In this document: piece after piece, positions 1-64,000 of the stretch
How the letters are laid out: every line of letters starts with the position of its first letter
Numbering within the stretch: position 1 is the stretch's first letter
NCBI RefSeq assembly: GCF_900232825.1
Contig: NZ_OCTP01000011.1
Location: 459,262 to 523,261, forward strand
Reading direction: 5' to 3'
Origin: Anaerococcus sp. Marseille-P3625
GTDB lineage: Bacteria > Bacillota > Clostridia > Tissierellales > Peptoniphilaceae
Length of the DNA stretch: 64,000 nt
Notes under the pieces: model-generated
Database searches by the model: none
What the model was told of the DNA's origin: nothing
What the model saw: the letters and a program-made list of their open reading frames with translations, nothing else
Position numbers and translations under genes: made by a program

Positions 1-530
1 TTATCCATATCAAATATGAATTTTGAAAAATATTCAACTTCATAAATCCTTTGATTAGGAATTTTACAAGATCTTAAAGCTACTATAAGTTTTGAAATTT
101 CCTTGGATTTATTAACTAGCTCTTCAAACTTTACTTTATTGAATTTTGTTTTTGATTTTTCTTCTAAATAATTTATCAAAGATTTGTAGTCGTTATTTTT
201 GTAAATATAAACTTCTTTGTCGGTTTTTTTTCTTAAATTTTCATATCGACTTTTACAATAATCATCTACTATAAAAAACGATGAAGCGTACATAAATGGG
301 CATTTTTTAAGCTCTAAATAGGCAAATGAAGAATTTAGCATATCGCAATAATTGTTATCTTCATAACCTTTGGTAACTTCTTTATCGATCCCATAAGAAT
401 ATACGCTTTGGTAGGAAAAGCTTTCCACTATCTCCCAAGGAACCCTTCCCCAAAGTGACACTACTGTTTTTTTGCTAGAAATTTCTAAAATATCTATATA
501 AGCGTTTTTTCTAATTTCTAAATAATCCAT
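1..530 (-). CDS. 2-hydroxyacyl-CoA dehydratase family subunit (5' part, runs off the left edge)
   Basis: The reading frame starts with ATG at 530 and stays open to base 1, giving about 176 residues. The C-terminal part lies outside the window. The N-terminus contains an SLWGRVPWE stretch followed by cysteine-containing segments, which resembles HgdB/BcrC-type subunits that bind a [4Fe-4S] cluster. It overlaps the stop codon of the upstream activase gene by one base (TAATG), so the two should be translationally coupled. The main support is the pairing: these ATP-driven electron activases sit beside the dehydratase or reductase they serve. The substrate cannot be told from this fragment. It could also be a double-cubane-cluster protein of the same superfamily. 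Confidence 0.6.
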   Translation of the reverse strand, partial: MDYLEIRKNAYIDILEISSKKTVVSLWGRVPWEIVESFSYQSVYSYGIDKEVTKGYEDNNYCDMLNSSFAYLELKKCPFMYASSFFIVDDYCKSRYENLRKKTDKEVYIYKNNDYKSLINYLEEKSKTKFNKVKFEELVNKSKEISKLIVALRSCKIPNQRIYEVEYFSKFIFDMD

Positions 531-1285
531 TATTTTGCCAAAACAGCAGCACCAATAGCTCCTGCATATCTTCCATCGTGATTTGTTCCTACTTCTGCTC
601 CAAGTATTTCTGATAAATGAGCTACCATATAGTCATTGCCAGAAAATCCACCTGTTAAGAAATAATAATCTGATTTTGGAAGTCTGTTAACCAAGGTTTT
701 AACCTTGTTTATGATAGAATGAATTACTCCACAAGCTATATCTTCTTTTGGAGTTCCTTTGCCGATTAATGAAATAATTTCACTTTCTGCAAATACCGTA
801 CACATGGATGAAATTTTCACATCTTTGCCAACTTTTGCAAGTTCAAACATCTGGTTTAAGTCTACACCGAGTCTATTTGCCATAACTTCCAAAAATTTGC
901 CAGTTCCAGCTGAGCATTTATCATTCATCAAAAAATCATCGACCATGCTATTTACAAGTCTAATGGCCTTGGTATCTTGACCACCTATATCTATGATAGT
1001 CATATCTCTATTTTCAAAAAAATGTGCGCCTTTGGCATGGCAGGTAATTTCTGTTACGACCTTATCAGAAAAAGGAACAGCTACTCTTCCATAACCTGTG
1101 GCAACAACCTTGCTATTATCTCCGTTGATATCGTTTTCTTCTAGCCATTGTTTAATGGTTCCACTTGTTTCAACTGAAGACCAGCCTGTTGGCATAACTT
1201 TTTTTAAAAGAATTTTTTCTTTTGATTGGTCAAGAACAACTACTTTAGAAGCAGTCGAGCCTATATCGATTCCTACATTATACAT
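530..1285 (-). CDS. 2-hydroxyacyl-CoA dehydratase activase (BadF/BcrA/HgdC ATPase family)
   Basis: The protein has about 251 residues. The ASKHA ATPase phosphate-1 motif GIDIGSTASK is at the N-terminus and IDIGGQDTKA is the second phosphate loop. Two conserved cysteines, in DKCSAGTGKF and SSMCTVFAESE, are the ligands that hold the [4Fe-4S] cluster between two subunits in this family. The enzyme uses ATP to push an electron into a partner dehydratase. I chose ATG 1285 because an AGGGTGA ribosome-binding site lies just upstream; the frame is open 11 codons further back without such a site. A TATAAT box lies at about 1307-1312. It is followed by the partner subunit with a one-base overlap. Confidence 0.88.
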   Translation of the reverse strand: MYNVGIDIGSTASKVVVLDQSKEKILLKKVMPTGWSSVETSGTIKQWLEENDINGDNSKVVATGYGRVAVPFSDKVVTEITCHAKGAHFFENRDMTIIDIGGQDTKAIRLVNSMVDDFLMNDKCSAGTGKFLEVMANRLGVDLNQMFELAKVGKDVKISSMCTVFAESEIISLIGKGTPKEDIACGVIHSIINKVKTLVNRLPKSDYYFLTGGFSGNDYMVAHLSEILGAEVGTNHDGRYAGAIGAAVLAK

Positions 1286-1386
1286 TTTTATCACCCTTTT
1301 TATTATATCATAAATCATTAGATAAAGATAAATTTATCAGAATAATTTATCGCAAATTTGGGGTAAATATTAAAAGAGGTGAGTAT

Positions 1387-1668
1387 ATGCAAATAAAACT
1401 TGAAAAAGATAGAAAGAAGGCTTTAGCCTATGACAATGATTTGGAAATTGCTTATTGTCAGTATGAAGTAAAAGATGAAAATTTGTGGGAAATTACCCAC
1501 ACAGTGGTTGATAAAAATTATGGTGGTCAAGGTCTAGCAGGAAAATTGCTCGATGAAGTCTGCGAAAATGCTCGCAAAGAAAAAGTAAAAATAATCCCAA
1601 CTTGCTCTTATGCAGCAAAAAAATTTGACGAAAATAAGGAAAAATATCAAGATCTTGACGCAAGATGA
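1387..1668 (+). CDS. Small GNAT-type N-acetyltransferase (YjdJ-like)
   Basis: This is a 93-residue cytosolic protein. It consists of the minimal acetyl-CoA binding half of the GNAT fold: a THTVVDKNYGGQGLAGKLLD segment equals the R/Q-x-x-G-x-G/A pyrophosphate loop, followed by the late strand IIPTCSYAAKKF. Proteins of this short class (YjdJ, human GTL-like) have lost the N-terminal half of ordinary GNATs, and their acceptor is unknown. An AAGAGGTGAG ribosome-binding site precedes the ATG. The gene stands alone and divergent from the activase, with a strong terminator after it. Confidence 0.8.
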   Translation: MQIKLEKDRKKALAYDNDLEIAYCQYEVKDENLWEITHTVVDKNYGGQGLAGKLLDEVCENARKEKVKIIPTCSYAAKKFDENKEKYQDLDAR

Positions 1669-1673
1669 TTTTT

Positions 1674-1722
1674 TAGGCTTTAATATGGAAATTTTTCCTC
1701 CATATAAGAGCCTATCTTTTTA
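1674..1722 (+). terminator. Rho-independent terminator of the GNAT gene
   Basis: A near-perfect stem (TAGGCTTTAATATGGA with TCCATATAAGAGCCTA) is followed by TCTTTTTATT, directly after the stop codon. Confidence 0.8.
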
Positions 1723-1791
1723 TTACATTAATGTGCTATTGTTTACCTTTTTTCTCTGATTTGTTATTATAGGTCTATGAAAAGAGGAATT

Positions 1792-2958
1792 ATGGTGAAA
1801 AATAATTTGAAATTAAAAATTGCTATCCTTGCCCTATCTATTTATGTTGCAAGTAATAGTGTAATTTCTGGAACTTTGGTCTTTATGCAAAAAGATCTGG
1901 GCTTATCAATTACAAATGCAGAGATGATGATAACTTTATCGTCAATCACTTCAATAATAGCAATTTTATTAAATGAAAAGATTACTCAAAAAATAGGCAT
2001 GAAAAAATGCGTAATAATAGGTCTAATACTGGTAGGCCTAAGCTCAATTTTGCCAGTAATGTCAAAAACTTACCCAGCGATTTTTATAAGCAGACTCATG
2101 ATGGGTGCAGGAGTTGGGCTTTTTAATGGTCACAGTGCCAATTACATAAATGTATTTTTTTCAGGCGATGAGGCAAATAGCCTACATGGTATTAGAATTT
2201 CTTGGGAATTTATAGGACAAATTCTCTTATTGTTCTTGGCAGGACTTTTTATAAAAATTCATTGGACCTATGCATTTTTGGTTTATTCCTTTGCCTTTGT
2301 AATACTTATTAATTTTATAAAAAATATACCAGAAGTTGATATAGCAAAAGAAGAAGACGAAGATGGCGAAAAATTTAGATTAAACAAGCAAATATTTTTT
2401 TATGTGATTTTTGCAGCCGTCATAATTATGAACAATACAGCAATTAGCGTTAGATTTCCAAATATCGCAACACTTGCTAAGGGAATGGATGCAGAAATTT
2501 CAATGTATATGCTAATTCTTCCAATTTCTGGAATGATTTTTGGCTTTATGTTTGGGATGATAAATAGAGCTTTAAGAGAAAGAACAATTTTTTTGGGACT
2601 TATAATTTATATAATTTTTAATACGATTTTAGCGATTTTTGGTTATAATATGTACATTTACCTAATTTCTATGGTATTTATAGCCTTTTCCCAATCCTTA
2701 TGTACCCCATATCTTTTTGCAGAAGTTGCAAGATTTATAAGAGGATCAAAAGCGAGAATTGCCAACAACTTGATTTTTATTGGTTGTAATTTGGGTGGAT
2801 TTGTAGCTCCATTTTTCTTAAAATCAGTAAACAGCCTTTTTTCCACTGATTCCTTGATATTTGCTTTTTCAGCCTTTAGTTTGATTTATGCAATAATGCT
2901 TGTAATAAACTTTTATGAATACAAAAAAGTAGCTAGCCAAGTTGCTTACGAGAATTAA
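1792..2958 (+). CDS. Major facilitator superfamily transporter
   Basis: The protein has about 388 residues with 12 predicted membrane segments, the usual MFS size. The loop between segments 2 and 3 reads NEKITQKIGMKK, a divergent form of the MFS A-motif, and segment 4 carries SRLMMGAGVGLFNG. Such proteins usually export drugs or metabolites by proton antiport; the substrate cannot be read here. The frame is open from an ATG at 1777, but AAAGAGG ends six bases before the ATG at 1792, so MVKNN is the better start. It is a single-gene unit with its own terminator. Confidence 0.8.
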   Translation: MVKNNLKLKIAILALSIYVASNSVISGTLVFMQKDLGLSITNAEMMITLSSITSIIAILLNEKITQKIGMKKCVIIGLILVGLSSILPVMSKTYPAIFISRLMMGAGVGLFNGHSANYINVFFSGDEANSLHGIRISWEFIGQILLLFLAGLFIKIHWTYAFLVYSFAFVILINFIKNIPEVDIAKEEDEDGEKFRLNKQIFFYVIFAAVIIMNNTAISVRFPNIATLAKGMDAEISMYMLILPISGMIFGFMFGMINRALRERTIFLGLIIYIIFNTILAIFGYNMYIYLISMVFIAFSQSLCTPYLFAEVARFIRGSKARIANNLIFIGCNLGGFVAPFFLKSVNSLFSTDSLIFAFSAFSLIYAIMLVINFYEYKKVASQVAYEN

Positions 2959-2968
2959 ATTTTTTTAT

Positions 2969-3000
2969 AAGAGTAAATTGTAGAATTTACTCTTTTTTTA
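2969..3000 (+). terminator. Rho-independent terminator of the MFS gene
   Basis: A perfect 11-bp stem (AAGAGTAAATT / AATTTACTCTT, loop GTAG) is followed by a run of T. Confidence 0.9.
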
Positions 3001-3017
3001 ATCCATAAAATTTCCAA

Positions 3018-3042
3018 AGAAAAACCCTAGCCTAAGCTAGGG
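3018..3042 (-). terminator. Rho-independent terminator of ribU
   Basis: On the minus strand CCCTAGC-TTAG-GCTAGGG is followed by TTTTTCTTT. It lies about 20 bases past the ribU stop and faces the MFS terminator. Confidence 0.85.
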
Positions 3043-3062
3043 AAGGTTTTGATGTTATTTTC

Positions 3063-3668
3063 TTAAAAATTATTTGATTTAATAAATGGTGATATTCTCT
3101 TATAGATAAGCTCTGTAACCACAGCTTCCACAGCTCCTTTTATAATATTAAATGGCGCTATTGAAAATATCATAAGTGTAAAGTAGTTATTTACAAGACC
3201 ATTTCCTGGAATCATTTTTGCAAATGCTTCAAGATCTGTATGCATTACTTTGCCATAGATTGGAAATACTACAAATGCATTTGACAATGTTGCTACTGCG
3301 CTCATTGCAAGAACGCCAAGGATTAAAGCTATAATTGAGTTTTTCTTAGTTTTATTATTTCTATAAATGCTTGTTGCTACTAAAACAAAGGTTGAACCAA
3401 CTATGAAATTTGATAATTCTCCAACTCCACCTGTCATTGTTTTAGATAAATTTAAAATATTTTTAATAAGTTGAATTAAAACTCCATACCAAGGTCCAAG
3501 AGCAAAGCCTCCAATAAGAGCTGGCACATCAGCAAAATCCACTTTCATAAAAGGTGGTGCTATAGGAATTGGCATTTGGATAAACATTAAGATATAAGCA
3601 AGAGCTGCCAAAATACCTACTTTAACGAGACGATTTAAACTAAATGATTTACTTCTACTTTGATTCAT
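3063..3668 (-). CDS. ribU: ECF transporter S component, riboflavin-specific (RibU)
   Basis: This 201-residue membrane protein with about six helices is the substrate-binding subunit of an energy-coupling-factor importer. The first helix and the following loop carry the RibU hallmark (MPIPIAPPFMKVDFADVPAL, then GGFALGPWYGV). The FMN riboswitch in front of it supports riboflavin as substrate. The ECF energising module (EcfT and two ATPases) is not in this window and is probably shared, as is usual in Firmicutes. The start has an AGGAGG site. The gene is monocistronic, with an attenuator before it and a terminator after it. Confidence 0.93.
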   Translation of the reverse strand: MNQSRSKSFSLNRLVKVGILAALAYILMFIQMPIPIAPPFMKVDFADVPALIGGFALGPWYGVLIQLIKNILNLSKTMTGGVGELSNFIVGSTFVLVATSIYRNNKTKKNSIIALILGVLAMSAVATLSNAFVVFPIYGKVMHTDLEAFAKMIPGNGLVNNYFTLMIFSIAPFNIIKGAVEAVVTELIYKRISPFIKSNNF

Positions 3669-3689
3669 AATTACCTCCTAATCTGGGCA

Positions 3690-3716
3690 ATAAAAAATGC
3701 CCGAAAATTCAGGGCA
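3690..3716 (-). terminator. Riboswitch-controlled terminator in the ribU leader
   Basis: On the minus strand TGCCC-TGAATTTTC-GGGCA is followed by TTTTTTATT, between the FMN aptamer and the ribU ribosome-binding site. The position fits a transcription-attenuation expression platform: FMN bound, terminator formed, ribU off. Confidence 0.85.
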
Positions 3717-3807
3717 TCTAAACTAATCAATTACTTACTAAGAATTTCCTTACTATAAAAAATAAATAGCAAAAGAAAATTTCTTATCAATCGATGATTA
3801 GAAGAAT

Positions 3808-3925
3808 ATATTTCTACCATCCAGACTATACTGTCGGTATTGGAATTGCACCAATTCAACCCAAAGGCTCGCAGACTATCACTGCCGGTTTAGGAATTGC
3901 ACCTTACCCCGAAAACAAGTCCTTA
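3808..3925 (-). promoter_or_regulatory. FMN riboswitch (RFN element)
   Basis: Read on the minus strand, the leader contains the conserved RFN blocks in order: TTCGGGGTAAGGTGCAATTC, ACCGGCAGTGATAGTC, TGCGAG, a variable arm, TGGTGCAATTCC, ACCGACAGTATAGTCTGGAT and GGTAGAA. Known RFN elements sense FMN and shut off riboflavin genes. It lies between a consensus promoter and the ribU attenuator. Confidence 0.95.
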
Positions 3926-3970
3926 TGGATAAAATATCCACAAGACTATAAATATTTAGTTTCTGATATT

Positions 3971-3999
3971 ATTATAACACTAGGAAAATGTTTTATCAA
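3971..3999 (-). promoter_or_regulatory. Sigma-A promoter of the FMN riboswitch / ribU unit
   Basis: On the minus strand TTGATA and TATAAT are separated by 17 bases. The expected start of transcription near 3964 lies about 40 bases before the aptamer. The -35 box abuts the stop codon of the upstream gene. Confidence 0.8.
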
Positions 4000-4001
4000 G
4001 C

Positions 4002-4601
4002 TTATTTTAATTTAAATTTTACTAAAGATATCATAGATTTTCCAGCTTCCCAACTAGCAAAAACTTTTTCTCCTTTACTTTTTTTATCAGAAATTCCAAT
4101 TCCATAATCCTTACCAATAACATATAGCGTATATTCTAAGTCAGTATCCGCAGCAAAATTTGCACTAATACTTCCTCTTTCTTTTGTAACTATCCAATTT
4201 GATATATCTGGCAAATTTATATTTTCCCTTTGTCCATTTGTTTTATTTTCTAAAAGCAGCTTATCATCTTCTTTAGATTTTATTTTTATTATATCATTTT
4301 CTGAAATTTTCAAACTTTCGCTAATATATACTTTTCCATTCTCATCTACTGCAATAATATTATACAACTCTCCATTTTTAAAAACGGAATTTGGTATCAG
4401 GTATTTATCTTCTTCATCCTTGCATAATAATATTTCGCTTTTACTAGCAATTCCAACTGCACTAAATTTATTTTTCCCTAAATCTTCGATAATAAGTGCC
4501 TCTATTTTCTTTGAATTTGTCTTTGTTAGATAGATTAATGATGCTAAAGCAATCAAAGCTATCAATAAAAACAAAGGCTTATTACTTCTCTTTATCTTCA
4601 T
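4002..4601 (-). CDS. One-pass extracellular protein of the bacteriocin operon, unknown function
   Basis: The protein has 199 residues: a short basic N-terminus, one hydrophobic segment (about residues 9-24, FLLIALIALASLIYL) and then a polar domain that should face outwards. There is no lipobox cysteine and I recognise no family. It is the last gene of the bacteriocin, permease and ATPase set, and its ATG overlaps the end of the ATPase gene by four bases (ATGA). By position it may be an accessory or immunity factor for the bacteriocin or its transporter. That role is inferred only from context. Confidence 0.7.
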   Translation of the reverse strand: MKIKRSNKPLFLLIALIALASLIYLTKTNSKKIEALIIEDLGKNKFSAVGIASKSEILLCKDEEDKYLIPNSVFKNGELYNIIAVDENGKVYISESLKISENDIIKIKSKEDDKLLLENKTNGQRENINLPDISNWIVTKERGSISANFAADTDLEYTLYVIGKDYGIGISDKKSKGEKVFASWEAGKSMISLVKFKLK

Positions 4602-5257
4602 TTTATAAGCTCCAATCTTTTATCTATAATTTTGTAAGCTCTTTTGCTGATTTTAATAAAATCCATATCATGGCTTACTACAACTATTGTTTTTCCTTTT
4701 TTATTTTCTTCAATTAGTATTTTTATCAAAATATCTTTATTTGATTTATCTAAAGATCCTGTTGGCTCATCAGCTAACAGAATTTGATAAGGCTTTAATA
4801 ATACTCTAGCCATAGCAACTCTTTGTTGCTGACCACCTGAAAGTTCATAAATTTTATTATCAATTTTATCAATTACACCGAGCATATCTAATATTTGTCT
4901 TATTTTTTCTTTGTCATTTTTGTATTTACTATATTTTAATGCAATATCTAGATTTTCTTTTACAGTCATATTTTCTATTAAAGCGAAATTTTGAAATAAA
5001 TAGGCGATTTTTTCTCTTCTTAGAATCATTGAATTTTTATAATCTTTAATGGGATCTTTATAGCCAAAACTTTCTACCTCGCCACTATCGTAATCTTCCA
5101 AAGTTCCTAAGATATTTAATAAGGTTGATTTCCCAGATCCACTTGCACCGATTATAGTTATAAAATCCTCTGGATATATGCTAATATTAAGATTATCTAA
5201 AATTTTGTGCTTACCATAAGATTTATTTATATTTTCAAGTCTTATTTGAGTTTGCAT
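4598..5257 (-). CDS. ABC transporter ATP-binding protein of the lactococcin-972-type module
   Basis: The protein has 219 residues in the MacB/LolD subfamily. Walker A is GASGSGKST (about residues 37-45), the signature is LSGGQQQRVA, Walker B is ILLADEPTGSLD and the H-loop is VVVSHDMDF. It should drive the large permease encoded just upstream; the genes touch at base 5257. Lactococcin 972 clusters typically carry exactly this pair, thought to provide immunity or export. Confidence 0.92.
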   Translation of the reverse strand: MQTQIRLENINKSYGKHKILDNLNISIYPEDFITIIGASGSGKSTLLNILGTLEDYDSGEVESFGYKDPIKDYKNSMILRREKIAYLFQNFALIENMTVKENLDIALKYSKYKNDKEKIRQILDMLGVIDKIDNKIYELSGGQQQRVAMARVLLKPYQILLADEPTGSLDKSNKDILIKILIEENKKGKTIVVVSHDMDFIKISKRAYKIIDKRLELIK

Positions 5258-7410
5258 TAATTTCCTTCTTTCAGTTTTATTGTCAATTTATCATTATCTT
5301 TTAGTATTTTTAACTCTATCAGATATAAGCCTAATAAGAGTATAAAACTTAAAGCCAATCCAATTAATATATCTGCATTTGACCGATCATTTCTAGGAGT
5401 AAAAAATCCAAAGTAGTTATATCGATTGGTAAAATTTATTATTATATAAAAAATTATCAATGAAAATAAGTAAGATATAGCAGTATCTTTTATCTTTTTT
5501 TTGTGAATATCTTTAAATTCATAGCCAAATAGACTCTTCACTGCTAGCTCTTCTCCATGGTTTAGGTAATAATTATTCTTATCTAAAATTATTATTAAGC
5601 TATAAATAACAAAAAATAAGATAGTCCCAAAAATATATATTAACATTTCAATTTTATATTTATTTACTTGATAATTTACATAATTAAATGTACTTTCTAT
5701 CCACAAAACATATTTACTAGCTGGGTTTCTATTAATAAATTTCTTTAATTCTTTTAAGCTAACATCTTTATTTTCAAGATAAGGATGAAGGTAGCCATTG
5801 ACTAGAAAATAAGAAAGAAGATCATCATCTTTTCCTATTGAGTTTTCATTTATCAATATAAAAACATAATTATTAGTAAAAGGATCATCAATTTTCGCCT
5901 GAGAATCAAGTTTTGCTAGCTTTTGATTTGCTTTGATTTTTATAAAAGTTGTTATCAAGTTTTCTTCATTTAAGTCCGTTTGTTCTAACTGTTTTCTTTT
6001 TATATAATCAAGGTCATTATTATTAAGCTTAATATTTTCAGGAACAAGGATTTTCCATTCATTTTTCTCAATATCATCTGATATCTTTCTTCCATCCGCA
6101 TCCAAAATATCAAATTTTTTTATATAATTAGAATTTATATAAGCAAATTTACCATTGTTTAATCTATACTCCTTGAGAGTATTGTCTGTAAAGTTCAAAG
6201 CTTCTCTTTTCTCATAAGGATTTGAAAATATAACTGCTCCCTTATCGATTAATTCATATGCTAAGTTTGTTGTTGGTTTTGTAAATAGTTTTTCATACTT
6301 ACTCTGATCCTTGTCAATGACATATTGCCAAGGTAACCCTACGCTAATATTTGCATAATATTTAGAAAATCGCCAATCATTTAAGTAGTTTTTTACATAT
6401 AAATAGTCTTTTGCAGAAAATATCGATATGAAAAACATATAGCATATACAAGCAGCAAATATCATTTTAAATGGGAAGAGTAATTTGGCAGATGTTTTTC
6501 TCTGACCTTTAATTATTAGTATTGGTTCTTCTTTGCTTGTTTTAAAAAATAGCAAGAAAAATTCAAGTATAAATATAACTAAAGTGAAAGCTGCAACAAA
6601 TTTATAAATAGGATTCATGGATAATAAAAATCCACCAATACTATCTGGGTTAGTAAGCTTGAAAAAAATAATCCAATCTATAACAATTGCTAAAATAAAG
6701 GATGGCATTAAAATATTTATAGTTTTACCAAGTGCTAATTTAATATCAGAATATCCAAATAAAAGCGAAACAGAAATTTCCTTAGTTAAGCTTCTATTAT
6801 ATATAACAATTGCAAATAATGTAGCAAATATTATTATAAAATTTACAACTAGACCTAAGAAAAATTCTTTCATAGTAATATTAGATACACTCATATAATC
6901 AGGAGTTTTTTTGATATCGGCAAAATCAGATAAATCTTCAATAAATTTATCCAAGTCTTCATTATTCCCACTTACTGCATAATCTCCAGAAATATTGTCT
7001 ATATTCAGATCTTCAAATTTTATTATGTCGATATTATTTCTTGACAAAAAATTATTCTCTTTTACACATTCAAATTTATTGACACCTTTCGGATTTTCTT
7101 TAATAATTAAATCCCTGTGATTTTCTGTAAACCTTGAATAATCAGCTAAAAATAAGTAAGCATTAACATCCATTTTATCTTTAATATCATATCTAATTTT
7201 ATTATCAAATTTAACAAGGTTAATATTATTTTTTAGTGCATATTTTTCAATTTCTTTTCTAATATCTTTATCTTCATAATTTACAAGATTTATAAATTTG
7301 TCAAAATCCGGAAATTTTCCTATAGCTTGATTGCTATCCACATAAAAAAAATAAGTTAACGATGATAAAATTAATGTTATGGCAATTAGAAATTTTATTA
7401 TTTTTTTCAT
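5257..7410 (-). CDS. Bacteriocin-associated membrane permease (FtsX/MacB-like, lactococcin 972 cluster type)
   Basis: The protein has 717 residues. An N-terminal membrane anchor is followed by an extracellular domain of about 150 residues. A block of helices follows near residues 185-330. A second extracellular region (about 340-560) and a final set of three to four helices complete it. This two-block plan fits the large integral membrane proteins found beside lactococcin-972-type bacteriocins, often called immunity proteins. It is probably the membrane half of an ABC transporter with the 219-residue ATPase. It begins 69 bases after the bacteriocin stop, in the same direction. Confidence 0.82.
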   Translation of the reverse strand: MKKIIKFLIAITLILSSLTYFFYVDSNQAIGKFPDFDKFINLVNYEDKDIRKEIEKYALKNNINLVKFDNKIRYDIKDKMDVNAYLFLADYSRFTENHRDLIIKENPKGVNKFECVKENNFLSRNNIDIIKFEDLNIDNISGDYAVSGNNEDLDKFIEDLSDFADIKKTPDYMSVSNITMKEFFLGLVVNFIIIFATLFAIVIYNRSLTKEISVSLLFGYSDIKLALGKTINILMPSFILAIVIDWIIFFKLTNPDSIGGFLLSMNPIYKFVAAFTLVIFILEFFLLFFKTSKEEPILIIKGQRKTSAKLLFPFKMIFAACICYMFFISIFSAKDYLYVKNYLNDWRFSKYYANISVGLPWQYVIDKDQSKYEKLFTKPTTNLAYELIDKGAVIFSNPYEKREALNFTDNTLKEYRLNNGKFAYINSNYIKKFDILDADGRKISDDIEKNEWKILVPENIKLNNNDLDYIKRKQLEQTDLNEENLITTFIKIKANQKLAKLDSQAKIDDPFTNNYVFILINENSIGKDDDLLSYFLVNGYLHPYLENKDVSLKELKKFINRNPASKYVLWIESTFNYVNYQVNKYKIEMLIYIFGTILFFVIYSLIIILDKNNYYLNHGEELAVKSLFGYEFKDIHKKKIKDTAISYLFSLIIFYIIINFTNRYNYFGFFTPRNDRSNADILIGLALSFILLLGLYLIELKILKDNDKLTIKLKEGN

Positions 7411-7479
7411 AGCGTTTCCTTTATAAAGATTTTATAGTAGCAAGACAAATTAAAAGCCTTGCTACTATAAAACATTATG

Positions 7480-7836
7480 TCAGTTTATAACATTAGCATA
7501 AGCTTCATTTCCTGATGGAGCTTTTTCCCAACTAGCATATGCAGTTTCTCTTGGATTTGTTATTCCAGAATATCCAAATTTTCCTCCAGCTCCTTTTACA
7601 GAAGTCGTATGGAATCTCTTTGAATGATAAAACCATGACCAAACATGTGTATCATTCACACCATGTCTCCATTTTCCACCTAAAAAATCTTTAATACCAC
7701 TGTCATAATTGCTTACAGTTACTGGTGGATCATTAGATCCTTGATTACTAAGAACTTCTGGTTGACTTGCAAAAGATATAGGTGCCACTAATAATAATGC
7801 TAAGGAAAGAACTGCTGCTTTCTTTTTATTTTTCAT
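7480..7836 (-). CDS. Lactococcin 972 family bacteriocin precursor
   Basis: The precursor has 118 residues. A Sec signal peptide (MKNKKKAAVLSLALLLVAP, probable cleavage after SFA) precedes a mature part rich in Trp, Gly, His and Tyr. The C-terminal two thirds match the lactococcin 972 pattern: GGKWRHGV, VWSWFYHS, H..SVKG, SG and SGNEAYANV. In the type member the secreted peptide binds lipid II and blocks septum formation in dividing cells. There are no cysteines. The frame can be extended 13 codons upstream, but a GGAGGAAAAT site directly before ATG 7836 fixes the start. ABC transporter and one-pass protein genes follow; two regulators lie upstream. Confidence 0.92.
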   Translation of the reverse strand: MKNKKKAAVLSLALLLVAPISFASQPEVLSNQGSNDPPVTVSNYDSGIKDFLGGKWRHGVNDTHVWSWFYHSKRFHTTSVKGAGGKFGYSGITNPRETAYASWEKAPSGNEAYANVIN

Positions 7837-7897
7837 ATTTTCCTCCTGCAATAAATTTAGAAAACTTAGGTGCACGCAATTATTTACTATTAACTTT

Positions 7898-7949
7898 ATT
7901 ATAAATCGTTTATATTGAAGATAGAATAGCTTGTGTGCCGTGTTTCACG
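7898..7949 (-). promoter_or_regulatory. Bacteriocin promoter region with an upstream palindrome
   Basis: On the minus strand a perfect TATAAT (7898-7903) lies about 60 bases before the bacteriocin start, with no good -35 hexamer at the usual distance. A perfect palindrome, CGTG-TTT-CACG, sits at 7939-7949, about 53 bases upstream of the expected start of transcription. A weak -35 with an upstream dyad fits a promoter needing an activator, possibly one of the two regulators encoded upstream. This is inference from spacing. Confidence 0.5.
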
Positions 7950-7966
7950 ATACATTAAAGCATTAG

Positions 7967-8003
7967 AATTTCCTAATTCCTGTCTTATTAGGAAATTTTT
8001 TAA
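7967..8003 (+). terminator. Hairpin with a T-run on the plus strand, upstream of the bacteriocin gene
   Basis: AATTTCCTAAT and ATTAGGAAATT form an 11-bp perfect stem around TCCTGTCTT, followed by TTTTTTAA on the plus strand. No plus-strand gene precedes it. It may end a short antisense transcript; on the minus strand it has no T-run. Confidence 0.5.
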
Positions 8004-8022
8004 TAACATTCTATTAATAAAT

Positions 8023-8051
8023 AAAAAAAAATAATGCTCTTAAGCATTATT
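8023..8051 (-). terminator. Terminator of the two-regulator unit
   Basis: On the minus strand AATAATGCT-TAAG-AGCATTATT is followed by a long T-run. The hairpin includes the stop codon of the HTH regulator and separates the regulators from the bacteriocin operon. Confidence 0.85.
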
Positions 8052-8949
8052 TAAAATTATAATTCAAATATTTTTTTAGATTTTCTTCAAGTTTTTTTCT
8101 ACCAGCTAGTTTGCAAAGCTCAAAAGACATATTTATATAATCCATGGCTTTTCCATCTTTTTGTTTAATCAGTAGATCTCCTTTTTGATAATAGCTATAT
8201 ATTAATCCTAAGATATCATTGTTATTGATTGATGTTCTTATAGCTTTGCCATTCCGAAAAGATGCTTTTTCAAAATTATTATCTAGATCATAATATCTGC
8301 TTATAGTATATGCTACTAAAGGATAATCTTTAGACGTTTCATTTATTTGAGATTCTATAAACAATAGGATGTCTCTGCCTAAGTCAATTTCCCCAATATT
8401 TCTTAATCTATTTGCAATAGTTCTTAAAATTCTAAGCTCAAATTTAGTAAACGAATGTAAGGCAAATTTTTCAACACTAAAATTTTCATGATTGATTTTA
8501 ATAAGATCAATTAGATTATTAATGCATTGCTCATAAGTTATATTTTCATTTAATACAACTTTGTAATATCCTAAATTCTGTTCATATCTTTTTTTATAGG
8601 TAATTGATAATTGAGATGTATCTAATTTTTCAAAGTCTATCAATAACTCTCTTGCTTTGCCAAGATCCAAAGAGTTAAGTGAAAAATCTATTTCCAACAA
8701 GTATTTTTCTATAGTTGACCATTTAGACTTTTCAATAGTATCAAATATATTATAAAATTCAATTCCCAGAGTATCCAACACTTTCAAAAGCGAGCTAATT
8801 TTTATATCAACTTTTCCACTTTCTAGTCTTCTTATGGTATCAATTGAAAGATTAGTAGCAAAAGAAATATCCTCTTGAGTTAATTTTTTGTATTTTCTAA
8901 TATTTCTTATCTCTTTACCAATATAAGTAATATCACATTCATTATTCAT
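8047..8949 (-). CDS. XRE-family HTH regulator with a helical C-terminal domain (Rgg/RRNPP-like layout)
   Basis: The protein has 300 residues. An N-terminal helix-turn-helix (about residues 10-65, KKLTQEDISFATNLSIDTIR then RLESGKVDIKISSLLKVLDTLG) precedes an all-helical region with tetratricopeptide-like helices. This size and layout match Rgg/MutR-type regulators, many of which bind a small peptide signal and control bacteriocin genes. No pheromone gene is evident nearby, so peptide sensing is only an analogy. It lies 12 bases behind the response regulator and should be co-transcribed with it. It probably controls the bacteriocin operon downstream. Confidence 0.8.
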   Translation of the reverse strand: MNNECDITYIGKEIRNIRKYKKLTQEDISFATNLSIDTIRRLESGKVDIKISSLLKVLDTLGIEFYNIFDTIEKSKWSTIEKYLLEIDFSLNSLDLGKARELLIDFEKLDTSQLSITYKKRYEQNLGYYKVVLNENITYEQCINNLIDLIKINHENFSVEKFALHSFTKFELRILRTIANRLRNIGEIDLGRDILLFIESQINETSKDYPLVAYTISRYYDLDNNFEKASFRNGKAIRTSINNNDILGLIYSYYQKGDLLIKQKDGKAMDYINMSFELCKLAGRKKLEENLKKYLNYNFK

Positions 8950-8961
8950 AGTAAAATTTCC

Positions 8962-9618
8962 CTATGGAGTACAAGAATCAAGTACCCACCTATAGCCCAA
9001 ACGGTTAACTGTTTCTATTGGATAAAGATTTGCTTTTTTAAATTCTAATCTTATTTTTCTTATGTGTTCTCTTACTGATCTTTCTGTTGTTTCCAGGCCT
9101 TTTTTTGCCATTTCTTCAACTATTTGATCTTTTGATAAGGTTTTGCCTAGATTATTTATTAATACTGCACAAATTGAAATTTCAAGCTTTGTCAAATCTA
9201 GGATATAATTTCCTATTCTAAATATCCCATTATCTTCTTCCATTGTGCAAAATCCAAGATTAATAATTTTTGTATCGTTAAGTTCTTCGACTTTTTCAAA
9301 TACGTGATTTACAAATTCTTCTCTGGTATTTGAATGAATAATAAATTCTTTATCGTCGATTTCTTGTTCATAGGGATTTTTGTTGTATCTTTCTGTTAAG
9401 TATATTACAGGTATATTTGTAGTTTGTTTTATGTATTGTATTACTTGTAGGCATTTGTTGTGAGTCATATCTACAAGAATTAGATCATATTCCTTAAGAT
9501 TTATTCCTATGAGGTCTTCAAAATTATCAAATTTATTAACAATTACGTCATTTTTGTCAAAACGAGAATTCAATAATTGTGATACACCATTTTCATATTC
9601 AACTGATGCAATTTTCAT
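8962..9618 (-). CDS. OmpR-family DNA-binding response regulator with an atypical receiver
   Basis: The protein has 218 residues. Its N-terminal half has a receiver-like fold with a candidate phospho-acceptor in LILVDMTHN. The usual acidic pair near the N-terminus and the conserved lysine loop are not recognisable. The C-terminal half is a winged helix: LDLTKLEISICAVLINN, SVREHIRKIRLEF, then ETVNRLGYRW. No histidine kinase gene is adjacent. It may work without phosphorylation or be served by a distant kinase. Its gene opens a two-gene unit with the HTH regulator directly upstream of the bacteriocin operon. Confidence 0.83.
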   Translation of the reverse strand: MKIASVEYENGVSQLLNSRFDKNDVIVNKFDNFEDLIGINLKEYDLILVDMTHNKCLQVIQYIKQTTNIPVIYLTERYNKNPYEQEIDDKEFIIHSNTREEFVNHVFEKVEELNDTKIINLGFCTMEEDNGIFRIGNYILDLTKLEISICAVLINNLGKTLSKDQIVEEMAKKGLETTERSVREHIRKIRLEFKKANLYPIETVNRLGYRWVLDSCTP

Positions 9619-9762
9619 TTCATCACCTCTATTTTATATTATAATTACTAAAAAATAAATGTAAAGATATTTTTATAAAAATTTCTATACCAAGCAAAAT
9701 ATGCCAAATTTTCGTGTATATGATAAAGTATTTTAGCCATTTTACTAATTATAGACTTAGGC

Positions 9763-9800
9763 AAAAAAATTGATGGCAAATAGTAATTCTACTTACCATC
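9763..9800 (-). terminator. Terminator of the carD-gpmA gene run
   Basis: On the minus strand GATGGTAAGTAG pairs with CTATTTGCCATC around a short loop, followed by AATTTTTTTGCC. It lies just past the gpmA stop. Confidence 0.75.
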
Positions 9801-9811
9801 TCTTTTTATAT

Positions 9812-10501
9812 TTACAAATAGTATTTTTTAATCATATTTAGATCATCATCTAGTTCATAAACTAAAGGTTGACCTGTTGGAATTTCAAGACCCATTATAT
9901 CATCATCTGATATTTTTTCTATATGTTTTGCCAAAGCTCTTAGGCTGTTGCCGTGAGCTGCTACTAAAACCACTTCATCTTTTAGTAGTTGTGGTGCTAT
10001 GTGGTCAAAATAATATGGAAGAGCTCTTTCTAGAGTTATTTTCAAATTTTCTGCAGCAGGAACTACATCTTTTGGAAGTTTTGCATATCTTTTTAAGTGA
10101 TATTGTTTTTCCATTTCTTCTTCTGATAGCAATGGAGGAAGTGTATCGTAGGATCTTCTCCAAATATGAACTTGTTCATCGCCATATTTTTCTGCTGTTT
10201 CAGCCTTGTTTAATCCTTGTAGGGCACCATAATGACGTTCGTTTAGTCTCCATGATTTTTCTACAGGGACAAACATTTGATCAGAATATTCCAAAACATA
10301 GTTACAAGTTTTTATAGCTCTTTTTAATATAGATGTATGTGCATGGTCAAATACAATGCCTGCTTCTTTGATTTTTTTGCCTGCTTCTATGGCTTCTTCT
10401 ACACCTTTTTCAGATAAGTCTACATCTACCCAGCCTGTAAATTTGTTTGCCAAGTTCCACTCGCTTTGTCCATGCCTTACCATTACTAATGTCTTTGTCA
10501 T
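9812..10501 (-). CDS. gpmA: 2,3-bisphosphoglycerate-dependent phosphoglycerate mutase
   Basis: The enzyme has 229 residues and interconverts 3- and 2-phosphoglycerate in glycolysis. The catalytic histidine lies in [10 protein letters not shown], the [10 protein letters not shown] segment follows, and [15 protein letters not shown] and the second histidine in [10 protein letters not shown] are all present. Length and motifs are typical of the dPGM class. It is the last gene of a long co-directional run and overlaps the mreB-like stop by one base (TAATG). Confidence 0.97.
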
Positions 10502-11550
10502 TATCTTCTCCTTAATTTTTCGCTATCTTCTAGCTCTTTTTGTTTTAGTTTCTTAGAATCGTTGTAAGTTTTGTCAATTTCATCAAGCCAGCCTAAAGCT
10601 CTACCTGTCCCGTTTATTACACACTTACTAGCATCTTCGGCAATTTTGACTTTTATTTGAAGTTTTTCTTCTAGCCTATCTTTAAGTGTTGGTGTATAAG
10701 CTCCACCGCCAGTAAGTATTATTTCCTTGTCATAGATATCGCTTGAGAGTTCTGGTGGTGTTACTTCTAATACTTTTTTTACCCCGTCTACTATCATATC
10801 CACAGACGATCTAATGCAATCTTTAATTTCTCCTAAAGGAATGAAAACTTTATTTGGTAGACCATCTGTTATTTGTCTACCACTAACTTCTAGGGATTCA
10901 TTATCTTTAATGGAATTGGCTTGGATTTTTACTTCTTCTGCCTTATTATCGCCAATTAGTAAGCCATATCTTTTTCTAATGTTATCTTTGATGTCCTTAT
11001 CAAAATTTAAACCTGCTACTGGTATTGATTTGCTAATTATTATTTGGCCTGCTGATATAACTGCTATATCAGTTGTGCCTCCACCAATATCTATTATCAA
11101 ATCTCCACTTGCCTTGGTTATATCAACTCCTGCTCCAATTGCAGCAGCAAGTGGTTCTTCTATTAGATATGTTCTATGAGCCCCAGCATTTTCGCTAGCT
11201 TGAAGGACTGCTCTTCTTTCAACTTGAGTTGCCCTTGATGGTATGCAAATTAACAAATCTGGTTTGATAATTGCTTTTTTGATAGATTTTTCCAAAAAGT
11301 ATTTTAGCATTTTTTCTGTTGCTGGAAAATCTGCTATAACTCCATCTTTCATAGGCTTAATAGCTTTGATGTTTCCTGGAGTTCTGCCTACAAGTTTTTT
11401 TGCTTCGCTTCCTACTGCAAGAATTTCATTTGTTAAAACATCCACAGCTATCACTGAGGGTTCGTCCAAAACTATGCCCTTGTTATTAACATATACCAAA
11501 ACTTCTGCTGTTCCAAGATCTATAGCTACACTTCTTCTAAGTCTTGCCAT
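10501..11550 (-). CDS. mreB: Rod-shape protein of the MreB/Mbl family
   Basis: The protein has 349 residues with the actin-fold nucleotide motifs of Mre[14 protein letters not shown] (phosphate 1), [11 protein letters not shown] (phosphate 2) and [10 protein letters not shown] (adenosine). It is a membrane-associated cytoskeletal filament that guides cell-wall synthesis. No mreC or mreD is nearby, which fits a solitary Mbl/MreBH-type paralogue better than the classical mreBCD operon. The paralogue cannot be fixed from sequence reading alone. If the host is a coccus, its role in shape deserves attention. Confidence 0.9.
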
Positions 11551-11558
11551 TTTTTCTC

Positions 11559-12728
11559 CTAATATTTTTTAAGTTTTTCGACTTTATCTAATTTCTCCCA
11601 TGTAAAATCTTTATCATTTCTACCAAAGTGTCCATAACTTGAAGTTTTCTTATAGATTGGTCTTAGTAAATCAAGATGATCTATAATTGCTTGTGGTCTA
11701 AAATCAAAATTTTCTTTTACAATTTCTAGTAATTTTTCATCGTCATAAATCCCTGTGCCAAAACTATCAACATAAATTGAAAGTGGATGAGCTACTCCTA
11801 TGGCATAGGAAATTCCTATTTCTAGCTTATGGCAAAGTCCTGCTGCAACCATATTTTTTGCTGCATATCTTGCCATATAAGCTGCAGATCTATCTACTTT
11901 TGTTGGATCTTTGCCAGAAAATGCTCCACCGCCAGATTTGGAATATCCACCGTAAGTATCTACAATGATTTTTCTTCCTGTAAGTCCACTATCGCCTTTT
12001 GGACCTCCAACTACAAATTTGCCTGTTGGATTAATATAAATTTTTGTATTTTCATCCATCAAAGAAGGATCGATTACTTTATTTATAACTTCTCTTATTA
12101 TATCTTCTCTTATAGTTTCAAGGCTTACTTCTTCGGTGTGTTGACTTGATATTACTATACTATCAATTCTTATTAATTTGTCGTCTTCATATTCTACTGT
12201 CACTTGAGTTTTGCCATCTGGTCTTAGGTAGGCTAAGGTTTTATTTTTTCTTAGCTCTGCAAGTTTCATAGCAAGTTTGTTGGCATAGCTTACTGATGCT
12301 GGCAAATATGAATCTGTTTCATCATCTGCATATCCAAATATTATTCCCTGATCACCTGCTCCAATTTTATCATATTTTTCATTTGATATTTTGTATTCTT
12401 GGGAATTGTTTACTCCAAGGGCAATATCTGGTGATTGTTCTATTAGCGATGTTAAAACTGCAACATTTGAATAATCAAAGCCGAGTTTTGGATCATCATA
12501 TCCAATTTCTTTTATGGTATCTCTAACTATTTTTTCAATTGGCGCATAAGCTTCAGTGGAAATTTCTCCAACTACCAATACTAAACCTGTCGATGTTACT
12601 GTTTCGCAAGCAACTCTACTATTTTTATCTTGTCTTAGACACTCATCTAGGATAGCATCAGAAATCCTATCACAAATTTTATCTGGGTGTCCTTCTGTTA
12701 CTGATTCACTTGTTATTAACCTACGCAT
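11559..12728 (-). CDS. metK: S-adenosylmethionine synthetase
   Basis: This 389-residue enzyme makes S-adenosylmethionine from methionine and ATP. Present are [15 protein letters not shown] with the ATP-binding His and metal-binding Asp, [12 protein letters not shown] and the [18 protein letters not shown] loop that holds triphosphate. Its start overlaps the end of ispF by eight bases. Confidence 0.97.
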
Positions 12729-13200
12729 TTTTCTCCTCTAATATTACTACACTTCTAGCCTCTATGCCTAATCCTTTGCCAGTAAAGGATAAACCCTCAC
12801 TAGTAGAAGCTTTGACTGATACATTAGATATGTCAGTTTGTAGATGATTTGCAAGTACTTGTCTTATTTCTTCTCTTTTGGGATTAATCTTTGGCTCTTC
12901 GCAAATTACTACACTATCTACGTTACCGATTCTATAGCCATTTTCATTCATCAATTTAACTACTTTGTCTAATAGCTTTAGTGAATCTATGTCCTTATAT
13001 TTTGGATCAGTATCTGGAAATAATTTTCCAATATCTCCCAAAGACAAGGCTCCCAAAATCGCATCCATGATAGCGTGAGTTAGCACATCTGCATCTGAAT
13101 GACCCAAAAGTCCCAACTTGTAATCAAAATTTACTCCGCCAATTATTAATTTTCTATTTTCTACTAGTCTATGGACATCATAGCCTATTCCTATTCTCAT
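12721..13200 (-). CDS. ispF: 2-C-methyl-D-erythritol 2,4-cyclodiphosphate synthase
   Basis: The enzyme of the non-mevalonate isoprenoid pathway has 159 residues from the preferred start. [12 protein letters not shown] holds the zinc ligands, [19 protein letters not shown] the second metal site, and [18 protein letters not shown] the nucleotide contacts. The frame extends four codons further, but an AGGAAT site directly before ATG 13200 decides the start. It overlaps the 3' end of ispD by 23 bases. This pairing puts two successive pathway genes in one transcript. Confidence 0.96.
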
Positions 13201-13909
13201 AAAATTCCTCATTTTCTAAGCTTTTTATATATGCCTTGGCAAATAAAATATCTTCCTTTGTGGTGATTTTTATATTTGAATATTCTCCATCCACAACTTT
13301 TACTGGAATATCTCTTTTGAAAAACTCAAAAAGTTGACTATCGTCAGTTATTTTAAATTCACTTTCTACATATTTTTCATACATGGAAAATAATAAATTC
13401 TTATCAAAAGCTTGAGGTGTTTGGATATTGTAAACATAGTCCCTGTTTGGTGTAAAATCAACCAACATGTTTTCATCGACAATTTTTATGGTATCCTTAC
13501 TCTTTGTCGCTGAAATTACAGCCTTGTAATGCTTAAGCATCTCCAAAACTTTCTTAAATAAAGCTAAACTAGCAAAAGGCCTTACCCCATCGTGGGTTAA
13601 GACCAATTGGCATTTCTTATTTAGGGCTTTAAGACCTTCAAATGTTGAAAGTTCACGAGTTGTGCTTCCAAATACATACGATATTTTATTTGGATAATTT
13701 TCCAAGATTTTTTCTACTATTTCTTCATCTTCTTTTCTAATGACAAGGATAATCTCGTCAAAATTTTCAATCTTACTAACCTTATCAAGGGTTAGTTCTA
13801 TGATTTTTTTATTTTCTATAGTTAAATAAGGCTTGTTTATCTGACTATTCATGCGGTTGCCAGAACCTGCTGCTGTTATTATGGCCGATAAGTATTTACC
13901 ATCTAGCAT
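13178..13909 (-). CDS. ispD: 2-C-methyl-D-erythritol 4-phosphate cytidylyltransferase
   Basis: The 243-residue protein transfers CMP to methylerythritol phosphate. It shows the nucleotide-binding start AIITAAGSGNRMNSQINKPY, LTHDGVRPFAS with the metal-binding Asp, and ATKSKDTIKIV. It is followed by ispF and preceded directly by the PIN-TRAM gene, the order carD-yacL-ispD-ispF seen in many Firmicutes. Confidence 0.95.
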   Translation of the reverse strand: MLDGKYLSAIITAAGSGNRMNSQINKPYLTIENKKIIELTLDKVSKIENFDEIILVIRKEDEEIVEKILENYPNKISYVFGSTTRELSTFEGLKALNKKCQLVLTHDGVRPFASLALFKKVLEMLKHYKAVISATKSKDTIKIVDENMLVDFTPNRDYVYNIQTPQAFDKNLLFSMYEKYVESEFKITDDSQLFEFFKRDIPVKVVDGEYSNIKITTKEDILFAKAYIKSLENEEFYENRNRL

Positions 13910-15010
13910 TTAATCCTCTTTGCTTTTTACAAAAATCATTCTTCCGGCTGATGTTTGAAGGACGCTTGTTACTGTAGCTGTTATAGTTTTATCTAAGTAT
14001 TTATCCCCATCTTCAACTACAACCATAGTTCCATCTTCAAGATATCCAACTCCTTGATTTCTACCCTTGCCAAGTTTTATAACTTCAATTTCCATGCTTT
14101 CTCCTGGCAAAACCACTGGTTTTAAGGCATTTGCAAGATCGTTGATGTTTAATACGGGAATTCCTTGAACATCACAGACTTTGTTTAGATTATAGTCATT
14201 GGTGAAAATTTTTCCATTTAGATCAATGGCTAATTTTAAAAGTTTGCTGTCAACTTCTTTGATTTCCGGGTAATCTGTATTAACTATTACAAGATTTGTT
14301 TTTTCGTTATTTTTTATCTCATTAACAATATCAAGGCCTCTTCTGCCACGTTCTCTTTTTAGATCATCGGGGCTATCGGCTATGTGTTGCAATTCTTCTA
14401 AGACAAATTCAGAAATTATCAAATCGCCTTCGATAAATTCAGTGTTTAAGATATCTACAATTCTTCCGTCTATGATTACAGATGTATCAAGGATCTTGGC
14501 TGTTGCAAGATTTTTGTTCTTGTCATGCTTTAGTATTGATTTTTGCTCTTTTACATCTTTGACATTTTTAAAGAGATTTAGAAAATCTTCGCTATTTCTA
14601 ACTGAAACTCTCCATCCAAGATAACCAAAAACAATATATAATAAAATAGATAATAGCACAAAAATTGAATTGCCCACATAAGGTACTTGTAGGCTGGTTA
14701 AAGGTCTTGAGATTAAGGTTGCAATTACAATTCCTATTATAGCTCCGATTGTTCCAACTATGAGCTTCGATGCTGGGATCTCGCTCATTTGCCCTTCTAA
14801 ATTTGAAAATTTGTTGATAAATTTGCCTGCAAATTTACCAGATATAAAATAAAATATTATTCCACCAACTAGTCCTGCTAGGACATTTGCAATTATAAAT
14901 ATAATGCCGCGTTGTTCTATAAAAGAACTTGCGGCATTAACTATGTTGAATATTACAATGCCTAGTACAATTCCAATTAGTGTAATAACCAATTGAAAAA
15001 TACGTTTCAT
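13910..15010 (-). CDS. PIN and TRAM domain membrane protein (YacL-like)
   Basis: The protein has 366 residues. Four membrane segments fill the first 130 residues. A PIN nuclease domain (about 170-295) follows, with acidic residues in ILDTSVIIDGRIVDI, SEFVLEELQHIAD and IFTNDYNLNKV. A C-terminal TRAM domain (about 300-366) suggests RNA binding. The arrangement is that of Bacillus YacL, whose function is not established; a membrane-bound ribonuclease is the family-level guess. It lies between carD and ispD. Confidence 0.9.
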   Translation of the reverse strand: MKRIFQLVITLIGIVLGIVIFNIVNAASSFIEQRGIIFIIANVLAGLVGGIIFYFISGKFAGKFINKFSNLEGQMSEIPASKLIVGTIGAIIGIVIATLISRPLTSLQVPYVGNSIFVLLSILLYIVFGYLGWRVSVRNSEDFLNLFKNVKDVKEQKSILKHDKNKNLATAKILDTSVIIDGRIVDILNTEFIEGDLIISEFVLEELQHIADSPDDLKRERGRRGLDIVNEIKNNEKTNLVIVNTDYPEIKEVDSKLLKLAIDLNGKIFTNDYNLNKVCDVQGIPVLNINDLANALKPVVLPGESMEIEVIKLGKGRNQGVGYLEDGTMVVVEDGDKYLDKTITATVTSVLQTSAGRMIFVKSKED

Positions 15011-15029
15011 TTATACTCCTTTTAATAAT

Positions 15030-15509
15030 TTAAAGACCAATGGACTCATCTATCATTTCTTCGCCCTTGCCTTTTTCTAGAGAACCTGCCATTACTAATT
15101 CACTTGCTAATATACGTCTTGCTCTATTTAGTAGTTTCTTTTCTGTTGTTGATAATCCTTTTTCCTTATCCAAAATTGCAAGATTTCTTACCATCTCGGC
15201 GATTTTGTATATGTCGCCAGTTTTTATTATTTCTTGATTTTCTCTATATCTAACATTCCAGTTATCAGCCATTGGACTAGGATCATCGTCCAAAATTTTT
15301 AGGATTTTATCTCCTTCTTCTTTGCTAATTACATCTCTTATGTTCATTTTATTGATGTTTGAAATTGGTATTGAAATCTTCATAGAACCGATAGGCATTT
15401 TTAGGATGAAATATTCTTTTTCTTCTCCCAAAAATTCCTTTTTTTCAATAGCGTCAATCACTCCTGCTCCGTGATTAGGGTATACGATTTTATCGCCTAT
15501 TTTAAACAT
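15030..15509 (-). CDS. CarD family transcriptional regulator
   Basis: The protein has 159 residues. The N-terminal CarD/TRCF RNA-polymerase-interaction domain begins FKIGDKIVYPNHGAGVI and the C-terminal helical DNA-binding part includes KLLNRARRILASEL. CarD proteins bind RNA polymerase beta and stabilise open complexes at rRNA and housekeeping promoters. It is the first gene of the run to gpmA. An AGGAGG site precedes the ATG and a TATAAT box lies about 30 bases upstream. Confidence 0.93.
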   Translation of the reverse strand: MFKIGDKIVYPNHGAGVIDAIEKKEFLGEEKEYFILKMPIGSMKISIPISNINKMNIRDVISKEEGDKILKILDDDPSPMADNWNVRYRENQEIIKTGDIYKIAEMVRNLAILDKEKGLSTTEKKLLNRARRILASELVMAGSLEKGKGEEMIDESIGL

Positions 15510-15597
15510 TATAACCTCCTAGGTTCTCACTTATATTATATCAAATTGCGAGAAACTAGTAAAACTTACTTGGTTAAATTGTTAAAAAATAATATTT

Positions 15598-16503
15598 TTA
15601 AGCTTTTTTGCTTGATCCAACCTTCATTCTTATCTTTTCTTTCAAAATTTTTATTTGAGAATTTTTACTAGATCCGCCAAATTCTCCATCTAAAGACCAA
15701 GATACTTCTTCTTCAGTAGATATTTTAAAATCACTTCCTTTTCTTAAAATCAGCATTTCATTTTCTTCCCCATTTGTAAGGCCTGATACTATTTTATTTA
15801 GGTCAGCTAATGATTTTGGTGCTTTTACCATGGTTAGTTCAAAAACACCATCTGATAAACCTACATTATCGCCAGTTATTCCTGTAAAACCACCGACAGA
15901 AACAGAATTTGTCACCATAAAGTGGATAAATTCTCCAGAAATTTCTTCTCCATCTACTGATACTTTCATTTTATATGTTGGCATGTTAGATAGAGGTAAA
16001 GTTTGTTTTAAACCTTCAAAAATATAAGCAGATCTACCAAAAATATTTTTCACACCTTGATCTGTAGAAAAAGAAATATCAGAAAGTGCTCCAAAGGCTG
16101 CAACATAGACGAAATATTTATCATCAATTGCTCCTACATCTATCTTTTTTTCTTTACCACTTATTATAAGTTTTGTTGCCTGTTCTACATCTTCTGGAAT
16201 ATTTAATGATTTTGAAAAGTCGTTGGTTGATCCTGTTGGTATATAAGAAATTAGAGGATCTAAGTTTTCCTTACAAACTGCAGCAACTATTTCATCTAGG
16301 GTTCCATCTCCGCCAGCTACAATAATTTCCCCAAAATTTTTTCCACAATTTTCTATTAATAAAGCTCCATCGCCAGATTGCTGGGTAGCATAGATAGTAG
16401 TTAAATACTCATTTTGACTTAAATAATTGATAATCTCGGATAGATTATCGTTTATAGTTTGTTGACCACTATTTGGATTGTAAATAAATAGAGTATTTTT
16501 CAT
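15598..16503 (-). CDS. Diacylglycerol kinase family lipid kinase (DagK/YegS type)
   Basis: The protein has about 301 residues. It carries FIYNPNSGQQ at the start, the nucleotide loop VAGGDGTLDEIV and IPTGSTNDFSKSL, all diagnostic of the DAGK catalytic domain. It should phosphorylate a lipid, most likely diacylglycerol recycled from lipoteichoic acid synthesis. The frame is open seven codons further upstream, but AAGGAGAACTT directly precedes ATG 16503. No operon partner is evident. Confidence 0.9.
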   Translation of the reverse strand: MKNTLFIYNPNSGQQTINDNLSEIINYLSQNEYLTTIYATQQSGDGALLIENCGKNFGEIIVAGGDGTLDEIVAAVCKENLDPLISYIPTGSTNDFSKSLNIPEDVEQATKLIISGKEKKIDVGAIDDKYFVYVAAFGALSDISFSTDQGVKNIFGRSAYIFEGLKQTLPLSNMPTYKMKVSVDGEEISGEFIHFMVTNSVSVGGFTGITGDNVGLSDGVFELTMVKAPKSLADLNKIVSGLTNGEENEMLILRKGSDFKISTEEEVSWSLDGEFGGSSKNSQIKILKEKIRMKVGSSKKA

Positions 16504-16572
16504 AAGTTCTCCTTGAAATTTCAAAAAATAAATTCTCTATTATATTTTACTCCTATTTATATTTATAATAAA

Positions 16573-16610
16573 TAAAAAAATGGTCTTCCAAGAAAAAACT
16601 TAGAAGACCA
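16573..16610 (-). terminator. Terminator of the GntR-ABC operon
   Basis: On the minus strand TGGTCTTCTAAG and CTTGGAAGACCA form a 12-bp stem around TTTTTT, followed by TTTTTTT. Confidence 0.9.
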
Positions 16611-16618
16611 AATATTGA

Positions 16619-17410
16619 TTAATTTACTGATAATTTCTTATCGTGCAATAGATAGCTGATTGCATACATTACAGAAGATAATACTAGGTTAAATAAGATA
16701 GGTATAATAAATGTAGTATTTGAAATATTAGTAACTATTTTCATTCCCATACCATTTATTTCCTTAACTTCATTTAGATTGTTTAAAAGAACATTGGCTT
16801 GTAGGTAAGAAAATGAAAAACCTATTATTATAAGCAATATTATAAATACAAAAAGTGCTGCAGACTTGGAATATTTTGCCAAATACTTGCTACCTGTTGC
16901 TGTTGATGATAGCAAAAGCATACTAATAAGAGTAATTAATACGCTAAAGGCCACGAGAATTATTAGAGCAAATCTTCCTAGACCTATATTTGCAATAATA
17001 GTCTTTATACCGTCAAAAATATCACTTAATGTATAGATCTGTTCTTTTTGTGCTAAACCTAATATTATAAAATTTACTATGAAAGACGTAAAAGATAAGA
17101 TTCCTATTAGTATATAGTTTATAAATCTTGCTCCTATTATCTGTGAGCTTTTGTAAGGAAGCGTTGAATAAAAGCTTGATTCTTTGTCATAAAATCTTTT
17201 CATATCCTTATCTGTACTTATGCTTAAAGCGATAATAGGACCTACCATCAATAAAGTAAAAGAAATTACTATTGCAATTCCTATTAATGCAGAAGTTTCA
17301 AAAACTTCATATAGTTTCATCAATATAAAAGATGAAATCAAAGGAAGAATCAACCACAAAATTATATTTTTAAAATCTTCTTTGAATATTTGTCCAATAA
17401 GTTTTCCCAT
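16619..17410 (-). CDS. ABC transporter permease (ABC-2 type) of a GntR-regulated exporter
   Basis: This 263-residue membrane protein has six predicted helices. A short cytosolic segment after helix 2 reads DKDMKRFYDKESSFYSTLPY, a pattern common in permeases of YtrB-type exporters. It overlaps the ATPase stop by one base at 17410. Substrate unknown. Such GntR-linked exporters in Firmicutes often respond to cell-wall-active compounds, which is a family-level expectation only. Confidence 0.8.
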   Translation of the reverse strand: MGKLIGQIFKEDFKNIILWLILPLISSFILMKLYEVFETSALIGIAIVISFTLLMVGPIIALSISTDKDMKRFYDKESSFYSTLPYKSSQIIGARFINYILIGILSFTSFIVNFIILGLAQKEQIYTLSDIFDGIKTIIANIGLGRFALIILVAFSVLITLISMLLLSSTATGSKYLAKYSKSAALFVFIILLIIIGFSFSYLQANVLLNNLNEVKEINGMGMKIVTNISNTTFIIPILFNLVLSSVMYAISYLLHDKKLSVN

Positions 17411-18093
17411 TACATTACCTCCACGAAATATTCTTCAATAGTCATGCCCTTATCTTCTCTAATCTCATCGGCACTTTGGTTTATGATAATTTTGCCCTTA
17501 TCAAGGAAAATCGCCCTATCGAGGATATTTTCAACCGCTGAAATAAGATGAGTTGAAATTAGCAAAATTCCCTGATAATCAAAATTATCAATTATCGTAT
17601 CTATAACTATTTTTCTAGATTTTGGATCAACTCCACTAATCGGCTCATCCAAAAGATATATCTTTGCCTTTCTCGATAAAGTTAGGGCAATTTGAACCTT
17701 ATCTCTCATACCCTTAGAACATTCTTTCATTTTAAGATCTTTTGAAACATTAAAATTATCTAGCAAATCGTAAAATTTCTCGTTTTGAAAATCTTCATAG
17801 AATTTCCTATACAAGTCGACTATTTCTACAATTTTCAAATTATCATCAATTGCTAAATGGTCCGGTTGGTAGGAAATTAAACTATTTGTAAGCCCTCCTG
17901 GATTTTCGCCCTTAATTTTGACATCGCCCTTATAATTTCTCTCAAGGCCAGCTAGTATTCTAAGCAAAGTAGTTTTGCCTGAACCATTTTCTCCCAAAAG
18001 CCCAATAATTTGGCCTTCTTCTAATTTTAGATCTAGATTATCTAAAACAGCTCTGCCTCCATAAACCATGGTTAAATTTTTAATATCAATCAT
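17410..18093 (-). CDS. ABC transporter ATP-binding protein of the GntR-regulated exporter
   Basis: The protein has 227 residues. Walker A is GENGSGKTT, the signature reads CSKGMRDKVQIA in place of LSGGQ, Walker B is IYLLDEPISGVD, and the H-loop is ISTHLI. The signature form is usual for ABC-2 exporters of the YtrB/BcrA group. It starts three bases after the GntR gene and pairs with the permease that follows. Confidence 0.92.
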   Translation of the reverse strand: MIDIKNLTMVYGGRAVLDNLDLKLEEGQIIGLLGENGSGKTTLLRILAGLERNYKGDVKIKGENPGGLTNSLISYQPDHLAIDDNLKIVEIVDLYRKFYEDFQNEKFYDLLDNFNVSKDLKMKECSKGMRDKVQIALTLSRKAKIYLLDEPISGVDPKSRKIVIDTIIDNFDYQGILLISTHLISAVENILDRAIFLDKGKIIINQSADEIREDKGMTIEEYFVEVM

Positions 18094-18096
18094 TTT

Positions 18097-18453
18097 TTAC
18101 TCCCAATATTTCCTTAATTGCTCAAGCGCCTCATCTTTTTCTAAATTCAAGTTTTTTGCCCCTTCAATAAAATCATCTGCAATTTTTTCAAATGTTTTGT
18201 TTTCCAGCTTTGAAATAAGTTTAGTATCTTCTGTTACAAATCTTCCAGCAGTTCTCTTACTTTCGCAAAATCCATCTCTTTCAAGCTCCGCTAATGCTTT
18301 TTGAACTGTATTAGGATTTACCTCATAAATTTTGGCAAGATTTCTGACAGAATCAATTTTTTCTCCAGCTTTCCATTCTCCAGTTGAGATTTTTATCTTA
18401 AAATCTTCTAAAAGTTGCAGATATATAGGTCTTTGTGAATCAAATTTCATCAA
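18097..18453 (-). CDS. GntR family transcriptional regulator (YtrA subfamily)
   Basis: The protein has 118 residues: a GntR winged helix (PIYLQLLEDFKIKISTGEW, VRNLAKIYEVNPNTVQKALA, LERDGFCESKRTAGRFV) and only a short helical tail. That is the YtrA type, which lacks the large effector-binding domain. It heads an operon with an ABC exporter and most likely represses its own promoter through the inverted repeat at 18469-18500. Confidence 0.93.
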   Translation of the reverse strand: MMKFDSQRPIYLQLLEDFKIKISTGEWKAGEKIDSVRNLAKIYEVNPNTVQKALAELERDGFCESKRTAGRFVTEDTKLISKLENKTFEKIADDFIEGAKNLNLEKDEALEQLRKYWE

Positions 18454-18468
18454 AACCTCCTAGCTTTG

Positions 18469-18527
18469 TATTATTGTATTACTGTCTTGGTACAATAATA
18501 TTATATCACCATGATTTTCCCTGTCAA
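18469..18527 (-). promoter_or_regulatory. Consensus promoter with GntR operator
   Basis: On the minus strand a perfect TTGACA (18522-18527) and a perfect TATAAT (18500-18505) are 16 bases apart. Immediately downstream a perfect 10-bp inverted repeat, TATTATTGTA / TACAATAATA (18491-18500 and 18469-18478, centres 22 bases apart), covers the start of transcription. A repressor bound there would block the promoter. The natural candidate is the YtrA-type regulator it drives. Confidence 0.85.
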
Positions 18528-18560
18528 GGTTTTTTTGAAATTTTTTTATATTTTTTAAAT

Positions 18561-18583
18561 AAAAAAACAAGCCCTAAGGCTTG
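18561..18583 (-). terminator. Terminator of thiT
   Basis: On the minus strand CAAGCC-TTAG-GGCTTG is followed by a T-run, just past the thiT stop. Confidence 0.88.
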
Positions 18584-18597
18584 CAAAAAAATATTTT

Positions 18598-19161
18598 TTA
18601 GATCTTATTAATTTTTGTCATATCGCTTGTTAAGAAATTTTTTAATAGGTAGATAATTACTAAGGTTATTGCAAATTCTACTAGTAAAAAAGAACCGTTA
18701 TAGATTATTGAATATATAAGAGGAGCTTGGCCTTCAGGTGCATATGAAGCAAAGAATATTACTCCAGTTAATACATGGCAAATAAATCTTCCCAATACAG
18801 CTATTGCAGTTCCTAGTATAATTGGGCCTATATTTTTTGTTTCTAAGAATTTGTCAGAAAATATTCCAGCTAATCCCAAAAGTCCAAAAGCTAACGGATA
18901 ATCCAAGATAGCTTGAACTGGATGTATAACATAACCACCAAGAATCATATCCAAAATTCCATAAACTGCGCCAACTAGTAGACCTTTTACGCATCCATGT
19001 CTTAGGGCAAAGATTATTAAAGGAATCATTTGACCTGCTGTAATTGAACCACCTTGTGGCATTTCAAATAATTTTATACGTCCAAGTACAATAGATAAGG
19101 CTATACAAATAGCTCCTTCTGTTAACATTCTCGTTGTCCAAGTATTGTTTGTTTTTTCCAT
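18598..19161 (-). CDS. thiT: ECF transporter S component, thiamine-specific (ThiT)
   Basis: The protein has about 187 residues with six helices. The N-terminal TEGAICIALSIVLGRIKLF and GGSITAGQMIPL are the ThiT hallmarks, and YGILDMILGGYVIHPVQAIL is the conserved loop that covers bound thiamine. The TPP riboswitch in front agrees with thiamine as substrate. The frame is open from a GTG at 19182, but that codon lies before AGGAGG; ATG 19161 after the site is the start. It depends on an ECF energising module encoded elsewhere. Confidence 0.94.
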   Translation of the reverse strand: MEKTNNTWTTRMLTEGAICIALSIVLGRIKLFEMPQGGSITAGQMIPLIIFALRHGCVKGLLVGAVYGILDMILGGYVIHPVQAILDYPLAFGLLGLAGIFSDKFLETKNIGPIILGTAIAVLGRFICHVLTGVIFFASYAPEGQAPLIYSIIYNGSFLLVEFAITLVIIYLLKNFLTSDMTKINKI

Positions 19162-19189
19162 AAAAAAATACCTCCTTTGCACATACTCA

Positions 19190-19275
19190 AAGAGGCTCAG
19201 ACACTTTCCTCCGCAAGCATTACCTTGAGTCAGGTTAAGGGTATAATCTCAGCTAAAAAGCACCCCTAGTGCGTA
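19190..19275 (-). promoter_or_regulatory. TPP riboswitch (THI box)
   Basis: Read on the minus strand: CACTAGGGGTGC, GCTGAGATTATACCCTTA, ACCTGACTCAAGGTAATGC, TTGCGGAGGAAAGTG. These are the conserved thi-box blocks in order, with CACT and AGTG closing the first helix. The aptamer ends only a few bases before the thiT AGGAGG. No separate terminator hairpin is seen between them, so control of translation initiation is likelier than attenuation. Confidence 0.95.
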
Positions 19276-19278
19276 TAT

Positions 19279-19307
19279 ATTATATACCAATAAAATTTTT
19301 TTGTAAA
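19279..19307 (-). promoter_or_regulatory. Promoter of the TPP riboswitch / thiT unit
   Basis: On the minus strand TTTACA and TATAAT are separated by 17 bases, immediately upstream of the TPP aptamer. Confidence 0.75.
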
Positions 19308-19327
19308 ATAAAAGGGGCGAGTGCCCC
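19305..19327 (-). terminator. Terminator of the polysaccharide operon
   Basis: On the minus strand GGGGC-ACTC-GCCCC is followed by TTTTATTTT. The stem begins at the stop codon of the small lipoprotein gene. The T-run overlaps the thiT -35 box. Confidence 0.8.
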
Positions 19328-19644
19328 TAAATTTCCGATAAATTACAAGTTTCTATATAAAAATTATCTCCATTATATTCCACAAATACAAATCCATTTT
19401 CTTCTTCTTGCAAAATTTTAACAAGAGATCCCTTTTCCAAAGTGTCAAAACTTGCGTTTTTTTCTGGAGAGGAGAAAATTTCAGAATCTTTGTCGACCAT
19501 ATAAAATCCGTTGATTTGAAGAGATTTATCTTCTCTTATTTCTTTTTTATTTTGGAAAATTTCGATATTTTTTGCCTGATAAGCTTCTTTTTGGCCGCAG
19601 GCGCTTAAAAATAATAAAAAAATTATAAGTAGTAGTTTATTTAT
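19327..19644 (-). CDS. Small lipoprotein with a non-AUG (ATA) start, unknown function
   Basis: An open frame encodes a clear lipoprotein: after the start codon NKLLLIIFLLFLSAC is a signal peptide with lipobox LSAC, then about 85 polar residues with an SH3-like look (GFYMVDKDSEIFSSPEK, LEKGSLVKILQEEENGFVFV). No ATG, GTG or TTG begins the frame. The in-frame upstream codons are TGA-TTT-ATC-ATA, and AGGGGTGA stands six bases before the ATA at 19644. ATA (or ATC) must serve as start, or the true ATG was lost by one base change. It overlaps the stop of the Wzz-like gene and ends at a terminator. I recognise no family. Confidence 0.65.
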   Translation of the reverse strand: MNKLLLIIFLLFLSACGQKEAYQAKNIEIFQNKKEIREDKSLQINGFYMVDKDSEIFSSPEKNASFDTLEKGSLVKILQEEENGFVFVEYNGDNFYIETCNLSEI

Positions 19645-20647
19645 GATAAATCACCCCTAAAAATTTAATTTCAAGTCTTTCTAGCTCTTTGATGTTGTAG
19701 GCTAGTTCATTTTTATGGCTATTTTTCTTAACTAAAATAATTTTATAATCTTCAAAATCAGAAAAATCTATGGTTGATGGATTATCCAAGGCTTCTTCAT
19801 CAATTAATATATAAGGAGATTTTTCTTTTGCATCTTCTATTTTGCCTATATCCTCAGAATTTATTACAAAAGCATCTAAAACTTCTCCCAAGTCTTTTGC
19901 TATCGATAAGTCTTTACTTTTTCTATTTAATGGACTTAATCCTACTATCATCTTCGGGGATAAAAATCTTATTTTACGGCTTACTTTGCTAAGCTCGCCC
20001 TTATTTTCTGTGGATAAATCAGCCAAAACTTCTATATTCATTTCTCTTATATCAGCTGCTGAATTTATCTTATCTGATAAAATTTCTCTTACGATGAGTA
20101 TAAAAATTCCAATTAAGCCTCCTAGGAAAAATCCTAAAAGTGTAAAGATTATTCCGCGTTTTTTCGGAGAATTATTTACATTTACTTTTTGCAAATATTC
20201 AATATTTTCCATATTTAGATAATTTTTGGCAAAAGATCTAAATTCTTCAGCAATTAGGGTCAAAGTGTCTTTGGCACGATTTTTATCTGAATCCTTGTAA
20301 GTTAGGGTAATCACCCCTCCTTGAGGATTTACTTCATAGGAAAATTTATTGGAAATATTATTTCCACCGTCAGCTTTGACTTCTTTTTCAACGTCTTGAA
20401 ATAAATCGTCTGACTCCAAAAATTGCCCATAAATATTAGCAAGTTTTTCGTTAAGAATTAATTTGTTGTAAGTAATTGGCTTATCGTCGTTGCTTGTAAC
20501 TATCAAAACAGTTTCTGCTTGATATTTCCCTTCAAGCAAAATTTCTTTGGCAAAAACCAAAAGCCCAAGAATGAGCGCGGGAATTATTATAAATTTTTTA
20601 TTTCTTTTGATTGCATCAATAATTTGATTTGTTGTAAGTTTTTCCAT
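19637..20647 (-). CDS. Wzz-type chain-length protein with a degenerate C-terminal kinase-like domain
   Basis: The protein has 336 residues. A Wzz domain (about residues 1-185) has a membrane segment near 18-34 and a second one near 168-190, preceded by the conserved VNNSPKKRG. The remaining 150 residues follow the outline of a BY-kinase (IREMNIEVLADLS, SPYILIDEEALDNPSTIDF, LEIKFLGVIYH), but no Walker A lysine motif is present, so kinase activity is unlikely. It probably controls polysaccharide chain length or export. It follows the EpsG-like gene by eight bases. Confidence 0.82.
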   Translation of the reverse strand: MEKLTTNQIIDAIKRNKKFIIIPALILGLLVFAKEILLEGKYQAETVLIVTSNDDKPITYNKLILNEKLANIYGQFLESDDLFQDVEKEVKADGGNNISNKFSYEVNPQGGVITLTYKDSDKNRAKDTLTLIAEEFRSFAKNYLNMENIEYLQKVNVNNSPKKRGIIFTLLGFFLGGLIGIFILIVREILSDKINSAADIREMNIEVLADLSTENKGELSKVSRKIRFLSPKMIVGLSPLNRKSKDLSIAKDLGEVLDAFVINSEDIGKIEDAKEKSPYILIDEEALDNPSTIDFSDFEDYKIILVKKNSHKNELAYNIKELERLEIKFLGVIYHK

Positions 20648-20655
20648 AAAATCTC

Positions 20656-21774
20656 CTATTTTAGTGAATAAATTGCATTTAAATTTGTAAAGAAAAAGTC
20701 ATAACTTGGAGCTTTGACCATCAAAAATACTGCGTAGGGCAGGATGAAAACCACAAGGCCTAAAATAATTAAGACTCTACCAAGTTTATCTATCTCTTTT
20801 ATTTCTTCAAGAACTAAAGGTATATAAATTATTTGTAGAATGGATATAAAGGTTGAAAATCTAAAGGCTATGGCAATTGACGACCTAAAAACCAATAAGG
20901 CAATCAAATAAAACCACATGGCCTTAAGAGAAGCTTCTTCAATAGAGAATTTCTCAAAAGATTTCTTGTTAAAATACATTATACTTGTTACAAATAGGGC
21001 CAGAGCAAAGATAATTCTCGGATCATATATTGCCATAGCTCCGGCAAATTTCCCGGTAAAGGTATAGGAATTTATCTTTAATGCCATTCTCGATAAGCCA
21101 ACAGCTGACATTAAACTTGCCATCAAACTAAAAAATCTTGCTGAGAAAATACTAACAAGAAAAGCAGCTCCCAGACTCAAAACTTTAAGTAGATTTCCAA
21201 TTCTAAAAAGCATCAAAAATAAAAATGCCAATAAAATTATGGCAGCCCTATGAAAGCTAAAAGCAAGGAGAAAAAACATAAAGCTTTTAAAGAATTTTTT
21301 CTCTGACAAGGCGTCAATGCTAATAAGTCCAAGGCCAATGGCTGATGCGGTTCTTGCAGTTTGCATATCAAATTGCATGAAAACCGGCAAAAATATAAGG
21401 GCAGATAAAAAAGGATTTCTGCTTTTTTTAATAGAAATATTAGCAACCGGGATAATTGATAGTGCATTCATCAAAACAATGACCCATTGGCGAGAAATTC
21501 CAAAATAATTAATCAAATAGGAAAATAATCTAAAAGAAAATTCTACTGGATAAGAAAAATTTAAAACTTTTGAAAAATCTAGACCAATATCTTTGACAAA
21601 CCGCAAATAATTGTAATAATCAGCATCACCTGACCCGCGCAAGGCTGCAAAAATAAACATTATAAAAAACATTAGTCCTGCAAAAATTTGCTTGTTTTTT
21701 TTATTATTAAATTTTATCAAGCTATTTACCGCAAACAAAACTAGTTCGGTAAGTGTAAATAATGTAAAACCCAT
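20656..21774 (-). CDS. EpsG family polysaccharide polymerase-like membrane protein
   Basis: The protein has 372 residues with about ten membrane helices. FAALRGSGDADYYNYLRF near residue 45 and LAFSFHRAAIILLAFLF near 170 match the EpsG/Wzy pattern, with a conserved Arg-Gly, Asp and Tyr and the central histidine. Such proteins join repeat units of exopolysaccharide or capsule. Only a Wzz-like protein and a lipoprotein follow; no glycosyltransferase or flippase is beside it, so this is a partial or satellite polysaccharide locus. Confidence 0.83.
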   Translation of the reverse strand: MGFTLFTLTELVLFAVNSLIKFNNKKNKQIFAGLMFFIMFIFAALRGSGDADYYNYLRFVKDIGLDFSKVLNFSYPVEFSFRLFSYLINYFGISRQWVIVLMNALSIIPVANISIKKSRNPFLSALIFLPVFMQFDMQTARTASAIGLGLISIDALSEKKFFKSFMFFLLAFSFHRAAIILLAFLFLMLFRIGNLLKVLSLGAAFLVSIFSARFFSLMASLMSAVGLSRMALKINSYTFTGKFAGAMAIYDPRIIFALALFVTSIMYFNKKSFEKFSIEEASLKAMWFYLIALLVFRSSIAIAFRFSTFISILQIIYIPLVLEEIKEIDKLGRVLIILGLVVFILPYAVFLMVKAPSYDFFFTNLNAIYSLK

Positions 21775-21899
21775 AAAGACCTCTATTTTCTAAAAATATT
21801 ATAACAGATTGGAGGGATTTTAGGAAAAAATTATAAATTTTACCTAAATTTTACAAATTATTTAAAAAATCAAAATAAGTTTTGCCTATTATATAAGTA

Positions 21900-22070
21900 A
21901 GTAAACAGGAAATATAGTTTCCGCTGATTTTTATAATAAAAATTACTTTCTTCCTTAAACGTTATGTAAAACTGTTTACTAGTGCAAAAGTAAGACCCTC
22001 AAACTTTTGTAAAACTCTCTAGAAAATAAATAAGAGAGAATACTGTCAACTAGATGTTGACAGTTTTTAT
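21900..22070 (+). ncRNA. Unassigned structured RNA of about 170 nt
   Basis: The intergenic space between two minus-strand genes folds on the plus strand into an ordered set of helices. A 9-bp perfect closing stem AGTAAACAG / CTGTTTACT (21900-21908 with 21972-21980) encloses GGAAA-TATAG-TTTCC and an ATTTTTATAATAAAAAT hairpin. Next come CAAAAGT / ACTTTTG around AAGACCCTCAA, CTCTCT / AGAGAG, and a terminator. A TATTATATAAG stretch lies just before the first stem as a possible -10 region. There is no plus-strand gene after the terminator, so it should be a free-standing RNA. It does not match the FMN, TPP, T-box, SRP or tmRNA signatures I know. 6S-type RNA is not excluded. Confidence 0.6.
22043..22070 (+). 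terminator. Terminator of the structured RNA
   Basis: CTGTCAAC / GTTGACAG is a perfect 8-bp stem with loop TAGAT, followed by TTTTTATTTTTT on the plus strand. Confidence 0.88.
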
Positions 22071-22071
22071 T

Positions 22072-22125
22072 TTTTAAAAAAATAAAACCCTAAGTTAAGT
22101 AAAATTTACCATAACTTAGGGTTTT
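22072..22125 (-). terminator. Terminator of the DUF2089-DUF4097 unit
   Basis: On the minus strand AAAACCCTAAGTTA and TAACTTAGGGTTTT form a perfect 14-bp stem, followed by ATTTTTTT. Confidence 0.88.
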
Positions 22126-22132
22126 ATAATTT

Positions 22133-23185
22133 TTATCTTAGAGAAACTTTGCCAAAGCTAGAATCTATATTGATATTTAAATCTGTATTGTTGATATTGG
22201 TTGAAACTTCAAAACCATCTTCGTTTTGGATCTTGTTTTTAAATCTATCTGAAATATCAAGATAATGTCCATCGACATGTGCTTTGATATCGCCATTGTA
22301 GCCTTCTGCGTCGATTATAATATTTCCTGAAGTAGAATCTAGGCTGATATTTTTTGTATCTTTGATGCCAAAAATTCTAATATTTCCAGAAGTTGTATCA
22401 GCATCAAATTCTTTGGAATTTAGTCCATCAACTCTTATATTTCCGCTTACTGCATCTACACTTGCCATTTCGCCACTGATATTTGATAGATAAACTGCTC
22501 CATTTACATTGTCAATTTCAAGTTCACCGTTGGTATTTTTGATATCTATTTTTCCATTAACATTGTCTATGGATAGGTTGCCAGAAGAATTTATAATGGT
22601 AATTTTTGCATTTACAGAATCTATAGTTTGATCTTTAAAATCTACATCTGAAATTTCAACAGTTCCATTTACTATGTCAATTTCAAGATTTTCATAAAGA
22701 TTTTTTGCCAAGGAAAGTTTAATAACTGCGCTTGCATCGACCTTGTTATATTTGTCGTTTACTGTAATATTTAGTGAATCTTCGTCAATATCGATATCTA
22801 AATAATCGATAAGGTCATTTTTCTTTGACCAAATATCTTGAGATAAGGTTATTGCAGAGTCAACCGCTCTTTCGATTAGGATTTTTCCATTTGGAATATC
22901 TATAGAAATTTTATTGATTTCATCGTCAATTCTCATTTCTGCGTGAGTATTGCTTTCGCCTTTGATATTAAATTGATTTATATCAAAATTATCAAAATCA
23001 ATATTATTTATGGTTTCTGTTGTCTTTTTTATAACACTATCAATAGATTGGCTTAGCTTTGAAATAAAGTCGTTCTCGCTTTTGATCTTTTTGCCACCTA
23101 CTGCATCTAGTAAGTTATTTGCTTCTTCAACTGTAATTTTTCCGTCTTTAAGCATTTCTAGAATCATTTGTTTTTCATCGTTCAT
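22133..23185 (-). CDS. DUF4097 beta-repeat protein with N-terminal helical motif (YvlB-like)
   Basis: The protein has 350 residues. Residues 1-35 form a small helical motif (KQMILEMLKDGKITVEEANN). From about residue 85 a long right-handed beta repeat follows, with recurring units such as ISDVDFKDQTIDSVNAKIT, LSIDNVNGKIDIKNTNGELE and VSGNIRVDGLNS, the DUF4097 pattern. No signal peptide or membrane segment is seen, so it should be cytosolic. The family is often tied to envelope-stress regulators. Its start overlaps the DUF2089 gene by 11 bases. Function unknown. Confidence 0.88.
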   Translation of the reverse strand: MNDEKQMILEMLKDGKITVEEANNLLDAVGGKKIKSENDFISKLSQSIDSVIKKTTETINNIDFDNFDINQFNIKGESNTHAEMRIDDEINKISIDIPNGKILIERAVDSAITLSQDIWSKKNDLIDYLDIDIDEDSLNITVNDKYNKVDASAVIKLSLAKNLYENLEIDIVNGTVEISDVDFKDQTIDSVNAKITIINSSGNLSIDNVNGKIDIKNTNGELEIDNVNGAVYLSNISGEMASVDAVSGNIRVDGLNSKEFDADTTSGNIRIFGIKDTKNISLDSTSGNIIIDAEGYNGDIKAHVDGHYLDISDRFKNKIQNEDGFEVSTNINNTDLNINIDSSFGKVSLR

Positions 23186-23534
23186 CTTTTAATTCCTCCA
23201 ATAATTCACGAGCTTGCTCAGCTGTAATCTCGCCATTATCAAGCATATTAAGTATGTCAATACGGCTTGCTTTCTTGTCAACTTTTCCACCTAATTTTGC
23301 AACCAACTTATCTATTCTATTTCTAACTGTAGGATATGAAATTCCAATTTCCTCACCTACATCCTTAATACTTCCTCTTTTTTGTAAAAAAAGTTCAATA
23401 AATTCTTTATCTTCCTTATCAAGTCTAGCAAAATTATCCATTTCAAACTCGCCAGAAACTTCAGTATAACAATTATTGCATTTATATGATGTGATCATCA
23501 TTTCAGATCCACAATTTGGGCATTTATTAATCAT
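23175..23534 (-). CDS. DUF2089 protein: zinc ribbon plus HTH regulator
   Basis: The protein has 119 residues. An N-terminal four-cysteine zinc ribbon (CPNCG at 5-9, then CNNC near 20) precedes a helix-turn-helix (DVGEEIGISYPTVRNRIDKL). The C-terminal helical motif IDILNMLDNGEITAEQAREL closely resembles the head of the DUF4097 protein encoded next. This makes it a probable DNA-binding regulator working with its neighbour. The gene has an AAAGGAGG site and a promoter flanked by direct repeats. Confidence 0.9.
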   Translation of the reverse strand: MINKCPNCGSEMMITSYKCNNCYTEVSGEFEMDNFARLDKEDKEFIELFLQKRGSIKDVGEEIGISYPTVRNRIDKLVAKLGGKVDKKASRIDILNMLDNGEITAEQARELLEELKDER

Positions 23535-23565
23535 ACAAATCCTCCTTTTGATATGAGTATACTAT

Positions 23566-23599
23566 CAAATTAATATTTGTAAAGTCAAAATTAATATTT
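23566..23599 (-). promoter_or_regulatory. DUF2089 promoter with two direct repeats around the -35 box
   Basis: AAATTAATATTT occurs at 23567-23578 and again at 23588-23599, 21 bases apart (two helical turns). On the minus strand TTGACT (23583-23588) lies at the edge of the outer copy, and TAGTAT 18 bases on is a possible -10. Two same-face sites across a promoter suggest a dimeric or cooperative regulator. The DUF2089 protein itself is the obvious candidate. Confidence 0.6.
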
Positions 23600-23718
23600 T
23601 TAATTATTTTTTTTAATTTTATAAATAATCAAAGTTAAAACTTACGTAATTTGATAAGTGTTAAAGTAATTTCCCCGAAAATTATTTATAAATTCAAATG
23701 AATTTATAAAAAATTTCA

Positions 23719-23748
23719 ACAAAAAAACGAGTCTTTTTCAAAACTCGT
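23719..23748 (-). terminator. Terminator of the glycolipid operon
   Basis: On the minus strand ACGAGT-TTTGAAAAAG-ACTCGT is followed by TTTTTTTG. Confidence 0.8.
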
Positions 23749-23760
23749 ATCTTTATAAAA

Positions 23761-24462
23761 TTAAACAATTTCAACAAATTCCTTATCCCAATAAGAACGC
23801 AAGGTTCTTGTTATCCATAATATGGTATTTATCATCACTATTGCGAGTAAAACCATGCCCATCCACAGAAAATATTCTAGGGCAATTTTATATTTCAACA
23901 AAAAACTTGGAGCAAATCTATAAATAAGGGCACAAGCAAAGAAAAAAGTCATCCACTTTGCACTTGTTCTAAGATTTTCCTTGAAATCAGGAAAAACCAT
24001 TGCTTTTTTGCCGTATTTTCCTAAGAATTTATCCCTTGCTTCTTTGATTTTTTCCCTATCTTCTTTAGGAGAATTATCTATAAGAGCTGAGTAATAATGC
24101 TCCATATCTACTGGAGTTGAGGCGTATTTTCTCAAATTTAATAGCTCTTTTAAGGAATATTCTATGGCTAAGATTTTGCCTGTAATTGTAGCTTTTGACC
24201 TGTAGGTTCTTCTTTCTTCTCTTAGATTTTTTAATTTTTCTGTATCTCTTAGAGGATCTAAAAGTTTTTGTGTTTCAACTTCATAATTTCTTTTGTTTGC
24301 CAAAAATTTGCTAAAAACAATAACTGCAACAAAAATTATAAAGATTTGTGAAACTATTAAAGCAACATTACCTCCACCAAAAGATGAGGTGATTATTAGC
24401 ATCATACCAGGTATTAGCTGGGTTAAAAATGCTATTAGTAAAAAATATAATATTGATCTCAT
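23761..24462 (-). CDS. Membrane protein linked to a glycosyltransferase pair, unknown function
   Basis: The protein has about 233 residues: two N-terminal membrane helices (about 4-24 and 33-53), a charged cytosolic middle rich in Lys, Arg and Glu (about 55-165), then two C-terminal helices. I recognise no family. The start ATG 24462 overlaps the stop of the glycosyltransferase gene in an ATGA, so it is the third member of the operon and probably acts in the same glycolipid pathway. A longer frame exists upstream but has no better ribosome-binding site. Confidence 0.75.
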   Translation of the reverse strand: MRSILYFLLIAFLTQLIPGMMLIITSSFGGGNVALIVSQIFIIFVAVIVFSKFLANKRNYEVETQKLLDPLRDTEKLKNLREERRTYRSKATITGKILAIEYSLKELLNLRKYASTPVDMEHYYSALIDNSPKEDREKIKEARDKFLGKYGKKAMVFPDFKENLRTSAKWMTFFFACALIYRFAPSFLLKYKIALEYFLWMGMVLLAIVMINTILWITRTLRSYWDKEFVEIV

Positions 24463-25460
24463 AAATTCATTACCTTCTTGTAACAAGCAACTAGTTTTTT
24501 GCCCGTATTTTCTATGGATTTTTCTTCTGCAATTTTATAGGCAACATCGCTTAGACTTCCTAGTTCTCCTTCTAAAATTTGACGAATTTTCTTTTCAAAT
24601 TCTGCAATGCTATCTGCCTTATAAATATTTACGCCATCTTCGTATTCATCTTCAAAAATTTCTATATCGCGAATTAAAATATCCGCCTTGCAAGCCAAGG
24701 CTTCTAGTAGGACTATGCCTTCTGTTTCCTCGTGAGTTAGAAATACGTACAAATCGCTTCCGCAATAAGCTTCTCTTAGATCATCGCTATTGATATATCC
24801 TGGGAAATGAAGATTTGCAGGGGATGTGTCTATATCCTTGTTTATTTCTGGTGGAATTATGCTAGGATTTAATTCACCAAACCAAATAAATTCATATTCT
24901 GGCATCCTTTTTGCAAGGGCGATAAAATCGTCTATGCCCTTTCTTTTGATTGGAAGACCCACTGAAATGATGGTTTTCTTATTCTTGTCAATTCCATATT
25001 TATTGTAAAAATTTTCCCTGTCATTTTCTTTTCTCTTCCAAAAATCTAGATCAATTCCATTAGAAACTACTTCTATGTCTTTTTTTAGCTTATAGCTTTC
25101 TAAGATTCTTTTGGAATACTCACTTGGAGTTATAATTAAATCTCCCTTGTTGTAGCAATATGTAAGCCAAATCTTAAAGGCTGGGGCAATTTGATTGCTT
25201 AATATAAAGGAATCTTTAAAATCTTCCTTGGTTGAATGAGCGTGGTAGATAACTTTTTTGCCCTCTTTTTTGGCCTTATCTGCAAAAGTTACAGAATTTG
25301 GCAAAATCGTATTTATATGAACCAAATCATATGAATCATTTTCATCAAGGGTATAATCGCAACCAACTGTTTCAAGAGCCTTGATCTGGTGGTCGATGGC
25401 CTTGCCAACTCCCGATTGTTTTACTTTATCATAATCTTTTGTATATAGAAGGACTTTCAT
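24459..25460 (-). CDS. GT4 glycosyltransferase, probably the second enzyme of diglucosyl-diacylglycerol synthesis
   Basis: The protein has 333 residues with a GT-B fold: VHINTILPNSV and VIYHAHSTKEDFKD in the first lobe, ISVGLPIKRKGIDDFI at the hinge, and ETEGIVLLEALACKADI, the E-x7-E motif of retaining GT4 enzymes. Its partner upstream resembles the enzyme that adds the first glucose to diacylglycerol; the pair recalls the neighbouring pneumococcal enzymes. The assignment to glycolipid synthesis is by layout and similarity of type. Its start lies 32 bases inside the upstream gene. Confidence 0.8.
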   Translation of the reverse strand: MKVLLYTKDYDKVKQSGVGKAIDHQIKALETVGCDYTLDENDSYDLVHINTILPNSVTFADKAKKEGKKVIYHAHSTKEDFKDSFILSNQIAPAFKIWLTYCYNKGDLIITPSEYSKRILESYKLKKDIEVVSNGIDLDFWKRKENDRENFYNKYGIDKNKKTIISVGLPIKRKGIDDFIALAKRMPEYEFIWFGELNPSIIPPEINKDIDTSPANLHFPGYINSDDLREAYCGSDLYVFLTHEETEGIVLLEALACKADILIRDIEIFEDEYEDGVNIYKADSIAEFEKKIRQILEGELGSLSDVAYKIAEEKSIENTGKKLVACYKKVMNL

Positions 25461-26589
25461 AATCGTACTCGTTTACCGCTTTCTCGTATAAATCTTCACA
25501 TTTTCTGCCAAAGCTTTCCACAGAAAAATTTTCTATGGCATAGGATCTGGCATTTTTCTTTAATTTTTCGTAAAGATCTTTATCATCTAATATTTTATTA
25601 ACATATGTCTTGTATTGGTCAAAATTTTCGTAAGCATAACCATTAAATCCATCAATTAGAACATTTTCTAGTGATGTATCATTCCTACAAACTGCAATCG
25701 TCCCATTGGATAAGGCTTCGTAGTAGGTAAGGCCTTGGGTTTCTGATGTGGATGCAGTTGTAAAGATATCTGCCATTTGATAATATTTGTTGACATCTTT
25801 TGGATTGACCATGCCGACAAAATTTATATTTTTCTTAAAATTTTTGCTATATTCTTTTAATTTTTCAAGATATGGCCCGCCACCAACTATAACAAATTCC
25901 GTATCAGCTCTATCAAGCTTTTGATAAAAATCTATTAGCTCTTCGATGTTTTTTTCTTCGGCAATTCTACCTAAATAAAGCAAAACTTTTTTATTTTTGC
26001 TAATATCAAGCTCACTTCTTAGATCTTCATCATAAAGCTCTGGGATTTTTACTCCAGTTGCAATGATTTTTATTTTATCTGGACTTATATTATAGGATTT
26101 TAAAATTTCGCACGTTTTTTCTGTAGGAACTATTATGTAATTGCAAAGATCAGAAAAGGCCTTGCTTGCTTTAGCCACAATTTTTACACCAATTTTTTTG
26201 TGAGAAGTAAAATAATGGGTGTAATCTTCATAAACTGTATGGTAGGTGTGGACTAGGGGGATATTTAATATTTTCGAAAGAGCCTTTGCCATAATAAAAG
26301 TTGAAAATTCGCACTGACTATGGATAATATCTGGCTCCCACTTTCTAATTGCTCTAAGGTGAGTTTTTGCCAAAATATTTGTAACTCTCGCCTCAGGATA
26401 AATTTTCTTCGCAGAAAGAGAGCCAATATAATAGACATCTTCGCTTGTAAAGCTTGTGATGCTATCAGAAAGCGTTAGAACTTTCACATCGTGGCCTTGT
26501 TTTTCTAAATATTCTTTTAAATTTAAAACTGAACGCACTACCCCGTTTACAACAGGGTAATACCAATCGCTTGTAATTAATATTTTCAT
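25429..26589 (-). CDS. GT4 glycosyltransferase, probable 1,2-diacylglycerol 3-glucosyltransferase
   Basis: The protein has 386 residues. The first lobe begins ITSDWYYPVVNGVVRSVLNL and includes IIHSQCEFSTFIMA and VHTYHTVYEDYTHY, features of monoglucosyl-diacylglycerol synthases. The second lobe has LYLGRIAEEKNIEELI and SETQGLTYYEALSNG, the E-x7-E site. It should transfer glucose from UDP-glucose to diacylglycerol at the cytosolic membrane face, making the anchor for lipoteichoic acid or membrane glycolipid. It is the first gene of a three-gene operon. Confidence 0.82.
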   Translation of the reverse strand: MKILITSDWYYPVVNGVVRSVLNLKEYLEKQGHDVKVLTLSDSITSFTSEDVYYIGSLSAKKIYPEARVTNILAKTHLRAIRKWEPDIIHSQCEFSTFIMAKALSKILNIPLVHTYHTVYEDYTHYFTSHKKIGVKIVAKASKAFSDLCNYIIVPTEKTCEILKSYNISPDKIKIIATGVKIPELYDEDLRSELDISKNKKVLLYLGRIAEEKNIEELIDFYQKLDRADTEFVIVGGGPYLEKLKEYSKNFKKNINFVGMVNPKDVNKYYQMADIFTTASTSETQGLTYYEALSNGTIAVCRNDTSLENVLIDGFNGYAYENFDQYKTYVNKILDDKDLYEKLKKNARSYAIENFSVESFGRKCEDLYEKAVNEYDYESPSIYKRL

Positions 26590-26698
26590 AGTATCCTCAT
26601 CATTACTATATGTGCTTTTATTTTTTTTACAATTTTTCTAAAATATCTCACTTTAATTATTAAAAAACTTTAGTATAGTTTTAAAAAGTGAGGTAGTT

Positions 26699-27049
26699 AT
26701 GGGTCCTTTAATCGCATCAGATATTATACTATTAATTCTTACAATTTATGTAGGAATCTTTTTTAGAAATTTTTATAGTCCTTATCCTGAAATGAAAGTT
26801 GGTTTTCATATTTGGGAAGTTTGCTATAGCAAAGAGTGCTGGGAATACGGCAACAAATTTGCCGGCAAAATCACCATTATTCTTGGACTTTTGCTTTTTG
26901 GCATAATTTATCCAATCCTACTTTTTATAAAGTTAAAAAGATCCTACCTAACAATTTTACTAATTTTGTTTGCCCTAATTTATTTTTTACTGCTTTATTT
27001 TATAGTAAAAATAAGAATGCACAAAAAATTTAAGCTAAAAGATAAATAA
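26699..27049 (+). CDS. SdpI-like small membrane protein
   Basis: The protein has 116 residues with three to four membrane segments. The stretch CWEYGNKFAGKITIILGLLL corresponds to the WxxANxxxGK segment of the SdpI family, whose Bacillus founder gives immunity to the SDP toxin. The usual preceding G-R-T segment is only loosely kept. A GAGGTAGTT site precedes the ATG. It is a single gene between divergent operons. Immunity is a family-level possibility, not shown here. Confidence 0.65.
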   Translation: MGPLIASDIILLILTIYVGIFFRNFYSPYPEMKVGFHIWEVCYSKECWEYGNKFAGKITIILGLLLFGIIYPILLFIKLKRSYLTILLILFALIYFLLLYFIVKIRMHKKFKLKDK

Positions 27050-27072
27050 AGCCTAAAGGCTTTATTTTTTTA
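27046..27072. terminator. Bidirectional terminator between the SdpI-like gene and the ABC exporter
   Basis: AATAAAGCC-TAAA-GGCTTTATT has T-runs on both sides (TTTTTTTATCC on the plus strand; the minus strand is A-rich then T-poor beyond TTTAT). It serves the plus-strand gene well and lies at the stop codon of the minus-strand permease. Confidence 0.75.
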
Positions 27073-28654
27073 TCCTAAAATTCTCATGAGAACTTGTTTT
27101 TATGGCAAAGGCAAAGATTCCAATTAAAAGCGCCATTATAATTGCCATATATAATAAAATTGTATTTTTATCAACTGTTCCTTTCCAAATTCCAAGAGGG
27201 ATAGCTATGCAATTAATATAATAAAATATGCGTGCTACAAAATTGTAAGCTTTTCCAACACTCATGGCAGATACATCGTAAGGCTGAAAGCTATAATAAT
27301 TAAAAAGGTCAAAAGACGGATAAAAGATATAGGCTATGATTGCAAAAATCCCATAAATCATCAAATTTTTTAAAGTTAAAAATGAAAACTCAAAGTAAAT
27401 AAAGCTTAACGCCAATAAAATCACAAGCAAGGCTGGCAAGCTTATTTTTAGAATTGACCTAAGCCTAAATTTGTACATATCAAAAATCGCCTTTTTATCC
27501 TTATAAAATCCGTAAACCATCAAAGATCTATCACAATTTTCAAACATGATTCGACTTAGATTTTCAATTTTAAAGAGTATATACGTTATAATTATTAGTC
27601 CTGTTGGAATTATTTTATCCGCCGAATCTGATATATCTTTTAAATAAATTTTACCAAAAACTATAGCTAATACTAAAAATCCAGCAAAAAATATGTATTT
27701 TTTTATTAAAGGCTTAATAATAATTCTCTTGTGCCTTTGGAAAAATAACTTATTTAAAAATTCGTAAGCAAAAACATTAGAAGATTTATCAAAGGTTAGA
27801 TCTTCTTTTTTAAGACTTATTGAAGCTTTATAAATTTCCTTAGGATCTGTGCTAATATTTGCCTGGTCAAATTTTGCTTTTTCTAAAATTTTCCCATAAT
27901 TATCAAAGGAAAATAAATATTTTAGAGTAAACAAATAAAAAATCAAGCTTATGGCAAAGCTAATTAGTAAAATTTTCTCATCGATTACTCTAATTTTTTG
28001 GCAAAGGAAAAAAACTAGGACAAAATTTCCCAAAACCACAAGCACTTTATTGGTAAAATCTTTCTCATATTTGTCAAAAATATGTAAATTTAGTCCGCTT
28101 ATGCTAACTCCTAGAAAATTTATGATAAAAGTTAGTAAAATCGCTTCTTTTAGAGAAAAAATCATACAAAAAGGCAAAATTCTTCCAATAGTTTCCAATA
28201 AAGGTTCAAAAATTCCAAAAATTAAACTGCTTTCCTTAGCTTTTATCTTATATATTATCCCAAGCATCCTCATTTTGAACCTACTTCCATAAATTTCATT
28301 GGCTAATAAAGTAGGAGCCAAATAAAAGGCCAAAAAAGCATAGGAATTTTTACCGATATTAAAAAAAGTATCGTAAATTCCACCATTTAATTTGCCAAAA
28401 CTTGTAAAAATCCAAAGGATAAAGCCTGACATAAAAATAGCTAATAAAAAGGATAAGTAGGAAATTACAATTTGCTTGAGGATTGAAAAAATTGGCCCAA
28501 AAAAATAGACGAATTTTTTAAGTCTGTAAAATTTGTACTTATCTCCAGTAAATTTGCCAATTATAGGAAGATTGTGAAAAAATCTTATAATAGTATTTAT
28601 AAGAGCGCAAAGCTCTGCATTTTCAATAATTCTATATTTTTTGTAATATTGCAT
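27062..28654 (-). CDS. Large ABC exporter membrane subunit, unknown substrate
   Basis: The protein has 530 residues with about 12 membrane helices spread over its length and no signal peptide. The sequence is highly hydrophobic, with lysine-rich loops. It follows the ABC ATPase gene with a one-base gap, so it is very likely the permease of that transporter. I recognise no closer family. Confidence 0.75.
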   Translation of the reverse strand: MQYYKKYRIIENAELCALINTIIRFFHNLPIIGKFTGDKYKFYRLKKFVYFFGPIFSILKQIVISYLSFLLAIFMSGFILWIFTSFGKLNGGIYDTFFNIGKNSYAFLAFYLAPTLLANEIYGSRFKMRMLGIIYKIKAKESSLIFGIFEPLLETIGRILPFCMIFSLKEAILLTFIINFLGVSISGLNLHIFDKYEKDFTNKVLVVLGNFVLVFFLCQKIRVIDEKILLISFAISLIFYLFTLKYLFSFDNYGKILEKAKFDQANISTDPKEIYKASISLKKEDLTFDKSSNVFAYEFLNKLFFQRHKRIIIKPLIKKYIFFAGFLVLAIVFGKIYLKDISDSADKIIPTGLIIITYILFKIENLSRIMFENCDRSLMVYGFYKDKKAIFDMYKFRLRSILKISLPALLVILLALSFIYFEFSFLTLKNLMIYGIFAIIAYIFYPSFDLFNYYSFQPYDVSAMSVGKAYNFVARIFYYINCIAIPLGIWKGTVDKNTILLYMAIIMALLIGIFAFAIKTSSHENFRIKK

Positions 28655-28655
28655 A

Positions 28656-29351
28656 TCAAGCCTTTAGTAAATCAATAACTTCCGCCTCAAAATCAGGATT
28701 ATCTTTGATTTTCTTGTCAACTTTTTGAATTTTCCCTTGGTGAAGCAAAATTATTTCGTCGGCCATATTTTTTGCTAAATCTAAAATATGAGTAGAAAAA
28801 ATAATTATGTGTTCGCTTTTGATTGATTTAATCAGATCTTTCATTTCTTTTTGGACAACTACATCTAGGGAATTTAGAGGTTCGTCCATCAAAATTACCA
28901 AAGGTTTCAAAATTAAAAACATCATCATCTGCAATTTATTTCTCATTCCCGTCGAATAATCTTGGATAAGTCTATCCAAATCTTCATCAAGAAATTTTAC
29001 CAAATCAAAATAATAGGACGGATCTTTTAGGTCTTTGATTTTTTCCTCGTTAACTTCTATAAAAAATTTTATAAATTCTCTTCCAGTCAAAAATTTCGGC
29101 AAATCTGGTTCTGCTAACATCAAAAATATGTCATCTAACTTTAGTGGAAGTTTTTTATCGCCATCCACAAGATAAAATTCTCCCTGGTCATTTTTAAGTT
29201 CTTTAGCTATTAGGTTAAACAAAGTAGTTTTCCCTGCACCATTTCTGCCCAAAAGTCCATAAATAATTCCCTGGTCAAAAGTTACCGACAAATCATTTAG
29301 GACGTTTTTCTCTTTAAAACTTTTTGATAAATTTTCTATAACAACTTGCAA
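28656..29351 (-). CDS. ABC transporter ATP-binding protein
   Basis: The protein has 231 residues. Walker A is GRNGAGKTT (about 35-43), the signature reads YSTGMRNKLQMM, Walker B is VILMDEPLNSLD and the H-loop is FSTHILDL. The signature variant is that of ABC-2-type exporters. It is transcribed with the HAD phosphatase upstream (17-base gap) and the large permease downstream. Confidence 0.9.
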   Translation of the reverse strand: MQVVIENLSKSFKEKNVLNDLSVTFDQGIIYGLLGRNGAGKTTLFNLIAKELKNDQGEFYLVDGDKKLPLKLDDIFLMLAEPDLPKFLTGREFIKFFIEVNEEKIKDLKDPSYYFDLVKFLDEDLDRLIQDYSTGMRNKLQMMMFLILKPLVILMDEPLNSLDVVVQKEMKDLIKSIKSEHIIIFSTHILDLAKNMADEIILLHQGKIQKVDKKIKDNPDFEAEVIDLLKA

Positions 29352-29368
29352 AGTAAGCTCCTAGTGCC

Positions 29369-30019
29369 TCAAATTCTTCTAATACTTGTAATTTCTTCTG
29401 GCGAATCTATTATCAAATCTGGTTTTTCTTTTTCTAAAATTTCTCTATCTCTAAAGCCCCAAGAACAAGCAACTGTAAAGACATTGGCGTTTTTGCCACA
29501 TTTTATATCAACTTCGCTATCGCCAAAATATAAAATATCAGAAAAATTCACCCCAAAATGATCAGCAATTATCATAAGTCCCTCAGCTGAAGGTTTTCTC
29601 TTGTAATCATTTCTAAAACCAAGAATGTAATCAAAATAATTTTCTCCAAAAATTCCATTTAATATTTTTTTGCAAGTTTGGTCAGGTTTATTGGAAAAAG
29701 CTACAATTATTTCCTTTCTTTCTTTCAAAATATCCAAAGCTTCCTTAATCCCAGAAAAAGGCTCGGTTAGATAGAGTGGATTATCGTCGTAGGATTTATT
29801 ATAAACATTGTAAATTTCTTCTTTTAAGCTCTCATCTCCATCAAAATTTTGATAGTCAAAGGCTCTATTAAGCAAAACTTTTGGCCCATTTCCAACAAAT
29901 TCTCTAATCTTTTTTATTGGAATTTCAACAAGTCCATAAGCTTTTAAAGTTTTATTTAAGTGATAACTAATAACCTTTAGCGTATTAAGTAAAGTTCCAT
30001 CTATATCAAAAATATACAT
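29369..30019 (-). CDS. HAD-superfamily phosphatase (phosphoglycolate phosphatase-like)
   Basis: The protein has 216 residues. Motif I is IFDIDGTLLNT with the two catalytic aspartates, the cap domain contains REFVGNGPKVLL, motif II is VAFSNKP, and motifs III and IV are KRKPSAEG and ILYFGDSEVDIKCG. The helical cap and length match the PGP/PpaX group. The substrate may be phosphoglycolate or pyrophosphate and cannot be fixed here. It heads a three-gene unit with the ABC exporter. Confidence 0.88.
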   Translation of the reverse strand: MYIFDIDGTLLNTLKVISYHLNKTLKAYGLVEIPIKKIREFVGNGPKVLLNRAFDYQNFDGDESLKEEIYNVYNKSYDDNPLYLTEPFSGIKEALDILKERKEIIVAFSNKPDQTCKKILNGIFGENYFDYILGFRNDYKRKPSAEGLMIIADHFGVNFSDILYFGDSEVDIKCGKNANVFTVACSWGFRDREILEKEKPDLIIDSPEEITSIRRI

Positions 30020-30169
30020 CTTAACTCCTTTTAAATTTATACTAACACTTTACCATAAAAAATTCTTTTTGGATAATTTCATTTTTTTATTAATAATATT
30101 AGTAACTTTTCCTAATACTGTATGATAATTTGCTAATGAATCTTAAGTTTCATTATTTTTTTAATTCTT

Positions 30170-30395
30170 AGCCTTCGTCCTTGAAGGGCGGCTTTAAGGG
30201 ACTTTCGATTGTCCCTCCAAAGCTCTTTTGTCCACGAAAACTCGCTTTTGACAAAGCTCCTCCGTGCTACCGCACTCTGTTTTCGGTGTAAAACTCCAAA
30301 ATCAATGGAGTTTTACACCCACACAAACCTCACCCTATAAACGACCATTGCATGGAGCAAAAGTGTAGGAATTGCTTCGCAATGTCCTGTTTGAA
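30170..30395. repeat. Partial or rearranged copy of the MITE-like repeat
   Basis: The segment begins with the terminal motif GCCTTCGTCCTTGAAGGGC and GGGACTTTCGATTGTCCC, and ends with the core CGACCATTGCATGGAGCAA and GGAATTGCTTCGCAATGTCC, all shared with the complete copies. Its middle differs and contains a 14-bp perfect hairpin GGTGTAAAACTCCA / TGGAGTTTTACACC (30285-30319). The far terminus is not seen. It is clearly richer in GC than the surroundings and carries no credible gene. Confidence 0.7.
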
Positions 30396-30407
30396 AAATC
30401 TAAAACC

Positions 30408-30600
30408 ACCTGGCATGTTGAGCGAAAGGAATCACAAGATTCCTGTAGTCGAAACATCTCTTGGGATTTGGAAAATATTTATTAAACAAAACTCCCACAA
30501 GATCCTTCGACTCACTTCGTTCGCTCAGGATGCCAAAGAGTGTATGTATGTATGTTCGCTCAGGATGCCAGCGGAGTATATGTTTTCGTTGAAATGCCAA
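30408..30600. repeat. REP-like palindromic repeat region with a short tetranucleotide run
   Basis: TGGCATGTTGAGCGAA (from 30411) is mirrored by TTCGTTCGCTCAGGATGCCA (ending 30534), and GTTCGCTCAGGATGCCA occurs again at 30554-30570. The block GATCCTTCGACTCACTTCG is itself palindromic with the adjoining bases. A TGTA repeat lies at 30540-30554. The resemblance is to the interspersed palindromes whose false translation reads ILSERSESKDL. No gene is supported. Confidence 0.6.
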
Positions 30601-30623
30601 GTGTTGTAGCAAAATACACTACA

Positions 30624-31050
30624 TATTTGATATCTTATATTTTAAAATTCTTTTATTTTACTTCCTTCGTCCTTGGAGGGCGGCTTTAAGGGACTTTCGA
30701 TTGTCCCTCCAAAGCCCCCTCCAAACCACCCAGCAAAGGACACCCTGTAAACGACCATTGCATGGAGCAACAAGGGTAGGAATTGCTTCGCAATGTCCTG
30801 TTTGAATATAAAGTTAGAAAATTGAAACAATAAACTTACTGATATTCTAAAGTGTTTATAACTCAATTATTTCAAAAAAAAGAATTCGCGGAGCGAACTT
30901 CTACTACTCATTGCTCCCTGCAAGGGCGGCGGGGGTGAATAAGGTTGGGGGTTTGGGGGAGGATAAAGGGGTCTCCGTAACCCCTATACCCTATCCACCA
31001 AGAACGAAGTCAATTTTATAAAATAAGAAAACATAATAGATATCAAATAA
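30624..31050. mobile_element. MITE-like element, copy 1 (about 427 bp, non-coding)
   Basis: The left end reads TATTTGATATCTTATA and, 35 bases on, CTTCGTCCTTGGAGGGCGG. The right end, read inverted, gives TTATTTGATATCTATTATG and GACTTCGTTCTTGGTGG. These make imperfect terminal inverted repeats of about 55 bp. The interior holds hairpins (GGGAC..GTCCC, ATTGC-TTC-GCAAT, CCAT-TGC-ATGG, GGGGT..ACCCC) and the 41-bp block at 30874-30914 that is identical, inverted, in copy 2. There is no transposase gene, so any movement would need an enzyme from elsewhere. Confidence 0.75.
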
Positions 31051-31157
31051 TTAAAAACTTAATAATTAAAAAAATAATTTTTCTAGGTCTTTTCCATGTA
31101 ATTGTGTATACAAAGAGTAAAGTATAAATTAATACAAGAATTTGAAAAGAGGATTTA

Positions 31158-32603
31158 ATGAATAATAAAAGAAATTTATCCTTGCTTAGTGATTTTTATG
31201 AATTTACTATGGCAAATGGATATTTTAATAATGGTATGAAAGATACTGTGGCAATTTTTGATGCATTTTATAGAAATAATCCTGATGGAGGTGGATATTC
31301 AATCTTTGCGGGCTTAAATGACATAATCGATTATGTGAAAAATTTATCTTTTTCTGCTAGCGATATAGAATATCTTAGAAAAGAAGGTAATTTCTCAGAA
31401 GATTTTTTGGATTATCTTAAAGATTTCAAATTTACAGGAGATATTTGGGCATATCCAGAAGGATCTGTAATTTTCCCAAATGAGCCAATTGTAACTGTCA
31501 AAGCTCCAATAATTGAATGTTCTATTTTAGAAACATATTTACTTTTGTCTATGAATTTTAATTCATTGATAGCTACAAAAACTAGCCGAATTGTAAAGGC
31601 AGCTGGCAATAGACTTGTTATGGAATTTGGTGCAAGACGTGCCCAAGGAGCAGATGCTTCACTAACTGGAGCAAGAGCAGCTTACATAGCTGGAGCCCCT
31701 GTTACAAGCAACACTCTATCAGCCAAAACTTACGGTTTTAAACCTGCAGGAACTATGGCTCATTCTTGGATTCAAGCCTTTGATAGCGAGTATGAAGCTT
31801 TCAAAACTTACGCTCTAGCCTATCCAGAAAATTGCATTTTGCTAATTGATACCTACGATACTATCAACAGTGGTCTACCAAATGCTATGAGAATTTTCAA
31901 GGAAATTTTAGAGCCTAGAGGTTTATCTGGTGGAGTAAGAATTGATTCTGGCGACCTTGCATATTTATCCAAAGAAATTAGAAAAATCTTAGATGAAAAT
32001 GGTTTTAAGGATGCAAAAATTGTAGCAAGCAATTCCCTTGACGAATTTAAAATTATTTCACTACTAAACCAAGGAGCGGAAATAGATTCCTTTGGCATTG
32101 GCGAAAGACTCATAACTAGCAAATCCGACCCAGTTTTTGGAGGAGTTTACAAGCTTGTGGGAATTTATGATGACGATCAACTCATTTCAAAAATCAAAGT
32201 TTCAGAAAATGTAGAAAAAATCACCACTCCAGGCTTTAAAAATGTTTACAGACTTTACGACAAGAAAACTGGCAAAGCTGAAGCTGATTATATTACCCTT
32301 AGAGATGAAGAAATGGACGATAGCAATCCTCTTGTAATATTTGATCCTTTATTTACTTGGAAAATGAAAAAAATGGATAATTATAAGGCAAGACTAATGC
32401 AAGAGAAGATTTTTGAAAATGGTAAGTTGATTTATGAAGAGCCATCTCTTGATGAAATTGCAAAATATTGCAAGAACGAGCTAGATAGTATGTGGGAAGA
32501 AGTGAAAAGATTTGATACTCCGCACAATTATTACGTCGACTTATCACAAAAATTGTGGAATCTCAAACAAAATCTAATTCTTGAAGCTAAAAAAGGCATA
32601 TGA
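31158..32603 (+). CDS. pncB: Nicotinate phosphoribosyltransferase
   Basis: This 481-residue enzyme joins nicotinate with PRPP in NAD salvage. It shows LLSDFYEFTMANGYFNNG at the start, the active-site histidine in GTMAHSWIQAFDSE, the phosphoribosyl region VRIDSGDLAYLSKEIR and VASNSLDEFKI. It is the long Firmicutes form. The promoter is not clear: TATAAA lies about 35 bases before the start, with a weak TTGTGT upstream. It forms an operon with the SDR gene and is enclosed by inverted MITE copies. Confidence 0.95.
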   Translation: MNNKRNLSLLSDFYEFTMANGYFNNGMKDTVAIFDAFYRNNPDGGGYSIFAGLNDIIDYVKNLSFSASDIEYLRKEGNFSEDFLDYLKDFKFTGDIWAYPEGSVIFPNEPIVTVKAPIIECSILETYLLLSMNFNSLIATKTSRIVKAAGNRLVMEFGARRAQGADASLTGARAAYIAGAPVTSNTLSAKTYGFKPAGTMAHSWIQAFDSEYEAFKTYALAYPENCILLIDTYDTINSGLPNAMRIFKEILEPRGLSGGVRIDSGDLAYLSKEIRKILDENGFKDAKIVASNSLDEFKIISLLNQGAEIDSFGIGERLITSKSDPVFGGVYKLVGIYDDDQLISKIKVSENVEKITTPGFKNVYRLYDKKTGKAEADYITLRDEEMDDSNPLVIFDPLFTWKMKKMDNYKARLMQEKIFENGKLIYEEPSLDEIAKYCKNELDSMWEEVKRFDTPHNYYVDLSQKLWNLKQNLILEAKKGI

Positions 32604-33334
32604 TTGCAATAATAACAGGAGCAAGCTCTGGAATAGGCCTTGAATTTGCCAAACAAATTGACCAAATTGGCTTTGATAAAATAATTCTTATAGCAAGAAG
32701 AAAAGAAAGGCTTATAGCTTTAAGCGAAATTTTGCAAAGTAATGTCCAAATTCTAGACTTAGACCTAAGAAAAGATGAAAGTTTTAAGATCCTAGAAGAA
32801 AATATAAAAGATAAGAAAATAGGACTAGTAGTAAATTCGGCTGGCCTTGGGATAAATGATTATTTTGATGAAATTTCAATAGAAAAAGATGAAAATGTTA
32901 TAGATGTAAACATAAGTGCTCTTACAAAAATAATAAAAATTGTAAAACCTTACATGGCAGAAAATTCTTCCATAATAAATGTCGCATCAGTAGCAGGCTT
33001 TATCCCTCAGCCCAAATTTGCAGTTTATGCTGCAAGCAAATCCTATGTAATAAGCCTATCAAGAGCATTAAATATGGAATTTAAAGATGAAAAAATACAC
33101 GTCCAAGCTCTCTGCCCAAATCCAGTAGCAACAGAATTTTTCCAAGGGAACGACCCGAAATTTAAAAAATTTGCCTACGAAGATATAGAAAAATTAGTAG
33201 CAAAATCACTAAAAAAATCCAAAAGCAAAGACCTAGTAACAACAAATCCACTTGCAAAAATAGTTCAAATACTAGGAAAAATTTTTCCCCACAAATGGAT
33301 AATGATAATTGAAAAATTAATAGGATTATATTAA
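32600..33334 (+). CDS. Short-chain dehydrogenase/reductase
   Basis: The protein has 244 residues in the classical SDR fold. The cofactor loop is TGASSGIGLEFAK (about 5-17), NSAGLG replaces NNAG, and the catalytic residues are Ser in NVASVAGF, Tyr and Lys in YAASKSYV. CPNPVATEFF follows. RRKER after the second strand suggests NADP(H). The substrate is unknown. Its start overlaps the pncB stop in an ATGA, an unusual pairing. Confidence 0.92.
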   Translation: MIAIITGASSGIGLEFAKQIDQIGFDKIILIARRKERLIALSEILQSNVQILDLDLRKDESFKILEENIKDKKIGLVVNSAGLGINDYFDEISIEKDENVIDVNISALTKIIKIVKPYMAENSSIINVASVAGFIPQPKFAVYAASKSYVISLSRALNMEFKDEKIHVQALCPNPVATEFFQGNDPKFKKFAYEDIEKLVAKSLKKSKSKDLVTTNPLAKIVQILGKIFPHKWIMIIEKLIGLY

Positions 33335-33361
33335 AAGCAAGATTGTTTTCTTGCTTTTTTA
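33333..33361 (+). terminator. Terminator of the pncB-SDR operon
   Basis: AAAAGCAAG-ATTGTTTT-CTTGCTTTT is followed by T-rich sequence directly after the stop codon. Confidence 0.85.
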
Positions 33362-33397
33362 ATTTGCTATTTTTAGAAGTATCGGAAATAGAAAACA

Positions 33398-33475
33398 ATA
33401 TTTTTTATAGATGTAAATCTTATATTCTAATATTCTTTTACTTTCTAGACTTCGACCTTGGAGGGCGGCTTTAAG
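33398..33475. repeat. Solitary terminus of the MITE-like repeat
   Basis: The sequence TCTTATATTCTAATATTCTT then ACTTCGACCTTGGAGGGCGGCTTTAAG matches the left end of copy 1 in the same orientation and then stops abruptly. It looks like the stump of a deleted element. The next 60 bases are plain A/T-rich sequence. Confidence 0.6.
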
Positions 33476-33535
33476 AAAAAGTTTAAAAAATCAAAATAAA
33501 AATATATAAATATTTTTTTGTTGTAAATTATTTAA

Positions 33536-33959
33536 TTATTTGATATCTTATAAGTTTATGTTTTTTTATTAAATGTCTTCGTTTTCGGGGGATAGGAATT
33601 AGGGGCGGCAGAGGCCCCTTATTTCCTTTCCCCCGATCCCCCTAAACCTTTTTAACCCCTCTGCCACTGCGTGGGGCAATGAGTAGTAGAAGTTCGCTCC
33701 GCGAATTCTTTTTTTTAATCATTGGTTTTAAAAAGCTTTGGAACATCAGTCAGTTTATTGTTTCAATTATCTAATTTTATTATCAAATAGGACATTGCGA
33801 AGCAATTCCTAGCCTTGTTGCTCCATGCAATGGTCGTTTAAGGGTGAGGTTTGTGTGGGCAAAAGGGCTTTGAAGGGACAATCGAAAGACCCTTTATGCT
33901 GCCATCCAAGAACAGAGTCTAAAATTACAAATTTCATAAGAACATAAGAAATCTTATTT
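33536..33959. mobile_element. MITE-like element, copy 2 (about 424 bp, inverted relative to copy 1)
   Basis: It begins TTATTTGATATCTTATAAG and GTCTTCGTTTTCGGGGG and ends, inverted, with AGACTCTGTTCTTGGATGG. Read in reverse complement it follows copy 1 over nearly its whole length, including the 41-bp identical block at 33676-33716 and the core GGACATTGCGAAGCAATTCC and GCTCCATGCAATGGTCG. It has its own long hairpins (AGGGGC..GCCCCT). No gene is present. Confidence 0.75.
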
Positions 33960-33974
33960 CTTTTTTAAAAAATC

Positions 33975-34913
33975 CTAATTACAATTACTCTCAACAACCG
34001 TGATTTCCCCATCAAAATAGTAATCGTCAACCTCATTTGTTAATATAAAAAAGTCACCTTTTTTTATTGGGTAGGCTTCATCATCTACTATTAGCTTGCC
34101 TGAGCCTTCTATTACTGCTTCTAAGAGATAAGGATTTTCTCTTTTTAATTTTGTTTTGCTTTTGATTTGATATTTTCTTACTTGGAAAAATTCATTTGCT
34201 GTTAGTTCTGTTTTTTGATAAGTGTCAAATTTTTCTGTTTTTTCTTTGTTTTCTAGCTCATTTATTTTTATGGCTTCTTTGGATTTTTCAAGATGAAGCT
34301 CTCTTTTTTTGCCGTCTTTATCTATCCTATCATAATCATAAAGTCTGTAGGTTAGATCTGATGCTTGTTGAATTTCTAATATTAGACAGCCTTTTTTGAT
34401 GGCATGAACTGTGCCTGCTGGAACATAGAAAAAATCATCTTTTTTTACCTTTACTTCTTTTAATAGCTCATCCCATTTTTCTTCATCTATTAGTTTTATG
34501 GCTTGATCTTTATTTTTTGCCTTTATTCCATAGATTATTGATGATTCATTTTTATTTAGGATATACCAACATTCGCTTTTGCCAAGAGAATTTTCAATTT
34601 TTGCTGCCATTTGATCATCTGGATGAACTTGGATTGACAAGTCGTCTTTGGCATCGATTATTTTTACCAAAAGCGGGAATTCTTTTTCTGGCAAATTTCC
34701 AAATAATTCTCTATGATTTTTGTAAATATCTTTAAGATTTTCTCCCTTTAATTTGCCATTTGTAACTATTGACGGATAGGATTCCATGGCTGAAATTGCC
34801 CAATATTCGCCTATATTTTCCCCTTCTATCGGATAAGCAAATTCACTTTTTAGTCTTTGTCCGCCCCAAATTTTTTCTAAGAATTTACCTTCTAAGATTA
34901 AAACTTTTTGCAT
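33975..34913 (-). CDS. manA: Mannose-6-phosphate isomerase, class I
   Basis: The protein has 312 residues, the short Firmicutes form. Zinc-site motifs are seen: LSIQVHPDDQMA, GKSECWYIL, FFYVPAGTVHAIKKGCLILEIQQASDLTYRLYD. It interconverts mannose 6-phosphate and fructose 6-phosphate, feeding mannose into glycolysis or supplying GDP-mannose. It follows the carboxypeptidase gene by eight bases. Confidence 0.93.
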   Translation of the reverse strand: MQKVLILEGKFLEKIWGGQRLKSEFAYPIEGENIGEYWAISAMESYPSIVTNGKLKGENLKDIYKNHRELFGNLPEKEFPLLVKIIDAKDDLSIQVHPDDQMAAKIENSLGKSECWYILNKNESSIIYGIKAKNKDQAIKLIDEEKWDELLKEVKVKKDDFFYVPAGTVHAIKKGCLILEIQQASDLTYRLYDYDRIDKDGKKRELHLEKSKEAIKINELENKEKTEKFDTYQKTELTANEFFQVRKYQIKSKTKLKRENPYLLEAVIEGSGKLIVDDEAYPIKKGDFFILTNEVDDYYFDGEITVVESNCN

Positions 34914-34921
34914 ATTAGCTC

Positions 34922-35788
34922 CTATAAATCTTCTAAAATACTTAGAGTATCTTTTATTTGTCCATCGCCAGTATTGTTGATATCTGTATATGGTGCACCC
35001 ATTGTAACTACTATATATTCACAGCCATTTTTATATGCTAGACTTATCCAACAAAGTCCGGCTTTTTCTGTCGTTCCGGATTTGCCACCGATTATTTCAA
35101 AGCCATTTTGCTCATAATTTTCAAGTTTTTTAAAGACAGTGCTTTGCATATAAACTCCCATTGGATGATCAGGGCTTTGACTAGATGTGAAATCTTTTTT
35201 GGTAAAAATCGCTCTAAAATCTCCATTTTTTAAAGCTTCTTTTAAAAGCATTGCCATATCTTTGGCTGATGAATAATGACCCGGCTCATCCATTCCATCT
35301 GCATTTTGAAAATGAGTGTTGGTTAATCCTAAATCTTTGGCTTTATCGTTCATAAGTCCTGTAAATTGTAAAATTGAACCAGAAATATTTACAGCAAGGC
35401 TATCGGCAGCTTCGCCTCCCGATGGCAACATTGCTCCGTAGAGCAAATCTCTGTAAGATACTTCTTCCCCACCATAAAAACCAGCCATTGATGCATTTTC
35501 ATCGATAAGTTTTTGATAGCTTTGGGTATCGACAGTTGTTTTTGCGGAAATATCGGGAATTTTTTCAAGGCTTACAAGAACAGTCATCATTTTTGTAAGA
35601 GATGCCATAGGTAATTTTTCATTTTCATTTACTGCCAAAACTTCCTTATCGTCTGTTAGGTTGTAGACATAAAGAGCCTTAGAATTAAATTTGCCTAATT
35701 TGTTTTTATTTTCTTGGTTTCTCCATATTATTAATAAAATTATTATTGCTAGTGGCAAAATAAAAATTGCCAGTGATTTTTTTTTCAT
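34922..35788 (-). CDS. D-alanyl-D-alanine carboxypeptidase (penicillin-binding, S11 family)
   Basis: The protein has 288 residues with an N-terminal membrane anchor (about 5-22) and an extracellular serine-peptidase domain. The nucleophile motif is Ser63-Leu-Thr-Lys66 and the third motif is Lys236-Ser-Gly-Thr. The middle motif, normally Ser-x-Asn, reads Ser123-Gly-Gly here. No C-terminal amphipathic tail is present, unlike DacA. It should trim D-Ala from peptidoglycan stem peptides. It lies between the HIRAN gene and manA. Confidence 0.88.
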   Translation of the reverse strand: MKKKSLAIFILPLAIIILLIIWRNQENKNKLGKFNSKALYVYNLTDDKEVLAVNENEKLPMASLTKMMTVLVSLEKIPDISAKTTVDTQSYQKLIDENASMAGFYGGEEVSYRDLLYGAMLPSGGEAADSLAVNISGSILQFTGLMNDKAKDLGLTNTHFQNADGMDEPGHYSSAKDMAMLLKEALKNGDFRAIFTKKDFTSSQSPDHPMGVYMQSTVFKKLENYEQNGFEIIGGKSGTTEKAGLCWISLAYKNGCEYIVVTMGAPYTDINNTGDGQIKDTLSILEDL

Positions 35789-35791
35789 ATT

Positions 35792-36187
35792 TTATCCTTC
35801 TAAGTAAATTTTTATTCCTATTTGCCACCATCTGCCCTTTTTTTCCTTGTGATAAACTTTGCCAAAGAGATATTTGCCACTATCCATAAGTCTTGCAAAA
35901 ATTTCGTTGTCAACTTGTGGAATGTAGCCGATTTTTTCTCCTGTTTCAAGGCAGATTTTTATGGCATTTTCGTCATATTCATTGTAAATTTCTCTAAAAA
36001 ATTTGACCTTAGTATCTATTTCGATTTTTTCTTGGAAATTTTCCATATTTTCTATATAACTTGTCCCTGCAACGTAGGTGTCAAAAAGAAAAATATCTTC
36101 TCCATAGGGCTTGAATTTATCGATTCCTCCACCCCTGTGAAAAATATCTATAAAATTTTCCTTGTCAGTTTTTTCTAAATCAGGCAT
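35792..36187 (-). CDS. HIRAN domain protein
   Basis: The protein has 131 residues and is almost entirely one HIRAN domain (about 40-130): TYVAGTSYIENM, VKFFREIYNEYDENAIKICL, GEKIGYIPQVDNEIFARLMD. In other systems HIRAN domains bind 3' DNA ends in repair enzymes. Stand-alone bacterial forms are of unknown role. It overlaps the J-domain gene by eight bases and precedes the carboxypeptidase gene by three. Confidence 0.88.
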   Translation of the reverse strand: MPDLEKTDKENFIDIFHRGGGIDKFKPYGEDIFLFDTYVAGTSYIENMENFQEKIEIDTKVKFFREIYNEYDENAIKICLETGEKIGYIPQVDNEIFARLMDSGKYLFGKVYHKEKKGRWWQIGIKIYLEG

Positions 36188-36986
36188 TTTTTGTAATTTC
36201 CTCTATTCTTTTTTCTAAGTATTCTATATTTTTTAAAAGAGCCTTAATAACATTTTTTATCGCTTCTTTTTCGTTTTCTATTTCCTTTTCATCTTCCAAA
36301 AGATCTTTTTTGTCATAGGGAAAAGAATCCTTGATTTTTTCTATAGATTCCTTTAATTTTTCAATATTTTCAGATATTCGTTTTATCTCTTGATCTATTA
36401 ATTTTTCATCTTTTAAGTCCGTTTCTTCTTTGCCAATTATTAGATCGTGGTAAAGATTTATTAGGTCAATTTGTCCATTTTTGTAGGCGTCAACGACCTT
36501 GTAGTATAAGTCTAAATCACTTGCACTAAGATCTTTGTTTAGGTCTGGGTGAAGTTTTTTTACAAGATCTCTATACTTACTTTTAAATTCTAGCATTTCT
36601 TCTGGATTCATAAGAGGTTTTTCTGATAAGTCTATGGCCCAGTCAAGGTCTTTTGCTTGTTGATTTAATCTTTCTTTAAATGATGAAAGTTTCTCATCCA
36701 AATATTTTTCTATTTCTATGAGATATTCTTTTGTAATTTTTTCATTTCTGTTTATTTTTATATACAGTAAGTCTAATTTTCTTTTTAGCCTATCTTTTTT
36801 CATCGATAATTCGATAAATCTATATTCTAGAGCCCCAAATTCTAAAAGATAACGAACTTTTAGATTCTTACATACTTGATAAAGCAAATGATCGTGTTCT
36901 AATATCAAAGCTTGCAATTTTTCTCTCAATATTTTTAGTCTATCTGTGGAATTTTTTGCTTGTGGAAAAATAATTATATTAGTCAT
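36180..36986 (-). CDS. Coiled-coil protein with a J-domain (DnaJ-like)
   Basis: The protein has 268 residues. A long helical first half (about 10-115) precedes a J-domain segment near 130-180 (MLEFKSKYRDLVKKLHPDLN with the HPD tripeptide that activates DnaK), and a highly charged coiled coil forms the C-terminus (about 195-265). There is no Gly/Phe or zinc region, so it is a specialised co-chaperone type. It heads a unit with the HIRAN gene. Confidence 0.8.
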   Translation of the reverse strand: MTNIIIFPQAKNSTDRLKILREKLQALILEHDHLLYQVCKNLKVRYLLEFGALEYRFIELSMKKDRLKRKLDLLYIKINRNEKITKEYLIEIEKYLDEKLSSFKERLNQQAKDLDWAIDLSEKPLMNPEEMLEFKSKYRDLVKKLHPDLNKDLSASDLDLYYKVVDAYKNGQIDLINLYHDLIIGKEETDLKDEKLIDQEIKRISENIEKLKESIEKIKDSFPYDKKDLLEDEKEIENEKEAIKNVIKALLKNIEYLEKRIEEITKNA

Positions 36987-37021
36987 TTTTTAGCCTTTCT
37001 TATATTGAATTTACCACAAGA

Positions 37022-37051
37022 GCAAAGAAAAAGATAGGATAACCTATCTTT
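37022..37051 (-). terminator. Terminator of the large lipoprotein gene
   Basis: On the minus strand AAAGATAGG-TTAT-CCTATCTTT is followed by TTCTTTGCTCTT. Confidence 0.8.
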
Positions 37052-37082
37052 GACTTTTATAAAGAAATTTTACCAATAATTT

Positions 37083-38609
37083 TTAGCCTCTACCCATTAG
37101 ATGTAAAATTTGTTCAAATAGAGTGTATGAATAGCCATATTGGTCATTGTCCCAGCCCAAAATATTTTCTGCATCAATTATTCCTTCTGGTAGTTCCAAA
37201 TTTCCGTCTTTTTGACTTATCATTGGAGAAAACTCAATTTTTTCATCCCTATATCTAAGCTTAATCTTAGAATTTGGGACAACTTCACTTGGATTTTGAC
37301 AAATTAGAGTAGTTGATCTTTGTGAAACTCTGTCCAAAAGATAATTTTCAACTTCTGTTGTTTTACCATCTTCTGAAGTTTGCAATTCTTTAAGACTTAC
37401 TGTTGCCATTTTCCATTTTGGTACTATAAGATAGTAGTCAGTTCCAGTTAGGTCAATGCTCGCATCACCTGTTGTTTGCAAAATTAATCTAGGATCTGCA
37501 TACTCATTATATACTGTTTGCCATTGGTATAGTTTTTTCAATACAACTTCTAGCTCATCTTCTGCTTGAGCGTATCCCATAGGAATAATAAAGGCTTTTA
37601 TCTTTTCATCATTTGGATCTAAGCCCATTGTTCTTGCCATTTTTACAAATTCATCTGCATATATACTAGGATTTAAATCTTTTCCCTGAAGTTTTATAGC
37701 TTCTGTAAATTTGTCTTCACATGCATCAGTATAGAAATGATATAGAAACATTATATTTCCAAGTTCATCTACAAAAAATCTATTATCTCCTAGTTCTTTA
37801 TCATCCCACAAATCATCTAAGGAAAGGCCTTCCAACTTGGCAATATTATCAAAATATGCCGTTTCTGTTAGTCTTGAATCGTATTGGTCGATAAGTTTTT
37901 GATATCTAGAATCAACACTTTTTTCCATCAAGCTTAGCTTATCGTCTTTTCCAATAGCAAAATTTTCCAAAAGTTCATCGTCATTTATTAATTTTCCATC
38001 AGCTAGAGAAAAATTATAAATTTTATGCTGGGTATTTCCTACATCCCAGGTATTAGTTATTTGCATATGTAGGCTTAGAATTTTGTCATCTTCATAAGCT
38101 TGAAATTCGCTGAAAATTCCTAAGAATTCGTTATCTTCTTCTCTATTTTCCAAGGAAGTTTTGTATTGTTCTTTTATGTATTGGACAATTTTATCTATAT
38201 CCTCATTAGCTTTTTTAGCATCTGGAGAATCTAGCAAAATTTTTGGTACATGAAGGCCATCTACTGGTTGTTGAGCGGATTTTTTATCTTTTTCTTCAAT
38301 AAAATCATTCCAAACTTCTCTATCAGCTACTAAGTTTGACATAGTTCCTGATTTGCCACCACTTACGACTTTTAAGTCTTTTTTTACTCCAGACTCGTCT
38401 TCTTTTGGCAAGTCATCCTTGCTTTCTTCTTTGTTCTCAGTTTTTTCCTTAGATTCGTTATTTTCTTTGGAAGCTTCTTTTTTTAGATTTTCCTTTGCAT
38501 TATTTTCAACTATTTTCTTATCTTCTTGATTTGTCTTATCTTCGCCCTTACAAGATATTAAAAATATCGGAAGCAGAAAAACCAATATTTTAAAAAATCT
38601 TTTGCCCAT
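37083..38609 (-). CDS. Large lipoprotein, unknown function
   Basis: The protein has 508 residues. The signal peptide ends in lipobox LISC (Cys about 20). A linker of about 75 residues very rich in Lys, Glu, Asn and Asp follows, then a globular extracellular domain. Parts such as LHMQITNTWDVGNTQHKIYNFSLADGKLI resemble the DUF4163/DUF3298 region of some surface proteins, which is a loose similarity. It is a single-gene unit with its own terminator. Confidence 0.75.
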   Translation of the reverse strand: MGKRFFKILVFLLPIFLISCKGEDKTNQEDKKIVENNAKENLKKEASKENNESKEKTENKEESKDDLPKEDESGVKKDLKVVSGGKSGTMSNLVADREVWNDFIEEKDKKSAQQPVDGLHVPKILLDSPDAKKANEDIDKIVQYIKEQYKTSLENREEDNEFLGIFSEFQAYEDDKILSLHMQITNTWDVGNTQHKIYNFSLADGKLINDDELLENFAIGKDDKLSLMEKSVDSRYQKLIDQYDSRLTETAYFDNIAKLEGLSLDDLWDDKELGDNRFFVDELGNIMFLYHFYTDACEDKFTEAIKLQGKDLNPSIYADEFVKMARTMGLDPNDEKIKAFIIPMGYAQAEDELEVVLKKLYQWQTVYNEYADPRLILQTTGDASIDLTGTDYYLIVPKWKMATVSLKELQTSEDGKTTEVENYLLDRVSQRSTTLICQNPSEVVPNSKIKLRYRDEKIEFSPMISQKDGNLELPEGIIDAENILGWDNDQYGYSYTLFEQILHLMGRG

Positions 38610-38735
38610 AATTTCCTCCTTTGTTATTTTTTCCCGCTTAATTTTTTTGCTTAGAAAAATTTTTCTTCTTTATTATATTAAACCACCAACAATGATAAAA
38701 ATAAACAACTTAAATATTTTTTTTCATTTTTTATA

Positions 38736-38800
38736 AAAAACAGGCCTTGACGTGAACTTTTTAATCTATACCCAGATTAAATAGTTACATCAAGACCTAT
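38736..38800 (-). terminator. Long hairpin terminator after radA
   Basis: On the minus strand AGGTCTTGATGTAAC and TTCACGTCAAGGCCT form an imperfect outer stem, with TAATCT / AGATTA inside, followed by GTTTTTTATAAAA. The plus strand also ends in a T-run, so it may work both ways. Confidence 0.7.
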
Positions 38801-38825
38801 TTTTTTCTTTATTTTTATTTTTTGC

Positions 38826-40187
38826 TTATCCAAACAAAGCTTCTAAAACTTCTCTTATATTTGCAAGTTCTATTACTTTTAAGCTCTTAAATTCGCTAAC
38901 GTCTAGGGAGTTTTTGGCTATAAAACATTTTTCATAGCCTAATCTTTCTAATTCTTTTAATCTTTGGCGAATTTGCGGAACTTTTTTTAGCTCGCCTGTT
39001 AGACCAACTTCTGCTATGAAGACTGTTTTGTCGGATACGGATTTTTTTAGAAATGATGAGGCAATTGAAACCATGATGGCAAGATTTACTGACGGCTCGG
39101 AAAGTTTGAGGCCACCAGTGGTTTTGATTATAACATTGTAGTCAAATAAATTTAATCCTGCTCGCTCTTGAAGAATTGAAATTAGAGTGTTAAGCTCATC
39201 TTTTCTAAGACTATCGCCAATTCTTTGTGGATATGGCAAGAAAGATTTGCTAACTAGTGATTCAATTTCTACCTCCAATAATCTGGAACCTTCTTTGGTT
39301 ACAGCAATGGCTGAGCCTTCAACATCATTATCTCTTTGGCTTATGAAATATTGGCTGGGATTTGAAATTTCTAAAAGTCCATCTTCGGTCATGGAAAATA
39401 AACCAATTTCACCAGTTCTGCCAAATCTATTTTTGCTAGTGGTTAAAACCCTAAGGTCCTCGTCACTTTCTCCATCTAAGATTAAAACTGTATCTACCAA
39501 ATGTTCAAGCGTTCTAAGTCCAGCCATTTCATTTGCCTTGGTCATGTGGCCAATCATTATAATGGCTCTTTTCTTTTTTGGATCTTTGGCGATTTCTACT
39601 GCTTTGTTGGCAACTTCTATGGTTTGGGTTGGGCTTCCTTGTTTATTGTCAAATTCTCTTAGGCTAAAAGTTTGGATGGAATCCAAAAAAACTATGTCAG
39701 CATCGATTTTTTTGATTTCACTTATGGCTTGATCCATAGAATTTGTCGAAAGTATCCAAACATTTTCTGGCAATTTTGCCATAATTCTATCAGCTCTTGA
39801 CTTTATTTGGCTTTCGCTTTCTTCTCCAGAAACATAAAGAACCTTTAGTCCCATATCCGCATAGGATTTGGATAATTGAAGCAAAAGCGTGGATTTGCCG
39901 GCGCCAGGTCTTGCAGTAAGAATTGAAACGCTATCTCTGATAAGTCCATCGCCCATAACTCTGTCAAATTCTTTGTAGGAAGATTTGATTCTTAGATCTT
40001 TATTAACCTCGATTGACTTTAATTTTTTGGCCTTATTTTCTTCAAAAATTATATTTTGATTTTTTTCTTCTTTTACGACTACTTCTACAAGACTTCCCCA
40101 TTTTTTGCAAGAAGGGCATTGACCTGCCCAAACTCCTTGACTGTGACCGCAATTAGTGCATTGGTAAGCCTTTTTAATTTTCGCCAT
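38826..40187 (-). CDS. radA: DNA repair protein RadA
   Basis: The protein has 453 residues. The N-terminal zinc finger uses Cys10, Cys13, Cys24 and Cys27. The RecA-like ATPase has Walker A RPGAGKST at about 93-100 and Walker B IVFLDSIQT. The RadA-specific KNRFG motif lies in TTSKNRFGRTGEIG. A Lon-like C-terminal domain completes it. It is a branch-migration helicase in recombination. It overlaps the ligase gene upstream by 14 bases. Confidence 0.96.
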   Translation of the reverse strand: MAKIKKAYQCTNCGHSQGVWAGQCPSCKKWGSLVEVVVKEEKNQNIIFEENKAKKLKSIEVNKDLRIKSSYKEFDRVMGDGLIRDSVSILTARPGAGKSTLLLQLSKSYADMGLKVLYVSGEESESQIKSRADRIMAKLPENVWILSTNSMDQAISEIKKIDADIVFLDSIQTFSLREFDNKQGSPTQTIEVANKAVEIAKDPKKKRAIIMIGHMTKANEMAGLRTLEHLVDTVLILDGESDEDLRVLTTSKNRFGRTGEIGLFSMTEDGLLEISNPSQYFISQRDNDVEGSAIAVTKEGSRLLEVEIESLVSKSFLPYPQRIGDSLRKDELNTLISILQERAGLNLFDYNVIIKTTGGLKLSEPSVNLAIMVSIASSFLKKSVSDKTVFIAEVGLTGELKKVPQIRQRLKELERLGYEKCFIAKNSLDVSEFKSLKVIELANIREVLEALFG

Positions 40188-41472
40188 TATTATCCTTTAC
40201 AAATTTGTTTACAGAAAATTCATAGACTGCTCTTTGTGGACTTTCCTTATAAAGTTCTTCGTAGATATCTCTTGGAGTTTTTTGCTCTTCTAGTAAATCT
40301 CTAAGTGGATCTATATATTTTCTATCTTCTTTGATTTTGCCTATAATTTCAAGCATCCACTCATAAATTTTCTTATCTTCATACATTGCTTGTATGCCCC
40401 TAAGAACTGTGATTTTTTTCAAATCTTGGGCCTTTTGGTAAGTAAAGCCAGCCAAAAGATTGTAAGCATAATCTAAAACTTCCTTATCGTAGAAAATGTT
40501 TTTTATTAAACTTACCGCTGCAAAGTTGTATGGGAAAGGCATATTATCAGGCATTCTAATTTCGATATATTTTTTAACTCTTACATCAGGAAATACAATT
40601 GATAGGGCATGAAATACCATTTCATCGCTCATATCCTCGTCAAAAATTTCCTCAAAAGTCTTTTCATTAGTTGCAATGTCCTTGTCATCTTTTTTTATAA
40701 ATATAGATGGTGTCGCAAGAATTTTTTTGGCGTATTTTTCATAAGATAAGTCATTATCAAAAGAAAATGGATAAATTCCCGTCCTATCCTTATCGCAATT
40801 TTCCCAAATAGTCTGGCGAATATTGTGATTTTCGTAAACTTCTCCCTCAAAAATATATGCATTGTCAAAAATACTATAGAAAAATGGAGCAAGGGCGTTA
40901 GCTAGGAAATATTTTTTCCTAAAATCATCTTCATCAGAATAATCTATGGCAACTTGCAAACTTGCAGAACCTTTCATCATATTGTGAGCCATAGGACCTG
41001 CATATTTTTCAAAATACTCATACATAAATTTGTATCTTTCTTTTGGAATTCTTGGAATATCAGCGATTTTATCCTTAACTTGATAGCCAACTTCAACTAG
41101 CAATTGTCCCTTTTTATCAAAAATCGGGATAATTTCTGCCATGGTTTTTTTGTAAGTTTCAAATAATTTATCAACAGAATTTTGAGAATCTAAGGAAATT
41201 TCAAATTGAGCTGCAGGTTCAATTGAAATAGAAGCTCCATCTTTATGAAGCCCCATGATATATTCACCCTCATAAATTCCCTCATAGCCTAGGTCTTTTA
41301 GCTCTTCTAAAGATTGGCGTATGCCATTTTCTCCCTCATATCTAATAGTTTCAAGAGAATTTTTATCAACAACAAAGTGTTCAACTTCAAAACCTACTTT
41401 GAAATCTTTTTCATCTTTTTCACCAGATTTTATAAACTCGACAATTTTTTCTACCTTATCTTCGTAGGTCAT
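40174..41472 (-). CDS. Glutamate-cysteine ligase family 2 (plant/EgtA-type)
   Basis: The protein has 432 residues. FKVGFEVEHFVVDK near the start, SISIEPAAQFEISL, KGSASLQVAIDYSDEDDF and IEIRMPDNMPFPYN are typical of the GCS2 family, which joins glutamate and cysteine with ATP to give gamma-glutamylcysteine. No glutathione synthetase gene is nearby, so the product may be gamma-glutamylcysteine itself or a related amide. It is transcribed with radA. A related amide-forming activity cannot be excluded. Confidence 0.83.
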   Translation of the reverse strand: MTYEDKVEKIVEFIKSGEKDEKDFKVGFEVEHFVVDKNSLETIRYEGENGIRQSLEELKDLGYEGIYEGEYIMGLHKDGASISIEPAAQFEISLDSQNSVDKLFETYKKTMAEIIPIFDKKGQLLVEVGYQVKDKIADIPRIPKERYKFMYEYFEKYAGPMAHNMMKGSASLQVAIDYSDEDDFRKKYFLANALAPFFYSIFDNAYIFEGEVYENHNIRQTIWENCDKDRTGIYPFSFDNDLSYEKYAKKILATPSIFIKKDDKDIATNEKTFEEIFDEDMSDEMVFHALSIVFPDVRVKKYIEIRMPDNMPFPYNFAAVSLIKNIFYDKEVLDYAYNLLAGFTYQKAQDLKKITVLRGIQAMYEDKKIYEWMLEIIGKIKEDRKYIDPLRDLLEEQKTPRDIYEELYKESPQRAVYEFSVNKFVKDNNGEN

Positions 41473-41592
41473 AATTACCTCCGTAATTTTATATTTATAT
41501 ATATTATACGATAATTTTAAAAAAATCTTAGAAAAGATTAAAGTTTATAAGATCTTTGACTTTAGAGAAAATAAACTTATAATTAGTCTATC

Positions 41593-42057
41593 ATGAATAA
41601 AAAATTTGCATTTTATACTAGTAAAATTGGAATAATTAAAATTACTTATGGTGATTTTTTGAAAAAAATCGAATTAACCGATAGAATTAATGAAATTGAT
41701 CAAAAATCAACCTTGTCAGATGATGTCTTCCATAACTTAGAAAAATATTTGAAGGGAGAGTTAAAAAGTTTTAAAGCTTTTGATATAGATAAGTTAGAAG
41801 GAACTGATTTTCAAAAAATTGTTTGGAAAGAACTTTGTAACATTCCTTATGGAAAGACTAAAACTTATAAGGATATAGCTTATGCCATTAATAGACCAAA
41901 AGCCATTCGTCCTGTAGCTACTGCCATTGGCAAAAATCCCCTTATGATTCTTATCCCTTGTCATAGGGTAATTGGCAGTGATGGCAAGCTTTGTGGCTAC
42001 GCTTATGGGCTTTCTGTCAAAAAATTTCTCATTGATCTTGAGAAAAATAATATATAA
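41593..42057 (+). CDS. ogt: Methylated-DNA-protein-cysteine methyltransferase
   Basis: This 154-residue suicide repair enzyme removes alkyl groups from O6 of guanine. The active cysteine lies in ILIPCHRVIGSDG, preceded by the DNA-binding helix YGKTKTYKDIAYAINRPKA and the asparagine hinge. The short N-terminal domain is of Ogt type. It is a single gene, divergent from the ligase-radA unit. Confidence 0.95.
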   Translation: MNKKFAFYTSKIGIIKITYGDFLKKIELTDRINEIDQKSTLSDDVFHNLEKYLKGELKSFKAFDIDKLEGTDFQKIVWKELCNIPYGKTKTYKDIAYAINRPKAIRPVATAIGKNPLMILIPCHRVIGSDGKLCGYAYGLSVKKFLIDLEKNNI

Positions 42058-42086
42058 GAAAAAACCACTTAAAAGTGGCTTTTCTT
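42056..42086 (+). terminator. Terminator after ogt
   Basis: AAGAAAA..CCACTT-AA-AAGTGG..TTTTCTT begins at the stop codon. It is symmetrical enough to act on both strands and so may also end the importer operon. Confidence 0.8.
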
Positions 42087-42103
42087 ATATTAATTTTAGC
42101 TTT

Positions 42104-43189
42104 TTAGTTTATTCTTTCAGTACTTTCACCGTCAAAGAAATGAAGAGCTTCTGGATCTAGGGTGAAATCGTGAGTTTCCCCTATTTTATAATCGTAATAT
42201 CCAGGTTGGCTTATTACAATATCTACTCCATCTTTTAATTTAGCATAGAGCAATTGTTCTTTGCCTAGCATTTCTATTACATCTATTGTTGCTGTTACAG
42301 CGTTGTAATCGCGTTTTTCTGCTATAAATCTTTCACTTCTTATTCCAAGGTAGACTTTTTTGCCTTCATAATTTTTGATTATTTGGCTATCTTTATCGCT
42401 TGGTCTAACTTTCATTTCGCCTGAATTGCTTACAAATAGTCCATTTTCAATCTTTCCTTCTATGATGTTCATAGTTGGTGATCCAATAAATCCTGCTACA
42501 AAGAGGTTGTTTGGTCTTTGATAAAATTCTGTTGGTGGTCCTACTTGTTGAACAATACCCTTATCTAAAAGAACTATTTTAGTTGCCATGGTCATAGCTT
42601 CTGTCTGATCGTGGGTTACATAAATACTTGTTGTATCTAGTTGATTATGTATTCTTACAATCTCCACTCTCATTGATTCTCTTAGTTTGGCATCAAGGTT
42701 ACTTAATGGCTCATCCATCAAGAATACTGACGGATTACGAACAATAGCACGACCTAAAGCAACTCTTTGTCTTTGACCACCTGATATATCTGAAGGTCTG
42801 TTGTAAAGATAATCTTCAAGTTGCAAAACTTTTGCAGCACTTTTTACTCTTTGATCGATTATTTCCTTGCTTTCATTTTTCATATTTAACGAAAAAGCCA
42901 TATTTTCATAGCAAGTCATATGTGGATATAGGGCATAGGATTGAAATACCATAGCTATATCCCTATCCTTTGGCTCTACTTTATTCATTATCTTATCGCC
43001 AAAGTACAAGGTTCCCTCTGTTATAGAGTTTAAACCTGCTATCATTCTTATTAGTGTTGATTTTCCACATCCTGATGGTCCTAGTATTACACAAAAATCT
43101 TTACTAGCTATATCAAGATTAATATTTCTTATGGTGAAATTTTCGCGGCCTTCATATTTTTTGCCGACATTATCTAATCTTACTCTCAT
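42104..43189 (-). CDS. Sugar ABC transporter ATPase (MalK/MsmX/UgpC type)
   Basis: The protein has 361 residues. The ATPase domain has Walker A GPSGCGKST (about 36-44), signature SGGQRQRVALGRA, Walker B VFLMDEPLSNLD and H-loop VTHDQTEAM. A C-terminal OB-fold regulatory domain (about 240-361) follows. It energises the maltodextrin-type permease pair encoded just upstream. MsmX-like ATPases may serve several importers. Confidence 0.92.
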   Translation of the reverse strand: MRVRLDNVGKKYEGRENFTIRNINLDIASKDFCVILGPSGCGKSTLIRMIAGLNSITEGTLYFGDKIMNKVEPKDRDIAMVFQSYALYPHMTCYENMAFSLNMKNESKEIIDQRVKSAAKVLQLEDYLYNRPSDISGGQRQRVALGRAIVRNPSVFLMDEPLSNLDAKLRESMRVEIVRIHNQLDTTSIYVTHDQTEAMTMATKIVLLDKGIVQQVGPPTEFYQRPNNLFVAGFIGSPTMNIIEGKIENGLFVSNSGEMKVRPSDKDSQIIKNYEGKKVYLGIRSERFIAEKRDYNAVTATIDVIEMLGKEQLLYAKLKDGVDIVISQPGYYDYKIGETHDFTLDPEALHFFDGESTERIN

Positions 43190-43198
43190 ATTATTCTC

Positions 43199-44098
43199 CT
43201 ATCCCTTAACTGCTCCACTTGATAACCCTGATACTAGCTCATCTTGTAAAGCTAAAAACAATAGCATAACTGGTATCGCAGATAAGAATCCTCCTGCTGC
43301 AAAGGCTGGTTGATTCATTGTTCTCATATCATTTATCAAGGTAAATAATCCTGTTGCCAAAGTATAATCATTTGGATTTGTCAAAAGTATTTTTGGCATC
43401 ATGTAGTCCAAAAACGGCCCTATAAAACATTGAAGAGCAATTATTGCAAGCATAGGACGAGCAAGTGGCATAATTATTAACCTATAAACTTGGAAGTTAC
43501 TACAACCATCAATTCTTGCTGCCTCATCAAGTTCTGGTGATATTGAATCTAGGTAACCTTTTAGAATAAAGGTGTTAGTTGCAATCGCTCCACCAGCATA
43601 AATTAATATTAGCATGGCAGATCTAGAAAATACTGGAATTATTCCAGAAATTATGGAATGAATTGCATAGTAAGCAGTAATTCCTGCAAATGCAGGGATA
43701 ATTTGAACAAGCATTATTGTCATAAGGCTTGCCTTTTTGCCCTTAAATCTAAATCTTGAGTATGCATAACCTGTAAAAGATACAAATATTAAGGTTAGCA
43801 AGGTTGTAATTGTTGCAATTTTTAGGGTATTTAAGACCCATCTTACAAAGTGAGTTTTTTCAAATAAATATTTGAAATTGTCCAAACCAAATATAAAGTC
43901 ACTATTTAGTGAAATATATTGGCCTTGGTTTGAGTTAAATGAGCTTATAGTCATTATCAATAGTGGAACCAGTATTACTGCTGCCCGGATTATCAATAGC
44001 ACATAGATAAGTCCTAGAGCAATTTTGCCAGCTGTTGATAAAGGAGTTAGGTCTGATAAATATAAACTATTATCTTTATTTTTCTTTTTCTTTGTCAT
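43199..44098 (-). CDS. malG: Sugar ABC transporter permease (MalG type)
   Basis: The protein has 299 residues with six membrane helices. The cytosolic EAA loop that contacts the ATPase reads ELDEAARIDGCSNFQVYRLI. The C-terminus ends LSSGAVKG, as in many MalG proteins. It starts one base after the MalF-like gene. Confidence 0.9.
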   Translation of the reverse strand: MTKKKKNKDNSLYLSDLTPLSTAGKIALGLIYVLLIIRAAVILVPLLIMTISSFNSNQGQYISLNSDFIFGLDNFKYLFEKTHFVRWVLNTLKIATITTLLTLIFVSFTGYAYSRFRFKGKKASLMTIMLVQIIPAFAGITAYYAIHSIISGIIPVFSRSAMLILIYAGGAIATNTFILKGYLDSISPELDEAARIDGCSNFQVYRLIIMPLARPMLAIIALQCFIGPFLDYMMPKILLTNPNDYTLATGLFTLINDMRTMNQPAFAAGGFLSAIPVMLLFLALQDELVSGLSSGAVKG

Positions 44099-44099
44099 A

Positions 44100-46115
44100 T
44101 TAATACTCCTTAAAAGCAGATGATTTTCTATAGCCTAAGTAAGAAATTATTATTAGGATAATAGAAATAAATATGGTTATAGCTGCTCCTATTGCTTGAT
44201 ACTGACTTTCCATTGTTAGCTTGTAAATATAAGATATCAAAATATCTGATGAACCAGCCAAGTTTCCGTAAACTTTTGGATTGAATGGCCCACCTTGGTT
44301 ATACAAGTAAATTATTGAGAAGTTGTTGAAGTTAAAGGTGTATTGGTTAATTAACATCGGAGCTATTTGGAAAAGCACAAGAGGTATTGTTATCTTAAAT
44401 GTTTGCTTTAAACCATTTGCCCCATCAATACTTGCAGCTTCATACAAATCTTTTGGAATAGCTTGCAAAACTCCAGTTGTCAAAAGGAATATATACGAAT
44501 GTCCCAGCCAGCCTTGGATTAAAATTAAGGCAAGCCTTGTTTGGAAAGTATCATTTTTTATGTCAAGACTCGTATTAAAAATACCAGAAAGTGCTTCAGA
44601 AAATATTCCACCACGACTAGTCATGATAGAAAAGAACATTATTGTAATAAATGCAGGAACTGCCCATGGCAATAGATATACAGTTCTAAAGAATTTCTTA
44701 GCTTTAATTCTCTCGTTATTTACAAGAAGTGCAAAGATAAAGCCTAGAACAATTGCAAGAGTTGATGCACCTATTGTCCAAATCAATGTCCATCCAAATA
44801 TTTTCCAGAAAGCTTGACCTGCAATTCCTTGGCCTTTAGCTATTGTTATATAGTTTTCAAGCCCTATCCAGTGGAATTTGTTTTGATTTTTTGGATTCAT
44901 ATCTGTAAAAGATATCAAAATTGCTGTAAATATTGGCACCAAAACTATAAATATAATAACTAATAACGCTGGTGTAGTTATTAAATATGGGAAGCCATCT
45001 GTACGCAAAATATTGACAGATTCAAACCAGTTATTAGGTCTAACGCCTAAACTTTCAGCTTTTTCAACTTTTCTAACATCCAAGAAACTTACTATTAAAA
45101 TAAATAGGGCAATTAGCAAAAATACTATCGCCAAAATTCCTTCGATCATAAAAAGTATTGACCTATCAAGTCTTCCACCATTTGCTGCAAGACTTATAAG
45201 GCCACTAATTCCCTCGCCTTGATAGTTTCCAAAACCAAGGGCATAAGGAATAGCTATTAGATAGATAAACAAAGATCCTAGGAAAAATACCAAAGCTTTT
45301 TGCCATTGACCGTTTAAAAGTTGTCCCAAACCTGGTAAAGGCAATGAAACGATGGATCTCCATGGACTAGTTTTTTCAGTTTCTACTGGATTTCTACGTC
45401 TAGCTTCTGCAAGATCTGAGGCAAGGATTTTCTTTTGCTCTTTTTTATCTTGTTTAACTTTGTATTTTAAACTTTTTATTTCTTCTTCTAAAGAATTTTT
45501 TGGATTTAAAAATTCAATGGCTTTATTTGAATCGTCAAATCTTTTTTTGTACTTTTCTTTTTCGCTTTTGTAAGCCTTAGCAGAAATTAGGTTTTTCTCA
45601 AAAGATTCTTTCAAATTATCAAGAGATTTTTGATATTCTTCCTCTAATATCTTTTTCTCTTTTGCAATTTTTTCATTTGCATCATTAAGCTCTTTTTCGC
45701 TTAATAAGCTAATTTTGTTAGATTTATCGGTTAATTTGTTTTTCAAATCCAAATCATGTTCAATTATTTGAGGTATCTGATTTAGGTATATTTCTGCTTG
45801 TTTAGCTTTTAGGCTTGCATCATAAGTAAGATAAGAATTTTCTTCATAAAATTCCACCATAGCCTTTGATATATAAAGCTTTTTATTCAAGTCCTTAAAT
45901 TCACTTGAGTTTTCAGTACTAGTTTCTAAAGAATCTGCTTCTTTTTTTACTTTATCAAGTAATTCTTTTTCTTTTTTCTGATATTCGTTAAGTTTTATGA
46001 TGTATGGGTGGCTATTTCTATCAGGATTTTTGCCATCAATTATGTCTTTGATGTATTCATTTTTCCTAGGATAGGTTTTGCCACGATCATCAACTAGGTC
46101 TTTTTGATATTTCAT
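44100..46115 (-). CDS. malF: MalF-type sugar ABC permease with an N-terminal coiled-coil extension
   Basis: The protein has 671 residues, about 240 more than a usual Gram-positive MalF. Residues 1-245 are charged and helical with heptad-like Leu/Ile/Lys/Glu patterns (KLNEYQKKEKELLDKVKKEA; LNDANEKIAKEKKILEEEY). A segment PLPGLGQLLNGQWQKALVFF leads into the membrane. The permease core has about eight helices and the EAA loop LYEAASIDGANGLKQTFKIT. The frame is continuous and the extension has the same base use as its surroundings, so it looks real and not like a frame error. Its role is unknown. Confidence 0.87.
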   Translation of the reverse strand: MKYQKDLVDDRGKTYPRKNEYIKDIIDGKNPDRNSHPYIIKLNEYQKKEKELLDKVKKEADSLETSTENSSEFKDLNKKLYISKAMVEFYEENSYLTYDASLKAKQAEIYLNQIPQIIEHDLDLKNKLTDKSNKISLLSEKELNDANEKIAKEKKILEEEYQKSLDNLKESFEKNLISAKAYKSEKEKYKKRFDDSNKAIEFLNPKNSLEEEIKSLKYKVKQDKKEQKKILASDLAEARRRNPVETEKTSPWRSIVSLPLPGLGQLLNGQWQKALVFFLGSLFIYLIAIPYALGFGNYQGEGISGLISLAANGGRLDRSILFMIEGILAIVFLLIALFILIVSFLDVRKVEKAESLGVRPNNWFESVNILRTDGFPYLITTPALLVIIFIVLVPIFTAILISFTDMNPKNQNKFHWIGLENYITIAKGQGIAGQAFWKIFGWTLIWTIGASTLAIVLGFIFALLVNNERIKAKKFFRTVYLLPWAVPAFITIMFFSIMTSRGGIFSEALSGIFNTSLDIKNDTFQTRLALILIQGWLGHSYIFLLTTGVLQAIPKDLYEAASIDGANGLKQTFKITIPLVLFQIAPMLINQYTFNFNNFSIIYLYNQGGPFNPKVYGNLAGSSDILISYIYKLTMESQYQAIGAAITIFISIILIIISYLGYRKSSAFKEY

Positions 46116-46121
46116 AAGCTC

Positions 46122-46529
46122 CTAGGTCCTTTCTTTACTTACTATAAAATAAAATAGGATTAGATGTAAGATAATGACTAAGTAATAAAAAATCGATTTT
46201 ATCCTAAATTGCAAGATAATATTTGCTAAAGATAAAACCGTTGCAAATCCAAAAAACATCTTGTAAATATTGTTTATTCCATATTTTTTTATAGTGAAAA
46301 ATGTGTATAGCGAAATGATTATGGGATTTAGGACACCCAAAAACATATTCATTATGATTAAATTTAAATAATCATCGTAGCTTATATCTGATACGTTTTT
46401 TCTAAATTCATTGAAATTATTATAATCCTTGGCTAAAATTATCGCCTCAAGCGAGATGAAAAATATTATCAAAGCCGATACTATAAGGATTTTCATCAAG
46501 AATTTATCATCTTTTTTAAACTTGTTCAT
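46122..46529 (-). CDS. Small membrane protein in the maltodextrin operon
   Basis: The protein has 135 residues with four predicted membrane helices and a lysine-rich N-terminus. It lies between the binding-protein and MalF-like genes, six bases before the latter. I recognise no family. By position it may assist assembly or regulation of the importer. Confidence 0.7.
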   Translation of the reverse strand: MNKFKKDDKFLMKILIVSALIIFFISLEAIILAKDYNNFNEFRKNVSDISYDDYLNLIIMNMFLGVLNPIIISLYTFFTIKKYGINNIYKMFFGFATVLSLANIILQFRIKSIFYYLVIILHLILFYFIVSKERT

Positions 46530-46538
46530 CTGTAATTT

Positions 46539-46566
46539 AAAGGGCCAATTGCTTGGCCCTTTTTTA
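46539..46566 (-). promoter_or_regulatory. Intercistronic stem-loop between the binding-protein and permease genes
   Basis: AAAGGGCCAA / TTGGCCCTTT is a perfect 10-bp stem with a 4-base loop. On the coding (minus) strand it is followed by AAATTAC, without a T-run. It probably protects or partly ends the malE-like message, giving more binding protein than permease, as known for malE-malF in enteric bacteria. Confidence 0.65.
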
Positions 46567-46572
46567 CTTATT

Positions 46573-47928
46573 TTAGTTAAAGTTTGCCATCATAGAATCA
46601 AATGATGCTTTTAGTTCATTATAAGCTTCTTCTTCATTCTTAGGTTCTGTTGAGTTCCAAGAAAGAATTGCATTTTTATAAGTATCCCAAACATCTCCCC
46701 ATTCTTGGAATAGAGGTCTTGCAGGTGAATTTTGGTAAGATTCAATTGTTGCAGCTATTACTGCTTTATCAGAATCTGGTAGGTCAGAATTTTCATAAGT
46801 TTCTGCACTTACATTTTCCAAAACTTTTCCTGTTGCTTTAAATAAATCTACAGCAAATTCAGGATTTACTATTTCTTTTATCATTGCATTTGCTAAAGCA
46901 ACTTTGTTTTTATCTTCTTCAATTCTTGCATTGATTGCAAGTCCCCAACCACCTTGCCAGTGAGCTAGAGGTTTTCCTGCAAGTGTTAAGTTACCGATTG
47001 GCTTAATAGCTAAATTGCCTTCGCCTGCTTGTTTAGAAATTGTAGCAACATCCCATGGACCACCTATACGAGCAACTCCACCTTTGCCAGTGGTAAATGT
47101 ATCATCGATATAAGCCCAACCAGCATCTGAATCAAATAATGGTGTTTTTGCTTCGTGATGTTTCTTCCAATAATCATATAGGCCTTTGATTGTAGCTTGT
47201 TTTTCTGGTTCTAGATCTTTCCATTCTTTGGTCATATCAGAAAATAGTGAACCATCATCAGCTTTGCCTAATAATTCTATATTTGAAGAGTTGGTAGCTG
47301 CTACACCATACCAAGCATCAAATAAAGGGAATAATACTGTACTTTCGTCAGCTACATCGTTTATTTCAATTGGTTTTTCAATATCTATATTTTTCTCTTT
47401 AGCATTTGCTGTATTAACATATGTTATTAGTGATTCGATATTATATGGGAAAGCAAAATATTCATCATCTATTTTGAAGTTTCCGCCAATTCCCTTATCA
47501 AAATCATCCCAACCACCGATTTCTTTTTGTAGAGTTTGTGAATCGATAGCTCCTAAAACATCGTTTTTGTGCAAACCATAAAGTCTATCAGCTGGAATTG
47601 CAAATAAATCAGCAACGTCTTCGTTTGAAGCATCTGTTTGATCTATAATATCTAGATGATCAAAAGATGCTACTGTTTTAAATTCAATTTCTGCATTTGG
47701 ATATTTTTCCTTAACTCTTTTAGCAGCTTCTTCATAATGTGGTAGCCAAGCTTCTTCTACTTGAACTGAAAGTTTGCCACTAACGTCTGTTGGTTCTGCA
47801 GTTTCGCTAGTTTCTGTTTCTGGTTTTTGATCCTTATCGGCATCTTTGTTTGCGTCTTTGCCACCGCCACAAGCTCCAAGTATGAAAGCTAATGACAATG
47901 CCATAAGACCTCTAAATGTTTTATTCAT
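46573..47928 (-). CDS. malE: Maltodextrin-type extracellular solute-binding lipoprotein
   Basis: The protein has 451 residues. The signal peptide ends in lipobox LGAC (about residue 20), followed by a charged spacer (about 22-50). The two-lobe binding domain has features of group 1 sugar-binding proteins (ADLFAIPADRLYGLHKNDVL, YFAFPYNIESLITYVN, KPLAHWQGGWGLAINAR). It captures oligosaccharides outside the cell for the MalFG-like permease. It is the first gene of the operon. Confidence 0.88.
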   Translation of the reverse strand: MNKTFRGLMALSLAFILGACGGGKDANKDADKDQKPETETSETAEPTDVSGKLSVQVEEAWLPHYEEAAKRVKEKYPNAEIEFKTVASFDHLDIIDQTDASNEDVADLFAIPADRLYGLHKNDVLGAIDSQTLQKEIGGWDDFDKGIGGNFKIDDEYFAFPYNIESLITYVNTANAKEKNIDIEKPIEINDVADESTVLFPLFDAWYGVAATNSSNIELLGKADDGSLFSDMTKEWKDLEPEKQATIKGLYDYWKKHHEAKTPLFDSDAGWAYIDDTFTTGKGGVARIGGPWDVATISKQAGEGNLAIKPIGNLTLAGKPLAHWQGGWGLAINARIEEDKNKVALANAMIKEIVNPEFAVDLFKATGKVLENVSAETYENSDLPDSDKAVIAATIESYQNSPARPLFQEWGDVWDTYKNAILSWNSTEPKNEEEAYNELKASFDSMMANFN

Positions 47929-47952
47929 TGAATCCTCCTATATATTAACGTA

Positions 47953-48004
47953 ATGAAAACGTTTATTATAGCTCTATTATAATTAATTATCGTTTTAAAG
48001 TCAA
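47953..48004 (-). promoter_or_regulatory. Consensus promoter with cre-like site of the maltodextrin operon
   Basis: On the minus strand TTGACT (47999-48004) and TATAAT (47976-47981) are separated by exactly 17 bases. Just past the expected start of transcription, ATGAAAACGTTTATT (47953-47967, plus strand) matches the CcpA cre consensus with one deviation. Glucose repression by CcpA, or control by a LacI-type regulator with a similar site, is expected. Confidence 0.75.
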
Positions 48005-48050
48005 CGAAATATTTCAATAAGTTAACTTTGTAAATATATTTAAAAATAAA

Positions 48051-48081
48051 ACTAAAACTAGCAAAGCGATTGCTAGTTTTT
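48051..48081 (-). terminator. Terminator of the lone ABC exporter gene
   Basis: On the minus strand ACTAGCAA-TCGC-TTTGCTAGT is followed by TTTAGTTTTATTTTT. Confidence 0.8.
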
Positions 48082-48099
48082 TTAATCTCTAATAAATAT

Positions 48100-49566
48100 T
48101 CAAATTTTTATTAAATTTAAATCATTTTCTTCTAAAAAAATACTGTCGTGGCTTATAACTATGACAATTTTTTCATCTGATAGGAGATTTTTTATCAAAT
48201 TAATGACATCAGATTTTACCGAAAAATCTAAAAAGTTAGTTGGTTCGTCAAAAATATATACTGATTTTTTTGTAAGGATTGCGTTTTCTAATTGGCTAAG
48301 TTTCTTTTGTCCTGAGGAATTATTGGCTTTATCTTTTAGAAATCCATACTCACTTATAATTGGATCTGCCGGGATATAAACCATATCCTCGTACAAAATA
48401 TTGGATTTTTTGTCTACAATTTTTCCATTGATAGTAATTTCTCCATCATATCTACTAGTTAAATTTAGTATAGCTTCAACAAGGGTCGTTTTCCCTATGC
48501 CATTATCTCCAACTATTAGGTTGATTTTATTTTTTGCAAAGCTAAATGTTTTTGCCTTATGAAGTTTTTGGCCATCTTTGCCAAGACTTACATAATTTTT
48601 TATTTCTATATCACTAATTTTTTCGCAAGAAAATTCCATTTGTGAAAGATTTAAAAATTCATCATAGCTTTCCATGGCAGGCTTACCGGAAACATATTCG
48701 CGTCTTGTATTGAAAAGATCTAGCATAGGATCCCAAAGATTGCTTATATATATTGAAACTGCAGCATAAGAACCGGCTGTCATTTCCCCTTTAATTATCA
48801 AAATTACAGATATGATTGTGCTTAAAGTTATGGCAAAGTTTAAAGTTCCATAGACAAAAATATTATAAACTACACTTTCATACTTTATTTTCTTGATCAA
48901 GTTATCCTTAAAAGTCTTATAAAAAGTTTTTATTTCTGGTAGTTGTCTTTTTTCTAGAAATCTTTCTTCCTTGGACAAATTTTTTTGGCTTATTATAAAA
49001 CCCTTGATAGTTTTCATATCATCAAGATGATCTGATGAAAATTCTGCAATTTTTTCTTCGCTTTTGTAGGAAACAAAGGCTGAAATTGGGATTATTATCA
49101 AAAAGGCCAGCAAAAGATATGGCGAAATAAAATAAACTATTATACAAGTTCCTATGAATTTTATAGTGTTTAAAATAATTCTTAGGATGTTTTTGTAAAT
49201 AAAGGGCTGAACAATTTCAAAATTTTGTCCCAATTCCTGAGCAATTCTACCATCATCTATATTGTATTTTTTGCTATCGTAAAATTTTACAGCTTGGTTG
49301 ATCTTCGAAAATTGATTGATATAAGCTTTCATATCGTTTTTGCCAAATAAATAATCTTCTAAAACATAGAAAATATGGATAAAAACATCTAGAAAAACTA
49401 TGCAAATAATGTATTTTGTGGTAGCTTCAAGGTCTTTTCCAATAGCAGAATCAATAGCCGATGCAATAAGCATGGGACTAAGAAGCATAGACAAGATAAC
49501 AATAACTCTAACGATGAAAAGCTTAATAAATTCTTTTTTGTCAGTATATTTAAAAAATCTAAGCAT
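48100..49566 (-). CDS. ABC exporter with fused membrane and ATPase domains
   Basis: The protein has 488 residues, short for the class. About six membrane helices fill residues 15-285. The ATPase half has Walker A GDNGIGKTT, a reduced signature SSGQKKLSQLENAI, Walker B VYIFDEPTNFLD and the H-loop VISHD. The segment between Walker A and the signature is shortened. Substrate unknown; peptide or lipid export is typical. It has its own terminator and no partner gene; homodimers are usual, although such degenerate forms often pair with a second subunit. Confidence 0.8.
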   Translation of the reverse strand: MLRFFKYTDKKEFIKLFIVRVIVILSMLLSPMLIASAIDSAIGKDLEATTKYIICIVFLDVFIHIFYVLEDYLFGKNDMKAYINQFSKINQAVKFYDSKKYNIDDGRIAQELGQNFEIVQPFIYKNILRIILNTIKFIGTCIIVYFISPYLLLAFLIIIPISAFVSYKSEEKIAEFSSDHLDDMKTIKGFIISQKNLSKEERFLEKRQLPEIKTFYKTFKDNLIKKIKYESVVYNIFVYGTLNFAITLSTIISVILIIKGEMTAGSYAAVSIYISNLWDPMLDLFNTRREYVSGKPAMESYDEFLNLSQMEFSCEKISDIEIKNYVSLGKDGQKLHKAKTFSFAKNKINLIVGDNGIGKTTLVEAILNLTSRYDGEITINGKIVDKKSNILYEDMVYIPADPIISEYGFLKDKANNSSGQKKLSQLENAILTKKSVYIFDEPTNFLDFSVKSDVINLIKNLLSDEKIVIVISHDSIFLEENDLNLIKI

Positions 49567-49679
49567 AAGGCCTCCTTTAATAAATTAAACTCACTGGCTG
49601 ATTTAGCTAATTATTAACAAACATCTTTTATATCTTAACACATAATTTACAAATTGACAAAAGCTTATTATTTTTTCCC

Positions 49680-49710
49680 AAAAGAAAAACCACCCCTAAG
49701 GATGGTTTGA
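49680..49710 (-). terminator. Terminator of the opp operon (copy A of a duplicated 31-bp terminator)
   Basis: On the minus strand AAACCATCC-TTAG-GGGTGGTTT is followed by TTCTTTT. The same 31 bases recur at 55337-55367. Confidence 0.88.
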
Positions 49711-49733
49711 AATTTTGATTTTGTAATTTTTTC

Positions 49734-50666
49734 CTATTTGTTATTGTGGCAATACCATATATGTTCATTTTCTCTTGAAACTTTTGGAAATTCTTTTGCG
49801 CAAATTTCGCTTGCAAGCTCACATCTATTATAAAATGGACAGCCTTTCTCATTGTATTCTATTTCCATCAAATCGTCTGAAATTTCATTTTCTTCTTCGA
49901 TTTGAATTTTTGGGACAGATTCTAATAAAAATTTGCTGTAAGGGTGCTTTGGATTGTTGAATATGTCATCTTTTGATCCAATTTCACAAACTTTGCCTTT
50001 TAACATTACGCAAACCCTATCGGCTATATAATTTACCACAGAAAGGTCGTGGGAAATAAATATTAAGGATAAGTTTAGGTCTTTTTTTAGATTTTTTAGT
50101 AAATTTAAAATTCCCGCTTGAACAGATACATCCAAAGAAGATACCGGCTCATCGCAAATTAAAACTTTTGGTGTTATTGCCAAAGCTCTTGCTATTCCTA
50201 CTCTTTGCCTTTGACCACCTGACATTTCCTTAGATTTTCTATCCAGAAAATTAATATCTAAGTCGATTAGTTTCATAACTTCTAGGATTCTTTTTTCTTT
50301 TTCCTCTTTTGAAAGGCCAGCTTTAAGATATTTTAGGGGTTCATTTATGATATTTTTTACGCTCATTGAAGGGTCTAGGGAAAGATAAGGATCTTGAAAT
50401 ACCATTTGGATATTTTCCCTAAGTTTTTTAAGTTCACTTTCTTTTGAATAATCTAAATTTTCCCCATCTAGATAAATATTTCCCTCATCAAATTTTTCAA
50501 GTCCTATTATCGCTCGACCAAGAGTTGATTTCCCGCAACCTGACTCGCCAACTAGGCCTAGTATTTCGTTTTCTTTGACCTTTAGAGAAAAATCATCCAA
50601 AGCTTTTGTGTTGGTATTTTTGTAAGTTAACGATACATTCTCAATTTTTATAATATCTTTATTCAT
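49734..50666 (-). CDS. oppF: Oligopeptide ABC transporter ATPase (OppF/DppF)
   Basis: The protein has 310 residues. Walker A is GESGCGKST, signature MSGGQRQRVGIARA, Walker B VLICDEPVSSLD, H-loop FISHDLSVV. The family's C-terminal cysteine-rich region is present (GCPFYNRCELASEIC), where OppF-type proteins bind a [4Fe-4S] cluster. It overlaps oppD by eight bases and ends the operon. Confidence 0.92.
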   Translation of the reverse strand: MNKDIIKIENVSLTYKNTNTKALDDFSLKVKENEILGLVGESGCGKSTLGRAIIGLEKFDEGNIYLDGENLDYSKESELKKLRENIQMVFQDPYLSLDPSMSVKNIINEPLKYLKAGLSKEEKEKRILEVMKLIDLDINFLDRKSKEMSGGQRQRVGIARALAITPKVLICDEPVSSLDVSVQAGILNLLKNLKKDLNLSLIFISHDLSVVNYIADRVCVMLKGKVCEIGSKDDIFNNPKHPYSKFLLESVPKIQIEEENEISDDLMEIEYNEKGCPFYNRCELASEICAKEFPKVSRENEHIWYCHNNK

Positions 50667-51624
50667 ATTTTAAACACCTTATTTTTCCACTTTCTTTAGC
50701 ATATAAGCATGGTTTTTCTTTATCACACTTTGCAAATTTTTCTTGACACCTATCTTTGTATTTGCATAAGCTTGGATAATCTTCTGGTAAAGGAACTGAG
50801 CCTTTGATTGCTTGAAGGTCTTTTTTGTCGATTTCTGGTATAGCCTTTATCAAATCTTTGGTGTAAGGGTGGTAGGGATTTTTAAATATTTCTTTTTTGA
50901 GATTTTCTTCTACTATTTGCCCACAGTACATGACGTTTATTCTATTGGCTAGTTGGGATAAAACTGCCAAGTCATGAGAGATAAATATAACCGATGTACC
51001 AGTTGTTTCCTGCAATTTTTTTATTAAATTTAAAACTCTTGCCTGAACTGTTACATCTAAAGCTGTGGTCGGCTCATCAGCTATTAGTAATTTTGGTTTG
51101 TTGATAATTGCCATAGCTATTACAACTCTTTGGCAAAGACCTCCTGATAATTGGTGAGGATATTGATTGTATCTTTTTTCTGCATCGTTGATGCCGACAG
51201 ATACCATGGTTTCAATAACTTTTTCTTTTATCTCTTTGCTATTAAGATTAGAATGAAGTTTCAAACTTTCGCCAATTTGCTTGCCTACTTTTTTTAGTGG
51301 ATGTAGGGCTGAAACTGGCTCTTGAAAAATCATATTTATTTCTGATCCTCTAATGTCTTTTAGTTTTCTTGTGGAATCTATTTCTTTGCCATCAAATTTT
51401 ATACTTCCAGATAAAATTTCGATTTTTCCTGGCAATATTCCCAAAATCGCCTTGCAAAGCATACTTTTACCGCAGCCTGATTCTCCAGCAATTCCTACAA
51501 TTTCATTTTCTCTTACACTTAGAGATAGGTCATCTATTATTTTTATATCCTTATTTTTTAATTTTTTGCCAACACTAAGGTTTTTGATTTCCAAGATCAC
51601 TTTATTTTCATTATTTGAAATCAT
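50659..51624 (-). CDS. oppD: Oligopeptide ABC transporter ATPase (OppD/DppD)
   Basis: The protein has 321 residues. Walker A is GESGCGKSM, with Met in place of Thr after Ser; the signature is [14 protein letters not shown], Walker [14 protein letters not shown]-loop FISHDLAVL. The C-terminal cysteines ([14 protein letters not shown]) again suggest an iron-sulfur site. It overlaps oppC by four bases. Confidence 0.92.
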
Positions 51625-52460
51625 TTTAGCTCCTTTCTATCTAAACCAAAATAATCGCTTAATTCATCGCCTAAGAAATTAAAACTTAGTGATAAAATCA
51701 AGATAAATATTCCTGGTGCTATGGATAGCCAAGGTGCGTCAAACAAATAAGTTCTACCTCTTGAAACCATCAAACCTAAGCTTGTAAAAGGTGCTTGAGC
51801 TCCAAATCCTAAAAAGCTAATTCCTGCTTCGCCAAGGATTGATTGAGGAATGCCCATAGTGTACAAAACTAAAATTGTATGCTTGATATTTGGTAAAATA
51901 TGCCTAAAAATTAAGCCAAATTTATTTATTCCTGAAGCTTTGGCAGCATCAATATAAGTTAGACTCATTATTTGTTTGGTTTGCGCTCTAATAATTCTTG
52001 CATCTGAGGCCCAGCCAAAAATAGTTAATGCCAAAACCATAGATAAAATCCCAGATCCCAAGTTATATACTATGGCCATTGCCAAGATCATAAAAGGATA
52101 GGATAAGCCAATATCGACAATTCTCATCAAGATATTATCGACAAATTTATTTGAAACTCCAGAAATCATTCCTACGATTAATCCTAAAATAATATTGATT
52201 GTTGACGGAACAAAGCCAATGAAAAGTGACATCCTCAAACCATAAATTATCCTAGAAAAAACATCTCTACCCAATTCGTCAGTTCCTAGCAAATGAGTTC
52301 TTGAAGGAGCTGCCAAAATATCAGCGTAGGTTGTTTCTTCAACTGTATATGGAGCAATAATCGGCGCAAACAAGGCTAATAAAATATAAATTACTATAAT
52401 TGCTAGTGAAATTATTAACAGTGGTCTATTTTTTATGTAATTAATAAACTTTTTTCTCAT
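51621..52460 (-). CDS. oppC: Oligopeptide ABC transporter permease (OppC/DppC)
   Basis: The protein has 279 residues with six helices and the typical long N-terminal segment: PIIAPYTVEETTYADILAAP followed by HLLGTDELGRDVFSRIIYG. The ATPase-contact loop is YIDAAKASGINKFGLIFRHI. It follows oppB by one base. Confidence 0.93.
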   Translation of the reverse strand: MRKKFINYIKNRPLLIISLAIIVIYILLALFAPIIAPYTVEETTYADILAAPSRTHLLGTDELGRDVFSRIIYGLRMSLFIGFVPSTINIILGLIVGMISGVSNKFVDNILMRIVDIGLSYPFMILAMAIVYNLGSGILSMVLALTIFGWASDARIIRAQTKQIMSLTYIDAAKASGINKFGLIFRHILPNIKHTILVLYTMGIPQSILGEAGISFLGFGAQAPFTSLGLMVSRGRTYLFDAPWLSIAPGIFILILSLSFNFLGDELSDYFGLDRKELK

Positions 52461-52461
52461 A

Positions 52462-53385
52462 TCATTCCACTCTTATCCTTGGATCTATCAACGAATATAT
52501 AATATCAGAAATAAAATTACCCAAAATTATTACAGAAGTTGCCAGTAAAATCGTTCCTTGGAGCAAAGGTAAATCTCTATTGGAAAGTGCTGAAATAGAC
52601 AAGGTTCCAAGACCTGGAATACCAAAAATTGTTTCTGTAATCATTGCTCCTCCTAATAGGGAAGAAAATTGTAGGATCATTATTGTTATTACTGGAAGCA
52701 TGGAAGATTTCATGGCGTGTTTTATGACAACCGCTGATTTTGACAAGCCTTTTACTCTTGCCGTATCTATGTAGGATTCGTTATTTAAGGCGTTGGTAAT
52801 ATTGGTCTTTAAAACTCTTGTAATTTCCCCTGCATAGCTAAAACCAAGGACTAAAGCAGGCAAAATTATCTCCTTGTAAGTTCCAAAACCTGAAATTGGC
52901 AGTAATTTTAATTTATAAGCAAAAATATATTGCAAAAAAATCGACATCCAAAAAGTCGGCATAGAAATTCCCAAAATTGCATTAAACATCAAAAATCTAT
53001 CGATAAATTTTCCATTATATATTGATGCCAAAATTCCAAAGCCAATACCCAAAGTCCAAGATACAAGCATAGCTGCGCTTGCAAGTTTTATGGTGTTTGG
53101 AAAAGCATTTTTGATAATTTCAGTAACTGGTCTATTCATAATTAACGAATTGCCCAAATCTCCTCTGATTAAATTATTCATATAATCAATAAATCTCTCT
53201 AAAACTGGTTTATCCAAGCCAAGTTCTCTTGCTACTCTTTGGTAAACTTCGGCGTTGGTTTTCTCTCCCATTAGAGCGGTGGCAGCATTTCCTGGAATTA
53301 TATTCATAAGTATAAAGGTAATAAAAATTACCCCAAGAAAAATTATTAGCGATTGCAATAATCTTTTTAAAATGAATTTTTTCAT
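52462..53385 (-). CDS. oppB: Oligopeptide ABC transporter permease (OppB/DppB)
   Basis: The protein has 307 residues with six helices. N-terminal IIPGNAATALMGEKTNAE and LGLDKPVLERFIDYM are family marks; the EAA-like loop is YIDTARVKGLSKSAVVIKHA. It follows oppA after 76 bases that contain a stem-loop. Confidence 0.93.
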   Translation of the reverse strand: MKKFILKRLLQSLIIFLGVIFITFILMNIIPGNAATALMGEKTNAEVYQRVARELGLDKPVLERFIDYMNNLIRGDLGNSLIMNRPVTEIIKNAFPNTIKLASAAMLVSWTLGIGFGILASIYNGKFIDRFLMFNAILGISMPTFWMSIFLQYIFAYKLKLLPISGFGTYKEIILPALVLGFSYAGEITRVLKTNITNALNNESYIDTARVKGLSKSAVVIKHAMKSSMLPVITIMILQFSSLLGGAMITETIFGIPGLGTLSISALSNRDLPLLQGTILLATSVIILGNFISDIIYSLIDPRIRVE

Positions 53386-53406
53386 ATTTTCTCCATTTGT
53401 AATTAC

Positions 53407-53446
53407 AAAATAATACCCCTAATTCAAGAGAATTTTGGGGTATTAT
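53407..53446 (-). promoter_or_regulatory. Intercistronic stem-loop between oppA and oppB
   Basis: On the minus strand AATAATACCCC and GGGGTATTATT form a perfect 11-bp stem with a 17-base AT-rich loop, followed by TTGTAATT. The short T-run makes it a leaky terminator or a message-protecting structure, so that oppA should be made in excess. Confidence 0.7.
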
Positions 53447-53461
53447 TAGTAAATTTCAAAA

Positions 53462-55192
53462 TTATTTGTCAGCCATTTCTATTCCGTAAGTTGCACCAGC
53501 AACCCAACCTTGCCAGCTTAATTGTAATTTGTTTACTCTTTTGCTTGTGATGAAATAATTTACTTTAGATGCGATTGGTAAATAATCACAGTCTTCTTGA
53601 ACTATTTCTTCGTCTAATTCGTTTAAAGCTTTGATTCTTTCGTCCATATCAACTATAGATCTTGCTTTGTTGATTCTATCAGATAGGTCTTTGTTTGTTA
53701 CGTTGTAACCGTTTATTCCACTATCTTCCATAGTAAATTGTGCATAGAAATCATCTGGATCTGCTACATCTGCTGTTACAGGACCTATACACATAGCAAA
53801 GCCTTCACCTTTTTCTACAGTATCCCAGAAGCTTGTCATATCCATGTTTTTAATCTCAGCTTCGATTCCAATTTCTTTTAGCATTGATTGTAGCATTTCA
53901 TTCATTGGATGTGTATAATCTGATTCTCCATTTTGTAGGATTACAAATTTTGCACTGTGATCAAAATTAGCTTTTTCTAATAATTTTTTAGCTTCTTCAA
54001 CATCTGTTTTTATTTCTGGTAATTTATCGTTGTAACCAGGCATTCCTGGAGGAACTACACCATTTAATAAAATTCCTTTGTTATCGTAGAAAGTTTTGTT
54101 AAATACTTCTCTGTTGATAGCTTTAGTGATTGCTTGACGAACTTCTTTTTTTGCCATGTTAGGATCTTTTTGGTTATAAACTATATAATCCATACTTGGC
54201 GCTAGGAATTTGATGATGTGACCTTCATAATCTTTGTTATTTTCATAGGATTCAAGGCTTGACTTATCTAATTTCATAAAGTCAATTTCACCATTTTCAA
54301 ACATCATTCTTTCTGTTGATTTGTCGATATTCATTAGATATCTAACGCCATCAATTTTTGCAGGACCTTTGAAATAGTCGTCATTTCTTACTAAGTTAAC
54401 TTCCTTATCTTGTGTCCAGTCTTTAAATTTCATGTAACCTGTTCCAACAGTGTATTCTGGATCAAAACCAAATTTGTCTTTACCTTCTTCAACAGCTTTT
54501 CTGTTAAAAATTGATGCTGGAGCTCCACTTAGACCTGCTAAGAATGGGCCTGATGGTTCTTCAAGTGTAAATTCTACAGTATAATCATCTATAACTTTTA
54601 CACCTTCAACTTTGTCAGCTTTACCAGCTAATTTGTCTTTTGCACCTTTGATTTTTTCAAAAACTGCACTATTAACTGTTGCTTCAGCTGGATCCATCAT
54701 TTTTTCTACAGTAAATAATACATCATCTGCCTTTAATTCTTCACCATTGTGGAATTTTACACCTTTTTTTAGGTGGAAAGTATAAACTGTTCCATCTTCA
54801 GAAATTTCCCATTTTTCAGCTAGACTTGGTACGATTTCTGGTGTTCCATCTTCACCAACGACAGTTTCTACTAGTCTATCGTAAATTTGGATAGGAATAA
54901 AATAATCTGCGTTTGTTTTTTGGATGTCTAAAGTTTTTGGATTTTGAAATAATGTAAGGGTAAATATTTTTTCATTATCTTCTTTAGAATCATCTTTTGT
55001 TTCTTCGTTAGCCTTCTCATCTTCACTTGTTTGTTGATCTTCTTTTGCTTGATCAGATGAGTCTTTAGCTTCTGTTGTTTCCTCGCTTTGTTTAGCAGGC
55101 TCGTTTTCTTTTGTAGCTTCTTTGTTATTGCCACAAGCTGTTAAAAGTAAACTTGCTACTAACATAAATGATAAAATCTTATGTTTCACCAT
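53462..55192 (-). CDS. oppA: Oligopeptide-binding lipoprotein (OppA family)
   Basis: The protein has 576 residues. The signal peptide ends in lipobox LTAC (about residue 20). A spacer of some 55 residues of Glu, Lys, Asp and Ser follows, then the large SBP family 5 domain (LFQNPKTLDIQKTNADYFIP, VYTFHLKKGVKFHNGEELKA). It captures peptides outside the membrane for OppBCDF. The ATG at 55192 is only two bases from AAGGAGG, while the next codon, GTG 55189, has better spacing and could be the true start. Confidence 0.92.
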   Translation of the reverse strand: MVKHKILSFMLVASLLLTACGNNKEATKENEPAKQSEETTEAKDSSDQAKEDQQTSEDEKANEETKDDSKEDNEKIFTLTLFQNPKTLDIQKTNADYFIPIQIYDRLVETVVGEDGTPEIVPSLAEKWEISEDGTVYTFHLKKGVKFHNGEELKADDVLFTVEKMMDPAEATVNSAVFEKIKGAKDKLAGKADKVEGVKVIDDYTVEFTLEEPSGPFLAGLSGAPASIFNRKAVEEGKDKFGFDPEYTVGTGYMKFKDWTQDKEVNLVRNDDYFKGPAKIDGVRYLMNIDKSTERMMFENGEIDFMKLDKSSLESYENNKDYEGHIIKFLAPSMDYIVYNQKDPNMAKKEVRQAITKAINREVFNKTFYDNKGILLNGVVPPGMPGYNDKLPEIKTDVEEAKKLLEKANFDHSAKFVILQNGESDYTHPMNEMLQSMLKEIGIEAEIKNMDMTSFWDTVEKGEGFAMCIGPVTADVADPDDFYAQFTMEDSGINGYNVTNKDLSDRINKARSIVDMDERIKALNELDEEIVQEDCDYLPIASKVNYFITSKRVNKLQLSWQGWVAGATYGIEMADK

Positions 55193-55249
55193 TTCCTCCT
55201 TGTATTACGTTATTATTATTTGACTGCTAGTTGCCAAATTACTTTGTGT

Positions 55250-55279
55250 ATTATACCACAATCTTATATAAATTGCCAA
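55250..55279 (-). promoter_or_regulatory. oppA promoter with duplicated TTTGGCAA
   Basis: On the minus strand TTGGCA and TATAAT are separated by 18 bases. The octamer TTTGGCAA, which includes the -35 box (55273-55280), recurs at 55231-55238, 42 bases away (four helical turns). Two same-face copies could be sites for a regulator. Confidence 0.65.
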
Positions 55280-55336
55280 AAAATTATTTATCTCTAAAAT
55301 TTATACAAATTTATGTATCTTTATGTGATTTTCACA

Positions 55337-55367
55337 AAAAGAAAAACCACCCCTAAGGATGGTTTGA
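55337..55367 (-). terminator. Copy B of the duplicated 31-bp terminator
   Basis: These 31 bases are identical to 49680-49710 and form the same hairpin with TTCTTTT on the minus strand. No gene ends directly at it: the restriction gene upstream already has its own terminator. Confidence 0.75.
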
Positions 55368-55409
55368 TTTAAGGATTTTAGAAAAATTTATTCAGAGAGT
55401 CTTTAGTTG

Positions 55410-55447
55410 AAAAATAAAAGGCTATGAGTATTTAAACTCAAAGCCTC
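55410..55447 (-). terminator. Terminator of the type III restriction gene
   Basis: On the minus strand AGGCTTTGAGT and ACTCATAGCCT form a stem around TTAAAT, followed by TTTATTTTT. Confidence 0.8.
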
Positions 55448-55466
55448 TAAAATTTTATTAATATAT

Positions 55467-58424
55467 TTAAAGTCCCCTAATCATAGCTACAATATCATCA
55501 TCTTTAAGTTGTTTTTTAAATACTACATTTAAGCCTTCTTTTTTCAAGGTCTCAAAGAATTTCTGAGCCGATTTTATTCTATACTCTTCATCACGCCTTA
55601 GATCTTTGTAGTCATTCATATCTTTTGTTTCAACAATGAAATTAATTTCATAATTGTCTTTTTCAGTTTTAATTACATACATAAAATCTGGACTTGTAGT
55701 GCCACCCGAAAATAGTGGTATTTGTATTGACTTTCTCGGAATTTTCCCAAACACAACTACTTCATCGATATCACTTTTTAAAAGTGTTTCTCTTTCCTTA
55801 GGGCTATCATATACAACACTGTCGTAAATAAACTTCTCTGGTACATCTACATTATCATCTCTATGGATACCTAATACACCTTGAGAAACTTTATCCAAAA
55901 CTTCACCCTTGTAATCTGTCAAACTTGTCTCTTTCGAATCGACATTCAATGCTTCATAGGAAAATTTTTTTAGTAGTTTTTCATCAAGGTACTTGTTAAA
56001 TTCTCTTGTAGCCAAAGTTACACCTTTTTTTGAAAAAAGGCGCTGGTCAATTTCGCCCTCTTTCTTATAAAAATCACACAAACTTTTATGAAGAGTGTTT
56101 ATAGCAAGACCTGTCTTACGATTAATTTCTTTAAGAAACTCTCCATAAGGGATTTTATCATCTATAGTATAATAATTAGTAGCCTTTTCTCTAACTGCTA
56201 TTTTGCCGTCAATAGACTCAATTCTTTTTGTTTTGACATCAATTGTTGTATCGCTATAAATATCAGCTCTTAAAACTGCCCAAATAGCATCAATTAGTTC
56301 TTCTTCAGGAATATCGTCAAACTTCAAATAATATTTTTTATTGATGGACTGCCACAATTGTTTAATCTCAGAAAACTTATCTTTTCTAAGATTAACAAAA
56401 TTTTTCTTTTTAGTTCCATCGATTATCTTATTAGGCTTAAGACTTGCAATTGCTTCAGGATACTGAGCATATAAATCATCTATTTTATCAGGCTGTATAT
56501 TTCCCTCAAAATCAATGAATCTCTTCATAAGCATATCAGCGAAAATCTCATTTTCAGTTTTATTATTAATTTCTGCAATTTTCGCAAGAGATTTCTTGAT
56601 ATTTGTACTTTGTTCTGGCAAATCAGCTTGGATTTCTTCTAGAAGTTTATTTGCAAAATCTTTTTCAGAATAATCTATAAGGTATCTTAAATAAAACTGC
56701 CCACCAGAAATTCTTCTTCCTTTATCATCAACAGGAAGTCGTAAGCCTCTGCCAACTTCTTGAAGCTTACTAATTTCTGAACCAGAAGAACGAAGCTTTA
56801 CAATTTGGAATACATTTGGATTGTCCCGACCTTCCTTAAGAGTCCATTTAGAAAATATAAAACGCATAGTATTCCAGTTACCGTCAGTATCATGGAAATT
56901 TAGTAAGAACTCTTTATCTCTTAAAATTTTATCTACTTCGTTTTTGATATCTTCTTCAGAACTAGAGTTGTCCTCACTAAAATATCCGCCATTAGTCTTA
57001 GAAATATCCCTTAAAGAAGCTTCAAGATAAGATTTGTAATCCTGTATCCTTTGATCTTTTGAATTTTCAATAGATTTAATTTTGCCTTTAATATATTCTG
57101 TAAGAAGATTTTCAAACTTTATTCTTAAATGCCCATATCCACCATCTTCATCTCTGTAAGATTTGATAGAATCAATAAAATATAAACTCAAAGTCTTAAT
57201 CTTATTTCCTATCAAGAAATTTTCCTGTTCAGTTTCAAAGTGATTCTTTATAGATTGTTTTAACATCAGTTCTTGGTAGGTTTCGGTATAGATTCCACCG
57301 TAGACAATATCACCTTTAGCGAGAATCTGTCCATTGGATAAAGTAATTCCACTTTTTATAGCATCATCAGAAGTAGGACCAATCTCTTCAATCGTAATAC
57401 CAGAAAACTCTTCGCCAAATATTGAAAGATTATCTCCCTTAATAAGTTCTTGACTTTTTTTACTTTTCTCATCCCTAAAGGTACAAATCTTGGGATTTCT
57501 CTTAAAATCCATAAGCTTTAGCCTAGTTTCATTTTCTTTTTCAGCATCAATAATAAAGGTTTCCACACCCTTAACCAAGTTTTGATTAAAAGCTTGACTA
57601 GAACCAAGATTGAAAATTAAATTGTTAAAATCTTTTTCCTTGCTCTTATTTTTATTAGGAAAAGTTGCACCGAAACGAATGATACATTGAGGTTTTATCT
57701 CCTTAAGGATTCTCTTGTAAGCCTGGTTTTCTTTTTTAAATCTATGAGGCTCATCGATAATTACAATAGGTCTAGTGGATCTTAAAGTTTCATAAGGTTG
57801 GGTGAAGTTACCAAGAATAGTCTGGTCATAGTCATTCTTAGCCATAGTCGCATTGGATAAGAGCATACCAGAAGTCATAAGCAAAACAGAAAATCTATTT
57901 TTTTCAAGATTTGTCGCTCTGGCAAATTCAGAAATAGCAGGTGGAAACATCTTTCTACCCTTTGTCTTCTTCTGAGCTTCTAAAATCGATAAATCCAAAG
58001 TCTTGTTTGGATAAAGATCTGAAAAATGCCTCCTGCTATAATCAGCCTGTAGGAAACTCTTACTACCTTCTTTGATAGGAGTAGAAGGAACTAGAAGAAT
58101 AAACTTGTTGAAACCATACATTTCATTTAACTCATACATCATTCTTGTATAACAATAGGTCTTTCCAGTTCCCGTTTCCATGCGAATATCAATGCCTAAA
58201 TAATCATCGTCATCACTAGTGCGCCAAGAAATAGGAATCTTTTCCAAATCCTCAAACCCATCCCAAAGATCACTAATATTTTCTCTAAGTTTACTATCAT
58301 CTAAATCAATAATAGGGTTTTGATAGATATCTTTACTACTTGAAACACCAACACCATCAAAAGCCTTGCGAACAGCTTTTAAAAAATCCTCTTGATGAGG
58401 TAAAATTGAAAGTTCAATACTCAT
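55467..58424 (-). CDS. res: Type III restriction enzyme, Res (helicase-nuclease) subunit
   Basis: The protein has about 985 residues. The SF2 helicase core has motif I ETGTGKT at about 83-89, motif II DEPH at about 224-227, RFGATFPN as motif III-like and EVGRGLRLPVD as motif VI. Near the C-terminus TSPDFMYV and NFIVETKD form the PD-(D/E)xK nuclease site. Type III Res cuts only in complex with Mod and when two unmodified sites converge. The frame is intact. ATG 58424 is preferred after a GAGG site; an upstream TTG at 58430 is less likely. It starts two bases after the mod remnant, whose 5' part has been lost to an insertion. Confidence 0.93.
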   Translation of the reverse strand: MSIELSILPHQEDFLKAVRKAFDGVGVSSSKDIYQNPIIDLDDSKLRENISDLWDGFEDLEKIPISWRTSDDDDYLGIDIRMETGTGKTYCYTRMMYELNEMYGFNKFILLVPSTPIKEGSKSFLQADYSRRHFSDLYPNKTLDLSILEAQKKTKGRKMFPPAISEFARATNLEKNRFSVLLMTSGMLLSNATMAKNDYDQTILGNFTQPYETLRSTRPIVIIDEPHRFKKENQAYKRILKEIKPQCIIRFGATFPNKNKSKEKDFNNLIFNLGSSQAFNQNLVKGVETFIIDAEKENETRLKLMDFKRNPKICTFRDEKSKKSQELIKGDNLSIFGEEFSGITIEEIGPTSDDAIKSGITLSNGQILAKGDIVYGGIYTETYQELMLKQSIKNHFETEQENFLIGNKIKTLSLYFIDSIKSYRDEDGGYGHLRIKFENLLTEYIKGKIKSIENSKDQRIQDYKSYLEASLRDISKTNGGYFSEDNSSSEEDIKNEVDKILRDKEFLLNFHDTDGNWNTMRFIFSKWTLKEGRDNPNVFQIVKLRSSGSEISKLQEVGRGLRLPVDDKGRRISGGQFYLRYLIDYSEKDFANKLLEEIQADLPEQSTNIKKSLAKIAEINNKTENEIFADMLMKRFIDFEGNIQPDKIDDLYAQYPEAIASLKPNKIIDGTKKKNFVNLRKDKFSEIKQLWQSINKKYYLKFDDIPEEELIDAIWAVLRADIYSDTTIDVKTKRIESIDGKIAVREKATNYYTIDDKIPYGEFLKEINRKTGLAINTLHKSLCDFYKKEGEIDQRLFSKKGVTLATREFNKYLDEKLLKKFSYEALNVDSKETSLTDYKGEVLDKVSQGVLGIHRDDNVDVPEKFIYDSVVYDSPKERETLLKSDIDEVVVFGKIPRKSIQIPLFSGGTTSPDFMYVIKTEKDNYEINFIVETKDMNDYKDLRRDEEYRIKSAQKFFETLKKEGLNVVFKKQLKDDDIVAMIRGL

Positions 58425-58426
58425 AA

Positions 58427-59071
58427 TCAAAACCTCTCAATCAAAGTAACGTTTTTATTATTTCTAAGAACTTTTAGATTCTTTCTAAGCTCGTGAAGCA
58501 AGTTGAAAGAAACTGAGTGAACATAGATAACAAGTCTTGTGATATTCAGTTCTTCATTTTCGATGCGCTTAATAAGTGTCATCACATCGTCTTGACTCAA
58601 ACCTTGGTTTATAATATAGAGAGTCTTCTCGATGAGGTCGGCTTTATAGTTTTCGAGTTTGTAGGTCTTTGAAATTTTGCTTAAACCATATCCATCTTCA
58701 TTGAGCCAAGTAGCAAGTATGCTTTCCTTGCCTTTGGAATGGTCATTATCAAAAATAGAAATCATATCATCGTTTATAAATTTGATTTCAGGTTCAAAAT
58801 TTTCTAAATCCACAAGAGTTTTTTCGCTAGGCTTTTCTAAATAATATAGCTTGTAACCGTAGTCGATATCTGCGCCAGTTTCTTTCTTAATCTTTTCTGC
58901 TGCCTTTTCAATTCTTGCCCTGCCTATTTCGTCGATAGATCTATAACCGGCCTTGTAAGCAGGTTTGTTTTCTTCTATTCTTTCAGGAAGTTGCACCATA
59001 ATATATTTACGGTTTCCACCATCTTCCGCATTTAGCTGCATTACTGCATCCGCTGTGGTGGCTGAGCCCTC
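58427..59071 (-). pseudogene. mod: C-terminal remnant of the type III modification methyltransferase (Mod), cut by the mobile element
   Basis: The frame reads GSATTADAVMQLNAEDGGN and then KYIMVQLPERIEENKPAY, the well-known Mod sequence around and after the AdoMet-binding motif (normally DFFxGSxTTAHAV). Upstream of GSATTAD the Mod sequence ends within a codon or two and unrelated element DNA begins (59069-59071). The catalytic DPPY part and target-recognition region are therefore absent. About 213 residues remain, all from the C-terminus. A shorter product could start at the internal ATG 59041 but would have no catalytic site. The stop lies two bases before res. The missing part should lie beyond the far end of the element. 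Confidence 0.88.
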
Positions 59072-59092
59072 TCATGTCAAGCTTATGACAAA
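59064..59092. other. Element-chromosome junction (attachment site) with adjacent dyad
   Basis: The mod codons end at GGCTCAGCC (read on the minus strand) and element sequence begins near 59069-59071. Four bases into the element TGTCAAGCTTATGACA (59075-59090), a near-perfect palindrome, is a likely recombinase-binding arm. Large serine recombinases exchange strands at a central dinucleotide; GA or GG at the junction are candidates. Confidence 0.65.
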
Positions 59093-59110
59093 AAAGAGGT
59101 TATTGTTATG

Positions 59111-59138
59111 TAATATAAAAGAGAGTGATTGCTCACTC
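59111..59138 (-). terminator. Terminator of the recombinase operon
   Basis: On the minus strand GAGTGA-GCAA-TCACTC is followed by TCTTTTATATTA. It lies between the last recombinase stop and the junction, so the operon does not read into the mod remnant and res. Confidence 0.8.
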
Positions 59139-59144
59139 CCTTTG

Positions 59145-60638
59145 CTACTTCCATTTTATGTTCAACACTTCATTTCCTTCGCAGATTACTGAGTCTATAT
59201 ATTTTTCCATCAATTCTCTGGTAAGTTTAGTGTTGTCTAATACTTCTTTTTCTTCTTTTGCTTTTAGTATTTTTTCTTTTATTGCTTGTATCTCTTCATC
59301 TATCAAATTTTTAGAGTCAATGAATTTTTGTCTATTCATCTTGCCTAATTTATACTTCTCAAAATTTTTCATTTTCTTAGTTTCAAGATCTTCAATAGAT
59401 TTTTCCATAGGTTTAACTTTTACTTTTTCATCCTTGTTTGGAGCTTCTAGACCATATTTTTCTTTTATTGCTTCAAATACTTGCTCCTCAAGGCTTCCTG
59501 CTCTTGAGTTCTTGTGTTTTACATTATTACACTTACATATCCTACAAGTAAAATATGTGTGTACTCTAAGACTCCCGTCAGGTCTTTTGTGTTTAGATTG
59601 AATGCATCCTAAAATATGATTACAAGTTGGACATTTTGCAAAACCTTGTAGTGGAGATTTCTTTCTCCATTCATAATCGATATTTTTACCTTTCATAAAT
59701 AGATTCTTCTCTTTAATCTTCTGAACTTTTTCAAAATCTTCTTTAGATATAATAGCTTCATGGTTATTCTCAACTCTTCCCCATTCTTCTTTTGGTTTGA
59801 ATTTAAAAGAAGCTGGATTTAACACTGACTTATCTTGCATATTAAAAGTGTAAGTTCCGGTATAATTTTCATTTGCTAATACATCTATTACATTTCCATT
59901 AGTCCAAGTTGGTCTAGGCTTTTTCGCAGTTCTAATTATTGAATATTCAAAATCAAGATTGGTTAATTCACTCTTTCTTTTTGATGGTGTTGGAATTTTT
60001 TCTTCATTTAATATCTTAGCTATATTTCTTGAAGATATACCATCAAGTGCAAGTTTAAAAATCTTCTTTACTATCCAAGCTGTTTCTTCATCAACTATGA
60101 TTTTGTGTCTATTATTAGGATCTTTCATATATCCTAAAGGTGGACTCCAAGCTAAAAACTTTCCTTGTTTTTTAAGTGTAGTCATAGATGATTTTACCTT
60201 TTCAGAAATATCTTTTGTGTAGAAATCATATAATAGTCCCTTGAATTGAATATCTAAATCTGTTCCATTTCCCTTTTCTTTGTTACTATCATAGCCATCA
60301 TTTATGGCGATAAATCTTACTCCTAGGAATGGAAATATGTTTTCAAGATAATCTCCAAGTGTTATATAATCTCTCATAAATCTGGACAAGTCTTTTACAA
60401 TTATAGTCTGTATATTGTTTTTCTTTACATCTTCGAGCATTCTTTGAAATGCTGGTCTATTTTCGTTTGTTCCAGAGTATCCGTCATCAACATATTCTTC
60501 TCTTGTGAAGTTTTTAAATTCTTCATTCATATCTAAATAATCGTTTAGATATGCTCTTTGATTTATGATACTTTCACTCTCATCAGTCTTTATCATATCT
60601 TCAACGGATAATCTAATATAAAGAGCAATCTTACTCAT
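59145..60638 (-). CDS. Large serine recombinase 1 (third gene of the operon)
   Basis: The protein has 497 residues. The resolvase domain has the catalytic serine in ALYIRLSVED (Ser11) and DLSRFMRDY. A recombinase domain follows (about 165-290), then a zinc ribbon with CPTC near 350 and CRIC near 385, and a helical coiled-coil end. The architecture is that of TnpX/TndX-type integrases. Its start overlaps the preceding recombinase by eight bases. It lies closest to the element border, as expected for an integrase. Confidence 0.93.
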   Translation of the reverse strand: MSKIALYIRLSVEDMIKTDESESIINQRAYLNDYLDMNEEFKNFTREEYVDDGYSGTNENRPAFQRMLEDVKKNNIQTIIVKDLSRFMRDYITLGDYLENIFPFLGVRFIAINDGYDSNKEKGNGTDLDIQFKGLLYDFYTKDISEKVKSSMTTLKKQGKFLAWSPPLGYMKDPNNRHKIIVDEETAWIVKKIFKLALDGISSRNIAKILNEEKIPTPSKRKSELTNLDFEYSIIRTAKKPRPTWTNGNVIDVLANENYTGTYTFNMQDKSVLNPASFKFKPKEEWGRVENNHEAIISKEDFEKVQKIKEKNLFMKGKNIDYEWRKKSPLQGFAKCPTCNHILGCIQSKHKRPDGSLRVHTYFTCRICKCNNVKHKNSRAGSLEEQVFEAIKEKYGLEAPNKDEKVKVKPMEKSIEDLETKKMKNFEKYKLGKMNRQKFIDSKNLIDEEIQAIKEKILKAKEEKEVLDNTKLTRELMEKYIDSVICEGNEVLNIKWK

Positions 60639-62301
60639 CGTCTGTTCCTCCTACCAAATTATCTATATTGAATTTAAAGACTATTTCAAATTCGTGTTTA
60701 TCATAAACTATTATTTTTTCAATTAAGCTATGGATTAAATCACCAGGTAGCTTTTCCAAATTCTTTGAAGCATATAAATCATTTATCCATTTTGTTGATT
60801 TTAATCTTTCTTTTTTAAGTTTTGATATATTAACTTCAATTGCTGAAATCTCGTTATCAAATGTATCCATATGACTTTGAGCAATCTCTCTTTTTAATAG
60901 ATACTCATCTCTATCAATCTTCCCTAGACTATATTCTTCATAGGCTCTTTGAATGATATTTTCTTCATTTAGATTTTTTCTTTTAAGATTTTCTATGTCT
61001 TTCTTAAAAGTATCTATCGCTTTATTAAATCTAGCTTTAATTCGATTAACAAATTTTGTCTTGCTAGTTGTCTTCATAATAAACTCAGAAATCTTATCAC
61101 TAATAGCCTGATCTAAATCTCTTTCCATAATGAATACTGATTTTTCGGGTTTTATACTTCCACTAAATCTCTCATTCTGAAATGAATAGTAAAGTCTATC
61201 TCTATTCTTACCATAGATACGAGTTCTTCTATTAAGTTCTTTGCCAGTATTATTATTGATTACAAGACCCTTAAATCTGTTCTCATAGTCCCTATTTTCA
61301 AAATTGTGCATTGGCGAACTGAAAACATGATTTTTCTTTCTTTCTTGTCTTTCTCGTAAGATTCTTTCGTGAACTTCCTTAGAAATGATTGCTTCATGTG
61401 CATTCTCACAAATTATATACTGACTTTCGTCTACAAAATGTTGCTTAATGCCTTTTGCAAGATTTTGTTGCTTAACTCCTTGTACTAAAGTCCCCGTATA
61501 AGCTGGGTTTGTAAGCATTTTAGAAATTGTCCCTTTATTCCATTCAGGATCATCATTTTCTCTGTAAACTCTCCCAGTTTTATAGTAAATCATTCCAGGA
61601 GCATAGCCTTTTTCATTAAAATGCTTTGCGACTTCATATTGGCTTTTGCCTTGAAGAGTTAAATCAAACATCTCTTCCACAATAAATCTAACATTTTCAT
61701 CGATTACAAGTTTTTGACCTTCTTTAGATTTTTTAATCTTGTAACCATAAGGTGGAACAGAACCAATAAAGTATCCGTTTCTTGCTCTATTGTGTTTTGA
61801 GGTTTTTATCTTAACTGAAATATCCTTAGCATACATATCGTTGATAATATTTTTAAGAGTAACCTCAAAAGATTTCTTTGAATCTGTTTCTTTGACTGTG
61901 TCTAATTTATCATTAACTGAAATAAATCTAACACCTAAAAATGGAAAAACTTTATCAATCAATCTTCCCATTTCGAGATATTCTCTTCCAAGTCTTGATA
62001 AATCTCTGATAATAATACAATTGATTCTTCTATCTCTAATATCTTGCATCATATTCTGAAATGATGGTCTTTCAAAGTTTGTCCCACTATATTCATAATC
62101 TGTGTAAACTTCTAAAACATCTATATTTTCTTTTAATGCATATTCTTTACAAGATAGGATTTGAGTTTCTATTGAGTATGATTTTTCTCTCCACTCTTCT
62201 GTTCTTTCGTTAGATAGTCTTGTATAAATTCCAGCCTTAAAGACTTTTCTTTCTGTCTTTTCGCTTTTCTTTTCAATATATCTTTTGGAAGTTCTTGCCA
62301 T
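60631..62301 (-). CDS. Large serine recombinase 2, lacking the zinc-ribbon cysteines
   Basis: The protein has 556 residues. The catalytic serine is in AGIYTRLSNER (Ser30) after a basic extension of about 20 residues; IRDLSRLGREY and YGYKIKKSKEGQKLVIDE follow. In the region where relatives have a Cys4 zinc ribbon (FKGLVINNNTGKELNRR to YYSFQNERFSG) no cysteine is present. It could be an accessory partner instead of a full integrase, as in multi-recombinase elements. It overlaps the upstream recombinase gene by one base. Confidence 0.92.
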   Translation of the reverse strand: MARTSKRYIEKKSEKTERKVFKAGIYTRLSNERTEEWREKSYSIETQILSCKEYALKENIDVLEVYTDYEYSGTNFERPSFQNMMQDIRDRRINCIIIRDLSRLGREYLEMGRLIDKVFPFLGVRFISVNDKLDTVKETDSKKSFEVTLKNIINDMYAKDISVKIKTSKHNRARNGYFIGSVPPYGYKIKKSKEGQKLVIDENVRFIVEEMFDLTLQGKSQYEVAKHFNEKGYAPGMIYYKTGRVYRENDDPEWNKGTISKMLTNPAYTGTLVQGVKQQNLAKGIKQHFVDESQYIICENAHEAIISKEVHERILRERQERKKNHVFSSPMHNFENRDYENRFKGLVINNNTGKELNRRTRIYGKNRDRLYYSFQNERFSGSIKPEKSVFIMERDLDQAISDKISEFIMKTTSKTKFVNRIKARFNKAIDTFKKDIENLKRKNLNEENIIQRAYEEYSLGKIDRDEYLLKREIAQSHMDTFDNEISAIEVNISKLKKERLKSTKWINDLYASKNLEKLPGDLIHSLIEKIIVYDKHEFEIVFKFNIDNLVGGTDDE

Positions 62302-63971
62302 TATAAAACACCTCCAGCTAATTGCATTGGAGTCTTATTTTCAAGAGCATTTCCAAATACCTTATTTATTGAAATCAAATTCTTCTTTACTTCTGACTTG
62401 CTTTCACTTTCTTCTTTTATAAGGGTCTTCAGTAAGTTAACTGTTTCCAAATTATTAAAGACAAAATTAATCTCATTGTTTTCTCTGATTTCAATTCTAT
62501 CTATAAAAGATACAATTGTTAGTCTATTTAGACTGCTTAAATCAGTGGGAACAATTTCGGAAACCAAACTGTCCTTTTTTTTCATCTTTTCTTGCAAGTT
62601 GGCAAGTATATTTTTCTTTGTAGCAATTTGTTTCTCTATTTCCCTGATTTTAATAAGATAATTTTTTCTGAACCTTTCAAACTCTTCAGAAGTTATAAGT
62701 TCGTCTTCTAAGTCCATATATAAAGATTGTCTAAGTCTTTCATACTTTCTTTTTTCTGAGTTTAAGCTTTCAAAGTCAATATTAAATGTAACTTTTGATA
62801 CATCTAACTTATTAACTTGACTTAGTAGTTCATTATATTTTTTCAAATAATCTTTAAGTGCAAAAAGAGTCATATCCAGTAGATAATCTTCTTTTATGCT
62901 ATGTCTTGTGCAATCTCCTTTGTTATTGTAGTGAGAACAAATATAAAAAATATTATATCCATTCTTGGACTTAACCTTTCTTCTAACCATTGAAGATCCA
63001 CAATCTTTGCAATAAAGCATTCCCGATAAAATATGTGGTATATCTGCCGATTGCTTTACATCTCGAAGCATCATCTTATTAGCCAAAGCATAAATGCTTT
63101 TTGAAATAATAGGCTTATGAGAGTCGTTTATTACAATCCAATCTTCTTCATTTACTTCTACTTCTCTCTTAGACTTGTAATTTAGTTTTCTAGTTTTCCC
63201 TTGTTCAAGCACTCCTATATAGACCTTGTTTGTAATAATCCTATTGACCATTTTTGAGTCCCATTTAGAGTCTTTAACAATAAAACCAGTGGTGTGATTA
63301 TCGCCAGAATTTTCTTTATGCTTAGATGGTGTTACACAACCTATGCTATTTAAAAAATCTGCAATAGCCTTAGATGAGTAACCGTCTATCTTCATATTGA
63401 AAATTCTTTCAATTATGTGTGAAACTTCTGTATCAACGACTAACTTATGTTTGTTTTTGCTATCCTTCTTATAACCAAAAGGAGCAAATGCACCAATAAA
63501 TTCACCATTCTTTCTTTTAATTTCTTTTGAAGATTTAACCTTCATAGAAATATCCCTACAATAAGAATCATTAATAAAGTTTCTTATTGGAAGAATTAGG
63601 TGTGTATCGCTTACATCTGCATTCTCACTGTCATAGTTATCGTTTACGGATATAAACCTTATACCTTTTTCTGGAAATATCTTTTGAAGATATTTTCCTG
63701 ATTCGATATAATCTCTCCCAAAACGGGATAAGTCCTTCACAATAATTGTTTTGAACTTCTTCTCTTCAAGATCTTGAATCATCTTCTTAAATTTTGGTCT
63801 GTCAAAATTAGATCCTGAAAAGCCATCATCTACATATTCAGCAACAACTTTAAAATCATTGTCCTTTGCATATGATTTGATAATCTGTCTTTGATTTGAA
63901 ATAGAATTACTTTCTGTGCTATCTCCATCCTCTCTCGATAAACGAAGATACATACAAGCAAATTTTTCCAT
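62301..63971 (-). CDS. Large serine recombinase 3 (first gene of the operon in the window)
   Basis: The protein has 556 residues from ATG 63971, which has GGAGG seven bases upstream; a GTG one codon earlier is less well spaced. The catalytic serine is in CMYLRLSRED (Ser12), with KDLSRFGRDY and AFAPFGYKKDSKNKHKLVVD. A complete zinc ribbon follows (YCKDCGSSM, then FYICSHYNNKGDC), and a coiled coil near 440-480. Sequence upstream runs off the window, so further element genes are expected there. Confidence 0.93.
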   Translation of the reverse strand: MEKFACMYLRLSREDGDSTESNSISNQRQIIKSYAKDNDFKVVAEYVDDGFSGSNFDRPKFKKMIQDLEEKKFKTIIVKDLSRFGRDYIESGKYLQKIFPEKGIRFISVNDNYDSENADVSDTHLILPIRNFINDSYCRDISMKVKSSKEIKRKNGEFIGAFAPFGYKKDSKNKHKLVVDTEVSHIIERIFNMKIDGYSSKAIADFLNSIGCVTPSKHKENSGDNHTTGFIVKDSKWDSKMVNRIITNKVYIGVLEQGKTRKLNYKSKREVEVNEEDWIVINDSHKPIISKSIYALANKMMLRDVKQSADIPHILSGMLYCKDCGSSMVRRKVKSKNGYNIFYICSHYNNKGDCTRHSIKEDYLLDMTLFALKDYLKKYNELLSQVNKLDVSKVTFNIDFESLNSEKRKYERLRQSLYMDLEDELITSEEFERFRKNYLIKIREIEKQIATKKNILANLQEKMKKKDSLVSEIVPTDLSSLNRLTIVSFIDRIEIRENNEINFVFNNLETVNLLKTLIKEESESKSEVKKNLISINKVFGNALENKTPMQLAGGVL

Positions 63972-64000
63972 CACAAAACCTCCTTAATTTGTATTTGGGC

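Follow-up and report, generated by a model that had tools for sequence, protein, structure and literature searches.

The same codon is split in many different methyltransferase genes by elements related to the one described here, which suggests that their integrases recognise the DNA spelling of a common protein motif. The window, the whole stretch of 64,000 nucleotides that was analysed (G000:C1:459262-523261, G000 being the Anaerococcus genome itself and C1 the contig), holds one end of such an element inside the type III modification gene mod. We consider it very likely that this 104.4-kb ICE, probably Tn1806-like, was integrated by a triplet of large serine recombinases at a GG core in motif I of mod, and that the integrase reads DNA letters which coincide with the codons of the motif. 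The likeness to Tn1806 is drawn from published descriptions rather than from the Tn1806 sequence.

Structure of the split mod locus

55467..58430, minus strand: res, type III restriction endonuclease subunit, intact, 987 aa (NCBIfam and Pfam)
58427..59068, minus strand: C-terminal half of mod, from the Gly codon GGC of FSG/SATTAD (the slash marks the split) to the normal stop
59067..59068 and C1:622773-622772, minus strand: core dinucleotide GG, common to both junctions
59069..64000, minus strand: part of the 104.4-kb ICE within the window (remainder at G000:C1:523262-622771)
59069..59144, minus strand: left end of the element, ...CTTGACATGAGAG
59145..60638, minus strand: large serine recombinase, external member, 497 aa (Pfam Resolvase and Recombinase; tree)
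60631..62301, minus strand: large serine recombinase, middle member, 556 aa (Pfam Resolvase and Recombinase)
62301..63974, minus strand: large serine recombinase, internal member, 557 aa (Pfam Resolvase, Recombinase and zinc ribbon)
C1:622772-624045, minus strand, outside the window: N-terminal half of mod, to ...SIVLDFFSG

The 987-residue Res protein matched NCBIfam PRK15483 with 1202.5 bits across residues 3-986, and also Pfam ResIII and RE_endonuc. The C-terminal half of mod begins at the codon GGC (window 59068-59066, minus strand), reads GGC TCA GCC ACC ACA GCG GAT (G-S-A-T-T-A-D), continues to the stop at 58427 and matches Pfam T3RM_EcoP15I_C (3.3e-29). In its frame a TGA lies two codons upstream of GGC, and it adjoins element DNA at window 59068/59069. 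A sequence-only reading of this DNA had described a mobile element splitting a type III mod gene within its AdoMet-motif codons beside an intact res, with a Mod frame legible from GSATTAD to its normal end and preceded by element DNA and serine recombinase genes; all of this held, the recombinase genes being three ORFs.

The Mod N-terminus, which the same reading had proposed to seek at the far end of the element, was located by searching the genome with the N6_N4_Mtase family, which gave a match at C1:622768-623694 on the same strand. The far junction is at G000:C1:622773 (L004:6774, minus strand), outside the window on the same contig and 104.4 kb from the near one. Positions 1-191 of the 221 of PF01555 are covered by the N-terminal half, which carries DPPYNTG and whose frame runs past SIVLDFFSG into a short element-encoded tail. 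Both halves break at one codon, VLDFFSG/SATTAD. The features of a type III R-M system are present, namely DPPY, motif I and the EcoP15I C-terminal domain in Mod, which is in two pieces, and the helicase and endonuclease domains in Res.

A short direct repeat had been predicted at both ends, and was found in so far as GG is shared; within the Mod frame nothing longer is common to both junctions. Comparison of window 58951-59200 with L004 on the same strand revealed no long direct repeat, the longest shared words being of 10 bases and none of them lying at the far junction. A core of 2 bp is expected of serine recombinases. At the left end of the element, just past the recombinase stop, folding gives a hairpin (-16 kcal/mol) followed by TTTT, though a simple terminator scan of this end called no terminator. 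The left-end sequence CTTGACAYGAGAGGG was found in 22 other genomes in a pattern search of 130 family genomes.

The mod gene in same-genus genomes

A match to the C-terminal half of Mod was present in 11 of 31 same-genus genomes, G000 included. In nine of the ten others the frame was uninterrupted across the split codon (D[FI]FSGSATTA), in agreement with the expectation that related strains would hold empty mod-res loci. Eight of these nine frames were 616-671 aa in length, and downstream of mod the five closest relatives (L012-L016) have a Res-like ORF that starts with ILPHQ or ILDHQ. It had also been considered that relatives might carry the same short Mod frame with no element. The ninth frame (L014) is indeed short, at 372 aa, but not at the split codon, across which it is intact; a stop lies upstream, the contig end does not account for the shortness, and this copy may be short or broken elsewhere.

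In the tenth genome, G001, the same element end interrupts mod at this codon too; the allele is another one, and its N-terminal half lies on a different contig. The N-terminal halves from G001 and G000 were 66% identical over 391 residues and the C-terminal halves 49% over 99. Since the two alleles differ, the splits are most simply read as two separate insertions.

Related elements split methyltransferase genes at one codon of motif I

A search of named genomes with the external recombinase gave 111 relatives, the best 80 of which represented 79 distinct loci, 13 of them with 96-98% recombinase identity (one partial) and ten with about 70%. Streptococcal relatives, located in hsdM-like and other methylase genes, had recombinases 70-97% identical. 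CTTGACAYGAGAGGG or a near variant stood directly after the recombinase in 16 of the 24 loci read (L022-L045) and behind further sequence in six; among these 24, no element end was found in L026, and L044 was a run of N. This left end adjoins a G-x-G, in one and the same codon phase, in a variety of methyltransferases. Right ends were recovered in 36 of the 38 loci tried, at least ten of which duplicate others. Pattern searches identified ends in 14 of 284 Streptococcus genomes, the left-end pattern in 23 of 130 own-family genomes and the right-end pattern in 13 of 391 own-class genomes, the backward control giving 0 among the matches listed. The junction contexts collected comprised 35 distinct left and 49 distinct right ones, some of them near-copies of one another; the search patterns themselves partly specify GG, whose count in this wider set is therefore not independent evidence. 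Both halves of one kind of gene lay on one contig in one orientation in G000, G009, G016, G031 and G045. The left and right targets found in G014 and G115 do not pair, and several elements or rearrangement are therefore assumed there.

Half-genes of at least 60 aa were compared with Pfam, which set aside 15 right and 5 left shorter frames. A methyltransferase family was matched by 27 of 34 N-terminal halves (N6_Mtase 22, N6_N4_Mtase 4, MmeI_N 1) and by 25 of 30 C-terminal halves (N6_Mtase 21, MmeI_Mtase in L198, Methyltransf_31 in L108, N6_N4_Mtase in L035, and the Mod of the window itself). The L108 product is ArsM-like, its nearest NCBIfam family being arsenite methyltransferase (2e-42, below the family cut-off), and it pairs with an N-terminal half in the same genome (L137) that had no methyltransferase match in Pfam. 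Two further N-terminal halves of this sort, L139 and L159, pair with the C-terminal halves L023 and L038, whose targets we read as putatively SNF2-type, a name taken from the published target with no SNF2 domain match behind it. The remaining N-terminal halves that lacked a methyltransferase match were L155 and L162 (uncertain), L222 (a dicarboxylate symporter) and L229 (unmatched). Among the C-terminal halves, L018 and L201 look like Mod by reading, with no Pfam match, and those that were not methyltransferases by these searches were an NlpA lipoprotein (L211), a ResIII Walker A (L217) and L029, which by reading resembles an acetyltransferase, again with no Pfam match.

The break falls at the same place in these genes. 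Position 56 of the N6_Mtase profile ends 20 of 22 N-terminal halves (the other two end at 52 and 55) and starts seven of the eight C-terminal halves scanned singly, and position 191 of N6_N4_Mtase is the break in 4/4 N-terminal halves and 1/1 C-terminal half. The columns conserved at 90% or more are D at -4 and G at 0 in the N-terminal halves and G1 in the C-terminal halves, which places the crossover at the first Gly codon of D-x-x-x-G/x-G, AdoMet motif I. The targets, which include HsdM, type III Mod, MmeI-type and ArsM-like methyltransferases, are cut at this same motif I codon. From the window alone, the conserved codons of a motif had been proposed as a favourable attachment site; the finding of one codon hit in many methyltransferases supports the proposal much more strongly.

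DNA letters at the target

The unfiltered logo of all 49 right arms has G at -12 and A at -11 in 47 of them, and T at -17 in 44. Among 34 left arms, A or T stands at +3 in all 34, while C or G at +4, G at +6 and C or G at +7 are each found in 32. These letters are the codons of hydrophobic-x-D-x-x-x-G-[ST]-[GA], and the logo is still mostly codon constraint. When the right arms were split by D at -4 into 34 'methyltransferase-like' and 15 'other', GA was present in 34/34 of the former by construction and in 13 of the 15 set aside. Six of these 15 look like methyltransferase fragments, and the nine contexts read as non-methyltransferase have GA at -12/-11 in seven (L146, L163, L172, L222, the second context of L226, L228 and L232; those without it are L229 and L230). 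L163, the second context of L226, L228 and L232 form a set of look-alikes that may not represent real junctions. Three of the GA-bearing contexts are clearly unrelated: a catalase region in Necropsobacter (L172/L037; named by reading of the frame), the dicarboxylate symporter of L222, and a CRISPR spacer in A. vaginimassiliensis (L146/L030; six repeats at 61-62 bases). From base composition, GA in 3/3 of them would arise by chance at about 2e-4, a figure computed after they had been chosen. Since GA at -12/-11 is retained in seven of the nine right ends that lie outside methyltransferases, recognition is probably at the level of DNA.

A degenerate pattern derived from the logo gave 27 matches in G000 against 17 for a backward control, a modest excess. 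A score matrix was built from 40 right and 33 left arms, with the site in G000 omitted on both sides, together with the right-junction loci L163, L221, L226, L228, L229, L230 and L232 and the left end L024, which lies at a contig end without flank. Over the 27 matches it ranked AdoMet-motif sites (translation read) as the best five and as 8 of the best 11, the top score belonging to an intact hsdM-like frame at C1:97759; the ranking is partly circular, the matrix having been learnt mostly from methyltransferases. The gene for the 2547-aa protein of the element itself (C1:575554-583197) lacks the D...G[STAC][GA] motif and so offers the element no site by the motif-I rule.

These data bear on the published view of such insertions. 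The available texts of PMC12942858 and PMC13006639 describe Tn1806-like streptococcal ICEs which insert in hsdM, snf2 and an Eco57I-type methylase gene, have triple serine integrases and ends of TGGG/GGGA or GGGG, and have been shown by conjugation to integrate and transfer; their insertion is described there as of low specificity for a GGGG repeat. On this account integration would occur at GGG(G) repeats, and methyltransferases would be over-represented only since their loss is tolerated. The attP inferred from both ends does contain GGGG, R-M genes do dominate the targets, and the motif-I sites in other methyltransferases of G000 are unoccupied. However, tolerance selection alone cannot put the cut in the same codon, whereas almost every half scanned breaks at a single profile position; the GA 12 bases upstream in nearly all right arms, kept in most contexts outside methyltransferases, likewise argues against low specificity. 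We thus regard this account as very improbable, and favour integrases that read the letters of motif I.

Comparison with described elements

Like the Tn1806-like ICEs, the present element has a serine integrase triplet and splits a methylase-type gene; it differs from their described low specificity (PMC12942858 and PMC13006639, in the text available) in its type III mod target in Anaerococcus, the ArsM-like target and the single codon rule. The serine-triplet ICEs of Ambroset 2016 (PMC4701971, as far as its text was available) target hsdM, mutT and traG, are flanked by repeats of 2-8 bp, and have recombinases that cluster by position as external, middle and internal. The triplet, the split methyltransferase-type gene and a repeat of that 2-8 bp class (GG here) are shared with the present element, which differs in its type III mod target and in a target defined at the level of a motif. 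Multi-targeting large serine recombinases, in which one cluster has many target genes and complex motifs, are described in the accessible part of PMC10083194; these often carry DUF4368, and that part describes no link to protein-motif codons. Pfam found no DUF4368 in the triplet that splits mod.

Insertion of ICEs into methyltransferases is already in print (2016-2026). The word 'motif' is absent from the available texts of PMC4701971, PMC12942858 and PMC13006639, and a motif-codon rule was not found stated in the literature searched, in so far as it was accessible; this rule is apparently new. What had been a list of odd targets (hsdM, snf2, 'MTase') becomes a single rule, from which the possible landing places of such cargo-carrying ICEs can be predicted for any genome; the rule also accounts for an integrase being specific yet never without a site.

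Proposed mechanism and consequences for the R-M system

We propose that conjugation would bring the ICE into the host, where the triplet would join attP (GGGG, inferred from both ends) to a chromosomal site bearing the motif-I letters. These would be read approximately as T at -17, GAY at -12 and GG at 0, then N-W-S-N-G-S, and would be the same letters that encode the hydrophobic-x-D-x-x-x-G-x-G loop. Exchange at GG, codon positions 1-2 of the first invariant Gly of motif I, would split the gene. Any class I AdoMet methyltransferase could offer such a site, the dispensable methyltransferases of R-M systems being those mostly found occupied.

In the mod gene of G000, the N-terminal half keeps DPPY and most of the target-recognition part and ends inside motif I, and the C-terminal half has no start and lies behind a stop codon and the hairpin with its run of T. 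Judging from these sequences, both halves are almost surely inactive. A type III Res needs Mod, and therefore the loss of Mod should silence restriction and modification together without self-damage; we infer strongly that this R-M system has been lost. At the recognised R-M targets (type I M, type III Mod and MmeI-type fusion) loss of M would also disable R, and this joint loss may be the reason such insertions persist, free type II M genes being outside the count.

Sister integrases at Walker A and, it seems, LysM codons

A second type of recombinase, 41-43% identical, was present in 21 of 130 family genomes (E <= 1e-100), G000 included. Its constant end CAATTGCTTGACATTGTAG, 1.1-1.3 kb past the recombinase, abuts the GK[ST] of an ABC-type ATPase in 10 of the 13 loci read; in the other three (L120, L125 and L130) no GK[ST] junction was found within the flank searched. 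Two N-terminal halves found via truncated ABC exporters gave the right end of the sister element. Each of the two ends occurred in 23 of 130 family genomes, with 0 for the backward control among the matches listed. All 28 C-terminal halves begin GK[ST][TSL], L340 after a one-base frame shift, and 25 of 26 N-terminal halves end G-x-x-G-x-G, the remaining GGNGSGG being the same motif shifted by one base. Pfam ABC_tran was matched by 25 of the 28 C-terminal halves, some of these genes being near-copies of one another. That a sister clade behaves at Walker A as the mod-splitting one does at motif I counts in favour of the motif-I account. G000 holds one copy of this element:

C11:91998-170979: Walker A sister element, 79 kb

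PMC6222049, on the enterococcus cassette chromosome, was considered as a precedent for the Walker A site; in the text available it concerns the rlmH site.

A third group has an end close to TACTACATAAAAA..GTA directly before LysM codons of the SGD[TSN]L type. Such junctions, left ends only, were seen at 29 places in 28 of 55 loci (L046-L100), which were screened for split genes with crude rules, LysM being the sole clear pattern; LysM targeting is less sure than that of Walker A. When 62 recombinases were placed in a tree, the rows of the AdoMet, Walker A and LysM types each formed a group (supports 100/99, 100/100 and 100/99), with one 'other' row inside the LysM group and long branches flagged.

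It seems likely to us, though less so than the account of mod itself, that a clade of large serine recombinases takes as attachment sites the DNA of ubiquitous protein motifs, one for each sub-clade (AdoMet motif I, Walker A and LysM SGDTL), with motif codons as universal landing sites, many per genome. In the AdoMet and Walker A clades, the GG core corresponds to the two leading, invariant letters of a glycine codon. Inteins and homing elements exploit codons of the P-loop and of other invariant motifs as universal sites. They share with the present elements the use of motif codons, and differ in their enzymes and mechanism and in that no large element is integrated.

The sister clades also bear on what shaped the specificity. 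It had been suggested from the window that loss of the barrier would favour uptake of foreign DNA. The element might profit from such a loss, and the specificity could have evolved to knock out restriction and ease the entry of foreign DNA. Most recognised targets are M genes on which R depends (HsdM, type III Mod and MmeI-type fusion), and no free-standing type II M gene was recognised on an unsystematic reading, in which the type of L219 is uncertain. Nevertheless, restriction would have acted already before integration, an ArsM-like gene is among the targets, and the sister integrases hit Walker A codons (28/28 C-terminal halves, 25 with ABC_tran) and, it seems, LysM codons, in genes unrelated to restriction. 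We find such an origin improbable, and argue from the Walker A and LysM targets that ubiquity of the motif, rather than disarming of restriction, shaped the specificity. Because the sister integrases read other motifs, swapping domains between natural relatives would allow what determines target choice to be probed; the sister integrases are also of interest as tools for DNA integration. Seen from the host, mobile elements inflict recurrent collateral damage on R-M systems and ABC transporters, and perhaps on LysM proteins.

Conjugation module and excision

By Pfam, the conjugation module of the element comprises a relaxase (MobA/VirD2-like), a TraG P-loop protein, which by reading appears VirB4-like, and VirD4/TraG. 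The gene for the VirD4/TraG coupling protein is split by a nested element, and transfer of the ICE is therefore probably impaired at present.

The window had also been read as holding a switch, in which excision of the element would restore mod and turn restriction on. In its favour, open frames persist in the two mod halves and the three recombinases, a related ICE gives PCR products of the circle and the empty site (PMC12942858, in the text available), and excision when hsdM is useful has been suggested for hsdM (Ambroset 2016, PMC4701971, likewise). The PCR bands of that related ICE are faint, however, the ICE in G000 has its coupling-protein gene split, and no empty site of the same mod allele was seen. 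A regulated switch is thus rather unlikely, and does not displace the reading of a split at motif I, for which reversal by excision is possible in principle and probably rare.

The nested element encodes its own serine recombinase, in which Pfam found DUF4368, and a MobA/MobL relaxase. Nesting in traG is known from streptococci, according to the available text of PMC5357655.

Cargo of the ICE and an element nested within it

The ICE that splits the type III mod gene carries cargo resembling yersiniabactin/equibactin-type metallophore loci, and its conjugation region has itself been entered: the VirD4/TraG coupling-protein gene is split by a nested element. The coordinates of both, on contig C1 of the Anaerococcus sp. 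Marseille-P3625 genome (G000), are as follows.

G000:C1:528211-549719 (L005, L006): ICE cargo; NRPS, Irp3-like thiazolinyl imine reductase and ABC-transporter-like frames
G000:C1:603496-618650 (L009, L004): nested element, ~15 kb; MobA/MobL relaxase, ABC-transporter-like frames and DUF4368 serine recombinase

A C5 cytosine methyltransferase gene of the ICE was found as two adjacent frames (G000:C1:585529-586491, L008) and is possibly broken. Judged from the reading of frames only, a further stretch of cargo (G000:C1:553154-574120; L006, L007) looks like modified-peptide-type genes (lanthipeptide or radical-SAM peptide), with what look like ABC transporters and a two-component system alongside. 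Within the conjugation region, a frame at G000:C1:599264-601132 (L009) resembled, in our own reading, the reverse transcriptase of a group II intron.

Related elements in this and other genomes

An element of the same kind was located in A. vaginimassiliensis, within a spacer of a CRISPR-like array with a repeat period of 61 bases (L030:9600-10000). Streptococcal-type copies were present in the Haemophilus massiliensis and Necropsobacter massiliensis records (L036, L037), reflecting either cross-phylum transfer or contamination.

The own genome holds a second element, of 79 kb and belonging to the sister recombinase clade, which interrupts the gene of an ABC-transporter ATPase at the codons for the Walker A motif (G000:C11:91998-170979; L303, L330). 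The third, more distant recombinase group adjoins the codons that spell the LysM motif (SGDTL) in the genes of many LysM proteins, at 28 loci within L052-L091, mostly from uncultured Bacilli genomes.

Elsewhere on contig C1, one phage-like site was present three times (G000:C1:155764, 218605 and 281446; L236-L238) at a spacing of exactly 62,841 bases, which suggests three tandem copies of a 62.8-kb segment (prophage) or else an artefact of assembly.
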